Assembly: GCA_944324175.1 (NCBI GenBank)
Contig: CALUVH010000014.1
Location: forward strand, 1-50,233
DNA length: 50,233 bases
Direction: 5' to 3'
Source: Candidatus Gastranaerophilales bacterium
Lineage (GTDB): Bacteria > Cyanobacteriota > Vampirovibrionia > Gastranaerophilales > Gastranaerophilaceae
Both the position numbers and the translations under genes were made by a program. The notes under the pieces are model-generated. The model worked only from the letters and a program-made list of their open reading frames with translations, ran no database searches and had not been told where the DNA came from. Numbering within the stretch: position 1 is the first letter of the stretch; every line of letters begins with the position of its first letter. This document shows, piece by piece, positions 1 through 50,233 of this stretch.

Positions 1-66
1 CAATAGGAATCGAACCTACAACCTACGGTTTACAAAACCGTTGCTCTACCGTTGAGCTATGCCGGC
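1..66 (-). tRNA. tRNA-Thr (anticodon UGU), 3' end cut by window
   Basis: Read on the minus strand, the sequence starts with the acceptor arm GCCGGCA, followed by a D arm (GCTC/GAGC). The anticodon arm ACGGT-TTTGTAA-ACCGT gives anticodon TGT, which reads ACA threonine codons. The T arm begins with GTAGGTTCGA. The 3' half of the acceptor stem lies before base 1, so the gene is incomplete only because of the window edge. A good promoter sits just upstream at 78-106. Confidence 0.93.
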
Positions 67-77
67 GTCACATGTCT

Positions 78-106
78 ATTCTATTAAGAAAAATTTTGAA
101 TGTCAA
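78..106 (-). promoter_or_regulatory. Promoter of tRNA-Thr
   Basis: On the minus strand a perfect -35 box TTGACA (101-106) is followed by a 17-base spacer and a -10 box TAGAAT (78-83). Transcription would start near base 71, about five bases before the tRNA. This is among the best sigma-70-type promoters in the window. Confidence 0.75.
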
Positions 107-123
107 GAGTTTTTTCTTTGATG

Positions 124-129
124 TATAAT
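124..129 (+). promoter_or_regulatory. -10 box of the DMT-family gene
   Basis: TATAAT at 124-129 lies 37 bases before the start codon at 167. No convincing -35 box is seen at the usual distance, so only the -10 element is called. The leader carries AAGGGA as a ribosome binding site. Confidence 0.45.
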
Positions 130-166
130 TCTACTATAAGAAATTGTTTTTTAAGGGATTTTATAT

Positions 167-508
167 ATGTTTAGACATTTTATGCCAATAATACTACTAA
201 CTATTTCCAACATATTTATGACTTTTGCTTGGTATGGTCATTTAAAACATAAATCAGCTGCATTATGGATGGTAATACTTATAAGTTGGGGCATTGCTTT
301 TTTTGAATATTGCTTTCAAGTTCCAGCCAATCGTATTGGGCATGGTGTGTATAATGCTGCTCAACTCAAAACAATTCAAGAGGTAATTACCTTGATTGTG
401 TTTAGTATATTTAGTGTATTTTATCTAAAGGAACAATTTAAGTGGAATTATTTGGTTGGTTTTTTGTTCATAATTCTAGCCGTATTTTTTATTTTTAAAA
501 AATGGTAG
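167..508 (+). CDS. DMT family protein (DUF486)
   Basis: A 113-residue integral membrane protein with four predicted hydrophobic helices. The N-terminal run (PIILLTISNIFMTFAWYGHL), the tryptophan/glycine-rich second helix and the conserved FQVPANRIG segment match the DUF486 'DMT family protein' group, which is related to small multidrug-resistance-type transporters. The length is normal for this family. The start is supported by AAGGGA eight bases upstream. It appears to be transcribed alone from the TATAAT at 124-129. The substrate is unknown; the family assignment is firm and any transport role is inferred. Confidence 0.85.
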   Translation: MFRHFMPIILLTISNIFMTFAWYGHLKHKSAALWMVILISWGIAFFEYCFQVPANRIGHGVYNAAQLKTIQEVITLIVFSIFSVFYLKEQFKWNYLVGFLFIILAVFFIFKKW

Positions 509-602
509 TAAGGATATAAAGGGTAAGTTTTGTAAAATTTTCAACTTTAGCTAGCATAAAAAATTTTAAGGATTTTTGATACTTATCAAAGGGGTATTAA
601 AA

Positions 603-1346
603 ATGAGAATAATGCCGTTACATATTAATAATTTGCAGATCCAACAATCAAGATTAAATAATAACTTCCAAACTGTTCAAATAAGTAACCAGCCAAGCTT
701 TGGAGGAAAACCATGCAAGCAAACTGTGTTGACTCTATTGGCTTCTTGTTTGACTGTTGGAGTGCTCGCTACGAACAGTTTTGCTAATAATAATTCCGGC
801 AGATATGCCGATAGCTTTGAATTATCGACAGAAGTATTACAATCTCCCAGTAATGATTTGAAAAAGGGCAGTAGATCCAAAGTGTTGTTAAAAAATGCGC
901 CAAGTCCTGTAATTGTAATTACGGGTAAAAAAGTTAATGCAAGAATTGTGATAGATATCAGTACAAACCGCTTATACAAATATAATGAGTTAGGAAAAGC
1001 AGAAGTTGTGTATTCTGTTGCAACGGGAAAAAGTTCTACTCCAACTAAAACTGGGATAAGAAAAGTTAGTGATATTGAAGACTATCCATACGCAACTGCC
1101 TATGGAACCAAAAGAAAAAAGAATCCGAAGGATTATGGTCCCCATGTAATTCGTCTTGACTATGTAAATACTCAAACGGGTAAAATATATGGCAATAATG
1201 GGCAATTTTTGCATGGAAATAAAAACGCTTCGACAATAGGTATGTATGTTTCAAAAGGTTGTATAAGAATGGATAATGAGGTTATAAAACAAATGGCAAA
1301 AGAACTTCAAAAAGGTGATTATGTATTGATTACACGGACAAAATAA
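603..1346 (+). CDS. L,D-transpeptidase (YkuD family), membrane-anchored or exported
   Basis: The C-terminal YkuD domain (about residues 100-247) contains the catalytic His204-Gly and the SKGCIRM motif with nucleophile Cys220. Such enzymes form 3-3 peptidoglycan cross-links or attach proteins to peptidoglycan outside the cytoplasmic membrane. A hydrophobic stretch (about residues 40-63, ending NSFA) acts as a signal or anchor, but it is preceded by about 38 polar residues ending in PSFGGK, unusually long for a signal peptide. I chose ATG 603 over an upstream in-frame TTG at 576 because GGGG lies eight bases before 603. Monocistronic; no clear terminator. Confidence 0.88.
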   Translation: MRIMPLHINNLQIQQSRLNNNFQTVQISNQPSFGGKPCKQTVLTLLASCLTVGVLATNSFANNNSGRYADSFELSTEVLQSPSNDLKKGSRSKVLLKNAPSPVIVITGKKVNARIVIDISTNRLYKYNELGKAEVVYSVATGKSSTPTKTGIRKVSDIEDYPYATAYGTKRKKNPKDYGPHVIRLDYVNTQTGKIYGNNGQFLHGNKNASTIGMYVSKGCIRMDNEVIKQMAKELQKGDYVLITRTK

Positions 1347-1491
1347 GAAGGCATCATTTATTTGTGAGAAATTTACTTTAATTATTAAATACTAATTACA
1401 AAGGTACATTATCTATAAAATCAAAGTCCTGTTTCCCTTGATTTAAAATATTTCCTCCAAATGGCTAATATATTATTTTTCTCATCTATAA

Positions 1492-1497
1492 TATAAT
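1492..1497 (+). promoter_or_regulatory. -10 box of a predicted leaderless or very short-leader mRNA
   Basis: Two overlapping TATAAT boxes occur at 1487-1492 and 1492-1497. The second ends seven bases before the ATG at 1505. No Shine-Dalgarno sequence lies between, so the transcript would begin at or next to the start codon. Confidence 0.55.
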
Positions 1498-1504
1498 TTC
1501 TTGC

Positions 1505-1891
1505 ATGAAGAGATTTATTATAGCTATTTTAATATTTTTGGTAGGAATTCCTGTATTTTCAGCCTCATCAAAAACTCACAGATATTATGAAAAAGATTAT
1601 CAAAATGCTTGGTGTAAGGCAAATGGGGGAATTACTGAATATATACTTCCTGATAAAGCAAGGGTTGATTGTGTTACAAGAACTCATGCTATTGAGTTTG
1701 ATTTTGCACCTAAATGGGCAGAAAGTATTGGACAGTCACTTTACTACAGTAATAGACTAAATAAGACTCCGGGTATAGTTTTAATTAGCGAAAATGGTCA
1801 AAAAGACGAAAAGTATATTAATAGAGTGAGGACAATCGCAAATCTTCATAAGATAGATTTGTGGATTATGACTCCTGAACAGATACGATGA
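1505..1891 (+). CDS. Secreted small protein resembling a PD-(D/E)XK nuclease fold
   Basis: A 128-residue protein with a clear signal peptide (residues 1 to about 20, MKRFIIAILIFLVG then VFSASS). The mature part holds the segment RVDCVTRTHAIEFDFAPKWA, followed by GQSLYYS and GIVLI. The spacing Asp ... Glu-x-Asp ... Lys with the trailing helix resembles the PD-(D/E)XK core seen in small conserved hypothetical proteins of this kind. Nuclease activity is inference. One cysteine pair (C36 and the VDC cysteine) could form a disulfide after export. There is no ribosome binding site; see the -10 box at 1492. Confidence 0.6.
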   Translation: MKRFIIAILIFLVGIPVFSASSKTHRYYEKDYQNAWCKANGGITEYILPDKARVDCVTRTHAIEFDFAPKWAESIGQSLYYSNRLNKTPGIVLISENGQKDEKYINRVRTIANLHKIDLWIMTPEQIR

Positions 1892-1994
1892 ATGTGTCAT
1901 GACTGTTTTTTGATGGAGAAAATTTATTATGCATCATTTTATTTCCCCAGTTTGCCTATTTAATTATTCATTGATTTTATGATATTCTTTTCTT

Positions 1995-3842
1995 ATGAAA
2001 AGAATATTTTATATTATTATAACTTTAAGTATTATAATTTTCGTTACGAAAGCCTGTATAAAACAAGATATTCCGCAGCCTGAAATTACTGTATTACGTC
2101 CTAAAACTCAAATAACCGATGTTGAGTATCCTGCTGATCAAAAAAATGTTTCAATATCAGGAAGTGACTATCTTCAATCACAAGCGCCAGTCGGCAGTTT
2201 TGGTGGAACTTTGGTTGCTTCTACTATAGGAGAGGGACCTAAGACTTTTAATCCTTTTAATTCCAAGGATAACATTTCATCTTTAATGTCTGATATTATG
2301 TATGATGGACTTTTAACCACTCATCCTCTCACTGGGCAGCCCATACCAAAGTTAGCAAAATCGTTTGAAATTGAAAATCATACAGATTATATAATTCACT
2401 TACGAAAAGGTATTAATTGGTCTGATGGAAAGCCAATTACTGCTGATGATGTCGTTTTTACTTGGAAAGATATTATATTCGGGGGCTATGGAAATACGTC
2501 AATTCGTGATAGCGTGATTATAGATGGTGAATTGCCGCGGGTGTATAAAATCGATAATTATACTGTTAAATTTGTAACTCCAAAGCCATTTGCCCCCTTT
2601 GTGTCATTGCTGTCTGCTCCTATTGCTCCAAAACATGTGTTTGAGCCTGCTGTAAAAAAAGGTAGAGCATATTTTGATACATTCCTTTCAACAAATTCTG
2701 ATCCAAAGATATTTGTGACTTCAGGTGCTTTTAGATTACAAGAGTATGTCCCTGCTCAGCGTGTAGTGTTTGCGCGTAATCCAAATTATTATATGATAAA
2801 TACTCAGAATAAAAAATTGCCATATTTGAATAAGTTAGTGTATTTAATTGTCGGTGATGTCAATAATGAGGTTTTGAAATTTGAAGGTGGAGAGCTTGAT
2901 GTAATCGGTTTACAAGGGGCAAATGTCGCGAGATTTAAAGAGTTGGAAAAACATTCTGATTTTACCGTATATAACATAGGACCCGATACAGGAACGATGT
3001 ATCTCGCTATGAATTTGAATACGAGAAGAAATGATGAAGGTAAATTTTACGTTGATCCAATAAAACAAATTTGGTTTCAGGATAAGAATTTTCGGACGGC
3101 TGTAGATTACGCTATAGACAGAAAAAATATGGTGTTGAATATTGCAAACGGACTTGCTCAACCTCTTTTTACAGCAGAAAGTCTTAATTCCATATTTTTG
3201 AATAAAAATCTCCCAACATATCAGAGGGATTTGTATAAATCAAAAGAGCTATTGAAAAAATCAGGTTTTTACTGGGATAAATCAGGAAAACTTTTTGATA
3301 AATTCGGTCATCGTGTTGAGTTTAATCTTGTCACAAATGCAGGAAATACCGAGCGTGAGGCTATTGGAGTAATGGTAAAACAAGATTTGGAAGATCTTGG
3401 GATGAAAGTTAACTTCAAGCCTATTGAATTTAATTCACTTGTGAATAAACTTGTATCGACACTCGATTGGGATATGGTAATTATGGGATTTACAGGTTCA
3501 CCATTAGAACCCAATGGAGGAAAGAATGTTTGGCTTTCAGACGGCACTTTGCATGTGTTTAATATGCGTTTGGAAAAGGATATGAATTCAAAAAGATTTG
3601 ATTTTGAAAACCGTATTGATTATTTGTTCACTCAAGGGGCTCTTGAAACTGATTTTCACGAGCGTAAAAAGTTTTATGATGAGTATCAGGAAATAGTGTA
3701 TAATGAAAAGCCTATGATTTATATCTATTCACCATTAAGAATTTATGCTATTAGAAATAAGTTTAAAAATGTTTTTCCAACATCTCTAGGTGGTATAACT
3801 TATAATTTGGAAGAAATATTTATCAGTAAAGGAGGTAATTAG
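1995..3842 (+). CDS. ABC transporter substrate-binding protein, family 5 (peptide/nickel type)
   Basis: A 615-residue exported binding protein. The hydrophobic N-terminus followed by ACIKQ suggests a signal peptide and possibly a lipoprotein cysteine, though the lipobox is weak. Family-5 hallmarks are visible: GEGPKTFNPF, the helix with LLTTHPLTGQPIPKLAKSFE, LRKGINWSDGKPITADDVVF, and FRTAVDYAIDRKNMV. It should deliver oligopeptides or a similar solute to the two permeases directly downstream, with which it overlaps by one base. A very short, SD-free leader lies between a TATGAT box (1978-1983) and the ATG. No ATPase gene follows. Substrate cannot be told from sequence. Confidence 0.9.
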   Translation: MKRIFYIIITLSIIIFVTKACIKQDIPQPEITVLRPKTQITDVEYPADQKNVSISGSDYLQSQAPVGSFGGTLVASTIGEGPKTFNPFNSKDNISSLMSDIMYDGLLTTHPLTGQPIPKLAKSFEIENHTDYIIHLRKGINWSDGKPITADDVVFTWKDIIFGGYGNTSIRDSVIIDGELPRVYKIDNYTVKFVTPKPFAPFVSLLSAPIAPKHVFEPAVKKGRAYFDTFLSTNSDPKIFVTSGAFRLQEYVPAQRVVFARNPNYYMINTQNKKLPYLNKLVYLIVGDVNNEVLKFEGGELDVIGLQGANVARFKELEKHSDFTVYNIGPDTGTMYLAMNLNTRRNDEGKFYVDPIKQIWFQDKNFRTAVDYAIDRKNMVLNIANGLAQPLFTAESLNSIFLNKNLPTYQRDLYKSKELLKKSGFYWDKSGKLFDKFGHRVEFNLVTNAGNTEREAIGVMVKQDLEDLGMKVNFKPIEFNSLVNKLVSTLDWDMVIMGFTGSPLEPNGGKNVWLSDGTLHVFNMRLEKDMNSKRFDFENRIDYLFTQGALETDFHERKKFYDEYQEIVYNEKPMIYIYSPLRIYAIRNKFKNVFPTSLGGITYNLEEIFISKGGN

Positions 3843-4825
3843 TGGAAATTCTTAAATATATTCTGAAAAGAATTTTGCAGACAATTCCTTTGTTGATTAT
3901 TGTTTCATTAATAAGTTTTTTTATAATTCGTTTATCTCCGGTAGATCCGCTTGCTGAGTTAAAACTAAATCCTTCAGTGTCAAAAGAGACCTTGCAACGC
4001 GAGACAGAAAGATTAGGACTTGATAAGCCGATTATCGTTCAATATGGGAAATGGGCTAAGGCTTTTTTAAGGGGTGATTTGGGAATCACATCAAATGGGG
4101 AGCAGGTAAGTGCAAAGTTAAAAGAAAGAATTCCAAACACTTTATTGTTGACAGTTATTGTGATTTTTTTGTCTTGGTCTGTAGGAGTACCTTTGGGAGT
4201 TATTGCAGCAGTGAATTGGAAATCTCCATTGGATAGAATTTTGACTGTATTAACCAGTATCGGGATGGCTATCCCTTCATTTTTCTTGGCTGTATTACTT
4301 TTGATATTAGCAGTTAAGACAGGTTGGTTTCCTGTTGGTGGACTTACTTCATCTAATTTTATGGATATGAGTTTTTCTCAAAAAGTTATTGATGTTACCA
4401 GACATTTGATATTGCCAGTAACTGTGCTTTTTACACTGTCGCTTGCAGGTCTGCAAAGGCAGATGAGAGCGAATCTTTTGGATGTTTTGGACAGTGATTA
4501 TGTTAAATTTGCCAGAGCCAAGGGAGTTGGTGAATTTAGTGTTATTTATAAGCATGCATTGCGTAATGCTGTTAATCCTATGATTACTCTTTTGGGTTTT
4601 GAATTTGCGGGATTATTGAGTGGGGCTGCACTTACTGAGTATGTGTTTCAGTATCCGGGGCTTGGCAGGTTGATTTTAGAGGCGGTTTTAAAGTCTGATA
4701 TTAATCTAGTTATGGCATCTTTAATGATGGGAGCAATTATGCTTGTCGTGGGTAATTTAATTGCTGATATTTTACTTATTATTACTGATCCTCGTATAAG
4801 ACAGAAAAACGGAGGACAGGCATGA
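3842..4825 (+). CDS. ABC transporter permease, DppB/OppB type
   Basis: A 327-residue inner-membrane permease. It has the usual N-terminal helix (LKRILQTIPLLIIVSLISFF), the PVDPL region, and six predicted membrane segments. The cytoplasmic EAA-type loop is visible in YVKFARAKGVGEFSVIYKHA with ALRNAVNP. It starts with GTG, whose first base is the last base of the binding-protein stop codon, and is preceded by a near-perfect AAAGGAGG six bases upstream. Translational coupling with both neighbours is expected. Confidence 0.92.
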   Translation: MEILKYILKRILQTIPLLIIVSLISFFIIRLSPVDPLAELKLNPSVSKETLQRETERLGLDKPIIVQYGKWAKAFLRGDLGITSNGEQVSAKLKERIPNTLLLTVIVIFLSWSVGVPLGVIAAVNWKSPLDRILTVLTSIGMAIPSFFLAVLLLILAVKTGWFPVGGLTSSNFMDMSFSQKVIDVTRHLILPVTVLFTLSLAGLQRQMRANLLDVLDSDYVKFARAKGVGEFSVIYKHALRNAVNPMITLLGFEFAGLLSGAALTEYVFQYPGLGRLILEAVLKSDINLVMASLMMGAIMLVVGNLIADILLIITDPRIRQKNGGQA

Positions 4826-5889
4826 TTAGAGATCTTGTAAGACAGCTTATGAAAGATAAATTTGCCAAAATAGCTTTGATTTTGTTGGGTATAATTTATT
4901 TTATGCTTTTATTTGCTGATATCATAGCACCATATACAAAGGATTTTTCAGACAGGAGCATGGCATATGTACCTCCTTCAAAGATTTTTACTATTGATGA
5001 GGATGGAAAATTTTCTCGTCCTTATACGTACAATTACAAGCGTGATTTTGACATGGATGAATTACGTATTGTATATAGTTTAGATAGGAGCGAAAAGCAT
5101 TATTTAAGATTTTTTGCCCAAGGTGAGCCATATAAGTTTCTTGGATTAATTCCGATGAACATACATGTTGTTACAACAGACGAAAGAGGTCGATTATTTT
5201 TGTTGGGTACTGATATAAATGGACGAGATGTTTTTTCTCGCCTGTTATTTGGTGGCAGAATTTCCATGACAATTGGTTTTTTAGCTCTGTTTGTGTTATT
5301 CCCTATCGGTCTTTTATATGGTGGCATTGCCGGGTATTTTGGAGGTAAGGTCGACGCTGTTATGATGCGTTTTGCAGAAGCGGTTATGTCTATTCCGAGT
5401 TTTTATTTGTTGATTATACTTGCATCAATTTTACCTGCTGGAATGACAAGTATTCAAAGGTTTATGTTAATTGTGGTAATTCTTGCTTTGATTGGTTGGG
5501 CAGGTTTTGCCAGAGTTGTGAGAGGGATGGTGTTGTCTATTAAAAATCAAGAATTTGTGCAGGCTGCGAGGTCAATTGGTGCTTCGCGTTTAAGAATTAT
5601 TATCAAACATATTTTGCCTCAGACAACGAGTTTTGTGATTGTTGCAATGACATTATCTGTGCCATCTTATATATTGTCAGAGTCAGGTTTGAGCTTTTTA
5701 GGGTTGGGAATACAGCAGCCTGATGCAAGTTGGGGTAATATGTTAAAAGAAGCTCAGGAATATACCAATATAATTTATCGACCTTGGCTTTTGACACCCG
5801 GATTTTTAATTTTTATTGCGGTATTGGCTTTTAACCTTATTGGTGATACCATAAGAGATATTCTTGATCCAAAAAGTAAGGTAAGATAA
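4822..5889 (+). CDS. ABC transporter permease, DppC/OppC type
   Basis: A 355-residue permease that overlaps the previous gene by ATGA, with GGAGG as ribosome site. After the first helix there is a long insertion of roughly 100 residues (about 35-130, with KFLGLIPMNIHVV) before the family motif LGTDINGRDVFSR. Five further membrane helices follow, with the EAA loop (FVQAARSIGASRLRIIIKHI) and a conserved GLSFLGLGIQQP. The insertion is probably extracytoplasmic and recurs in some OppC relatives. It pairs with the upstream DppB-type permease. Confidence 0.92.
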   Translation: MIRDLVRQLMKDKFAKIALILLGIIYFMLLFADIIAPYTKDFSDRSMAYVPPSKIFTIDEDGKFSRPYTYNYKRDFDMDELRIVYSLDRSEKHYLRFFAQGEPYKFLGLIPMNIHVVTTDERGRLFLLGTDINGRDVFSRLLFGGRISMTIGFLALFVLFPIGLLYGGIAGYFGGKVDAVMMRFAEAVMSIPSFYLLIILASILPAGMTSIQRFMLIVVILALIGWAGFARVVRGMVLSIKNQEFVQAARSIGASRLRIIIKHILPQTTSFVIVAMTLSVPSYILSESGLSFLGLGIQQPDASWGNMLKEAQEYTNIIYRPWLLTPGFLIFIAVLAFNLIGDTIRDILDPKSKVR

Positions 5890-5906
5890 GAAAAAAGAGG
5901 ATAGCT

Positions 5907-6620
5907 ATGGAAGTATTAATGCAAGTTTTTGAACCGACTATTATATTGAGAATTTTGGTGGCAGCTCTTTTAGGGTTTGCATTGGGACTTGAACGAGAAA
6001 TTACCAATAAGTACGCTGGTCTAAGAACAAATATTTTGGTGTGTTTAGGAGCTTGCGTATTTACTATTCTCTCAATTTACGCTTTCCCGACCGTTTTAAC
6101 CGATGAACATGCGAATGGACTTAGAGATACTGCGCGTGTTGCAGCACAAGTAGTCACTGGTATCGGGTTTATTGGTGGTGGTACAGTGTTGAGACATGGT
6201 GCAACGGTGTTCGGACTTACTACGGCTGCAACTTTGTGGATGGCCGCGGCTATAGGCATGGCTTGTGGTGCTGGAATGTATGGGGTAGGTATTTTTTCTA
6301 CTGTAATATCAATTGTGGTTCTTGTCTCCGTGCGGTTCTTTGAAAAAAGTGTTCTTATATCCAGTACTAAAAATATTAAACGTTTAAGACTTAATTTATG
6401 TTGTGAAAATTCTTTTTCTGATAATATCTACAATCTTATCGTAGAAAAATATCCTAAATTAATTGAAATTTCTAAAAAAATCAGTAAACAAAATGAAAAT
6501 TTTACCAAGATTTCTGTTGTACTTGATGTTGTAGATAGAAAACCTGTTCAAAATCTTTATAAAGCTTTTCAAAATATAGAAGGTGTAGATTCTATTGCTA
6601 TTCAGGAATGTAGGGATTAG
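5907..6620 (+). CDS. MgtC/SapB family membrane protein
   Basis: A 237-residue protein. The N-terminal part has the MgtC signature: LRILVAALLGFALGLERE, AGLRTNILVCLGAC, and GIGFIGGGTVLRHG followed by GLTTAATLWMAAAIGMACG, giving about five helices. The C-terminal 90 residues form a soluble ACT-like tail, as in longer MgtC proteins. Family members are linked to Mg2+ limitation and ATP-synthase control, but bacterial roles differ. It lies 17 bases after the ABC permease with GAGGAT as ribosome site, so it may be read from the same mRNA. Its last four bases overlap the convergent kinase gene. Confidence 0.9.
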   Translation: MEVLMQVFEPTIILRILVAALLGFALGLEREITNKYAGLRTNILVCLGACVFTILSIYAFPTVLTDEHANGLRDTARVAAQVVTGIGFIGGGTVLRHGATVFGLTTAATLWMAAAIGMACGAGMYGVGIFSTVISIVVLVSVRFFEKSVLISSTKNIKRLRLNLCCENSFSDNIYNLIVEKYPKLIEISKKISKQNENFTKISVVLDVVDRKPVQNLYKAFQNIEGVDSIAIQECRD

Positions 6621-7282
6621 TTACAAATTGGTATGGAAATTTTAAATTCTGTTGAGTATTCATCGGATTTATCTAATTGAAGTTTTGCATTTTGTAGTGC
6701 AAGATTTGTTTTACAGATGTGTAAACCAAGTCCACTGCCTGTTGTTTTTGTTGTAAAACCTTCTTCAAAAATTTCTTTTTGCTTGTCTATACTTATAGGT
6801 TTCCCAGTGTTAGAAATTATTACTTGGGCTTTGCCATTATCATCGATAGAGCTTCTAACTGAAATTTTTCCTGTTATTTCAATTGCTTCGATTGCATTTT
6901 TTATGATATTTACAATGCAGGCGAGAAATTTGTTTTCATCTAGCTCTACGGTGATGTTATTCTCCAACTCTTTGCAAATTTCTATGTTTTTTTCGTTTAT
7001 GTAGGCTTCTCCCATTTTGATTGCCGTTTCAAGTGTTGTTTTAAGATCTGTTTTTTGTGGTGAAAAATTATTTAAAGATTTTAGGTCAATAAGTGAGTAG
7101 CCTATTATTTTTAGTGATTTTTGAATACAGCGGATTGCCCCTTCTATAGAATCATTTTTTATACCTTCTTTTTCCATTCTTTTTTTTATTATTTCAGAAT
7201 ATAGTTCGCAAATTGACAGGTGGTTTCTGATTTCATGTGAAATATATCTTGTTTGAGTTTTATATAGTTCAAGTTCGTTCAT
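6617..7282 (-). CDS. Small soluble sensor histidine kinase without sensor domain
   Basis: A 221-residue cytoplasmic kinase. Residues 12-20 hold the H box (YISHEIRN, His16). The N box (IVNIIKNAIEAI) and the G box (GSGLGLHICK) of the ATP-binding domain follow. There is no membrane segment, PAS or GAF domain, so the signal must come from a partner protein. I chose the ATG at 7282 over the in-frame ATG at 7294 because AGGA sits five bases before the former. The adjacent response regulator gene lies upstream on the same strand, separated by a strong hairpin (7300-7331). Confidence 0.85.
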   Translation of the reverse strand: MNELELYKTQTRYISHEIRNHLSICELYSEIIKKRMEKEGIKNDSIEGAIRCIQKSLKIIGYSLIDLKSLNNFSPQKTDLKTTLETAIKMGEAYINEKNIEICKELENNITVELDENKFLACIVNIIKNAIEAIEITGKISVRSSIDDNGKAQVIISNTGKPISIDKQKEIFEEGFTTKTTGSGLGLHICKTNLALQNAKLQLDKSDEYSTEFKISIPICN

Positions 7283-7299
7283 TTTTATCCTCATTATGT

Positions 7300-7331
7300 A
7301 AAAAGGGTCGGCATCGCTGACGACCCTTTTT
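7300..7331 (-). terminator. Hairpin between response regulator and histidine kinase (terminator or attenuator)
   Basis: An 11-base-pair perfect stem (AAAAAGGGTCG with CGACCCTTTTT) encloses a 10-base loop and ends in a T run, so it can terminate in either direction. It lies just after the response regulator stop and only 18 bases before the kinase start. It therefore likely limits read-through from regulator to kinase. Confidence 0.8.
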
Positions 7332-7351
7332 AAAACCTTTTATTTCTGATG

Positions 7352-8050
7352 TTATGCTGTTAATTTTGTCTTTTTTCTGTTCGCAAAACCGTTATTTAAA
7401 GCGTAAAGTACAGCTTGAGTTCTGTCGTTTACTTGTAGTTTTTGGAAGATATTATTTACATGGGTCTTTACAGTAGTTTCAGATATGTATAACTTTGCTG
7501 CAATACCTCTGTAGTTACTGCCTTGGGTTAATAATTCCAATACTTCTTCTTCTCTGTGGGTTAGATAGACAAGCAGATTTTCTTCTGATGAATTTGCGTT
7601 TTCTTCTTTGTATGAAAGTTGAAAATATTCAAAGAATCTTGAACTTAGTGCTGTTGGAAGATATACTTTTCCATTTGACACTTCATCCATTGCGTGTATC
7701 AACTGTGCTGATGCCATAGTCTTTAATATATAACCTTTAGCACCTATTTTCATAGCTCTGAAAATCAAATCTGAATCATCGTATCCGCTTAGTGCAATTA
7801 TTCTACTTCCGAGTTCAAGTCTTTCTATTTCTTGGATTGCTTGTAATCCATCTTTTTCCGGCATATTAATATCCATTAAGATAAGCTCAGGTCTGTATCT
7901 TCTTGCTAAACTAATACCTATGCTTGCGCTTGTTGCTGTACCGATTACCTCATAGCTACTTTCCAATGTAATCAATTCTTTAACACCTTTTAGGTGATCA
8001 GCGTTATCATCTATTAACAGTACCCTTGCTTTTCTTTTGAACTCTCTCAT
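7352..8050 (-). CDS. NarL/FixJ-type response regulator (REC + LuxR HTH)
   Basis: A 232-residue regulator. The receiver domain spans about residues 8-125 with the acidic pair Asp14-Asp15, the phospho-acceptor Asp60 in LILMDINMPEKDG, the switch Ser in IIALSGYDD, and Lys in AKGYILK. The C-terminal LuxR-type helix-turn-helix (about 163-228) reads LTHREEEVLELLTQG and SETTVKTHVNNIFQKLQV. The ATG has GGGAG at the correct distance. A direct repeat over its probable promoter (8087-8108) could be a self-control site. Targets are unknown. Confidence 0.93.
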   Translation of the reverse strand: MREFKRKARVLLIDDNADHLKGVKELITLESSYEVIGTATSASIGISLARRYRPELILMDINMPEKDGLQAIQEIERLELGSRIIALSGYDDSDLIFRAMKIGAKGYILKTMASAQLIHAMDEVSNGKVYLPTALSSRFFEYFQLSYKEENANSSEENLLVYLTHREEEVLELLTQGSNYRGIAAKLYISETTVKTHVNNIFQKLQVNDRTQAVLYALNNGFANRKKTKLTA

Positions 8051-8086
8051 TTTATCTCCCTCTTTATTTTAAAAAATAAGTTACCC

Positions 8087-8108
8087 ACTACACTATACAT
8101 ACTACACT
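8087..8108 (-). promoter_or_regulatory. Direct repeat over the response-regulator promoter
   Basis: On the minus strand the octamer AGTGTAGT occurs twice, 14 bases apart start to start (8101-8108 and 8087-8094), with a possible -10 box TATAGT (8092-8097) overlapping the second copy. Such spacing would suit binding of a regulator dimer. No -35 box is clear. The site lies 37-58 bases upstream of the start codon. Confidence 0.4.
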
Positions 8109-8200
8109 TTATGTATGGTTTTTTTCATCCATGCCTCGATTGATATTCACAGGTGTCAAGTTTGGGATTATGATGTAAATCTTTAGATTGATAAAATGCC

Positions 8201-8238
8201 TCAACCATGCTCTAGACCATGGTTTGCCGCATGGTTGA
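8201..8238 (+). other. Inverted repeat between regulator gene and rmuC
   Basis: The arms TCAACCATG (8201-8209) and CATGGTTGA (8230-8238) are perfect 9-base inverted copies around a 20-base loop and are followed by five Ts and GAGG. Weaker outer pairing of CCTCAA with TTGAGG extends it. It could terminate a short plus-strand RNA or serve as a protein-binding site. The rest of the 8051-8318 gap holds promoters only. Confidence 0.45.
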
Positions 8239-8287
8239 TTTTTGAGGGGCATATTTTCGTACTAATGTTTTTGATGTAGAGCATCTG

Positions 8288-8296
8288 TGGTATAAT
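8288..8296 (+). promoter_or_regulatory. Extended -10 promoter of rmuC
   Basis: TGG-TATAAT (8288-8296) forms an extended -10 element 22 bases before the rmuC start. TTTTTG at 8268-8273 is a poor -35 at 17-base spacing. The leader contains GAGGAT as ribosome site, so this is an ordinary leadered mRNA. Confidence 0.6.
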
Positions 8297-8318
8297 CTAG
8301 AAAAAATGAGGATATGTC

Positions 8319-9392
8319 ATGGAATTTTTAATGTTTTTGATTGGTTTTATGCTGGGTGCGTTAATCGTATTTATTTATAATAAAGCATTGTCTAAAAATA
8401 CCAAGATTACTAATGATTTGATGCTTGAGCAGATGAAGTTGTATTTTGAAAATACTGCGAATAGGCTTTTTAAAGAAAATTCTCAGGAATTAACTGCCCA
8501 AAGTAAAGAGAAACTTGAAGATTTTTATAAAAGATTTAAAGAGCGTATTGAGGATTTTGAAAGGCGTGCTGAAGAAAATTTTAAAACAGAAAAAGAAAAT
8601 TTTTCAAAATTTGACTTAAATATTCAAAGCTTTCTTGCGGCTGGTAATAAAATATCTCAGGATACAAATTCTTTGGTAAATGTTATGCGCTCTGATAATC
8701 GTCGTCAGGGGGTATGGGGTGAGATAGTCCTTGAGCGTGTGCTTGAGGCTTCCGGCTTAAGAAAGGATGAAGAATATAAAATTCAAAAGGGTACAGCTGA
8801 AGGTCGTCCGGATGCCACAGTGTTTTTACCTGATAATCGCTGTGTGTATATTGACAGTAAAACTTCTTTTTCTGCTTGGGAAGGGTATGTTAATTCTCAG
8901 GATGATTCCGAAAAAGAGATTCACCTAAAACATTTTATTGATTCAACAAAGGCTCACATAAACGGACTATCTAAACGTGATTACTCTGTAGAAGAAAATT
9001 CACCTGATTATGTGCTAATGTTTATACCTATTGAGAGTTGTTATGCACTGATGTTTTGTGAAGATTGTGCATTGTGGGAGCTAGCTTGGAAAAACAAAAT
9101 TATGCCTGTTTCTCCATCGACCTTACTTGCTGCTTTGAAAATTATTGAAGCTTTTCATGTGGTCGACAGACAAAATAAAAATGCTAAAGAAATTGCAGAC
9201 CTTTCTACCAAGATGCTTGATAAATTTGCGGATTTACTATCTGATTTACTAAAAGCTAAAAATAATCTTGATAATTCATTGAAAAAATTAAACGGACGTG
9301 ACAATATCCTGCGTCAAATTGATAAAATGACTGCAATTGGTGCTAAAATGACAAAGAAAATACCTGAATTGCCGGAATTTGAAGAAGAATAG
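8319..9392 (+). CDS. rmuC: DNA recombination protein RmuC
   Basis: A 357-residue protein with one N-terminal membrane helix (FLMFLIGFMLGALIVFIY), a charged coiled-coil region (about 40-100) and the RmuC domain (about 110-330). Family landmarks are NRRQGVWGEIVLERVLEASGL, RPDATVFLPDNRCVYIDSK, and YVLMFIPIESCYALM. The Asp/Glu/Lys pattern fits the restriction-endonuclease-like core proposed for RmuC, which limits inversions between repeats in E. coli. The ribosome site is GAGGAT. It appears to be a single-gene unit. Confidence 0.93.
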   Translation: MEFLMFLIGFMLGALIVFIYNKALSKNTKITNDLMLEQMKLYFENTANRLFKENSQELTAQSKEKLEDFYKRFKERIEDFERRAEENFKTEKENFSKFDLNIQSFLAAGNKISQDTNSLVNVMRSDNRRQGVWGEIVLERVLEASGLRKDEEYKIQKGTAEGRPDATVFLPDNRCVYIDSKTSFSAWEGYVNSQDDSEKEIHLKHFIDSTKAHINGLSKRDYSVEENSPDYVLMFIPIESCYALMFCEDCALWELAWKNKIMPVSPSTLLAALKIIEAFHVVDRQNKNAKEIADLSTKMLDKFADLLSDLLKAKNNLDNSLKKLNGRDNILRQIDKMTAIGAKMTKKIPELPEFEEE

Positions 9393-9423
9393 TGACCTCT
9401 CGGATATTTAGGTGTGTTTGAAA

Positions 9424-9719
9424 TTAATAATTTTTTTCCACAGCTGCGAGAATATCTTTTATTAGTTGCAGACTTTTTGGGTCTGCAGATTTTATTTTTT
9501 CAATAATTTCTGAACTTAATTCGCTTAAAGGTTCTGGTGAAATGTTAAAAAAATCGTTTATGTCGAAATGTAAAGTCTGCGCAATTTTAATGAATGTATC
9601 AAGTGACGGGATTGAATTTCCGTTTTCTATTATGCACATCTGTCGCGGTGATATGTCTTTGATTCTGTCAATTTTATTGCTTTTTTGTTGATTTTCTTTT
9701 GTCGTTGTGCTAGTTTTAT
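9424..9719 (-). pseudogene. Decayed XRE-type helix-turn-helix regulator
   Basis: The last part reads RQMCIIENGNSIPSLDTFIK, the second half of an XRE helix-turn-helix, followed by a 35-residue tail. An in-frame ATG exists (9639), but it lies inside the recognition helix. Upstream in the same frame there is no ATG, GTG or TTG before a stop. The missing first helix (like IKLAQRQKKINKK) can be read in the +1 frame, joined at a run of six As near 9681-9686. The simplest reading is an N-terminal frameshift plus loss of the start. It abuts the pyrF ribosome site on the other strand. A short 71-residue product from 9639 is possible but would lack half the fold. Confidence 0.6.
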
Positions 9720-9740
9720 TACATTGTTAGGAGGATGTTG

Positions 9741-10496
9741 ATGATTAAACCTGTATGTGCAAAAGATAGAATTATTCTGGCGTTAGATGTTGATAATCTT
9801 AAAGAAGCAAGAGATTTGGTTAAAGAATTGAAGGATTATGTCGGATATTTTAAAATTGGATTGCCTTTGATTGTAAACTACGGGTTTGAAGCCTTTCGTT
9901 TGCTTGAGGAGCTGGGGGCAAAATGCTATTTTGATTGCAAATTTCATGACATACCTCATACGGTGCAAAAAGCAGCTATTAGCCTTGTAAAAAATAGAAT
10001 TGATTTTTTTAATGTACATATTCAAGGTGGTTCAAAGATGGTTGCATCTGTCGTCAAAGCTTCTCGTGCTGCTGCAAAATCTATGGGGATTCAACCTCCT
10101 ACGATTTTAGGAGTTACTTTACTTTCAAGTTTCGGGCAAAGAACTTTAACTGAAGAGTTGTGTGTTGATAAAAATATTGAATCTTATGTTCTTCAACTAG
10201 CGAAGGTCGCTGAAGAAAACGGACTTGATGGGGTTGTTGCAAGCGCTGAGGAAGCTAAAAAAATTAGAAAATTTGCAAAAGATGATTTTATTATTCTTTG
10301 TCCTGCTACGCGTCCTACTTGGGCATCTGTTAATGATCAGGTTCGTGTTGATACCCCTCGTGATGCCGTACTTGCTGGGGTTGATTTTATGGTAGTCGGT
10401 AGACCTATTACTATGGCTGAAGATAGAGTAGCTGCTGCAAAATTGATTATTGATGAGATTGAATCAGCTCAAAGCGATTTGGAAAAAGACTTATAA
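9741..10496 (+). CDS. pyrF: Orotidine 5'-phosphate decarboxylase
   Basis: Catalyses the last step of UMP synthesis. The 251-residue protein has the OMP-decarboxylase core: ILALDVDNLKEA, the catalytic segment FDCKFHDIPHTV with the Asp-Lys-Asp triad, and the phosphate-gripping end GVDFMVVGRPIT. I chose ATG 9741 because AGGAGG (9729-9734) is six bases before it; an ATG at 9735 touches the ribosome site. It stands alone, apart from pyrG at 40898, and is followed by a terminator hairpin. Confidence 0.95.
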   Translation: MIKPVCAKDRIILALDVDNLKEARDLVKELKDYVGYFKIGLPLIVNYGFEAFRLLEELGAKCYFDCKFHDIPHTVQKAAISLVKNRIDFFNVHIQGGSKMVASVVKASRAAAKSMGIQPPTILGVTLLSSFGQRTLTEELCVDKNIESYVLQLAKVAEENGLDGVVASAEEAKKIRKFAKDDFIILCPATRPTWASVNDQVRVDTPRDAVLAGVDFMVVGRPITMAEDRVAAAKLIIDEIESAQSDLEKDL

Positions 10497-10540
10497 GTCT
10501 TAATTGTTTGTCACTGTGCCTTATTGATTTTTCGCATAAA

Positions 10541-10572
10541 AAAAACCACTCATAAATGAGTGGGTCGTTTTC
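10541..10572 (+). terminator. pyrF terminator
   Basis: CCACTCAT (10546-10553) pairs with ATGAGTGG (10556-10563), giving a 7-base-pair stem with a tetraloop. It is flanked by an A run and a T-rich tail (GTCGTTTT). It lies 49 bases after the pyrF stop. Confidence 0.7.
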
Positions 10573-10760
10573 TGCATCCTAATGGTCTCTTTTAGTGTTT
10601 ATTATTTAGGAGTTTATATGTTTTGGGGTTAATGAATTCTATTTATATTTAGTGTTTCGGCTACACTTAAATCTTATGTAATTATTATGCTCTAAATAAA
10701 ACTGTTTGTCAATACTTCTGTTCTATAAAATTTTAACAAAAAGTCTAAAACGCCCATATA

Positions 10761-10795
10761 GTGTAGGATTTACACTTTACAAAACTTAATATAAT
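10761..10795 (+). promoter_or_regulatory. Promoter with overlapping inverted repeat
   Basis: TATAAT at 10790-10795 has a TTTACA box at 10769-10774 (15-base spacing). The 5-base inverted repeat GTGTA-N5-TACAC (10761-10775) covers the -35 region and could be an operator. The transcript would carry the small frame at 10827 and the gene at 10954. The rest of the 10573-10760 gap shows no gene or structured RNA that I can recognise, only a weak AGTGT/ACACT hairpin near 10650. Confidence 0.45.
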
Positions 10796-10826
10796 GTTAT
10801 TTCTTTTTTAAAAAGGGGCATAAATT

Positions 10827-10901
10827 ATGCGCAGGGATATGAATGTTGACTTTGTTAACAAATATTACGAGAAAAAGGTTATTAAAAGGCAATTTTCATG
10901 A
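10827..10901 (+). CDS. Possible 24-residue small protein or leader peptide
   Basis: An ATG preceded by AAAAAGGGG at eight bases opens a 24-residue frame (MRRDMNVDFVNKYYEKK then VIKRQFS). It lies between a plausible promoter (10761-10795) and the 119-residue gene at 10954. It is basic and hydrophilic with no membrane segment. The good ribosome site is the only support; no homologue is recognised, and chance is quite possible. Confidence 0.3.
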   Translation: MRRDMNVDFVNKYYEKKVIKRQFS

Positions 10902-10953
10902 GTGTATATACTTTATATATATAAGAGTATAAAAATAAAATAGGAAAAGTATC

Positions 10954-11313
10954 ATGGCACATCCAAATGAAGCAATAGGTGCTGTTGGCGGTCCGCAACT
11001 TGGTAATGTTGCAGATAGATATGCAGATTACAATACGAGTGTTACGGAGACAAGAACAGTTACAACGCAGAATAATCCACTAAAGACAAACTTTGTTACC
11101 CAGTTGTATCAAAGCACTGCTGCACGCCATGCTTCAACTGTTGATTTGACTAATCCTGATGCATTTAAGGGTGCTAAGGGACTCGGGTTATTTCAAATAA
11201 ATTATAATGCAGATTCACCATTTAGTCCTTATGCAGTTGGAGATTTGAGAGGTGCTTATAACGAGTTTGGTGAACTTATTCCCAAAGGGCAGAATTTGAA
11301 TTTATACAGTTAA
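10954..11313 (+). CDS. Hypothetical protein, 119 residues
   Basis: I do not recognise this protein. It is soluble, without signal peptide or membrane helix, and rich in Asn, Thr, Gly and Ala. The first half looks disordered (VTETRTVTTQNNPLKTNFV), and the second contains GAKGLGLFQINYNADSPF. The start has AGGAAAAG upstream. It is bracketed by its own leader region and a very strong terminator, suggesting an independent, possibly well expressed unit. No function can be given. Confidence 0.7.
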   Translation: MAHPNEAIGAVGGPQLGNVADRYADYNTSVTETRTVTTQNNPLKTNFVTQLYQSTAARHASTVDLTNPDAFKGAKGLGLFQINYNADSPFSPYAVGDLRGAYNEFGELIPKGQNLNLYS

Positions 11314-11347
11314 AAAAGACTCCTTTTATTTTAAAGGAGTCTTTTTT
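11312..11347. terminator. Strong bidirectional terminator
   Basis: A 15-base-pair perfect stem (11312-11326 with 11333-11347, AAAAAAGACTCCTTT and its complement) has a 6-base loop. The A and T runs at its ends allow termination on both strands. It serves the 119-residue gene and the convergent aminotransferase gene. Confidence 0.92.
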
Positions 11348-11364
11348 TATGGTATTTATTTAAA

Positions 11365-12489
11365 CTATACAGCTGCAACAGTTTTTGATTTTTCTATGCA
11401 TTCAATCAAAGTTTTAGCAACAGTTTGCTGTTCTTCTTTTGTAAGTTCCGGGAACATAGGTAAAGAAATTACCATTTCTGTATTTTTTTCAGTAACAGGT
11501 AATGAGCCCTTTCCTACTCCCAAATATTCGTGAACTTTTTGTAAATGAAGAGGTACAGGGTAATACAACATAGCACCGATACCATTTTCTTGCAACATTT
11601 TGTGAACAGCGTCACGGTTAGGAACTTTTACAGTGTATTGGTGATATACGCAGTAAGTATCTTTTAGTTCTACTGGAGTTTGCACATCTTTACAATCTTT
11701 GAAAAGCTCATTGTAGTAGTATGCGTGCTCACGACGTTTTTCATTCCATTCTTTGATGTGTGGAAGTTTTACTCTTAAAATTGCGGATTGAATTTCATCA
11801 AGACGGCTGTTTACTCCTATTTCATCGTGGTAGTATCGAATAGCTCCGCCGTGGTTTCTTAGTGCTATAGCTCTATTTTTCAAAGCTTCGGAATTAGTCA
11901 TCAAAAGCCCGCCATCGCCCATACCACCTAAGTTTTTAGTAGGGTAGAAGCTTAAACAGCCAAAGTCACCAAAAGTACCAACCATTTTACCTTTATAAAG
12001 AGCACCAATAGCTTGGCAACAATCTTCAATGACGTGTAAATTGTGGCGTTTCGCAACATCCATGATTACATCCATGTCGCAAGGTTGTCCGTATAAGTGA
12101 ACAGGTATGATAGCTTTTGTTCGTGGTGTAATAGCAGCCTCAAGTTTTGAAGCGTCGAGATTGAATGTGTTCTCATCAATATCAACAAATACCGGTTTGG
12201 CACCGACAATACCGATAGCTTCTGTGGTTGCAACGAAAGTAAAAGCGACCGTGATAACTTCATCGCCTGCTCCGATATCAAGTGCTCTTAAAGCGATATG
12301 CAATGCGTCAGTACCAGAGTTAAGTCCAACTGTGTATTTACATCCGATGAAATCAGCCAATTCTTGTTCTAATGCTTTTGTGTTTGGTCCCAAAATATAT
12401 GAACCTGAACGAAGTACTTCGCATACAGCTTTTTCAACCTCAGCTCCAATTTGTGCGTATTGGCGTTTTGAATCTAAAATAGGTATCAT
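11365..12489 (-). CDS. DegT/DnrJ/EryC1/StrS sugar aminotransferase
   Basis: A 374-residue PLP enzyme that transaminates nucleotide-linked keto-sugars for surface polysaccharides. Visible landmarks are GSYILGPNTKALEQELADF, the GLNSGTDAL cofactor loop, AFTFVATTEAI, HLYGQPCDMD, VIEDCCQAIGA, and the PLP lysine in SFYPTKNLGGMGDGG. GVNSRLDEIQSAIL and a YPVPLHLQ motif complete the fold. It resembles WbpE/WlbC-type 3-keto-glucuronate aminotransferases, but substrate cannot be fixed. AAGGAG precedes the ATG by six bases. No other sugar genes adjoin it. Confidence 0.9.
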   Translation of the reverse strand: MIPILDSKRQYAQIGAEVEKAVCEVLRSGSYILGPNTKALEQELADFIGCKYTVGLNSGTDALHIALRALDIGAGDEVITVAFTFVATTEAIGIVGAKPVFVDIDENTFNLDASKLEAAITPRTKAIIPVHLYGQPCDMDVIMDVAKRHNLHVIEDCCQAIGALYKGKMVGTFGDFGCLSFYPTKNLGGMGDGGLLMTNSEALKNRAIALRNHGGAIRYYHDEIGVNSRLDEIQSAILRVKLPHIKEWNEKRREHAYYYNELFKDCKDVQTPVELKDTYCVYHQYTVKVPNRDAVHKMLQENGIGAMLYYPVPLHLQKVHEYLGVGKGSLPVTEKNTEMVISLPMFPELTKEEQQTVAKTLIECIEKSKTVAAV

Positions 12490-12612
12490 ATTAATCTCCT
12501 TCTTATATTACCCACATTACTAGTATAGCATACTGCTCATATGTCTTTATAAAACTTTAATAACACTTATCATATGAGAGCTGTTTTATCATCCAATGAA
12601 TAATAGTTTTTG

Positions 12613-12621
12613 TGTTACAAT
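12613..12621 (+). promoter_or_regulatory. Extended -10 promoter giving a predicted leaderless mRNA
   Basis: TGT-TACAAT (12613-12621) ends six bases before the ATG at 12628, the distance at which transcription would begin on the start codon itself. No ribosome binding site is present. An in-frame TTG at 12610 lies inside this element and is therefore unlikely as a start. Confidence 0.6.
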
Positions 12622-12627
12622 TTTATT

Positions 12628-13302
12628 ATGGATGATTTGAATTTAGTGGTAGAAAATACAAAGAAAAAATACAGGGAAATATTTTTACAATCGCTTGAGG
12701 CTATTCAAAACCGTATTAATGAGATTAAGCCAGATGGGGTTGTTACTGATGTTTTTGAAAAATATCCGAAGAATACAAAAGGATATGAGTGGCAAAAAGC
12801 TACTTTGGATATGCTTTTAAATGATATTTCGAAAGAAATTTTACAAAAATGGGCACAGGTGCTAGATTATAGAAAGGAATTTAGTTGTAAGGGATGTGCA
12901 ACTTGTTGTAATCTCGCTTGTAGTGAATTTTCATATGAGGAGTTGAAGGAAAAAGCAAAAAATGGTGATAATTTTGCAAAGCAATTCACAAGCATTTTTG
13001 TTCCTTATGGTTCCCGAGAGGAAGCAGCTGAAATATATCCTGAGTATTTGGAAATGTTAAAGGATAAGGGTGAAGTTTATTTTTATCATTGTCCTAAATT
13101 GACAGAATGTAAACGCTGTTCAGATTATGAAAATAGACCTGATATATGCAGACACTTTCCCGATAACCCTTTGGATATATTGCCTAAATCCTGCGGTTAC
13201 TACCCTTGGCGTAAAGAAGTTGAGCCGGTAGTTTTGATGTTGCATTCGATGGTTGAAATAATTGATTATTACAAACAAAATATACCTGTAGATGAGGATT
13301 AG
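12628..13302 (+). CDS. YkgJ-family cysteine-cluster protein (first copy)
   Basis: A 224-residue protein with the zinc- or iron-binding cysteine cluster of the YkgJ/CxxCxxCC family (residues near 85-100, CKGCATCCNLACS). A second cluster holds HCPKLTECKRCSDYENRP with CRHFP and PKSCGYYPW. The first 80 residues form a charged helical extension not found in the second copy at 18596. The biochemical role of the family is unresolved. Its stop is two bases before rlmN, so it heads an operon with rlmN and dtd, suggesting a link to RNA modification or translation quality control (inference). Confidence 0.85.
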   Translation: MDDLNLVVENTKKKYREIFLQSLEAIQNRINEIKPDGVVTDVFEKYPKNTKGYEWQKATLDMLLNDISKEILQKWAQVLDYRKEFSCKGCATCCNLACSEFSYEELKEKAKNGDNFAKQFTSIFVPYGSREEAAEIYPEYLEMLKDKGEVYFYHCPKLTECKRCSDYENRPDICRHFPDNPLDILPKSCGYYPWRKEVEPVVLMLHSMVEIIDYYKQNIPVDED

Positions 13303-13304
13303 AT

Positions 13305-14327
13305 ATGCAGATACTTTCAGGGTTGTCATTGAATGATATAGAGAAAATTACAGACAGTTTGCATGCTTCCAAATTCCGTGCAAGACAAATTCATAATTGG
13401 ATTTATTTAAAATCAGTAAAAAGTATTGATGAGATGACCGATTTGTCTGTTAAATTTCGTGAAGAGTTAAAAAAAGTTGCTACCGTTACAGATGTGAAGG
13501 TTAAGGTAAAGCAGGAAAGTTCAGATGGTACATTGAAATATCTTTTAGAATTCCCTGATGGAGAATGTGTAGAGACTGTTTTAATGCGTTTCGATAATCG
13601 GGCAAATTTGACGGCTTGCGTTAGTTCTCAGGTAGGTTGTGCTGTGAATTGTTCGTTTTGTGCCACTGGCAAAAGGGGATTCATAAGAAATCTGACTTAT
13701 CGCGAAATTATTGAACAAGTATTGACAATACAGCGCGATACTGGGTTAAAAGTTACTAATATTGTATTTATGGGGCAAGGAGAACCGCTTTTGAATTTGG
13801 ATAATGTTTTAAAAGCTATGAAAATTTTTAATGAGAATTTTCAAATTGGTGCTCGTCGTCTTACGGTGTCTACTGCCGGTATTGTCCCTAAGATTAATGA
13901 GTTAGCAAATCTTGATATGCAGTCGACTCTTGCTGTGTCTTTGCATGCTCCAAGTCATGATATTAGACAAAAAATTATGCCAATAGAAAACAGATATTCC
14001 ATGGAAGAGTTAAAAAATGCCTTAAAAAATTATATAATAAAGACTGGTCGAAGAGTTACGATAGAATACCTTTTAATAAAAGATTTGAACGATACTTTGG
14101 AGAGTGTAAAAAAATTGGTTGAGTATTTACATGATTTAAAATGTAATATAAATCTTATTCCATATAATCCGACAGATAAAAATGACTACCAACGACCGTC
14201 TAATAATTCAATAATGCGTTTTAAATCATTACTTGAACAATCGGGGAAAAAGGTTACGGTACGATTGGAAAGAGGTGCAGATATTGATGCCGCCTGTGGA
14301 CAGTTGAGCGGAAAGGTGAAAAATTAA
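13305..14327 (+). CDS. rlmN: Dual-specificity 23S rRNA/tRNA (adenine-C2)-methyltransferase RlmN
   Basis: A 340-residue radical SAM enzyme that methylates A2503 of 23S rRNA and, in known members, A37 of some tRNAs. The iron-sulfur motif CAVNCSFCATGKRG (CxxxCxxC) is intact. Other landmarks are the N-terminal FRARQIHNWIY, VFMGQGEPLLN, RRLTVSTAGIVP, SLHAPSHDIRQKIMPI and the catalytic C-terminal region ending GADIDAACGQL with the conserved cysteine. GAGGA lies upstream in the end of ykgJ. It abuts dtd without a gap. Confidence 0.96.
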   Translation: MQILSGLSLNDIEKITDSLHASKFRARQIHNWIYLKSVKSIDEMTDLSVKFREELKKVATVTDVKVKVKQESSDGTLKYLLEFPDGECVETVLMRFDNRANLTACVSSQVGCAVNCSFCATGKRGFIRNLTYREIIEQVLTIQRDTGLKVTNIVFMGQGEPLLNLDNVLKAMKIFNENFQIGARRLTVSTAGIVPKINELANLDMQSTLAVSLHAPSHDIRQKIMPIENRYSMEELKNALKNYIIKTGRRVTIEYLLIKDLNDTLESVKKLVEYLHDLKCNINLIPYNPTDKNDYQRPSNNSIMRFKSLLEQSGKKVTVRLERGADIDAACGQLSGKVKN

Positions 14328-14765
14328 ATGAAAGCTTTAATACAAAGAGTTAAAAATGCTTCAGTTACGATTGAAAATCAACAGTATTCTGAAATCGGTA
14401 TGGGATTATTGGTTTTTGTAGGGGTGGAAAAGTTAGATGAAAAGATTAATGCACAAAAGCTTGCTCAAAAAATTGTTAATCTTAGAATCTTTGAAGATGA
14501 AAATGGGAAAATGAATTACTCACTTTTGGACGTGAATGGTGAAATACTTATTGTTTCTCAATTTACGTTGTGTGGGGATTGCAAAAAGGGGACGCGTCCA
14601 TCCTTTGATAATTCAGCACCACTTGATAAAGCAGTTGACTTATATGAATTTTTTATTAAATCAGTAGAAGAGCTTGGCGTAAAAACAAAAACAGGTAAAT
14701 TTAGAGCTATGATGGATGTTTCACTTGTAAATGACGGACCTGTGACATTTTTTGTAGAAAAATAG
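14328..14765 (+). CDS. dtd: D-aminoacyl-tRNA deacylase
   Basis: A 145-residue enzyme that removes D-amino acids mischarged on tRNA. The two signature motifs are present: SQFTLCGDCKKGTRPSF and the cross-subunit NDGPVTFFVEK at the end. The start MKALIQRVKNASVTIE and the length are typical. The ATG follows the rlmN stop directly, implying coupled translation. It closes a quality-control operon with ykgJ and rlmN. Confidence 0.96.
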   Translation: MKALIQRVKNASVTIENQQYSEIGMGLLVFVGVEKLDEKINAQKLAQKIVNLRIFEDENGKMNYSLLDVNGEILIVSQFTLCGDCKKGTRPSFDNSAPLDKAVDLYEFFIKSVEELGVKTKTGKFRAMMDVSLVNDGPVTFFVEK

Positions 14766-14774
14766 TTTTCCTAC

Positions 14775-14803
14775 TTGATAAAAATATTGTTTTATGTTAT
14801 AAT
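14775..14803 (+). promoter_or_regulatory. Strong promoter of the zinc-ribbon/rimM/trmD operon
   Basis: TTGATA (14775-14780), a 17-base spacer and TGT-TATAAT (extended -10, TATAAT at 14798-14803) form a strong sigma-70-type promoter. Transcription would start near 14810, leaving a leader of about 113 bases before the ATG at 14923. That leader contains a stray GAGGAG at about 14857 with no start codon after it. Confidence 0.75.
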
Positions 14804-14922
14804 ATGGACGTTAACATAGATCTATTTGTGGAAAGAATATTTATTTTTTTTACTGAGGAGAATTTACTTTATTATTTTATTTTTAACCCATTGTATTATT
14901 TTAAATTAAGAGGCTTATTATT

Positions 14923-15903
14923 ATGTATGTAAACAAGTGTATCAAATGTGGTCGTGAGTTTGAGACTAAAAACCCCAAAAGAGTTATTTGCCCGGATTGT
15001 CTGTATCCAGATAAGAGTATGATGATAAATCCTACTAATGGTGAGCAAACTGCTGTCCCAAAAGAAAATCAGCAGTTGCAGTCTTACAGTACTCCTGAGG
15101 CACCTCGTTATTATAGTGCAGGTGGAGATCCTGATGAACAACAAAGATATAGCAGACCGCAACGTTCTAATTACAATCGCGATGGGTATTCTCAAGGTTC
15201 TCGTAATTCAGGATATAATAGAGGTTCTTATGGTCGTGATAATAGGCGTTCTTCCTATGGTCAAAGATCTCAAGGTGGTTATTCTAGAGATAATAGAGGC
15301 GGTTATCCTCAAAGACGTCCAAACAATAGATTTAATAACAGACGTCCAGCGCCTAAGCCAAGAGGACCAAAACAACTTTTGATTACAAAGGAGCAGTTGG
15401 AACAAATTGAATTGCTGTATAAACCACTTTTACCGTTGCCAAATCCTGATAGCCATGAGGTAATTGCGGAAAAGATCGGATTAGAACCTAGAAAAGTGTT
15501 TTTTGGTATTAATTTGATACGTCAAAAAATGTTGTTGCCTAAATTGCCTTTCCCTAAAAGGAAATTGGCAATTTCACCGGATCAATTGTTCGCTATAAAA
15601 AGTCTATATGAACCATTGTTGCCTTTGCCTCCTATCGGTTGTCATAAGATTATTGCGGCACAGTTGAAAATGGATGAATGGCGTGTGCACGTGGGTATAG
15701 GTTTAGTGCGTGCTCAAATGGGTCTGAAAAGATGGAATCAGGATAGACCTGATGCTCCTGAGGAATACCGTAAACCTAAGAAAATTGTAAATGTTGAAGG
15801 TGAAGTTTCTCCAGAAGGATCTGTAGATAAGGAAAAATCAACAGATGCTCCTACAACAAAGAAAAGTAGAAAGTCTAAAAAAACAGAAGAAACTGCTGAA
15901 TAA
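14923..15903 (+). CDS. Zinc-ribbon, RG/Y-rich, tandem-repeat protein (probable RNA-binding)
   Basis: I do not recognise this 326-residue protein as a named family. Residues 6-26 form a zinc ribbon (Cys6, Cys9, Cys23, Cys26). Residues about 50-147 are low complexity, rich in Arg, Gly, Ser, Tyr and Asn, with repeated RG/RGG- and RNNR-like units typical of RNA-binding tails. Two homologous 59-residue repeats follow (150-208 and 213-271), identical at about 23 positions and sharing LY-PLLPLP, a His and an IA element that looks like a helix-turn-helix. A Lys/Glu-rich tail ends the protein. Its stop overlaps rimM by one base, arguing for a ribosome- or RNA-related role (inference). Confidence 0.8.
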   Translation: MYVNKCIKCGREFETKNPKRVICPDCLYPDKSMMINPTNGEQTAVPKENQQLQSYSTPEAPRYYSAGGDPDEQQRYSRPQRSNYNRDGYSQGSRNSGYNRGSYGRDNRRSSYGQRSQGGYSRDNRGGYPQRRPNNRFNNRRPAPKPRGPKQLLITKEQLEQIELLYKPLLPLPNPDSHEVIAEKIGLEPRKVFFGINLIRQKMLLPKLPFPKRKLAISPDQLFAIKSLYEPLLPLPPIGCHKIIAAQLKMDEWRVHVGIGLVRAQMGLKRWNQDRPDAPEEYRKPKKIVNVEGEVSPEGSVDKEKSTDAPTTKKSRKSKKTEETAE

Positions 15904-16421
15904 TGAATAATGATAGGTTTGTGTCTGTAGGTAAAATTTTAAACTTTCATGGTATTCAAGGCGAAGCAAAGGTCGGCTTTTCTAAGAGTCAACAAGATTT
16001 TTTCTTGTCTTTACAAGAAGTTTTTGTAAAATATGAAAATAGTTATGTTCCGCTCAATATTTCACGTGCGAGAATGAATAAAAGCTTTGCTATTTTAAAG
16101 TTTGAGCAAATTAATTCAATTAATGAGTTAATGAAATATAAGGGTTGCTTACTTTTTGTTAAGGAACAGACGATTAGAGAAAATTTGGAAGACGATGAGT
16201 TTTTGATCGATGAATTGGTTAGTTTGGAAGTCTTTGACCAACAAGGAGATAAGTTAGGTTTTGTCGTCGGTGTCTCCAATAATGGAGCTAATGATTTATT
16301 GTCGGTTAAAACAAAATCTCAAAAGGTTTGCTTAGTTCCTTTTGTTAAGGCTATAGTGACTGATGTTGATTTGAGAGAAAAGAAAATTTTTATTAATAAT
16401 CTTGAAGGGTTATTGGAATGA
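15903..16421 (+). CDS. rimM: 16S rRNA processing protein RimM
   Basis: A 172-residue 30S assembly factor. The N-terminal RimM barrel starts VGKILNFHGIQGEAKVGF, close to the family GKI-x-x-x-HGIKGE motif. The C-terminal PRC-barrel region contains FLIDELVSLEVFDQQGDKLG and KVCLVPFVKAIVTDVDLREK. It overlaps the upstream gene by one base and trmD by four, so it is translationally coupled on both sides. Confidence 0.95.
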   Translation: MNNDRFVSVGKILNFHGIQGEAKVGFSKSQQDFFLSLQEVFVKYENSYVPLNISRARMNKSFAILKFEQINSINELMKYKGCLLFVKEQTIRENLEDDEFLIDELVSLEVFDQQGDKLGFVVGVSNNGANDLLSVKTKSQKVCLVPFVKAIVTDVDLREKKIFINNLEGLLE

Positions 16422-17110
16422 AATTTGATATTTTGACGTTATTTCCAGAAATGGTGGAACAGTTTTTTAATTTTAGCATAATGAAACGTGCTAAAGAACG
16501 TGGGGTATTTGAATTGAATCTTGTTAACCCTCGTGATTTCACTTTGGATAAGCATAAAAAAGTTGATGATACCCCATATGGTGGCGGAGCTGGTATGGTT
16601 TTGATGGCGCAGCCATATGTTGATGCTTATGAAAGTGTTGAAAAATTTTCCAATTCCGTGACTGTGATGCTTTCCCCTCAGGGTGAACCTTTGACTGATA
16701 ATCTTGTAAATGAATTAGCACAATATGAGCAAGTAGTTTTATTATGTGGACATTATGAGGGATTTGATGAAAGGATTAGAGAAATTATAAGTCCTAGAGA
16801 AATATCCATCGGTGATTTTGTTTTGACTGGTGGTGAATTGCCTGCTTTGTGTCTTGTTGATGCGATTAGTCGAAAATTAGAAGGTACTCTTGGTAAAATT
16901 GAGTCAGCAGAAGAAGATAGCTTTTCTAACGGCTTACTTGAATACCCTCATTACACAAAACCGCGAGAATATCGTGGAATCAGGGTTCCAGAGGTCTTAC
17001 TTAATGGTAATCATAGAGAAATTAATGAGTTTCGCTTAAATGAAAGTTTGAAAAGAACTCAAAAAAGACGTCCTGATTTATATGAAAAATATATTAAAAA
17101 TTCCTTTTAA
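16418..17110 (+). CDS. trmD: tRNA (guanine-N1)-methyltransferase TrmD
   Basis: A 230-residue SPOUT methyltransferase that makes m1G37 in tRNA and prevents frameshifting. Signatures are FDILTLFPEM, DDTPYGGGAGMVLM, LLCGHYEGFDERI and the knot motif EISIGDFVLTGGELPAL, with YTKPREYRGIRVPEVLLNGNH near the end. The start overlaps the rimM stop (ATGA). The usual downstream rplS is absent; instead the gene converges with, and overlaps by 17 bases, an unknown minus-strand gene. Confidence 0.96.
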   Translation: MKFDILTLFPEMVEQFFNFSIMKRAKERGVFELNLVNPRDFTLDKHKKVDDTPYGGGAGMVLMAQPYVDAYESVEKFSNSVTVMLSPQGEPLTDNLVNELAQYEQVVLLCGHYEGFDERIREIISPREISIGDFVLTGGELPALCLVDAISRKLEGTLGKIESAEEDSFSNGLLEYPHYTKPREYRGIRVPEVLLNGNHREINEFRLNESLKRTQKRRPDLYEKYIKNSF

Positions 17111-17564
17111 GATCGTTGGAATGCCCGAAACCACAGGCATCTTTGAAGAATTTTACAATTCCGTAAGCCGCTAGTCCGATACCAAATCCACCTGCAACTT
17201 TGTTGTTTTTTGAAACCAAAGCTCCTATTCCAAGACCTAATGGTACAACTGAATTAACAAGCATTGAACCGAAGCCTTTGAAATATCCGATTGCTGAATT
17301 TACAAAATGTCTTACGTTATCTTGTATTTGCCAATTAAATAAAAAGTTTTTAGTTTTTGACATTGTTATACTAGGGTCTGTCAAAAACATGGTATTGTTA
17401 TATGAATTGAGGCATGCTTTTGCATCTTGTGTTTTTGCGTAAGCATCAGAATTCATTTTGCCTAACGTGTGTGAATCATAGGCAACAATTCCCAGTGCAA
17501 CTGCGCCTGCGCCTTTTGCAAGATATTTCCCATAATTGCTTTTAATTGCAGATATTATTGTCAT
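17094..17564 (-). CDS. Hypothetical glycine-rich membrane protein
   Basis: A 156-residue protein I do not recognise. It has one hydrophobic segment near residues 17-30 (AKGAGAVALGIVAYDS), and a hydrophobic, Gly-rich C-terminal half (about 100-145; VVPLGLGIGALVSKNNKVAGGFGIGLAAYGIVKFF) suggestive of a helical hairpin. The middle part is polar. Its ATG overlaps the stop of the upstream gene (ATGA), and its 3' end overlaps trmD by 17 bases tail to tail. The tight coupling suggests it acts with the HEAT-like protein. Confidence 0.7.
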   Translation of the reverse strand: MTIISAIKSNYGKYLAKGAGAVALGIVAYDSHTLGKMNSDAYAKTQDAKACLNSYNNTMFLTDPSITMSKTKNFLFNWQIQDNVRHFVNSAIGYFKGFGSMLVNSVVPLGLGIGALVSKNNKVAGGFGIGLAAYGIVKFFKDACGFGHSNDLKRNF

Positions 17565-18472
17565 AATAATGTCATCACCTTATTTATATCTTCTGTTTTT
17601 TCTTTTTTCTTATCTTTATTTGTTACTTCAAATTCTTTTTCTGTTGTTTGTCCAGACATTTTGAGAAGGATATTTGCAGCCATAAGAGCGTCTTGACCGT
17701 ATCCTGTTGTTGAATTTTGCATGTTCTTAAGTACATTTACTGTGTATTCATCGCCCGTTATATTTCTTGAATACAACAGACTCAAACCTAAGAATCTAAC
17801 CTTCATATCAGGATCTTGAATCATTTTATTCACCAGCGCAGTGAGAGCTTTATCATCTTTTCTGGAAGGATCTTCGAGGGCTCTTGCTACTACCTCTTTA
17901 GCACCCATTAAACGCACTTCTTTGTCCTGACTGTTAAGGTAATTTTCAACATTTTTGATATATTCATCAGTTAACATAACAATTGTGCGTTTTTCTGTTT
18001 TTTTGCCATTGTTTTCAGAGTTTGAAGATGTTGCTGTATTTTGTTGTGTAGCCTGTGGTGGTGTTTGATTTTGTTGTGCGGTGGCTACATTTGGTGCATT
18101 GTAAACTGGCGGTGTTACTGTTACATTTTGAGTTTGGCTTACCCCACCATTAATTGATTGGTTTGGGATTCCTGATGCAGGATATTGTGGACAGTTGTAG
18201 CCTTGTCCCCAATTGTTTGTATAATAATTTGAAGGATAGCTTTGCATTTGATTTGGGTTTTGCCCGTAAGATGGAGCGTTTACATTGTATACCGGTGCCG
18301 CCCCTGGTGTACCTACAGAAGGATTATAAATTTGAATATGTACCCCTGACTGACTACTCGGTACTGCAATATCCTGCGGTTGAGGGCAGTACTGTGGTTG
18401 AGGACAGCTTTGCTGAGCAGTCTGCGTTTGTGATATTGGTTGAGTTTGAAATTGACCTACTGAATTTTGCAT
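17561..18472 (-). CDS. Hypothetical protein: disordered Pro/Gln/Asn N-half, helical-repeat C-half
   Basis: A 303-residue protein of unknown function. Residues 1 to about 155 are low complexity, rich in Gln, Pro, Asn and Tyr (CPQPQYCPQPQD, YPSNYYTNNWGQGYNCPQYP). Residues about 160-285 are helical and HEAT/ARM-like: VENYLNSQDKEVRLMGAKEV, DDKALTALVNKMIQDPDMKV and GQDALMAANILLKM. The tail is Lys/Glu-rich. No signal peptide or membrane segment. TATAAT near 18500 and GAGG before the ATG indicate a leadered mRNA. It is coupled to the gene at 17094. A scaffold role is a guess. Confidence 0.75.
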   Translation of the reverse strand: MQNSVGQFQTQPISQTQTAQQSCPQPQYCPQPQDIAVPSSQSGVHIQIYNPSVGTPGAAPVYNVNAPSYGQNPNQMQSYPSNYYTNNWGQGYNCPQYPASGIPNQSINGGVSQTQNVTVTPPVYNAPNVATAQQNQTPPQATQQNTATSSNSENNGKKTEKRTIVMLTDEYIKNVENYLNSQDKEVRLMGAKEVVARALEDPSRKDDKALTALVNKMIQDPDMKVRFLGLSLLYSRNITGDEYTVNVLKNMQNSTTGYGQDALMAANILLKMSGQTTEKEFEVTNKDKKKEKTEDINKVMTLL

Positions 18473-18583
18473 GACTAACCTCTACTACTTATATTATAAA
18501 AGTATAAAGTAATAAATTTATTGCTTTTTTGCAATTAAGTTTAAGAAATGTAACAAAAAATAGCGTTTTATCTTAAGAAGTCA

Positions 18584-18589
18584 TATAAT
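18584..18589 (+). promoter_or_regulatory. -10 box giving a predicted leaderless mRNA
   Basis: A perfect TATAAT (18584-18589) is followed by exactly six bases and the ATG at 18596. There is no Shine-Dalgarno sequence. The spacing matches that seen before dnaA and the gene at 50169. Confidence 0.65.
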
Positions 18590-18595
18590 AGATTT

Positions 18596-19180
18596 ATGGA
18601 TATGGAATCTTACGAAAAAAATTATTTGAATAAGCGTCCTCAAGATTTATGTCTTATGTGTGGAAAGTGTTGTAGAGTTGTAACAACTGCGATACCTTAT
18701 GATGAATTATTAAAATTAGCAAAGGATGGGGATGTGTATGCAAGAGAGTTTTTGGAAATTTTTCTTCCTTATCCGTCAATAGAAGAAGCAAGAAAAGCCG
18801 GAGATGATATTGTAGAAAATATATTGTCACATTTAAGAAATGATAAAAAATCCGTTGATAATCTTACTTTTTACTATTGTAAGTATCTTCAAAAGGACAA
18901 TAAATGTGGTCGCTATGAAGATAGGATGACTTTGTGCAAGCATTTTCCGAGCTCTCCTTGGGCGATTATACCTCCGGGTTGCGGTTTTGCTGGGTGGCTT
19001 TTTTTAAAAAGAGAAGAAGCCAAAGAGAGGGTTCGTAAAGCAAAAGAAGAATTGCTTGATTTAAAGGTTTTAAGAACAAAACTTTTAAATCAAGAGGCGC
19101 TTGAAAAACTTAATTTAGTGGAGAAAAAACTCAACAAAACCATTGAATTATATAAAAAATACGGTTCTTATGACTGGTAG
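18596..19180 (+). CDS. YkgJ-family cysteine-cluster protein (second copy)
   Basis: A 194-residue protein with the CxxCxxCC cluster (LCLMCGKCCRVV, Cys about 19-26) and the second half-site with YYCKYLQKDNKCGRYEDRM, CKHFPSSPW and PPGCGF. It is shorter at the N-terminus than the copy at 12628 but has a helical Lys/Glu/Leu-rich C-terminal tail. It likely binds zinc or an iron-sulfur cluster; function is unknown. It is a single gene converging with the GH57 gene. ATG 18596 is preferred over ATG 18602 because of the -10 spacing. Confidence 0.87.
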   Translation: MDMESYEKNYLNKRPQDLCLMCGKCCRVVTTAIPYDELLKLAKDGDVYAREFLEIFLPYPSIEEARKAGDDIVENILSHLRNDKKSVDNLTFYYCKYLQKDNKCGRYEDRMTLCKHFPSSPWAIIPPGCGFAGWLFLKREEAKERVRKAKEELLDLKVLRTKLLNQEALEKLNLVEKKLNKTIELYKKYGSYDW

Positions 19181-19198
19181 AAAAGACAATAAGTCTAA

Positions 19199-21700
19199 TT
19201 ACCTTATGACAGTTGTGTCAAGTTTTTTTCTATAAAAATCGGTATTGATATTTAATTTATTGCCAATATCTAAAAGCATTAATATAAATTTTCTTGTGTT
19301 TGTTTTTTTATTTGTATTCTTAGATCCATTATCAATTAATTCACCAATTCTGTGGTAAATTTTTGTAAAATAGGTATTTTGAGCTTCCGCAATATCAATT
19401 TGTAGCTCCAATTTTTCTATTTGATAGAAAAGGTCTAATATAGCTTCAGCTTGCTGTACTTCAAAGCTATGTACTAATCTGTTTATGTTTTGAAATAATT
19501 TTTTACCAAATATTTCGTTTGATTGTTTTTTATCCATCGTCACATCAATAATTTTAGCTTCAAAGTTAATATCGTTGGCTTGTTGAATGATGTCATCATC
19601 AATAAACCCGTTAGAACCTGCTACAAGGTCATTGAATTTGCGGCTAAGAGCATACCCGGCAGAAATTTTAAATTCATCCGGTACTTTCAAACCAAGTGAC
19701 TGTAAATGATAAATGGAACTTTTTCCAGCATCGTACATGTCTTCATATATAGCTGCAAATTTTTTCAATTTGCCTCTAAGCATAACTTGTAAGATTTTGC
19801 GACGTTCTTCAATAAATATATCTTTCAATGTAAAGTATTCTTTTCCAAAGTTTTCATCAAGAGCTCGAATTGTTTCTGTCAGTGGACTCATCATGAATGT
19901 CTTTATCAAATTTGTTTTTAACTTGTTGAATTCCATCTCATCAATATATGGTTTTATTGCACAATGGAAGTCACCACCAGAATATTGAACCAGTGCAAAA
20001 ATCAGGTTATGTCTTACTAATGTTATTTTGGATTTGACTTCAATATGACCGATTACAAATGAGGAATTTCCTTTTTGTACTTTTTTATATGCATGTTTAG
20101 TTAGTTTATAACAGTATACATTTTCTTCATCTTCAAATTCGTGAAAAAGTGATGATATTGCCCATAAGCTTGCTATTTGTTGGGCATTTACAATAGAAGG
20201 CCTTACGTATTTTTCAAAAATATCTCTACCATTGCCATTTTCTGGAATGTTACTGATAGCTTGTGATAGTATTTCTAAAAATTTACTTTCGTAATCTTTA
20301 GATGAAAATCTAGAAGCTAGTTGTAGTGCCCGTGCAGCATACTTCATTATTTGGACAGTTTCAATACCTGAAATTTCAGAGAAAAACCAACCGCAACTTG
20401 TATACATTAGCATAGCTTGTCGTTGGATTTCTAGTAATTCCATTGCTTTAACTTTTTGTTCATCTGACAAATTTTGATTAAAGTAGGTGTTTTGAAATTT
20501 TAAAATATTTGATTCTTTGCGGTCTAAAATGACATCAATATATTTATTTCTTACATCCCAAGGGTTAATGTTAAAGTATTTGGTACCTTCATTTTCAAAA
20601 ATTATTGCAAATTCATCTCTCAAGTAATCTAGGGCTTCGCGAAGTGGTTTTCTCCATTTTTGGTTCCATCCAGGGTGTCCGCCTGTGGAACATCCGCAAT
20701 CTTCTTTCCAACGTCCTACGCCATGAAAACAGCTCCAAGAGGATGCTTGTTTTATGTCACATTCATAGTCACTTCGATAGTTTTCAAGGTATTCCGCGTA
20801 GTTTGTAATTGTAAAACCTTCATCTTTGGCTTTTACTTTTAATACATAAGAAAGCGCCATGTCTCCAAATTTTGTGTGATGTCCATAGCTTTCTCCGTCA
20901 GTTGCAATATTGACTAATTGAGGGTAGTCGCGACATTCAGAGATACCTTCTTTTAGTCTTTTACTGAATTTATTACCATCCTTTAGTAGTTCATCGAAAG
21001 CTACAGATCTGGAAATTGCCCCATCGTAGAAAAATAAATCAATAAACTTCCCAGGTGCCGATTTTATATAGTACCTGTATGATCTTGCAGGATCTACATT
21101 CCCCCAGCTAACATCAGTCCAAGATTTTTCACCTTCTTTTCTAATCTTTAGAGCTTGGTATGGTGATAAAATGGTGAATTTAATACCTTCTTCTTCAAGA
21201 ATTCTTAGTGTATCATCATCTACCGCTGTTTCAGCAAGCCAAATTCCCTCAGGCTTGCGTCCGAAACGGTATTCAAAATCTCTTATACCCCAAACTACTT
21301 GAGTCCTTTTGTCATTTTCATTAGCTAAAGGCATAATCATATGATTGTAGACTTGTGCTATTGCATTACCGTGTCCGTTGTGCTCCCCTATGCTATCTAT
21401 ATCTGCTTTTATGATTCTTTCGTATGTAAGAGGAGCATAAATTTCGAGCCAAGACAAAAGAGTTGGACCAAAGTTAAAGCTCATGTGTTCGTAATTATTT
21501 ACAACATCTAAAATTCTATTTCTGCTATCTACTATTTTTGATACGGAATTAGGATTGTAGCATTCTTTTGTAATTCTTTCATTCCAATCGTGAAATGGTA
21601 GTGCACTATCTTGCAATTCTATTGCTTCAAGCCAAGGGTTCTCTCTTGGCGGTTGGTAGAAGTGCCCGTGTATTGTCAAAAATGCTTTCGTTTTTTCCAT
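19199..21700 (-). CDS. Glycoside hydrolase family 57 protein with DUF3536 domain
   Basis: An 833-residue cytoplasmic protein. The N-terminal GH57 barrel (about 1-330) shows the conserved regions HGHFYQPPRENPW, GEHNGHGNAIAQVYNH, EGIWLAETAVDD (with the nucleophile-type Glu) and IATDGESYGHHTKFGD (with the acid Asp region). The C-terminal half, beginning with SSWSCFHGVGRWKEDCGC, corresponds to DUF3536. GH57 members act on alpha-glucans such as glycogen; the exact activity of this subgroup is not known. It lies 27 bases after the small secreted gene at 21728 and is likely co-transcribed with it. Confidence 0.88.
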   Translation of the reverse strand: MEKTKAFLTIHGHFYQPPRENPWLEAIELQDSALPFHDWNERITKECYNPNSVSKIVDSRNRILDVVNNYEHMSFNFGPTLLSWLEIYAPLTYERIIKADIDSIGEHNGHGNAIAQVYNHMIMPLANENDKRTQVVWGIRDFEYRFGRKPEGIWLAETAVDDDTLRILEEEGIKFTILSPYQALKIRKEGEKSWTDVSWGNVDPARSYRYYIKSAPGKFIDLFFYDGAISRSVAFDELLKDGNKFSKRLKEGISECRDYPQLVNIATDGESYGHHTKFGDMALSYVLKVKAKDEGFTITNYAEYLENYRSDYECDIKQASSWSCFHGVGRWKEDCGCSTGGHPGWNQKWRKPLREALDYLRDEFAIIFENEGTKYFNINPWDVRNKYIDVILDRKESNILKFQNTYFNQNLSDEQKVKAMELLEIQRQAMLMYTSCGWFFSEISGIETVQIMKYAARALQLASRFSSKDYESKFLEILSQAISNIPENGNGRDIFEKYVRPSIVNAQQIASLWAISSLFHEFEDEENVYCYKLTKHAYKKVQKGNSSFVIGHIEVKSKITLVRHNLIFALVQYSGGDFHCAIKPYIDEMEFNKLKTNLIKTFMMSPLTETIRALDENFGKEYFTLKDIFIEERRKILQVMLRGKLKKFAAIYEDMYDAGKSSIYHLQSLGLKVPDEFKISAGYALSRKFNDLVAGSNGFIDDDIIQQANDINFEAKIIDVTMDKKQSNEIFGKKLFQNINRLVHSFEVQQAEAILDLFYQIEKLELQIDIAEAQNTYFTKIYHRIGELIDNGSKNTNKKTNTRKFILMLLDIGNKLNINTDFYRKKLDTTVIR

Positions 21701-21727
21701 TTTATCCTAACTCCTATTTTAAAAAAG

Positions 21728-22225
21728 TTATTTTTTTTCTACTTTTGCTTTTTCAGTAATTACCGTAAATTGATTTACGTCCATCCATACATCTCCAAGT
21801 GCAGTAGAAAAGACTTTTCCACTAAATTCAATTTCGTCTCCTGAATCCAGATCAATATACTTTTCAGCTTCGGATCTTTTTAAGAAAATTTTTAATTCTG
21901 ACAGTGGAATATTATGGTCAATTACATCTGGTCTTTGAATTAAAAATGAAATGTATTCTTCTGAACTTCTCATCGCAGGTTTATAATCGAGTCCGAGTGT
22001 TGAAAATTTATCAAATTTTGCTTTAATTTTTACATTTTTATTTAGGTAGAATTGAGGATTTTGTACCATGCTGAGAGGATTTACAAGTTGGTATGTTATT
22101 GCTGCTTTTTGTATTTGATTTTTATTATTAACAACATTAGGAGTGGTTGCTGTAATAGCATTAACGTTTACTCCAATACCCATAGCTAAAGCCAATATTA
22201 AAATAAAATATTTTATTTTGTTCAT
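21728..22225 (-). CDS. Secreted protein with probable OB-like domain
   Basis: A 165-residue protein with a signal peptide (residues 1-23, ending VNVNA). The mature region runs FYLNKNVKIKAKFDKFSTLG, FLIQRP, SELKIFLKRSEAEKY, then LDSGDEIEFSGKVFSTALGD and VWMDVNQFTVI. The order of short strands around 'nkNVKIKakFDKF' and 'GDEIEFSGKV' resembles secreted OB-fold domains, but no named family is certain. AGAAGGG precedes the ATG. It is the first gene of a pair with the GH57 protein. Confidence 0.7.
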   Translation of the reverse strand: MNKIKYFILILALAMGIGVNVNAITATTPNVVNNKNQIQKAAITYQLVNPLSMVQNPQFYLNKNVKIKAKFDKFSTLGLDYKPAMRSSEEYISFLIQRPDVIDHNIPLSELKIFLKRSEAEKYIDLDSGDEIEFSGKVFSTALGDVWMDVNQFTVITEKAKVEKK

Positions 22226-22346
22226 GATATTCCCTTCTTATAAGATTTATATATTTTACTGAAACAATAATAGCACATAAAATGCAATATGGGAACTGTC
22301 CAAGTAAAGTATTTTTTGAATTTATATGTGATGTTAGTTTAATAAA

Positions 22347-24740
22347 TCAGTTTTTTGATTGATAGGTGTTTTGCAGAATATATTTTCTTTTTTCTTTATC
22401 AAAAGTATAAATTTTATACTGGTTATTATCTACTGAAATTTTTATAGAGTGATTTCTGTCGGTTCTGTAAATATCTGTTTTTCGCAATACATCGATAACT
22501 CCTTTGCTTGGATGTCCAAAAATGTTTGTTCCTGTTGAAATTATTGAAACTGTATTGTTTATTTTATTAATCATTTCTTTATCAACGACACCATTTGCAC
22601 CGTGATGACCTACTTTTAGAATTTCAATGTTAGCAGGTATATTGCTGCTTATTTTGTTGAAAGCTTGTATTCCTGCATCTCCCATGAAAAGCATTTCAAA
22701 ATTGTTGTATTTTAGCAGGGTTATTATTGAATTTTCGTTGTCATTTCCTTTTATGCCTGAAATATATGTTGTTATGGTTAAGTTGGGTTCTTGATAGATA
22801 ACTTCTCCATTGGTCGGAATTTTATAAGGTATATCTTTGTTTTTTGCTGCATTAAAAAGATTGAAGGCTGTTGCAGTTTCTGCTTTATAACTATTTATAA
22901 AAACTTTTTCTACATTTAATGTGTTTATTATATCAGCAGCACCACCTGCATGGTCGTTATCAAAGTGGGTTACAATCATTCCTTTTATGTTTTTAAGTCC
23001 TCTGTCTATCAGATATTTAATAATTATAATTTTGGCCTGAGAATTTTTACTTGAGTATGCGTATTTACCAGTGTCAATTATGAAGTATTTATTTTGTGGA
23101 GTTTTTATCAAGAATGCATCTGCATTTTGTACATCGAAAGCTATTATTTCTAAATTATGATTTGGAATTCGAATTATGGTTAATGTTAAAATGATAAGGC
23201 TTGCGATTAGCGCTATAAACATTTTCTTTTTAAATCCATACTTAAACATCAAAGTAATACCAAGTATTATAGAATAGTAGATTAGTATTTGTATTATGTT
23301 AGGGTGTGAAGTTGTCAATAGTGAGTTTGGTAGATTTGAAATTGAATTTGAAATCCATACCAAAATTGTTAGTGCAATATTTACTATCCAGTCTATAATC
23401 AAGCAGAAATATTGTGTGATTGGATAAAAAATTGCAAGTACTGAACTTACGAAACCACAAAAACTGATTATGCTCAAAAACGGCATAATGGCAATATTCG
23501 CTATTACTGAATATAGACAAAAAGTATTGAAATAAAACATTTGAATTGGTGCAACCCAAGCTTGTGCAACTATTGGTATAAGTATTGCTCCAGTTATTGT
23601 AGGAGGAATTTTACAATCTTTTATTGCTTCAAATATGGCGTTACCGCTGATAAGTATTCCAAAAGTTGTTAAAAATGAAAGTTGAAAGCTTACATTATTT
23701 ATATAAGCCGGATTATAAACTAACATTAACATTGCAACAAATGCAAGTAGTGATATACTATGTGCTGTTCTGTCAATTAATTTTCCTAAGAGTATGAACA
23801 AAAGCATTAAGGCTGCTCTGATTACAGAGGCTCCAAGTCCAGTCATAAGTGTATATAGGATTATGATGCACATTCCGCTTATGACAGAAATTTTATACGG
23901 AATTTTAAGTCTGCGCATAAAAAAGTACCAGAAACCGTATATAAAAGCAACGTTCATACCGGAAGCTGCGAGAATATGTAAAATACCAGAGTTGACAAAG
24001 GAATTTTTTATGTATTCGGGCGGATTAACTGCATCATCACCAAATACAATACCTCCAAGTATTTCAAGATTGGGTGATTTGAGATATTGGCTGTGTACTT
24101 TGAGTATGTTTTCTCTTAGGTTATTCAATTTTTGCAAGAATAACCATTTGAAAGATGGTTGCGATTGAATGAGAGTACAATCAGATGATTTAGCATAGAA
24201 TGTTGTGTAAGTATTAAAATTTCTAAGATAATTTTGATAAGCAAATTGAGAAGGATTTGTTGCTGAAAAAGGAACTCTTAATTTCCCTTTTATTGAGTAT
24301 AGGTTACCGATTTTGAGGTTCGGAAATTCCGATTTATCAGGATTTATTGTGACGAGAGTTTTAGCTTTGATTCTTTTATCCCCGACTTGTTCTACACTAA
24401 AGAAAAATTTCTTTCCATCTCCACTGCTATCTTCAGGAATTGATACTATTTGTCCTGTTATAAGTTCCTCTTTTGGTGCTAGTTTTAGCAGTTCATCGGT
24501 TGGAGCAATTCTTAGAAAAGCATTAAAAAATCCTGCATAAAAAATAATTACCCAAATAAAGATTATTTTGGGCGAAATTATGTTGAAAATAATTAGTAAA
24601 ATAGCAATTAGTGAAATTAAAATAGCTGTTATTATTTCTGCGTTATAAAAATACGACAATATACCACCCATAAAAATTAAGGATGTTGTAAGCATCAAGA
24701 TATTTTTGTTTTGCAGTATTGTATTTAAGACTATTCTCAT
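22347..24740 (-). CDS. comEC: DNA internalization competence protein ComEC/Rec2
   Basis: A 797-residue membrane channel for single-stranded DNA uptake. The N-terminal helices and DUF4131-like OB region (about 1-190) are followed by the Competence domain with GGIVFGDDAV and SGILHILAASGMNVAFIYG, then about ten membrane helices. The C-terminal metallo-beta-lactamase-like domain (about 530-790) has THFDNDHAGGA, MLFMGDAG and VGHHGANG, so its metal-binding residues look intact. The start codon follows TGC-TATTAT by only nine bases with no ribosome site, so the mRNA may be nearly leaderless. With pilD in the same window, natural transformation is plausible. Confidence 0.95.
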   Translation of the reverse strand: MRIVLNTILQNKNILMLTTSLIFMGGILSYFYNAEIITAILISLIAILLIIFNIISPKIIFIWVIIFYAGFFNAFLRIAPTDELLKLAPKEELITGQIVSIPEDSSGDGKKFFFSVEQVGDKRIKAKTLVTINPDKSEFPNLKIGNLYSIKGKLRVPFSATNPSQFAYQNYLRNFNTYTTFYAKSSDCTLIQSQPSFKWLFLQKLNNLRENILKVHSQYLKSPNLEILGGIVFGDDAVNPPEYIKNSFVNSGILHILAASGMNVAFIYGFWYFFMRRLKIPYKISVISGMCIIILYTLMTGLGASVIRAALMLLFILLGKLIDRTAHSISLLAFVAMLMLVYNPAYINNVSFQLSFLTTFGILISGNAIFEAIKDCKIPPTITGAILIPIVAQAWVAPIQMFYFNTFCLYSVIANIAIMPFLSIISFCGFVSSVLAIFYPITQYFCLIIDWIVNIALTILVWISNSISNLPNSLLTTSHPNIIQILIYYSIILGITLMFKYGFKKKMFIALIASLIILTLTIIRIPNHNLEIIAFDVQNADAFLIKTPQNKYFIIDTGKYAYSSKNSQAKIIIIKYLIDRGLKNIKGMIVTHFDNDHAGGAADIINTLNVEKVFINSYKAETATAFNLFNAAKNKDIPYKIPTNGEVIYQEPNLTITTYISGIKGNDNENSIITLLKYNNFEMLFMGDAGIQAFNKISSNIPANIEILKVGHHGANGVVDKEMINKINNTVSIISTGTNIFGHPSKGVIDVLRKTDIYRTDRNHSIKISVDNNQYKIYTFDKEKRKYILQNTYQSKN

Positions 24741-24795
24741 TCCATTGTAATAATAGCATTAAAAAATTAAATTTGTTGTTATTATCAAATGAGAG

Positions 24796-26751
24796 TTAAT
24801 TCTTTTTTCCCCACCACAAGAATCTTTTTTTCTTTTTTGTTGCTTGTTTTTGTTGAGCTTGAGTAACGTTTTTTACCTGTTCTTGAGAAGGTGGCTTTAC
24901 TGCTGATTTTGTAGAAAATACGCTTGTTGAAAGGGTTTTAGCATATTTTTTGTTTAAATGAGCATAATCGAATATTATAACACCTTTTGTATCTAATTTA
25001 CGAGCTTCATGAATTTGTCTTATTAGGTCTTCTTCAGCTCCCCCCATAAAAGTTACAAAAAGTCCTGCATATAGGTCTGTTTTAGGCGATTTTGCTTTTA
25101 TTATATCTTGCATCATTAAGTTTGCCATCTTTGAATCACAGGTTAAAAATAATGGTGTAAATGCATTTATATAATTGTTATCAGACCAAGTCTTCCAATC
25201 TTGCATTTTTGTATTCATAGCTGAAAGTCTGTCAGGAAATATTACTGCACTTACATATAAATTCCTGCTTTTCCCGTACTGCCCTATTTTTTTGACCATT
25301 TGCGTTACTTTACCTCTGCGATAGTTGCACCAAGTAAGCCACATTGGATCTGAAACTTTTATGTCAGCTGGGTCTATTCCATAGAGAGCTTCAAATTCTC
25401 TTCTTGCATAGTTTGTGTATCCCCAGCTGTTTGCTTCTGTGACAGCTACAGTTTGCGGATATCTTATGTAGTCGAGATTTAAGCCGTCAATTTTATATTT
25501 AGTTGTGATTTCGGTAATCAATTTCATTATAAACTCTTGTACTTGAGGGTTGGCTGGGTCAAGGAAATATCCATTGTGTTCGGATGGAGACCTTGATGGT
25601 AATTGAGCGTCCTTATCTTTTCCCATGCGATTGCCCCAATCTTGGTGCATAGCAACTATGCTATGAGGGTTGTTATTTATATTTGCGTTTCCTGCATAAA
25701 AGGTTTCAAACCAAATGTGTACTTTGATATTTCGTTTATGAGCTTCTTTTAGCCATATAGCAAGAGGGTCAAATCCATTAAATATCTCGTTTTGTTCAAC
25801 TGCTCCATAATCTTTCATAACTTGACTAGGGTATATTGTTTTGCCATGATAGTATGTCTCTAAAAATATTGTATCAATGCCTGCGCTTTTTATGTATTGG
25901 ATAGTGTCAACAATTTCGGACGGCGTTTTTTCCGTTGGTCTCAGCCATACACCTTTTAATTCTCCATATTTATATGGTATTACACTTTTTAAAGCATCAT
26001 TAGATGCTTCAATAGCAAGTTTTGAATATTTTTGAACGTGTTCAGGGTTTTTACGAGCTTTTTTTAGGTATTCTTTTGCATCATCAATGTAACTTGTGGG
26101 AACTTTCCAGTTATAGTCTGCGTAGTGTTCTTTATAGTAAGCTATCATTTGTTCTGTTTCTTTAATCTTTTTTTCTGATTCAAAAATATAGCTTTCTGAT
26201 GTTGTGTATGTATATACAAGGTTTGATGTACGATCAATGTAAATTTTTGTTCCTATTTTTATACTGCTGTTTATCCAGTTTTTAGCTCTACCATGTCCGC
26301 TTATGACAAGACCATTTGTTGGAATCGGTGAATCAGCCCCTGACAATTCAGTAACAGTATTACCTTCAACTATTGCTTCTGCTCCGAACTCGTTAGTGTT
26401 AGTGCGCTGTCCATAAAAAGGTGTATATATAACGAGTTGATTTGCTCCTCTGGTACCTGGGAGGTAACTTGCAGCACGATTTGTAGATGGAGTTGGGTCA
26501 ATTGCATTTATTAAATTCTTGGTATAACTAAACTGTACTTCATGTTTGGATAATGTATAGGGCTTGAATACAGGGGATGAATAAAAGTCCAAATAAGCTT
26601 GATCAACGTTATTGATAGATGAATTTAGTGGTTCTAAATTTTCTACAGTTCTTGACGCGGAGTTTTTGCTGGTGTCTGTGTCTGCTGCATTTACTGTATT
26701 GAATCCTATTAACAGTATTGTAAATAAAACTAATATTTTTTGAATGTTCAT
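24796..26751 (-). CDS. Secreted family-10-like glycosyl hydrolase (GHL10)
   Basis: A 651-residue exported protein with a signal peptide (1-22, ending VNAAD). Residues about 60-200 form an N-terminal domain (YLPGTRGANQLVIYTP, GLVISGHGRAKNW), followed by a helical spacer. The GHL10/DUF187 barrel begins GELKGVWLRPTEKTPSEIVD and contains KVHIWFETFYAGN, GYFLDPANPQVQEFIMK and IDGLNLDYIRYP. The end is strongly basic (KKKKRFLWWGKK). The family is thought to act on cell-wall or polysaccharide glycans. GGGAG precedes the ATG; it follows the TPR gene after three bases. Confidence 0.88.
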   Translation of the reverse strand: MNIQKILVLFTILLIGFNTVNAADTDTSKNSASRTVENLEPLNSSINNVDQAYLDFYSSPVFKPYTLSKHEVQFSYTKNLINAIDPTPSTNRAASYLPGTRGANQLVIYTPFYGQRTNTNEFGAEAIVEGNTVTELSGADSPIPTNGLVISGHGRAKNWINSSIKIGTKIYIDRTSNLVYTYTTSESYIFESEKKIKETEQMIAYYKEHYADYNWKVPTSYIDDAKEYLKKARKNPEHVQKYSKLAIEASNDALKSVIPYKYGELKGVWLRPTEKTPSEIVDTIQYIKSAGIDTIFLETYYHGKTIYPSQVMKDYGAVEQNEIFNGFDPLAIWLKEAHKRNIKVHIWFETFYAGNANINNNPHSIVAMHQDWGNRMGKDKDAQLPSRSPSEHNGYFLDPANPQVQEFIMKLITEITTKYKIDGLNLDYIRYPQTVAVTEANSWGYTNYARREFEALYGIDPADIKVSDPMWLTWCNYRRGKVTQMVKKIGQYGKSRNLYVSAVIFPDRLSAMNTKMQDWKTWSDNNYINAFTPLFLTCDSKMANLMMQDIIKAKSPKTDLYAGLFVTFMGGAEEDLIRQIHEARKLDTKGVIIFDYAHLNKKYAKTLSTSVFSTKSAVKPPSQEQVKNVTQAQQKQATKKKKRFLWWGKKN

Positions 26752-26754
26752 CTT

Positions 26755-27417
26755 TTACTCCCTAATAAAATGATAATACTCCGAATTGTCATAATTTAAA
26801 CTGTCAATTAGTTGAATCTTTTGCGGAATTTCCTTTTGCTGTGGGTTAATTTGATAGGTGGCTTCATAGAATTTTTTTGCATTTGCAAGATCTGCAAATT
26901 TTTCATAGAGTGTCGCTAACCTTAAGTTTAATTCAAAATTATCGGAATAGCCGTTATTATAAGCTAGGTTATAATACTTTAAAGCTCTTTTATAATCTTT
27001 TCTTTTAAAGTAAAATTCTCCAAACCAAAAGTTATTATATGGATCTGTATAATTTAGATTAAGGGCATGAAAGAAATTTGATTTTGCGAGTGTGTCTTTA
27101 CTCATTTCGTCATAAATTCTAGCTAGTTGAGTGTATATTCTCGTATAATCCGGATTAATTTTTGATGCTAAAAAATATTTTCCCAGTGCCAACTCAAGAA
27201 ATTTTTCTTTGTCATTTTTGTTAGTCTGCTTATTAGCATAATCAAAGTACAAATCTGCTTCATTTAAAACCGGTGCTATGTCTAGCTTTGAGTAATCAAA
27301 CAATTTTGCAGCAGCATTATATTCCACATTACCAGATTGCATTGCGAAAGTATTGCTAATACAAAATTGTAGTATAAAAATGATTAACAGAGTGGTAATG
27401 TGATTTTTATAAATCAT
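26755..27417 (-). CDS. Exported TPR-repeat protein
   Basis: A 220-residue protein with a signal peptide (1 to about 25, ending SNTFA). Several tetratricopeptide repeats follow: DYTRIYTQLARIYDEMSKDT, YNNFWFGEFYFKRKDYKRAL with KYYNLAYNNG, and LRLATLYEKFADLANAKKFY. Repeats of this sort mediate protein contacts. Its start overlaps the upstream small gene by 11 bases and lacks a clear ribosome site, so translation is probably coupled. It lies in a row of three exported proteins with the GHL10 enzyme. Confidence 0.82.
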   Translation of the reverse strand: MIYKNHITTLLIIFILQFCISNTFAMQSGNVEYNAAAKLFDYSKLDIAPVLNEADLYFDYANKQTNKNDKEKFLELALGKYFLASKINPDYTRIYTQLARIYDEMSKDTLAKSNFFHALNLNYTDPYNNFWFGEFYFKRKDYKRALKYYNLAYNNGYSDNFELNLRLATLYEKFADLANAKKFYEATYQINPQQKEIPQKIQLIDSLNYDNSEYYHFIRE

Positions 27418-27727
27418 CCGGAGTTGATGTGTAGTTTATACTATGGTTCATGAATGTATCTCTGTCAAGTGCAGGATCTGTATACATCCAGAATTTTCTA
27501 AACCATTTAACACCTTTTGATTCATATACGGGGTGTTCTACAGGTTTAATGTATTCTTCTCCCATAGCTCTAGCTCTACTTCTTTCAACAAGTTCAATAG
27601 CAGAATCTGAATATCCGTTGTTTTCCAGATAACTTCTGGAGTGAGTATCCTCCACTGTGAATTCTCCTGCATTTACGCTGACTGCTGTTAAACTTAAGAA
27701 TGTTAATGTTAATAAAATTTTTTTCAT
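27407..27727 (-). CDS. Small secreted hypothetical protein
   Basis: A 106-residue protein with a textbook signal peptide (MKKILLTLTFLSLTAVSVNA). The mature 86 residues are charged and lack cysteine, with SRSYLENNGYSDSAIELVER then GVKWFRKFWMYTDPALDRD. No family is recognised. I chose ATG 27727 rather than the in-frame GTG at 27733 because GAGG lies just ahead. It heads the run to the TPR and GHL10 genes from a good promoter. Confidence 0.75.
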   Translation of the reverse strand: MKKILLTLTFLSLTAVSVNAGEFTVEDTHSRSYLENNGYSDSAIELVERSRARAMGEEYIKPVEHPVYESKGVKWFRKFWMYTDPALDRDTFMNHSINYTSTPDDL

Positions 27728-27747
27728 GTCCACCTCTGTCAGTATTT

Positions 27748-27776
27748 ATTATAATACTTGTTTATAGTTGTTACAA
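27748..27776 (-). promoter_or_regulatory. Promoter of the secreted-protein operon
   Basis: On the minus strand TTGTAA (27771-27776) and TATAAT (27748-27753) are 17 bases apart. Transcription would begin near 27741, leaving a short leader with a GAGG ribosome site before ATG 27727. Confidence 0.65.
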
Positions 27777-27812
27777 GTACATTATAATTTCTTTACATAA
27801 ATACTGCATGGA

Positions 27813-28868
27813 TTATTTGTATGATTTTATTATAATTTCTTCTAATTTTTCTAATAAATTTTCTTCAGGAACTCTTGCAATGATCTCGCCTTTTTTAAAG
27901 ATGTAACCTTCTTTTATTCCGCCCGCAATACCAAAATCAGCGTGTTTAGCTTCGCCAGGGCCGTTCACAGCGCACCCCATAGTTGCGATAGTGATAGGTA
28001 AGTCAAGATCTTTAAATCGTTCTTCCACCTTTTTAGCTAATCCTATTAGATCAATTTGAGTCCTTCCGCAAGTAGGGCAAGATACAAAATTCACTCCTCG
28101 TTTTCTGAGATTAAGGCTTTTTAAAATTGCAAATCCTGCGCTTACTTCTTCAATTGGATTTTCAGTGAGTGAAACTCTAATGGTATCCCCTATACCTTCG
28201 GCTAATAGTGTTCCAAGACCAACTGCGGACTTTATAATACCGCCTCGCATGGTTCCAGCTTCTGTAACCCCTAAATGTAGAGGATAAGGTATTTTTTCAG
28301 CTATTGATCTATAGGCTTCTATTGTTGTAAGTACGTCTGAAGATTTTAACGAAACTTTTATCAGGTCAAAATCCAAATCTTCTAAAATCTTAATGTGTTT
28401 TAGTGCACTTTTGACCATTTTTTCAGAAAGAGGTATCTCTTCATTTAATAGTTCTTTTTCCAAGGAACCTGCGTTTACGCCAATTCTTATGGGTATTTTT
28501 TGCTGCTTAGCGAGAGATACAACTTTTTGTGTGTTTTCTTTTTTTCCAATGTTCCCAGGATTAAGTCTAAGGGCATTTATTCCGTTATTTATGCATTGGA
28601 TTGCTAATCTGTAGTCAAAATGTATATCCGCAACAAGTGGTATTGGAGATATTTTCACGATTTCTTTTATAGCTTCTGCTGCATCTTTATTTAATACAGC
28701 GAGTCTTACAATTTCACAACCTTTTTCTGCCATTTGTTTTATCTGAGAAATTGTTGCTTGAACATCTCTCGTATCAGTGTTACACATTGATTGAACAGAA
28801 ATTGGAGAATCTCCTCCAATTTTTACGTTTCCTATATATATACTATTTGATTTTCTTCTTTTTATCAT
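27813..28868 (-). CDS. ispG: 4-hydroxy-3-methylbut-2-en-1-yl diphosphate synthase (flavodoxin)
   Basis: A 351-residue enzyme of the MEP isoprenoid pathway. The N-terminal barrel shows VQSMCNTDTRDVQAT, PLVADIHFDYRLA and LRLNPGNIG. The C-terminal iron-sulfur domain has SCPTCGRTQIDL and TMGCAVNGPGEAKHADFGIA with the three cluster cysteines. The length matches the bacterial short form. No ribosome site precedes the ATG; instead an extended -10 element ends six bases before it. Confidence 0.96.
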   Translation of the reverse strand: MIKRRKSNSIYIGNVKIGGDSPISVQSMCNTDTRDVQATISQIKQMAEKGCEIVRLAVLNKDAAEAIKEIVKISPIPLVADIHFDYRLAIQCINNGINALRLNPGNIGKKENTQKVVSLAKQQKIPIRIGVNAGSLEKELLNEEIPLSEKMVKSALKHIKILEDLDFDLIKVSLKSSDVLTTIEAYRSIAEKIPYPLHLGVTEAGTMRGGIIKSAVGLGTLLAEGIGDTIRVSLTENPIEEVSAGFAILKSLNLRKRGVNFVSCPTCGRTQIDLIGLAKKVEERFKDLDLPITIATMGCAVNGPGEAKHADFGIAGGIKEGYIFKKGEIIARVPEENLLEKLEEIIIKSYK

Positions 28869-28874
28869 ATTATT

Positions 28875-28883
28875 ATTTTAGCA
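28875..28883 (-). promoter_or_regulatory. Extended -10 promoter of ispG, predicted leaderless
   Basis: Minus-strand TGC-TAAAAT (28875-28883) is followed by AATAAT and then the ispG ATG. The six-base gap puts the expected transcription start on the start codon. Confidence 0.6.
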
Positions 28884-28909
28884 CAAGAAAAAAATAGGAG
28901 TAATTATAG

Positions 28910-29644
28910 ATGAAAATAGCTGTATTATCAGATATTCATGGAAACATGCAAGCTTTAGAAAGTGTCATGGAAGATTTAAATAGTCATAAGTGTAAAAGGG
29001 TATTATGTCTGGGGGATTTAGCTCTTGCAGGTCCGCAGCCACGCATGGTAATTGATTTTGTTCAAAAGCAGAAAAATTGGGAAATAATTCAAGGAAATAC
29101 GGACAAACTTATTGGTGATTTTTGTCCTCAATATATGGAGGATGTTAAGTCAAAATATCCAATTATGGCAAATGCTTTAGCTGAAGAAATCTTATATTTG
29201 TCTGATGAGCAAAAGGATTATCTTCATAATCTGCCTGCTAGTAAAATGCTTTCGGTAGAAGGTGTGAGAATTTTGCTTGTACATGGTTCTCCGAGAAGAA
29301 ATAACGAGGATATTTTACCGGATATGCCGATAAATGAAATTGAGGAAATTTTCAAAGATGTAAATGCGGATTTAATATTTTGTGGACATACGCATATTCC
29401 TTGCGGTTATCAAACAAATAAAAAACAGACCATCGTAAACGTTGGGAGCGTCGGACGTCCGATGACTCAAGATGCTAGGGCATGCTATGTAATAGTGAAT
29501 ATACAGAATGGAGGTTTTTCCATTGAGCATAGGTTTGTGGATTATGATAGAGAACTTGCTGCAGAAATTCTTCGTCACAGAACTTTCGAAGGTTGTGAAC
29601 AAATAGCGCAATTACTAATTTCTCCAACCCAAAGACATGTGTAA
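28910..29644 (+). CDS. Metallophosphoesterase, YfcE/MJ0936-like
   Basis: A 244-residue calcineurin-like phosphoesterase. The metal ligands are visible in VLSDIHGNMQAL, LGDLALAGP, QGNTD, VHGSPRR and CGHTHIP with the final VNVGSVGRP. Such proteins hydrolyse phosphodiesters or phosphomonoesters; the natural substrate is unknown. TAGGAG precedes the ATG. It is divergent from ispG across 41 bases and ends at a shared terminator. Confidence 0.88.
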   Translation: MKIAVLSDIHGNMQALESVMEDLNSHKCKRVLCLGDLALAGPQPRMVIDFVQKQKNWEIIQGNTDKLIGDFCPQYMEDVKSKYPIMANALAEEILYLSDEQKDYLHNLPASKMLSVEGVRILLVHGSPRRNNEDILPDMPINEIEEIFKDVNADLIFCGHTHIPCGYQTNKKQTIVNVGSVGRPMTQDARACYVIVNIQNGGFSIEHRFVDYDRELAAEILRHRTFEGCEQIAQLLISPTQRHV

Positions 29645-29670
29645 ACCCTAAAAAGACTTTTAATTAAAAA

Positions 29671-29707
29671 TCAAAGTCAAAGATGAGGAATATAGTCTTG
29701 ACTTTTG
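29671..29707. terminator. Probable bidirectional terminator
   Basis: AAAGTCAA (29673-29680) pairs with TTGACTTT (29698-29705), with limited further pairing inside a long loop. T and A tracts flank both sides. It lies between the phosphoesterase stop and the convergent stop of the small gene at 29708. Confidence 0.5.
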
Positions 29708-30019
29708 TTAGCAAATCTTGTTCAATGACTCAATGCTTCTGCCAAATTGCTTGTCGTTTTTACTACAATCTTTGCTAATCAAATTTAGCTTTCCAGTTGT
29801 AACAATTCTATCTGATAGCATTTGTCTTGCACGCATTTTTTCGACATCAAGTTGAAGTGCGTTCATTTTTTTTACTAATAAATCTAATCTTTGACTATCA
29901 CTCATTGTTGGAGTGCTATTGTTTACAGATTTATGAACTGTTTTGTTGTTATCTTTATTGTTATTAGCTAGTGAAGTACGACCGAAATTAACTACTGAAC
30001 TTATTTTATGTACAAACAT
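29708..30019 (-). CDS. Hypothetical small protein with coiled-coil segment
   Basis: A 103-residue soluble protein I do not recognise. It opens with VHKISSVVNFGRTSLAN, followed by an Asn/Lys-rich linker. A probable coiled coil follows (about 42-70, SQRLDLLVKKMNALQLDVEK). The N-terminal FG motif after a short hydrophobic/polar stretch recalls the PSFGG motif at the N-terminus of the L,D-transpeptidase at 603. GAGGT lies five bases before the ATG, so the start is good. Confidence 0.65.
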   Translation of the reverse strand: MFVHKISSVVNFGRTSLANNNKDNNKTVHKSVNNSTPTMSDSQRLDLLVKKMNALQLDVEKMRARQMLSDRIVTTGKLNLISKDCSKNDKQFGRSIESLNKIC

Positions 30020-30142
30020 TTTTACCTCAGGCTGACTGTTTCCTTTCCCCAGTATTAAAACACAAACAAATTTTTTTTTCCATTTTGTTTTTTTTATGTT
30101 AATATTTTGTTATGAAGTATTATTTGTGTGTAGAGAGTTGGT

Positions 30143-31147
30143 ATGGAAATTAATAAAGAAAAGCTAGTTTCAGTCATAAAGAAGTTAAGTGAACCCAAAA
30201 TTTTAGTTGTAGGTGATCTGGCTTTAGATGAAATGATATATGGCGATGCAGAACGTATTTCTCGTGAGGCGCCTGTGCTTATATTACAGCATTCTCATAC
30301 AAAATTGATTTTAGGTGGTGCGTCCAATGCTGCGCACAATGTGGCTACACTTAATAATGGGAAAGTAAGTGTGTGCGGTGTGTGCGGTGATGATTATCAG
30401 GCGGGTCTATTAATCGATGCATTTGAAAAAGCTAATGTAAATTGTCAATACTTAGTTAAAGATAAAGCAAGAAAAACTACAACGAAGACTCGTATTTCAG
30501 GATCAATTACTACTTCAATAACTCAACAAATAGTTAGGTTGGATAGACAAACAAACGAGTTTCTGTCTGCTGATACAGAGTGTATGGTGATTAAAAATCT
30601 TGAGCGCGCAATACCGGAACATGATGCAATTATATTGTCAGATTACCATATAGGTACTTTAACGGATAATGTTATCCAAAAGACCATTGAATTAGCAAAT
30701 AAATATAACAAGGTTATAGTTGTTGATGCTCAGAAAAATCTTTCAAGTTATAAAAATGTAACTTCAATGACTCCAAATTTACCTGATACTCAAAAGTCTG
30801 TTGGATTTTTTATAGAAAATGATGAGTTGATGAAAAAAGCAGGAGATAATTTATTATTGGAAACCGAAGCAAAGTCAATACTTATAACTTGTGGTGCAGA
30901 TGGAATGTTTGTAGTTGAGCCGAATAAAAAATATACAAAGATTCCTGTATTCAATAAATCAGAAGTTTTTGATGTTACCGGTGCCGGTGACACTGTAACG
31001 GCTGTATATACCCTTGCGCTTGCAGCAGGAGCCGATCCGGTATATGCTGCGATTACCGGTAATATTGCAGCAAGTATTGTAGTAAGGCAGTTTGGTTGTG
31101 CTACAACTACAGAAAGTGAATTGCTTACTGCAGTAGAAAGACTCTAA
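30143..31147 (+). CDS. PfkB-family kinase, D-glycero-beta-D-manno-heptose-7-phosphate kinase type
   Basis: A 334-residue sugar kinase similar to the kinase half of HldE (RfaE1). Landmarks are ILVVGDLALDEMIYGDAERI, REAPVLIL, LGGASNAAHNVATL, VCGDDYQAG, ILSDYHIGTL and the catalytic FDVTGAGDTV. The nucleotidyltransferase half of HldE is absent, so that activity would be separate. Its presence suggests a heptose-containing envelope polysaccharide and a Gram-negative-type cell surface. It heads an operon with a DUF4330 protein and an O-antigen-ligase-like protein. A weak GAGAG ribosome site is present. Confidence 0.85.
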   Translation: MEINKEKLVSVIKKLSEPKILVVGDLALDEMIYGDAERISREAPVLILQHSHTKLILGGASNAAHNVATLNNGKVSVCGVCGDDYQAGLLIDAFEKANVNCQYLVKDKARKTTTKTRISGSITTSITQQIVRLDRQTNEFLSADTECMVIKNLERAIPEHDAIILSDYHIGTLTDNVIQKTIELANKYNKVIVVDAQKNLSSYKNVTSMTPNLPDTQKSVGFFIENDELMKKAGDNLLLETEAKSILITCGADGMFVVEPNKKYTKIPVFNKSEVFDVTGAGDTVTAVYTLALAAGADPVYAAITGNIAASIVVRQFGCATTTESELLTAVERL

Positions 31148-31162
31148 AAATAGGAGAATTTT

Positions 31163-31747
31163 ATGAACGAAAAAATAGCATTGTTAATTGAAAAAATTAA
31201 GAGCGTAAAAAAGGTTGATCTAATAATTATCGCTGGTGTAATAATTGCGCTTTTGGTTGGATTTGTAACCTTTAAAAATATAAGACAGACTGCGGATAAA
31301 CAAATTGAGGCAACATCTAAGATATCATTTACGGTATTCATAAGGGGAATTACTTATACAGGTGCAGATTTGCCGATAAAAGCAGATGAAAAGACTTTTA
31401 TAAGCATAAGAAATGTTCCATATTCTGATTTGGATATTGTGGATGTTCAGGCGGAGAGAAAAAAGGTTGTGTTGCCTACAGTAAATAATAAAAAAGTTAT
31501 GGTTGTGGAAGATGTTTCTCAGGCAAATATGTACGATGTTACAGTGACACTTACGGACACGGCTAAGATTACTAAAGATGGAGCCGTTGTGGGTGGAAAT
31601 AAAATAAAAATTGGTTTGCCTATAACTTTAGAAGGTAGAGATTATAAATTTACAGGAACAGTTTCTGATTTAAAGATTATCAATGAAACTGCTGATGCAG
31701 AGTTAAATAAGACTATTCAATCAATTAATACGGCTGACAATGTTTAG
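31163..31747 (+). CDS. DUF4330-like membrane-anchored protein
   Basis: A 194-residue protein with one membrane helix (about 20-38, LIIIAGVIIALLVGFVTF) and an extracytoplasmic beta-rich domain (ISFTVFIRGITYTGADLPIK, VVGGNKIKIGLPITLEG). The layout fits DUF4330, found in cyanobacteria and Firmicutes. Function is unknown. Position between a heptose kinase and a Wzy/WaaL-like protein suggests a role in surface polysaccharide export or assembly (inference). TAGGAG precedes the ATG; the 3' end overlaps the next gene by eight bases. Confidence 0.7.
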   Translation: MNEKIALLIEKIKSVKKVDLIIIAGVIIALLVGFVTFKNIRQTADKQIEATSKISFTVFIRGITYTGADLPIKADEKTFISIRNVPYSDLDIVDVQAERKKVVLPTVNNKKVMVVEDVSQANMYDVTVTLTDTAKITKDGAVVGGNKIKIGLPITLEGRDYKFTGTVSDLKIINETADAELNKTIQSINTADNV

Positions 31748-33044
31748 TAATTTATTTTTATATACACAGGAAAAATCTGATTATTTATATAAAAACAGTT
31801 TGTTTTTGCAGAATATTGACAAACTTATATTTTTGACAATTATTGGTGTTTTTGTCACTTCGACCTTTTTATCCTCAGATGTGATAGGTTTTATTGCCCT
31901 GATTACGTTATTTTTGACTGTGGTAAAGTTATTAACCAAAAGGGGCTCAGGTATACAAATTGATAGTTTTGATTTGTGGTTGTTGGCTTATTTTATGATT
32001 GTTATAATAAGTCTTTTTGGATCGACATTGTTTCATTTAAGTTTGAAAGGCTTTTTGAAAACTCTGACATATTTGGGGTTCTATGTTTCGATTGCAAATT
32101 ATTTGAATGATAATAAAAAGCATATACCTTACATATTAGGTGCTATTGGTTTTTGCGTGAGTATTGAGAGCATAGTAGGATTTATGCAGAATTTTGCGCA
32201 GGTGTCAGAAATTTCGACTTGGCAGGATGTTTCAAATCTCAATCCTGAGGAGATAATGACTCGTGTATATGGAACTTTAAAGCCTTTAAATCCAAACTTG
32301 CTAGGTGGGTATTTTGTAGCAGGAATACCTGCATTGTTTGGGCTTGCAGCCTATAATTTCACTAATAAGAATTATAGATATTCAGCGGGCTGGCTTTTGT
32401 TTGCGTTGTTATCTTGCGTAACTTTGTTTTTGACAGGTTGTAGAGGGTCTTATATTGGCTTGATGATTATTTTCTTGGGTATTTTTGCTATATCGGCTAA
32501 GTATTTGTGGCGAAATTTCAAGAAAATTTATTTGTCAGTTATAAGTGCATGTGTAGGGCTGATGACGCTTGCGCTATTGACAATCAGTTCATTGAGAGCA
32601 AGAGTTTTTTCAATTTTTGCGATGCGACAGGATTCTTCAAATTCATTTAGGTTTAATGTTTATCATTCATCTTTGGAAATGTTCAAAGATAACTGGCTTT
32701 TGGGGATAGGTATAGGAAATCAAAATTTCAGAGAGATATATGGGCTTTATATGAAGACAGGTTTTGATGCTTTATCTGCTTACAACATATTTTTAGAGAT
32801 AGCTGTCGAAAGTGGTATTTTTGCACTTATTACCTTTTTAGGTTTTCTTATCAGCTTATTAAAAAAATCTATAACAAAGATAATAAAGTCACAAAATATA
32901 CATCAAGTTATCTTTTTATCAGTTGCAGTTTTATCTATATCTGCATTGATGATTCATGGATTTGTTGATACTGTATTTTTTAGGCCTCAAATTCAATTTA
33001 TATTTTGGACGATGGTCGCAATAGCAAAAAATGAATTGGTTTAG
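31740..33044 (+). CDS. O-antigen ligase/polymerase-like (IctB-like) membrane protein
   Basis: A 434-residue protein with about ten membrane helices. The Wzy_C/O-antigen ligase core is recognisable from TRVYGTLKPLNPNLLGGYF, FLTGCRGSYIGLMIIFLGIF and the large periplasmic loop with FRFNVYHSSLEMFKDNWLLG, IGIGNQNFREIYG. Cyanobacterial IctB proteins belong to the same superfamily. Here the neighbourhood favours glycan ligation or polymerisation. It overlaps the previous gene by eight bases and is the last of the operon. Confidence 0.82.
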   Translation: MFSNLFLYTQEKSDYLYKNSLFLQNIDKLIFLTIIGVFVTSTFLSSDVIGFIALITLFLTVVKLLTKRGSGIQIDSFDLWLLAYFMIVIISLFGSTLFHLSLKGFLKTLTYLGFYVSIANYLNDNKKHIPYILGAIGFCVSIESIVGFMQNFAQVSEISTWQDVSNLNPEEIMTRVYGTLKPLNPNLLGGYFVAGIPALFGLAAYNFTNKNYRYSAGWLLFALLSCVTLFLTGCRGSYIGLMIIFLGIFAISAKYLWRNFKKIYLSVISACVGLMTLALLTISSLRARVFSIFAMRQDSSNSFRFNVYHSSLEMFKDNWLLGIGIGNQNFREIYGLYMKTGFDALSAYNIFLEIAVESGIFALITFLGFLISLLKKSITKIIKSQNIHQVIFLSVAVLSISALMIHGFVDTVFFRPQIQFIFWTMVAIAKNELV

Positions 33045-33099
33045 TATTTTTCATCTTAACTTAAAGTAATATAAAATAATTTTTCTTTTGTATGATTAA

Positions 33100-34164
<1,065 letters not shown>

Positions 34165-34198
34165 TAAAAGAAAGGTATCTATAAAAGGTGATAAAATA

Positions 34199-35041
34199 AT
34201 GTATAGTAATGATGTTATATATGAAGTTATGCAGTTTTCCGTCGGAGATACAAAAGCCGGAACAAAAATGGGAAAATTACAACTTAAAAATACAGAAAAT
34301 AATACGACATTAAATTGTATATTGTGGGAAGAAACCCTCAATCGTATGGATGTGAAATTATTTCGTTCAGGCAACCTTGTGAGAATAATTTCAGCATCAT
34401 TTAATGAGAAATTTAATAATTGTTTGATATCTGTACTTGAGCTTGTAAAGGAAGCTAAAACCGGTTTGGATGAAAAAGAAAGAGAGGTTGCTTATAAAAA
34501 GCTTATCGGATATTTTGACAAAATTCGAAATGAAAAAATGCGCAACTTTTTGAGTAATTATTTTGAGGAGCATAAGGAAAAAATTAAAATTGCTCCAGCA
34601 GCGAAGGTGATGCATCATAACTATATAGGCGGACTTTTAGTCCATGTTTTGGAATGTTTAGAGTTCGCAGAAAAAAACATGGAATTATTTGACGTAAAAA
34701 TAAATACAGATGATGTTTATATGGCTTGTATTTTGCATGATATAGGTAAAATTTTTGAGTATACGGTAGATTTAGAAACCGGTTTGATTGACTATGATGA
34801 AAATTTTCGCAAAGATTGGATTTCGCATTCGCAATATGGTTTTTCGATATGTATGAATGCTGGATTTAAAGAAGTGGCTAAAATGATTGCTGCTCATCAT
34901 GGACGTGCTGATTGGGGTGCAATAATAGACCTTGGTGAAAAAGATTTGGAATCTTATTTATACTTTATACATCTTGTTGATAACTTGTCAGCAAAATTCG
35001 GTAAAATAACAGTTTCACAACTAGAAAAGAAAGAGGTATAG
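34199..35041 (+). CDS. YhaM-like 3'-5' exoribonuclease (OB + HD domains)
   Basis: A 280-residue protein with an N-terminal OB-type nucleic-acid-binding region (about 1-80, AGTKMGKLQLKNTENNTTLN) and a C-terminal HD domain. Metal ligands appear in MHHNYIGGLLVHVLE, ACILHDIGKIFEY, WISHSQYG and AAHHGRADWG. The architecture matches YhaM/CBF1 exonucleases of Firmicutes and relatives. AAGGTG is the ribosome site. It is followed after two bases by the first of two thymidylate-kinase paralogues, suggesting shared nucleotide or RNA turnover. Confidence 0.85.
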   Translation: MYSNDVIYEVMQFSVGDTKAGTKMGKLQLKNTENNTTLNCILWEETLNRMDVKLFRSGNLVRIISASFNEKFNNCLISVLELVKEAKTGLDEKEREVAYKKLIGYFDKIRNEKMRNFLSNYFEEHKEKIKIAPAAKVMHHNYIGGLLVHVLECLEFAEKNMELFDVKINTDDVYMACILHDIGKIFEYTVDLETGLIDYDENFRKDWISHSQYGFSICMNAGFKEVAKMIAAHHGRADWGAIIDLGEKDLESYLYFIHLVDNLSAKFGKITVSQLEKKEV

Positions 35042-35043
35042 TA

Positions 35044-35718
35044 TTGTCCAAGTTAACAGAAAAACATAATTTAAAAGGTACTTTGGTATGCGTAGAAGGA
35101 ATAGACGGATCAGGTAAATCTACTCAGTTGTCTTTGTTACGAGATTGGTTAAAGACAACAGGGCAGGATGTAATTTTTACAGAGTGGAATTCATCTGAGT
35201 TGATTAGTCAGACGACAAAACTTGCAAAAAAGAAAAACTTACTATCTCCTCGAACTTTTTCATTATTACATGCAGTAGACTTTGCGGATAGATTTACGCA
35301 GGTAATTGCTCCGGCTTTGAAAGCAGGTTTTATAGTACTTGCAGATCGCTATGCATATACGGCATTTGCTCGTGATGTCGCTCGTGGTGTTGATCCTAGC
35401 TGGGTAAGACAAGTTTATAACTTTGCAATTAGACCTGATCTTGCTATTTACTTTGATATAGATCCGAAATCTTCTATGGAGAGGATTTGTTCTAACCGTA
35501 CTCCAAAATTTTATGAAGCAGGTATGGATTTAAAATTAAGCAACGATCCATATGAAAGCTATATGATTTTTCAAGGGCGAGTAATTAGAGAATACCAAAA
35601 AATGGTGGATGAATTTGGTTTGGTAAAGCTTGATGCAATGGATTCAATTCATACTAAACAGCTTGAGATTAGAAGGCAGTTGAAAGAAATATTAAAGGCA
35701 AAAGGAGTGAAGATTTAA
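35044..35718 (+). CDS. Thymidylate-kinase-like protein, paralogue A
   Basis: A 224-residue P-loop kinase. Walker A is GIDGSGKST (Lys25), and the DRY motif lies at 101-103, followed by AYTAFARDVARG. Where classical dTMP kinases have the TREPGG loop, this one has TEWNSSELI (46-54). FSLLHAVDFADR (72-83) is a hallmark of this variant group. The substrate is therefore uncertain. Start is TTG with GAGGT six bases upstream. It overlaps paralogue B by one base. Confidence 0.82.
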   Translation: MSKLTEKHNLKGTLVCVEGIDGSGKSTQLSLLRDWLKTTGQDVIFTEWNSSELISQTTKLAKKKNLLSPRTFSLLHAVDFADRFTQVIAPALKAGFIVLADRYAYTAFARDVARGVDPSWVRQVYNFAIRPDLAIYFDIDPKSSMERICSNRTPKFYEAGMDLKLSNDPYESYMIFQGRVIREYQKMVDEFGLVKLDAMDSIHTKQLEIRRQLKEILKAKGVKI

Positions 35719-36389
35719 TGGCAGAATTTAAGAAAAAACACGGCTATGAAGGTCTGCTTATCGTAATAGAAGGTACTGATGGGTCTGGAAAGTCTACTCA
35801 ACTTGAGCTTTTAAAACGTTCAATACAGGATCAATCCTATGGAGTTATGGTATCAGAGTGGAAGACTTCGCGATTGATTGCAAATGTAATTGATGATGCC
35901 AAAGAAAGAAATTTGTTGAATGCTACAACCTATAGCCTTTTATATGCGGCAGATTTTGCTGATAGGTTGGAAAATCAGATTATACCGGCTTTAAAATCGG
36001 GTTTTATAGTGCTGCTTGATAGATACTACTACACTGCGCTGGCTCGAGATGTTGTGAGAGGTCAGGATATTGAATGGGTGAAAAATTTATATGATTATGC
36101 TCCTGAACCGGATTTGATTTTTTATCTTGATATGCCTGTGGATATACTTTTAAAAAGGATTATCGGAACTACAGGTTTGGATTTTTATGAAAGTGGTCGC
36201 GATGTCGGTTTTTCAACTGATTTTTACAAAAGCTTTGAAATTTACCAAAATAAATGTCTTGAACAGTATAATAAAATGAAAAAAGCCTATAATTTTAAAT
36301 CAATAGATGGAACAAAATCAGTTGAAGAAATTCATAAGATAATGCAGGCTGAGGTGCAAAAAATACTGGATTCAGGTATTTTGTACTAG
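35718..36389 (+). CDS. Thymidylate-kinase-like protein, paralogue B
   Basis: A 223-residue protein collinear with paralogue A without gaps over at least the first 103 residues: Walker A GTDGSGKST (Lys25), SEWKTSRLI (46-54), YSLLYAADFADR (72-83) and DRYYYTALARDVVRG (from 101). It differs most in the C-terminal third (lid and tail). Tandem retention with overlap suggests a heteromeric enzyme or divided specificity (inference). No ordinary thymidylate kinase with the TREPGG loop is seen in the window. Confidence 0.82.
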   Translation: MAEFKKKHGYEGLLIVIEGTDGSGKSTQLELLKRSIQDQSYGVMVSEWKTSRLIANVIDDAKERNLLNATTYSLLYAADFADRLENQIIPALKSGFIVLLDRYYYTALARDVVRGQDIEWVKNLYDYAPEPDLIFYLDMPVDILLKRIIGTTGLDFYESGRDVGFSTDFYKSFEIYQNKCLEQYNKMKKAYNFKSIDGTKSVEEIHKIMQAEVQKILDSGILY

Positions 36390-36503
36390 AAATTGTTAAC
36401 AATTAACATAAAAATTTACGTTGTGAAACATTTTGTTTTTTTGAGCATGGTTTATGCTAGATTAGTATTTGTAAAAGAGATTATTTAGTAAGGAGATTAA
36501 TGA

Positions 36504-37202
36504 ATGTCTGAATACTTGAGCAAAGAAGAGATAAAACAATGGAGAAGCTCATTGGAAAAGATTACATTAGAAGAATTCGCTGCCAGACTGGGAAAAAAGA
36601 TAGAAGAATCAAAGCCGACAAATGACCTTGTTGATATCGTGCTAAAAGGTAAACCGGTTGTTTCTACTTCAGAAGATTGGATGCACTCTTGCGGAGAAAG
36701 ATTGTCAACGATAGCAGAGCGTGCAATGCTAAGAGAGCGCGAAATTTCACCAACTCCTTTTTCTATAAGTAAATTAAAATTAGATGATGGTGTAAAGGCA
36801 GAAGTAAAAAAAGAAAAGGCAGCACCAAAAGTAAAACAGGAAAAAACGGTTAAACCTGTGAAGGCACTAACTGAAACAAAAACATCAGCGAAACGTGCAG
36901 AAAAAGTACTGTCTTCCGCTACAAAAACAAGAGTTAAGGTGCAGGTGGAAGCAGCGCATGCAGAAGATAATCTTCGTGAAGAAGTGAGAATTGTATTCAA
37001 AAAAGCACTTACAGACAGAGAGCAAAAGGTGTTTGATCATTTTTGCGCCAATTCTAATAAAATCGTATATGCAAAAGACCTTGCTGCGTTGCTTGATTTG
37101 CCGAGAGATTATGTGTATAAATACATAAAAAATCTTCGTGCAAAAATCGATGGTGATAACCTCCAAAATGCAGATAAAGGTGGATTTATTTTGCATGTTT
37201 AA
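36504..37202 (+). CDS. Probable DNA-binding protein with C-terminal winged helix
   Basis: A 232-residue protein I do not recognise by name. The N-terminal region (about 1-90) is helical (IKQWRSSLEKITLEEFAARL). Residues about 95-150 form a Lys/Ala/Val-rich linker reminiscent of chromatin-type tails. The C-terminus (about 165-232) looks like an OmpR-type winged helix: LTDREQKVFDHFCANSNKIV, DLPRDYVYKYIKNLRAKIDG and a final GGFIL hairpin. There is no receiver domain. GGAG precedes the ATG. It ends at a strong terminator and has its own upstream region. A regulator or nucleoid protein is inferred. Confidence 0.7.
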   Translation: MSEYLSKEEIKQWRSSLEKITLEEFAARLGKKIEESKPTNDLVDIVLKGKPVVSTSEDWMHSCGERLSTIAERAMLREREISPTPFSISKLKLDDGVKAEVKKEKAAPKVKQEKTVKPVKALTETKTSAKRAEKVLSSATKTRVKVQVEAAHAEDNLREEVRIVFKKALTDREQKVFDHFCANSNKIVYAKDLAALLDLPRDYVYKYIKNLRAKIDGDNLQNADKGGFILHV

Positions 37203-37232
37203 TATTTAGCAAAATGTTTTGTTAACAATAAA

Positions 37233-37265
37233 ATAAAAGTCAGGTATTATCTACCTGACTTTTAT
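37233..37265. terminator. Strong bidirectional terminator
   Basis: A 14-base-pair perfect stem (ATAAAAGTCAGGTA with its complement at 37252-37265) closes a 5-base loop, with A/T tracts in the stem base. It serves the winged-helix gene and the convergent pseudopilin fragment. Confidence 0.9.
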
Positions 37266-37281
37266 AATACTAACGTTTAGT

Positions 37282-38034
37282 CTATTTTTCTACGCATCTG
37301 GCATGACAGGTATAAGCACCGGAGATACATCCATTAAAGCCATACCTAGTTGATTTGTTGAGAAAATCCCTTGTATATGCACCCTTTTCATGAGCTTCAT
37401 CAGAAAAGTACGTAGTAAAATTAGAATTTGATGGGATTTCAGCCAGACCAAGTTGAGCAAATCTTTTTTTATCTCTAGTAATATTTGATCGCTCTTCGTG
37501 TGGGCCTAATGGATTTTTTTCTAGATGATATACATATGTTGCAATATCGCTCAACTCTTGCATTGTTGGTAATCTCATACCTAAATCATCACACCCTTTT
37601 CTTGCACCTGCCCAATAATTATCCTCACAGTATATATTAGAAGAACCTCTGTCGTCATACTGTATATACTCACTTCCGTCGCAAGTATTTATCCCCTCGA
37701 TTGAGGCTAGATCACCTCCTGCTGTACATAATTTGCCTAACATAATGTCACAGCTTGAAATATTAGCATTGAGTAATTGGATATCATCTCCAATTTTGTT
37801 CGGAGCTTTAGCGCCATTGACATCAATTAACATAGCAAGACAAGATAATTGACCATTTTGTCCTTCTTTACTGTATGGGGCTACGCTTTTGCAATTTGGA
37901 TTATAAGCCATTATTATTGATGTACCGTTTGTGATAACAAACGATATTGTATTAGTGTTCCAGTCTTTTTGTCCTAGTGCTGCTGAGGTAGTAATTTCAT
38001 CTACTGAAACTTGTGAATAATATGAAATATTCAC
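37282..38034 (-). pseudogene. Cysteine-rich pseudopilin-like fragment lacking its N-terminus
   Basis: About 250 residues can be read from a GTG with no ribosome site. The protein has ten cysteines and a C-terminal half (GCDDLGMRLPTMQELSDIAT, FTTYFSDEAHEKGAYTRDF) like the globular domains of type II secretion/type IV pilin-like proteins of this lineage. Such proteins need an N-terminal prepilin peptide and hydrophobic helix, and none is encoded upstream: the frame runs back through 14 codons to a stop just after the radical SAM gene. A 5' deletion is the simplest reading. It could still be a soluble protein translated by read-through coupling. Confidence 0.5.
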
Positions 38035-38068
38035 AAGTATAAATGAAGTGTACCTAGAGTTAGTGTTT

Positions 38069-39484
38069 TTATTTCCTTAAAAGGACGTTCATTCCTGCTT
38101 TAAAGTAGTTACGAAACTCTGTAAGGGATCTTATACTTAAAAGCATTCTCCAAATATATTTAGGGCGAAGATAGAAACGTCTAATTGCGAGTTTGTGAAG
38201 CTCAAAAATCCTTTCTTTCGGTAAGCAGTGCGTATCAACTGCCGGATAGAAGTAAGCGTTTTCAAAAGAAGTTTCATTATCAAAAAGCCCGTTTTCTCTG
38301 GCGTAGTTGTAAAATCTTGTACCAGGTAATGGAGTGGCTGTGTAAAAACTTACAAAATCACTATCCAGTTCACAAGCAAAATCTATTGTATCCTCGATAG
38401 TTTCTTCATCGTCCCAAGGAAGACCTATTACAAAATAATTATATATTTTTATGTTAGCTTGTTTAAATATTTTAACGGTTTTTCTGACATCATCCAATGT
38501 GATTTTTTTACCGATTTTATCGAGGATGTATTGTGAACCGCTTTCAACTCCGATACTTACCAGACTACACCCGGCTTCGTACATCATTTCAGCCATTTCT
38601 AAGTCTGCGGTATCTGCTCGTGTGTTTGCTGACCACTTTATTTCAAGTCCGCTGTCGATTATTTTTTTGCATAAGTCCATAACCCATTCTTTGTCAAGGT
38701 TGAATATATCAGACCAAAATATAAAGTTACGAATGTTATATTTTTCAACACACTCTTTAATTTCTTCCATAATGTTATCTGTACTGCGTTTTCTTACTCT
38801 TGCACCTGATACAGGGGTTGCAAGGCAGAAAAAGCAGTGATAAGGGCAACCGCGTGATACCTTAATTACCGCTTGTACTTCATTATTATCAGGGCGGCGA
38901 TATTTTTTGTTATTTATCAAATGCCTTGCTGGAAAAGGTAAATCGTCAAGCTTTTCGATAAGACGTCGTTTTCCCGTGAATTTTATTAATAAGTCTTCGC
39001 GGTAGTAAATTCCTGAAATCCAGCGTTTTGACTTACCTGACACTATTTCCCTCAAAGTTTCTTCTGCCTCGCCTATTATCACGATGTCAAGATCTTTATG
39101 ATTTGCTAAAATTTCGTTCGCGAGGGTTAAAAATGCAGCACCTTTTGCTATTGTTACCACCTCAGGTAAAATAAGTTTTGCCGTTTTGAACACTGACAAA
39201 TCATTTTCAAGAGTTGGAGTTGCGATGTTCGCTACGAGGTAATCAGGTTGAAATTCTCTCAAATCCTCTTCAAACGAACCGCCTTGACTGTAATCTCTTA
39301 TAATCGCTTCAAGTCCAGCCTTTTCTGCAACTGCTGCAAGGTACATCAAATCTGTTGGTGGTAGTGGAGGTATTACTATCAACTCTTTTGTTGGTTGCTG
39401 GCACCTGTCTTCTCTGTTTAAAACGGGTGATGGCGGATATATCAGCATTATTTTTTTCTTGGTTTCATTGTCTTGTGTAGTCAA
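38069..39484 (-). CDS. B12-binding-type radical SAM protein
   Basis: A 471-residue enzyme of the BchE/HpnJ-like class. The N-terminal Rossmann domain (about 10-150) has the layout of cobalamin-binding domains but lacks a clear DxHxxG motif. The radical SAM domain has VSRGCPYHCFFCLATP (CxxxCxxC), followed by IFNLDKEWVMDLC, SIGVESGSQYILDKIGK and YFVIGLPWDDEETIEDT. The C-terminal extension is basic and ends FKAGMNVLLRK. It starts at TTG with AGGGA just upstream and lies six bases after the MFS gene. Substrate unknown. Confidence 0.85.
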   Translation of the reverse strand: MTTQDNETKKKIMLIYPPSPVLNREDRCQQPTKELIVIPPLPPTDLMYLAAVAEKAGLEAIIRDYSQGGSFEEDLREFQPDYLVANIATPTLENDLSVFKTAKLILPEVVTIAKGAAFLTLANEILANHKDLDIVIIGEAEETLREIVSGKSKRWISGIYYREDLLIKFTGKRRLIEKLDDLPFPARHLINNKKYRRPDNNEVQAVIKVSRGCPYHCFFCLATPVSGARVRKRSTDNIMEEIKECVEKYNIRNFIFWSDIFNLDKEWVMDLCKKIIDSGLEIKWSANTRADTADLEMAEMMYEAGCSLVSIGVESGSQYILDKIGKKITLDDVRKTVKIFKQANIKIYNYFVIGLPWDDEETIEDTIDFACELDSDFVSFYTATPLPGTRFYNYARENGLFDNETSFENAYFYPAVDTHCLPKERIFELHKLAIRRFYLRPKYIWRMLLSIRSLTEFRNYFKAGMNVLLRK

Positions 39485-39490
39485 TTTTCC

Positions 39491-40876
39491 CTATTCCTTT
39501 TCTTTTATTGTGTTTGCGATAAATGCTGCAATAGCAAGACATACAGCACCTATGAAAAATGAATATTCCCAGTGATAATTCACTGCATCTGCGCCCATTG
39601 AGAATGAGCATTTAGAAATAAATCCTGCAACGAGTGTGCATACAAATACTTGTGGACCTGCTATGAAAATATTAAAAATCCCCATAACAGAACCTTCTGT
39701 ACCTTTTTTTATGAATTGTGAAAGCATCGCGAAAGGCAAAGCACAAATACTTGCCCAACCGATTCCTGCAAGTCCCATTAAAGCAGCTACCGCTTTTGTG
39801 TTTGTTGTAACTGCCATTCCAAGATAGGCCACTATCATTGTAATTAATGAAATTATGTGTACTTTTTTATTTGAATATTTTGCTGACAGGATACCAATTG
39901 GTATAGCAACAATGAAACATATAAAATTGAAAATAGCAAAGCATATTGATGAAAAGTTTGTACCCATTAATGTTGCGTTTTCATACAAAATTCTCTCTTC
40001 TTCAACAACTGTTGATAAATCAGGCACACCAAATACAGTGTGTACTGCAAATTGAGTGAAAAATATCAACATGCACATAACCCCTATCCATGTAAAAAAT
40101 TGCATAGTACAAATTTTACTTACTTCCGGGGAAAGTGCAAAAAAGTTTTTTACGCTGTCAATAAAAGTATCTTCCGCTTTTTCAGCTATAGCTACCTCTT
40201 TTAATTCTTCTTTTTTAGTCTGTTGCTCTTTAATCGTTATACAAGTCCAAAGCATTGCAAGAGAAAATGCCAAAGCTGCCATTATAAATTGTGCAGGTAT
40301 AGACATTTGATAATTAAATGCCCATTTTAAAAATGGTGCTGTAGCAGCCGCAACGACAGATCCCAGCCCGATTGAAAGGCTCATATAAGAATTAGCAATT
40401 GAATACTGCTCTTCAGGTACGACATCAGGTACTAATGCACGGTATGGACCTTGTGCGATATTTATGCAGGCATCAATAATCCATATCATTATGGCAGCAA
40501 TCAATAAAGCTGTAAGAGCAGGAAGATGCATGCCCGTTGTATTTTGAATCCAATCCGCTATATCAGCAGAATTAGGGAATATCCATAACGCAACCGCAGC
40601 AATTAACGCTCCACCAAGTAAATATGGTCTGCGTCTTCCAAAAGGTGATACCGTTTTGTCGCTCAATGCTCCTACCAGAGGTTGTACAACCATTCCGGTG
40701 AACGGACCGGCAAGCCATATTAACCCGTATAAAAAAGGTGATGCCCCAAGACTTTCTGTGACAGGTCCTGATAAGATAATTCTCATTTGCCAAGCAAATT
40801 GTAGACCGAAAAAGCCTAAGGCAAAGTTTAAAAACATTGGCGTTGTAAATTTCTTTAATTGATTATTTTCTTCCAT
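39491..40876 (-). CDS. MFS transporter (sugar/cation symporter-like)
   Basis: A 461-residue protein with about 12 membrane helices. The loop between helices 2 and 3 has the MFS motif GALSDKTVSPFGRRRPYLLG, which together with the start FALGFFGLQFAWQMR resembles the GPH/SLC45 sugar-symporter group. A charged cytoplasmic loop divides the halves (about 210-240). GGAG precedes the ATG. It lies between pyrG (21 bases upstream) and the radical SAM gene, and may export or import a sugar-like compound. The substrate is not deducible. Confidence 0.85.
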   Translation of the reverse strand: MEENNQLKKFTTPMFLNFALGFFGLQFAWQMRIILSGPVTESLGASPFLYGLIWLAGPFTGMVVQPLVGALSDKTVSPFGRRRPYLLGGALIAAVALWIFPNSADIADWIQNTTGMHLPALTALLIAAIMIWIIDACINIAQGPYRALVPDVVPEEQYSIANSYMSLSIGLGSVVAAATAPFLKWAFNYQMSIPAQFIMAALAFSLAMLWTCITIKEQQTKKEELKEVAIAEKAEDTFIDSVKNFFALSPEVSKICTMQFFTWIGVMCMLIFFTQFAVHTVFGVPDLSTVVEEERILYENATLMGTNFSSICFAIFNFICFIVAIPIGILSAKYSNKKVHIISLITMIVAYLGMAVTTNTKAVAALMGLAGIGWASICALPFAMLSQFIKKGTEGSVMGIFNIFIAGPQVFVCTLVAGFISKCSFSMGADAVNYHWEYSFFIGAVCLAIAAFIANTIKEKE

Positions 40877-40897
40877 TTCTTCTCCAATAACAAATGA

Positions 40898-42529
<1,632 letters not shown>

Positions 42530-42546
42530 CTATAAATAAGCTTATA

Positions 42547-42585
42547 AAATTTTAGCTTTTATGATTTATACAGATGCTAAAATTT
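42547..42585 (-). terminator. Possible gatC terminator
   Basis: AAATTTTAGC (42547-42556) and GCTAAAATTT (42576-42585) are perfect 10-base inverted arms around a 19-base loop, just after the gatC stop. The T run is short, so termination may be partial and allow read-through to pyrG. Confidence 0.5.
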
Positions 42586-42588
42586 AAA

Positions 42589-42870
42589 TTAGTTGATTTT
42601 TGGAACTTTAAAAAATCCGTTTTCTTCTTCAGGTGCATTTGCCATTAATTCTTCTTTTGTATGCTCGTAATATACTTTATCTTCGCGCATGACATTTACG
42701 AAGTCTATAACCTGAGTCATTGGCTTGACTTCTGAGGTGTCTACTTCATTCATTTGGTCTACGTATTTTAAAACATCGCCTAATTGTTTTGTGTATAGCT
42801 CTTTTTCTTCTTCTGTTAATTCAAGTCTTGCCAGTTTGGCTACGTGTTCTACATCTTTTATCGTAATCAT
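42589..42870 (-). CDS. gatC: Asp-tRNA(Asn)/Glu-tRNA(Gln) amidotransferase subunit C
   Basis: A 93-residue subunit of the GatCAB complex, which converts mischarged Glu-tRNA(Gln) or Asp-tRNA(Asn). The signature is VEHVAKLARLELTEEEKELY, QLGDVLKYVDQMNEVDTSEV, then a conserved C-terminal region ending ENGFFKVPKI. gatA and gatB are not beside it. GGAG lies 11 bases upstream and TATAAT boxes occur at 42902-42912 on the minus strand. Confidence 0.95.
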   Translation of the reverse strand: MITIKDVEHVAKLARLELTEEEKELYTKQLGDVLKYVDQMNEVDTSEVKPMTQVIDFVNVMREDKVYYEHTKEELMANAPEEENGFFKVPKIN

Positions 42871-42988
42871 AATAATTTCAACTCCATTATCTAATAGTAG
42901 TATTATATTATAAAAATATAAATATTGCGTGGCTTTTTTAACAAATTTAAAAAACTTTTATTTTTGTTGATATTATGTTATTATATAA

Positions 42989-43018
42989 GAGGAGATAATC
43001 CTCAAGTTGTTTTATAAT
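42989..43018 (+). promoter_or_regulatory. Promoter region of the sigma factor gene with inverted repeat
   Basis: TATAAT (43013-43018) lies 20 bases before the TTG start at 43039. The inverted repeat GAGGA-N5-TCCTC (42989-43003) occupies the -35 position, where no TTGACA-like box is seen. This could be a binding site for an activator or repressor. Confidence 0.45.
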
Positions 43019-43038
43019 AGTATGGAGAATTTATTGGT

Positions 43039-43815
43039 TTGACGCAAGAGATTCAAAACTCAAATGATTTGGATAGTCTTTTAGTTGCTTACAAAGGTTG
43101 TTCTGATAGTAAGAAAAAACGAATGCTTCACATTGCAATTGTAGAAGAAGCGATGTCTTTTGTAAAAAAAATTGCTAATAGTATTTCCAGTCAGTCCGGT
43201 ATTTCTCATGAGGATTTAGTTCAGGTAGGTTCGATTGGTTTAATTAAAGCTATCGAGTTTTTTAACCCAGAAAAAAACACCAAATTTAAAACATTTGCAT
43301 CTTACTTTGTTAGGGGAGAAATAAAACATTATCTTCGGGATAAAGCTTCTTTAATAAAAGCTCCAAGAGAATTACAAGAATTGGTATTCAAAATTAGTAA
43401 TACCATAAAAAAACTTAATTCACGAGGAGATACCGAGCCATCAGCGAAACAGATAGCAGAGGAGTTAGGACTTTCTGAAAGTAAAATTCAAGAGGTCATG
43501 GAAATTGAATATTGCAAGACTACTTTATCTTTAGATCAAAATGTTGCACCAGATGATGATGATTTGTTATTGATAGATAAAATTCCATCAGGTGATTATC
43601 AGGAGTTGCTAAGTTCTAATGAAAATAAAATAATGCTTGCGGCTGCTATAAAAAAATTACCTCAAGACTTGCGTCAGATTTTAGAGCTTAGTTATTACGA
43701 GGACTTGAATCAAAGAGAAATCGCTGAAAGAATAGGTATTTCTCAAATGCAGGTGTCGCGCCGTATAAAAAAAGCGTTGAGTAAGATGTATGAAATTGTT
43801 AAGTATAATGAATAA
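43039..43815 (+). CDS. Group 3 RNA polymerase sigma factor, SigF/SigB-like
   Basis: A 258-residue alternative sigma factor. Region 2 shows SGISHEDLVQVGSIGLIKAI and FKTFASYFVRGEIKHYLRDK; region 3 has PSAKQIAEELGLSESKIQEV; region 4 has LPQDLRQILELSYYEDLNQR and IAERIGISQMQVSRRIKKAL. In cyanobacteria SigF controls pili and motility, which agrees with the prepilin peptidase gene 19 bases downstream. The start is TTG with GGAG 11 bases ahead; no ATG or GTG occurs in frame. Confidence 0.92.
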   Translation: MTQEIQNSNDLDSLLVAYKGCSDSKKKRMLHIAIVEEAMSFVKKIANSISSQSGISHEDLVQVGSIGLIKAIEFFNPEKNTKFKTFASYFVRGEIKHYLRDKASLIKAPRELQELVFKISNTIKKLNSRGDTEPSAKQIAEELGLSESKIQEVMEIEYCKTTLSLDQNVAPDDDDLLLIDKIPSGDYQELLSSNENKIMLAAAIKKLPQDLRQILELSYYEDLNQREIAERIGISQMQVSRRIKKALSKMYEIVKYNE

Positions 43816-43834
43816 AAAATAAGAGGAGATAACC

Positions 43835-44863
43835 ATGGGATGGCTTTTTGTTTTATCGATACTTGCCTTTGTTTTTGTAATTGGCTTATGTATTGGAAGT
43901 TTTTTGAATGTCGTTATTTTACGTGCATTGTCGAATGAATCTATTGTATTTCCTCCTTCAAAATGTCCGACTTGTGGTAACAGGTTAAAATGGTGGCATA
44001 ATATTCCAATTTTATCATACATATTATTACGAGGAAAGTGTGGTTTTTGTAAATGTAAAATTAGTATTCAGTATCCGATAGTTGAGTTCCTTACTGGAAT
44101 ACTTTTTGTTGCCGCATTTTTAAAATTCTTTGTCGGTTCATCCGTATTGACTGGGCTTAATTTGGGTACTTATTTGGATACGATTTATTCTTGGATAGTA
44201 ATATCATTACTTATTGTTATGGCGGTTACAGATATAAAGGAAAAAGTTGTATTTGATGCTCATACATATTCATTGATAGGTGTTGGGATAGTTTATTCTT
44301 TACTTATCACCGGTTATGCGATTTATTATAGCCTCGCTACGACCGGTAACTTGCCTTTTAACTCTTCGTTTTTACTGCATAATCCGACAACCGATGCATT
44401 ACTGGGAATTTTAGCTGGGGTTGTTATTATGGAGTTGCTGGCGCGTACTGGGTATTTATTTATTGGTAGTAGAGCTTTTGGAGAGGGGGACACTTTTATC
44501 GCTGCAGGTATCGGGGCGGTTTTTGGATGGCAAAAACTGGTTATGGCATTGATTTTAAGTATTGTAATTCAACTTGTTATAACATTGCCATTGTTTATGA
44601 AAAAGCTTTTTAGCGCAAAAGATTTTAAGACTTTGGGGGCTTTACTTTCATTTTTTATTTACGCTATAGCATATTATGTCTTGCAAAACAAAGTTGTGAT
44701 AGGTGGTGTTTTGAATATTTTAGCTGCCTTAATTCTTGTTATTATTGGTATATACACTTGTATTAGGATAATAAAAGGAATAAAAGAAGATCAAGCAAAC
44801 CTGATGTATCTTCCTTTTGGTCCGGCTATGGCAATCGCAGCCTTGTTGATGATAGCTATATAA
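43835..44863 (+). CDS. pilD: Prepilin peptidase (A24 family)
   Basis: A 342-residue membrane protease that cuts and N-methylates type IV prepilins. The N-terminal zinc-type region has CPTCGNRLKWWHNIPILSY and RGKCGFCKCKISIQYP (two CxxC pairs). The catalytic aspartates are Asp133 (AVTDIKEK) and Asp219 in GEGDTF. The protein is about 80 residues longer than typical PilD because of a longer region between the two aspartates and an extra C-terminal membrane segment. GAGGAG is six bases before the ATG. It probably shares the sigma factor mRNA. Confidence 0.94.
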   Translation: MGWLFVLSILAFVFVIGLCIGSFLNVVILRALSNESIVFPPSKCPTCGNRLKWWHNIPILSYILLRGKCGFCKCKISIQYPIVEFLTGILFVAAFLKFFVGSSVLTGLNLGTYLDTIYSWIVISLLIVMAVTDIKEKVVFDAHTYSLIGVGIVYSLLITGYAIYYSLATTGNLPFNSSFLLHNPTTDALLGILAGVVIMELLARTGYLFIGSRAFGEGDTFIAAGIGAVFGWQKLVMALILSIVIQLVITLPLFMKKLFSAKDFKTLGALLSFFIYAIAYYVLQNKVVIGGVLNILAALILVIIGIYTCIRIIKGIKEDQANLMYLPFGPAMAIAALLMIAI

Positions 44864-44867
44864 AAAT

Positions 44868-45491
44868 TTACAAAGAAAGAATTTTTAATGATTCTTTCAA
44901 AATATCTTCAGCGGAAGCATTTTCTTTGAGCAAAGATGCTGATTTTGAAATGGCTGATTTTATTTCACTTTTCTCATATCCAAGTGAAGTCAGTACCATT
45001 TGAGCATCTTCAATTGCTTGAGTATCTTGTTTATTGATATTCAGGTCTGATATATTTACAGGTTCATTGGTCTGGTAATTCATAAGTTTATCTTTCAATT
45101 CCAGAATAATTTTTTGCGCAAGTTTAGGACCTACACCTTTAGCGCGAGTCAATTCTTTGTAATTGCCTGCGATTACAAAGCCAATTAATTCTGAGGATTC
45201 AAACTCATCGAGTAGAGTTAGAGCCATTTTGCTTCCTACGCCTGAAACTGATGTTAGTATATTGAATATATCTCGATCCTCTCTGTGTAAAAAACCGCAT
45301 AGTGACATTTTATCTTCTCTATGTAAAAGTACGGTGAAAATTTTACATTCAGTATTGAGTGTTTTGATTTCGGAGTAATCACGAGCGGTGACTTCCAACA
45401 AATATCCTATTCCGTATGTTTCAACGGTAAGATATGTTCCTTTTGATGAGTTGTTTTTTCCTGCGATGATACCTTTGATATAGTCAAACAT
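44868..45491 (-). CDS. ruvA: Holliday junction DNA helicase subunit RuvA
   Basis: A 207-residue junction-binding protein. The N-terminal OB domain starts MFDYIKGIIAG. The two helix-hairpin-helix motifs read ILTSVSGVGSKMALTLLDEF and LTRAKGVGPKLAQKIILEL. The C-terminal domain III that contacts RuvB follows an acidic linker (ALTSLGYEKSEIKSAI-like). It lies three bases after dnaA, an uncommon pairing, with GGGA in the end of dnaA as ribosome site. ruvB and ruvC are not nearby. Confidence 0.95.
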   Translation of the reverse strand: MFDYIKGIIAGKNNSSKGTYLTVETYGIGYLLEVTARDYSEIKTLNTECKIFTVLLHREDKMSLCGFLHREDRDIFNILTSVSGVGSKMALTLLDEFESSELIGFVIAGNYKELTRAKGVGPKLAQKIILELKDKLMNYQTNEPVNISDLNINKQDTQAIEDAQMVLTSLGYEKSEIKSAISKSASLLKENASAEDILKESLKILSL

Positions 45492-45494
45492 TTT

Positions 45495-46877
45495 TTAGTC
45501 CCGTAAACTTTCCTTTATTTCTGTAAGTGTTCGTTCAAGCTCTTTGTTTAACCTGAGGTCATTTTTAATCTTTTCGTATGAATACAGCATTGTAGTATGT
45601 TTTTTATTCAAATAATCGGCAATGCTTTCAAAGCTTTTTTGTGTTAATTCTCTTGCTAAGTACACGGCGATATGCCTTGCGCTTGAGACTCTTTGGTTCC
45701 GAGAGGAACTTTTAAAATCGTTGATTGATACACCATAATAGTCGCTTACTGCTTTTATTACTTTTTCGATGGTTAATTCTACTTTTTTGCTGTCACAATT
45801 TAAAACTTTTCTGGCAAACTCAAGTGTTATATCAGTTTTTTCGATTTCAGCGTATGCACTGACCTTGTTAAAAGCGCCTTCTAACTCTCTTACGTTATTT
45901 ACAAAATTATTTGCAATATATTCAAATACGTCGAAATTAATTTTCAGGTTATTTTGGTCCGCCAAATTCTTCAAAATAGCTACTCTAGTCTCAAAATCAG
46001 GAGGGGTGATATCAACAACCAACCCCATTTCAAAACGTGTTCTCAATCTTTCAGGTAAAGTTGGAATATCTTTAGGTAACCTGTCTGAGGTGATTACAAT
46101 TTGTTTATTGTTGTTATACAGGCTATCAAAGGTATGGAATATTTCTTCCATAGTTGCGGTTTTGGATTCCAAAAACTGGATGTCATCGATTAAAAGTACA
46201 TCGACATTTCTGTATTTTTGTCTAAATTTATCCATCCTTGAAACTCTGTCGTTGCATTGTAAATTTTTTATAATTTCATTAAAGTATTCTTCTGTTTTAA
46301 TGTATTTAACACGAAGTTTAGGCTTATTAAAAATTATATAGTGACCGATGGCCTGCATAAGGTGAGTTTTTCCAAGCCCGGAGGCACCGTATATAAATAA
46401 AGGGTTGTATTTTTTTGCAGGATTTTGAGCAACGGTGAAAGCTGCAGCATGAGCAAAACGGCTGTTTTCGCCAACAACGTAGTTCTCAAATTTATATTTT
46501 AAATTTAGATTTGAAGCAGACTGCATTTGGGCTAAATTTTCTAATGCTCGATTTTCAGCTGTTTTGTCAATTTTAGGACGCAAGCTTTCTTTTTTCATTT
46601 CTTTTTTATATTTTTCAGCCAAGTCTGCATCGTAATTGATAGTAAATTCAATTTTTCTTCCTAAAACCTTTTCAAAAGCATCACAAATTTGAGAGTAGTA
46701 GCTTTGGCGGACTATTTGTACAGCGAGTTGGTGGACAGTCAGTATTGTAAATACATTGTTATCAAATCCGACAGCTTCCATTGCCTCTACCCAAGAGTAA
46801 TATGCATGTGCAGGGATAGTGTCCCTCAACAATATCTTAACTTCGCTCCATATACGTTTTACTTCCGAAATATCCAT
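45495..46877 (-). CDS. dnaA: Chromosomal replication initiator DnaA
   Basis: A 460-residue initiator. Domain I (about 1-80) begins MDISEVKRIWSEVKILLRDT. The AAA+ domain has Walker A GASGLGKTH, Walker B VLLIDDIQFL, sensor I ITSDRLPKD and the box VII-type LPERLRTRFEMGL. Domain IV binds DNA through ISSARHIAVYLARELTQ-like and KKHTTMLYSYEKI motifs. ATG 46877 is chosen over an in-frame codon 12 residues upstream because TATAAT ends six bases before it. It sits between trmH and ruvA without dnaN or recF. Confidence 0.96.
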   Translation of the reverse strand: MDISEVKRIWSEVKILLRDTIPAHAYYSWVEAMEAVGFDNNVFTILTVHQLAVQIVRQSYYSQICDAFEKVLGRKIEFTINYDADLAEKYKKEMKKESLRPKIDKTAENRALENLAQMQSASNLNLKYKFENYVVGENSRFAHAAAFTVAQNPAKKYNPLFIYGASGLGKTHLMQAIGHYIIFNKPKLRVKYIKTEEYFNEIIKNLQCNDRVSRMDKFRQKYRNVDVLLIDDIQFLESKTATMEEIFHTFDSLYNNNKQIVITSDRLPKDIPTLPERLRTRFEMGLVVDITPPDFETRVAILKNLADQNNLKINFDVFEYIANNFVNNVRELEGAFNKVSAYAEIEKTDITLEFARKVLNCDSKKVELTIEKVIKAVSDYYGVSINDFKSSSRNQRVSSARHIAVYLARELTQKSFESIADYLNKKHTTMLYSYEKIKNDLRLNKELERTLTEIKESLRD

Positions 46878-46883
46878 AATTGA

Positions 46884-46913
46884 ATTATACACCAAACATT
46901 TTATATAACACAA
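46884..46913 (-). promoter_or_regulatory. dnaA promoter, predicted leaderless
   Basis: Minus-strand TATAAT (46884-46889) ends six bases before the dnaA ATG, with TTGTGT (46908-46913) as -35 at 18-base spacing. The -10 box overlaps the stop codon of the upstream TrmH-family gene. No ribosome site precedes dnaA, so the mRNA from here should begin at the ATG. Confidence 0.65.
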
Positions 46914-47634
46914 CAGCGCAACTGACGCTTAAATTTAACGATTCAACATTTTCATTCATTTCTATTTTAATCGAATCAGTAGAAAAATTAATCAATTCCT
47001 CACTTAACCCATCAGCTTCGCTTCCAAACATGATGAGTGCAGGAAATTCTGGCTTGAAGTCTTTAAGCATTTTTTTTGCCCGCGGTAATGTCGCGACCCT
47101 CGTATAGGAAGAAAATGCTTTTTTTAATTCATCAAAATCTTTAATATTTATGACAGGAATTTTCCACAAATTTCCGACAGATGCTCTGACACACTTTGGA
47201 TTATATAAGTCTGCACAATCTCCATACAAAATAATTCCATCAAAATTAAAAGCTGTCGCTGTGCGCAAAATAGTCCCTAAATTCCCGAGATCTTTTATGT
47301 TTTCAAGCAATACAACTTTTTGCGCACTTTTAATGTCGTCTATATTATAATGCTTTTGAATTGCTACACCAACTGCGTCAGGTGAGCTTTCTGTTGTGGA
47401 AATTTTTTTTAGTACAGCTTCGTTGGTCAATATAAGTTTTTCTTTAACAAATGAATATTGTTGTGCCTTTTGTTTAAGTACAAAAACCTTTTCAATTGTT
47501 ACACCTGCAAGGTGCGCTTCCCATAGTGATTTATAACCTTCAAGTAAAAATTTATTTTCAGAGTCTCGATATTTTTTTTGCTGAAGTTTTACAATTTCTT
47601 TAACTTGTGGATTATTTATTGCAGTTATTTCCAT
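46885..47634 (-). CDS. TrmH-family (SpoU) RNA 2'-O-methyltransferase
   Basis: A 249-residue SPOUT methyltransferase. The N-terminal substrate-binding domain (NPQVKEIVKLQQKKYRDSEN, FLLEGYKSLWEA) is followed by the catalytic knot with LLENIKDLGNLGTILRTATAF (motif 1 Asn/Arg), MFGSEADGLSEEL (motif 2) and IKIEMNENVESLNLSVSCAV (motif 3). It likely methylates a ribose in rRNA or tRNA. It overlaps pepP by one base, and its end contains the dnaA -10 box. Confidence 0.93.
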   Translation of the reverse strand: MEITAINNPQVKEIVKLQQKKYRDSENKFLLEGYKSLWEAHLAGVTIEKVFVLKQKAQQYSFVKEKLILTNEAVLKKISTTESSPDAVGVAIQKHYNIDDIKSAQKVVLLENIKDLGNLGTILRTATAFNFDGIILYGDCADLYNPKCVRASVGNLWKIPVINIKDFDELKKAFSSYTRVATLPRAKKMLKDFKPEFPALIMFGSEADGLSEELINFSTDSIKIEMNENVESLNLSVSCAVVLYKMFGV

Positions 47635-49181
47635 TATCTGACCTCAAATTTATTCAACCATTCAATTTCTTGTGCGGTGAGTAGGTCATAATCTATAAGT
47701 TTTTTCTCATAGCACATGTTAGAGAATGAATTGATTTTTCCGTTTTTAAAATAGCATGAATTTTCAAGTCTTATCCCGAAATGTGCTTGGTTGTATAATC
47801 CGGGTTCAATTGTAAAGCACATATTATCGGTTATTTGAATTTTAGCAGCTTCATTTTGACTCAAATTTGGAGGAGCTTCATGAACGCTTACCCCGATACC
47901 ATGTCCAAGTCCATGATTAAATTGAAATCCTTCGATTTTGTTATTTTCAAAAACTTTTCTCGCAAGACTATCAACATCAAATCCGCAAAAATTAGCGGTA
48001 GTATCATAATTAAAAGCATTTAAAAAGGCTTTTAGTACGGTTGTGTAAACTTTTTTTTGTAACTTATCTGGCTCGCCTTTGACAAAAACCCTTGTAATAT
48101 CAGTAGCAAGACCTCCCTCGTAAAAAGCACCGCAATCAATTAATACCAAACTACCTTCTTTTAAAATTTCATCAGGCGAAGATTTTGAATAGTGCGCAAG
48201 TGCAGAATTTTTGTCCCTAGCGACAATGGATTTAAAACTAAGTCCTTTTGCACCAAAATGTTTAAATTCTTTTTCAAGTTGCAAAGCGATATCAAGCTCT
48301 GAAAGGTTTTCATTATTTTCAATATATTCTCTTATCGCAAACATTGCTGAATCAGTCTTTTCAAAGGCTTGTTTGTAATGCGAAATTTCACTTTCTGTCT
48401 TTATCGCTTTCATTTTCTTTAGCGGGCTTACCTCAAGTGTTGCTGCTTTTTGTTTGATTAATGAGTAATCCTTTGCATTCACAGAACTTTTATCTACAAA
48501 AATTTTACCATTAAAAGCATTGAGAGTTTTATACAATTCTTGCATGTTCTCTTGCGTAAAAAGTTTATCTGAATTTTTGGTAACGAATGCTTTTCCAAGT
48601 ATATTCACCGCATAAGTTTGTGAAAAGTCCCTTAAATTATAAAGATAAGACACTTCTTCTAAGTTTGTGAATAAAAATGCCTCATTTTCCCTTAAAGTTT
48701 TTTGAAGCTCAATTATTTTTTCCTGCGTGCTTTTACCAGTGTAAGAAACAGAAATTTCTTCGAAGTTGTTCACTTTTTTGATGTTATTGTCTTCAAAAGG
48801 GTCTGCATCTATTAATTTTACTTTGAAAAGTTTTTCAAAAGCTTCAACTCGTGCTTGTGAATTTTTCTTTGCCACAACTCCTACAGTAGCGTTAGGGGGA
48901 ACTTTTTTGGCTATTTCTTCTGTGAATGTCTGTCCTGTCTGTAATTTGACTACTGTGACTTTTTTTAGATCAACCTCATTGTCAGCTTGGATGTGGTATC
49001 TTCCGTCGACGAAAAGAAAAATTTTATCTTTTGTGAGAAGTGCATCACCTGTCGAGCCTGAAAATTTGGTGAGGTGATATCTCGAATTTTCTTCCAAAGT
49101 ATTATATTCAACCAGATATTCATTGGTTGAATTTACAAGCAGACAATCTATACCGTTATGTTTTAAAAACTCATCGTACAT
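47634..49181 (-). CDS. Xaa-Pro aminopeptidase, M24B family
   Basis: A 515-residue metallopeptidase that releases N-terminal residues before proline. Two creatinase-like N-terminal domains (to about 300) precede the pita-bread catalytic domain. Its metal ligands are visible: the two Asp of VLIDCGAFYEGGLATDITRV, His in FNHGLGHGIGVSVHEAPP, Glu in FTIEPGLYN and Glu in GIRLENSC. It overlaps ppiC by three bases or less and trmH by one base, so translation of all three is coupled. Confidence 0.93.
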   Translation of the reverse strand: MYDEFLKHNGIDCLLVNSTNEYLVEYNTLEENSRYHLTKFSGSTGDALLTKDKIFLFVDGRYHIQADNEVDLKKVTVVKLQTGQTFTEEIAKKVPPNATVGVVAKKNSQARVEAFEKLFKVKLIDADPFEDNNIKKVNNFEEISVSYTGKSTQEKIIELQKTLRENEAFLFTNLEEVSYLYNLRDFSQTYAVNILGKAFVTKNSDKLFTQENMQELYKTLNAFNGKIFVDKSSVNAKDYSLIKQKAATLEVSPLKKMKAIKTESEISHYKQAFEKTDSAMFAIREYIENNENLSELDIALQLEKEFKHFGAKGLSFKSIVARDKNSALAHYSKSSPDEILKEGSLVLIDCGAFYEGGLATDITRVFVKGEPDKLQKKVYTTVLKAFLNAFNYDTTANFCGFDVDSLARKVFENNKIEGFQFNHGLGHGIGVSVHEAPPNLSQNEAAKIQITDNMCFTIEPGLYNQAHFGIRLENSCYFKNGKINSFSNMCYEKKLIDYDLLTAQEIEWLNKFEVR

Positions 49182-49462
49182 TATTTTTTGTCAGTTACCA
49201 AAATTAAATGCCAGCCAAACTGAGTCTGAACAGGTTTTGACAACTCTCCGATTTCAAGATCAAAAGCAGCATCTTCAAACGGTTTTACCATCATGCCTTT
49301 TCCAAAAAATCCAAGATCTCCACCTTCTTGACCAGATGGACAAAGTGAATACTTACTTGCTGCATCTGCGAATGACAGTCCTTCTTTTATTTGATTATAC
49401 AAATCTATTGCTTCTTGTTCGCTTTTTACAAGTATATGACTTGCTTTAATTTCACTACTCAT
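49181..49462 (-). CDS. Parvulin-type peptidyl-prolyl isomerase
   Basis: A 93-residue single-domain PpiC-like isomerase without signal peptide, so cytoplasmic. Typical motifs are KASHILVKSEQEAIDLY, FADAASKYSLCPSGQEGGDL and FGKGMMVKPFEDAAFDLEIG, ending QTQFGWHLILV. It is the first gene of the ppiC-pepP-trmH-dnaA-ruvA run. GGAG lies seven bases before the ATG, and a good promoter lies 29-57 bases upstream. Confidence 0.94.
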   Translation of the reverse strand: MSSEIKASHILVKSEQEAIDLYNQIKEGLSFADAASKYSLCPSGQEGGDLGFFGKGMMVKPFEDAAFDLEIGELSKPVQTQFGWHLILVTDKK

Positions 49463-49490
49463 ATAATTACTCCTTATTTTTTACTTAGTG

Positions 49491-49519
49491 ATTTTAGCAT
49501 AAAATTATGCTTTGCGCAA
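49491..49519 (-). promoter_or_regulatory. Promoter of the ppiC-dnaA operon with spacer palindrome
   Basis: On the minus strand TTGCGC (49514-49519), a 17-base spacer and TGC-TAAAAT (TAAAAT at 49491-49496) form a strong extended -10 promoter. The spacer contains the inverted repeat AGCATAA-N2-TTATGCT (about 49496-49511), which overlaps the extended -10 and could be an operator. Confidence 0.65.
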
Positions 49520-49540
49520 ATAATCGAAAATTTTTGCATA

Positions 49541-49566
49541 GAAAAAGACTTGTCTTTCGACAAGCC
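49541..49566 (-). terminator. Terminator of a minus-strand transcript upstream of ppiC
   Basis: On the minus strand GGCTTGTC-GAAA-GACAAGTC forms an 8-base-pair stem (one G-U pair) with a GNRA tetraloop, followed by TTTTT. It ends 22 bases before the ppiC -35 box, so it closes a separate transcript that begins farther upstream. Confidence 0.75.
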
Positions 49567-49724
49567 ATGAATATCAAACATAGAGTTTAATAAATTAATT
49601 TGTACATAGTATATAAAATTTTTAATAATCTTTTGGAGGGTAAGCTTGCTATATTTTAAACCAAACCGCTAAAGAAAAAATCTTGTCGCAACCCCGAAAA
49701 AGTGCTTGGATATATCAAGCTTAC
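49541..49724 (-). ncRNA. Candidate structured small RNA
   Basis: No protein frame fits here. A stem of nine base pairs (GTAAGCTTG, 49716-49724, with CAAGCTTAC, 49640-49648) continues past one mismatch with TATAT/ATATA, then CCAA/TTGG. Inside are a G-U-rich helix (GGGTTGC with GCGGTTT) and an AAGA/TCTT hairpin. The G-U pairs form only on the minus strand. A TATATT box (49731-49736) would start the RNA at the first base of the stem, and a terminator ends it after about 184 bases. It does not look like 6S, SRP, RNase P or tmRNA to me. Known riboswitches were not recognised. Confidence 0.45.
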
Positions 49725-49856
49725 TTTTATAATATAAACTTTTTTTCATGAAAAATCACCACTCCCGAGAATGAATTTTTGGTATTTTTTATCACAAATT
49801 TTAACTAATACTAAAGTATTATATTGGTAATTTGGCTAATAAAATAAAAGAGGTAC

Positions 49857-49885
49857 TTGCAAAAAATATTTTTTTGTATTATAAA
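49857..49885 (+). promoter_or_regulatory. Promoter of tRNA-Gly
   Basis: TTGCAA (49857-49862) and TATAAA (49880-49885) are separated by 17 bases. Transcription would start about two bases before the tRNA. The 49741-49856 stretch before it holds no gene or other element I can support. Confidence 0.65.
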
Positions 49886-49893
49886 GTAGGTAT

Positions 49894-49965
49894 GCGGAAG
49901 TAACTCAATGGTAGAGTCCCTGCCTTCCAAGCAGGTTGTTGCGAGTTCGAGTCTCGTCTTCCGCT
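49894..49965 (+). tRNA. tRNA-Gly (anticodon UCC)
   Basis: The acceptor stem GCGGAAG pairs with CTTCCGC, the D arm is ACTC/GAGT, the anticodon arm CCTGC-CTTCCAA-GCAGG gives TCC, and the T arm contains GTTCGAGTC. The discriminator base is T, and CCA is not encoded. This tRNA reads GGA and related glycine codons. A promoter and a terminator closely flank it. Confidence 0.96.
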
Positions 49966-49969
49966 AATT

Positions 49970-50000
49970 AAAAAAGACCCACCAAGTGTGGGTCTTTTTT
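49970..50000 (+). terminator. Terminator of tRNA-Gly
   Basis: A 13-base-pair perfect stem (AAAAAAGACCCAC with GTGGGTCTTTTTT) closes a 5-base loop right after the tRNA, with the T run in its 3' arm. Confidence 0.92.
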
Positions 50001-50111
50001 ATCGTTGCCAAGATAAGTCAAGCTGAAGTTTTTCTCCATAATTGCATGCCCAATTGTAACGAAATGCAAAGCCTTGGATTGTTGAGAATTGAGGCTTTTT
50101 CTCGTGTAAAT

Positions 50112-50128
50112 GAATGAAATTTTCATTC
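50112..50128. promoter_or_regulatory. Palindrome upstream of the last gene
   Basis: GAATGAAA-T-TTTCATTC is a perfect 17-base palindrome centred about 49 bases before the start codon of the gene at 50169, a position suited to an activator or repressor. AT-rich context makes chance a real possibility. Confidence 0.35.
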
Positions 50129-50133
50129 CCCCC

Positions 50134-50162
50134 TTGCGGAGCAGCGAAAAATACGTTATAAT
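50134..50162 (+). promoter_or_regulatory. Promoter giving a predicted leaderless mRNA
   Basis: TTGCGG (50134-50139), a 17-base spacer and TATAAT (50157-50162) form a good promoter. Exactly six bases separate the -10 box from ATG 50169, and no ribosome site exists. Confidence 0.65.
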
Positions 50163-50168
50163 CGAAAT

Positions 50169-50233
50169 ATGAGTATTACGTTTAGAAATACAATCAGGTT
50201 GGAAGAATATGCAGGCATGGAGTTAATGTCTGA
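50169..50233 (+). CDS. Start of an unidentified gene, cut by window end
   Basis: An open frame begins MSITFRNTIRLEEYAGMELM and runs past the window end. Twenty-one codons are too few to name the product. The case for a gene rests on the strong promoter with leaderless spacing, matching other genes in the window. Confidence 0.55.
   Translation, partial: MSITFRNTIRLEEYAGMELMS

Follow-up and report, generated by a model that had tools for sequence, protein, structure and literature searches.

Several described systems come close to the protein reported here in one respect or another. The nearest in fold are the homeodomains (Pfam PF00046), in particular the tandem homeodomains of DUX4: two copies of a three-helix helix-turn-helix (HTH) of about 60 residues, with a basic arm before helix 1 and an arginine at position 53. 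The roles of homeodomain positions 3, 5, 44, 46, 48, 51, 53 and 55 have been established from homeodomain–DNA complexes; N51 contacts the bases and W48 is a core residue. The three-helix HTH fold in general is very common in bacteria, and the winged helices of SelB bind structured RNA. As regards gene position, YlqD, a predicted coiled-coil-rich protein (PF11068), is known from the rpsP-ylqC-ylqD-rimM-trmD cluster of Bacillus. Finally, CarD of Myxococcus xanthus is an HMGA-like bacterial protein that contacts DNA by four AT-hooks (RGRP), with the zinc residing in its partner CarG (PMC4374960).

Our window, the whole stretch of 50,233 nucleotides that was analysed, carries at positions 14,923–15,903 a gene for a 326-residue protein made up of a zinc ribbon, a disordered stretch rich in arginine, two HTH repeats that resemble homeodomains and a charged tail. 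All the features of the gene, its leader and the operon given below lie on the forward strand. The source belongs to the Gastranaerophilales, an order of gut bacteria that are related to the cyanobacteria and do not photosynthesise. The gene order is dtd, this gene, rimM, trmD, with 157 bases between the dtd stop codon and the ATG start of our gene. A preliminary description made from the sequence alone had given the same frame and read it as translationally coupled to the genes after it; its stop codon shares one base with the ATG of rimM (TAATG), and rimM (15,903–16,421; Pfam and TIGR02273) in turn overlaps trmD (16,418–17,110; TIGR00088) by four bases. The same description knew of no family with this layout, and indeed the window protein has no match above the curated cut-offs of Pfam or NCBIfam, none that is significant in PHROGs, and no paper on it was found in the literature. 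It is an undescribed protein, lineage-specific and highly conserved within the Gastranaerophilales.

Architecture of the protein

The ribbon, CIKCGREFETKNPKRVICPDCLYP, occupies residues 1–30 (14,923–15,012). Its cysteines are residues 6, 9, 23 and 26, and this C-x2-C...C-x2-C pattern, already recognised as a four-Cys zinc ribbon, is kept in 63 of 63 distinct relatives; the segment FETKNPKR is invariant. Two CxxC knuckles on a predicted beta hairpin (pLDDT ~93) are those of a zinc ribbon, the zinc itself being putative. There are only weak zinc-ribbon matches in Pfam, and the resemblance to RNA polymerase subunit P (NCBIfam) is likewise weak, the ribbon matches being short. Assignment to a zinc-ribbon family from NCBIfam or PHROGs was rejected, the matches there being weak as well.

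There follows an arm (residues 35–148; 15,025–15,366) that is rich in R, S, G, Y, N and Q and poor in K. The composition of residues 51–148 (19% R, 13% G, 13% S, 11% Y and 10% N) and AlphaFold2 pLDDT values below 50 over residues 62–142 agree with the Arg/Gly/Tyr-rich disordered stretch read earlier from the translation. Across relatives the arm varies in length (90–239 residues) and make-up, yet it is R-rich and K-poor throughout. A disordered stretch like this, with much Arg, little Lys, and Tyr and Gly besides, recalls the RGG-type RNA-binding proteins; unlike them, the window protein has HTH units, and its RGG triplets do not cluster into an RGG box, there being only one in the whole protein (by reading) and four RG or GR dipeptides in the arm. 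No RRM, KH or cold-shock domain was found in it.

The two repeats (residues 149–205, 15,367–15,537; and residues 213–275, 15,559–15,747) are each predicted by AlphaFold2 to be a three-helix HTH, with helices at 156–169, 177–185 and 189–202 in repeat 1 (pLDDT ~90) and at 219–232, 240–248 and 252–265 in repeat 2, in keeping with the HTH-like element that had been proposed. Between them the linker PKLPFPKRKLAI (residues 206–217; 15,538–15,573), with an invariant P-K-R, lies at the place of the homeodomain N-terminal arm; repeat 2 is very conserved and ends in RWNxxR. The repeats align without gaps, at a period of 63, over 58 residues, 23 of them identical, and their local alignment score of 110 lies well above those of 2000 shuffles (mean 23, maximum 43); they are thus true repeats as claimed, although 58 columns align and not 59. 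The full-length prediction, built on 26 full-length relatives, gives the ribbon and the HTH units with confidence, and the arm and most of the tail with pLDDT below 50. A prediction of the core only has a mean pLDDT of 86, with helices at core positions 13–26, 34–42 and 46–59, and again at 76–89, 97–105 and 109–122.

The homeodomain is the only Pfam family matched by most members (24 of 27, best E 7.4e-7), bearing in mind that these members are related and that counts over the 27, here and below, are not independent tests. Against a curated cut-off of 22.9 bits the window protein scores 19.1–22.4 bits (repeat 1: 22.2 bits, E 1.2e-4) and so falls below it, whereas two relatives (L031 and L076, the latter with two matching stretches) lie above it at 27.5 and 29.3 bits. 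The profile matches both repeats in the same register, as seen for repeat 2 in relatives, over helices 1 and 2 and the start of helix 3, and the similarity ends at profile position 45–46 of 57. Across 292 genomes of the phylum the Homeodomain cut-off is exceeded only twice, each time by a member of this protein family, so bacterial HTHs do not commonly show this likeness by chance. Homeodomains also fill most of the structural match list: the first six Foldseek matches are DUX4 double homeodomains, though the scores are weak (E only 0.008, TM ~0.3), and in VIA-align the single units reach a middling Z of up to 5.4. A sequence profile search of the PDB returned homeodomains only, at E values (0.07–0.5) that are not significant alone.

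The homeodomain WFxN signature is, on the other hand, absent: W48 is replaced by G or A and N51 by L, I or V in 27 of 27 members, in both repeats. Equally constant are R53 (27 of 27, both repeats), K55 in repeat 1 (27 of 27) and the K-R of the arm before repeat 2 (27 of 27). With W48 and N51 lost but R53 and the basic arm kept, the repeats are, judged by these residues, homeodomain-like and not homeodomains; they differ further from DUX4 in their weak structural scores, in being bacterial and in having a zinc ribbon and an R-rich arm besides. Repeat 1 has, for a recognition helix, a very hydrophobic helix 3 (VFFGINLVRQKM). That a bacterial HTH scores as a homeodomain has a bearing on the origin of that fold.

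The tail (residues 276–326; 15,748–15,900) is disordered and K/E-rich. Like CarD, our protein is lineage-restricted and joins an ordered domain to a tail that is disordered and has both acidic and basic stretches; where the CarD tail has RGRP AT-hooks (PMC4374960), most close relatives of our protein have an AT-hook-like RGRK, in KRGRKPKK. Unlike CarD, it has no CarD_CdnL match and at most one AT-hook variant, which is lacking in the window protein, whose tail reads KKSRKSKK and holds no RGR. The tail pattern RGR[KPA] occurs in 42 of 63 relatives, against 0.08 expected from shuffles, mostly as a single RGRK; it falls short of the AT-hooks of HMGA, which have an RGRP core and usually come in several copies.

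Distribution and linkage to rimM and trmD

The gene is single-copy and present in 181 of the 182 good genomes of the Gastranaerophilales, and it also occurs outside the order in three families of the class (f9, f14 and f15; E 1e-48 to 1e-60). A profile search of the class's remaining families, and of the phylum as sampled beyond the class, gave a best E of 0.02, which we have taken as absence, and the viral contigs searched contained no relative. The core is 123 residues long in 63 of 63 sequences read; between the window and other orders it is 56–66% identical, without gaps, whereas TrmD there is 46–55% identical. Its retention by nearly every genome of the order, together with a core that is better conserved than TrmD, makes it likely that the protein is important in this abundant gut order. 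It is a conserved protein without a family entry in the libraries searched and offers a concrete target for how these mostly uncultured gut bacteria organise their DNA or RNA.

Conservation of the rimM linkage had been proposed as a check on function. In the window's family rimM lies directly downstream in 80 of 80 public loci, often overlapping the gene (by a few bases in L187), and trmD is within ~2 kb in 6 of 6 genomes tested. In the other 21 genomes with a trmD match, trmD is on another contig or, in the single-contig G200, 235 kb off; a different contig is weak evidence in fragmented assemblies, but G007, G013, G205 and G200 have only 8, 3, 3 and 1 contigs. The linkage to trmD is thus absent in families f2, f4, f6, f7, f9, f14 and f15, and in f3, in the genomes where trmD was found. 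Membership of a rimM–trmD operon is confined to one family and does not hold for the protein across its range, and accordingly says little about function. In genomes of f4, f7 and f9 (L225, L226, L229 and L242) it is YlqD that precedes rimM, with our gene elsewhere; the two proteins are unrelated, and the slot before rimM–trmD is YlqD's in some relatives that lack the linkage. Outside the window's family the neighbours of our gene vary, and include (by reading) serine dehydratase or gatB; in f9 and f15 genomes (L092, L095, L097 and L099) it adjoins genes that read as the beta and alpha subunits of L-serine dehydratase.

Probable function

We read the protein as one that binds nucleic acid and is specific to its lineage. 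Most likely it binds DNA, as an architectural protein or one of transcription, and we would give this reading, based on sequence and predicted structure, an even chance of being right. The invariant basic residues on the arm before repeat 2 and on helix 3 suggest contact with nucleic acid. The two linked homeodomain-like units would hold the DNA by its backbone, using the basic arm (K-R-K) and residues of the R53/K55 type; further contacts, weak and multivalent, would come from the R/Y-rich arm and from the charged tail, which often bears RGRK, and would spread the protein or make it cluster; and a partner would dock on the zinc ribbon. With N51 lost, sequence specificity is probably low, and the hydrophobic helix 3 found in repeat 1 is a reason for caution. 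We infer DNA as the ligand rather than RNA, just as we infer the low specificity, the clustering and the role of the ribbon. The disordered arm could possibly form condensates. It is unlikely, in our view, that the protein is a universal single-copy double-homeodomain-like chromatin protein of eukaryote-like build and bacterial origin, which organises the nucleoid or global transcription by means of a phase-separating arm. That the genome encodes two HU proteins counts against the DNA reading, since it does not want for a basic nucleoid protein, and a role as HU replacement was rejected.

The preliminary description had suggested, among other roles, an RNA chaperone or ribosome-assembly factor, and named repeats matching a non-RNA domain, or a linkage to rimM and trmD lacking in relatives, as grounds for abandoning its proposal. 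Each of these goes part of the way: the repeats do resemble a DNA-binding domain, and the RNA proposal is weakened since it had rested on a rimM–trmD linkage that is absent in other families, where the neighbours vary and the slot before rimM can hold YlqD. Nevertheless, the main rival reading, possible if clearly the lesser prospect, is that the protein is an RNA chaperone or a partner in ribosome or tRNA maturation, whose arm binds RNA, whose HTH units bind a structured RNA in the manner of SelB, and whose co-expression with rimM and trmD is functional. The invariable downstream rimM in the window's family would fit this, as would the R-rich, K-poor arm and a SelB RNA-binding domain among the weak Foldseek matches; R/G/Y/N-rich arms are typical of RNA-binding proteins too, a point against the DNA reading, although the single RGG triplet of the window protein is not what they would lead one to expect. 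More doubtful still is a hub for docking RNA polymerase or a regulator, in which the ribbon and the hydrophobic helix-3 faces would bind proteins, the tri-helical units would be protein-interaction modules and any contact with DNA or RNA would be minor: the invariant FETKNPKR, the hydrophobic helix 3 of repeat 1 and the faint likeness to RNA polymerase subunit P speak for it, but the ribbon matches are weak and short and the invariant basic residues point to nucleic acid. True homology to eukaryotic homeodomains, whether by acquisition from a eukaryote or as a bacterial sister of that family, is very improbable despite the profile matches in both repeats, the two members above the cut-off and the DUX4-like tandem, given the loss of the WFxN signature in every member, the early end of the similarity and the fact that three-helix HTHs are very common in bacteria.

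Promoter, leader and flanking genes

Upstream of the gene lies a candidate promoter, TTGATA-17-TATAAT (14,775–14,803; 11 of 12), with a TG before the -10 element; promoter-like columns are kept in 79 leaders of the window's family. The leader contains a GAGGAG box, ACTGAGGAG (14,852–14,860), kept in family f1, and a ribosome-binding element, AATTAAGAGGCTT (14,904–14,916), of which 12 of 13 positions are at least 99% identical over the 79 leaders. Compared with shuffled sequence the leader has less structure (mean z +1.7 over 22 leaders), which rules out a riboswitch-like fold, and a search of the leader and operon against Rfam gave no match. An open leader with conserved boxes suggests strong, open translation initiation, and the gene's apparent own promoter and unstructured leader would fit strong expression. 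Autogenous control through the leader, with its two conserved purine-rich boxes (14,775–14,916), is possible. As a candidate regulon motif the leader element had no other site in the genome, in what was a weak test, since the fixed 4-base spacer of the pattern missed the gene's own 5-base copy.

Two CxxCxxCC proteins (PF03692, putative zinc/iron-chelating) flank the rlmN-dtd-rimM-trmD stretch, one on each side (12,610–13,302 and 18,596–19,180). A gene on the reverse strand at 17,561–18,472, whose product has a Q/P/N-rich N-terminal half and no Pfam match, is kept beside the operon in two relatives (L109 and L110).
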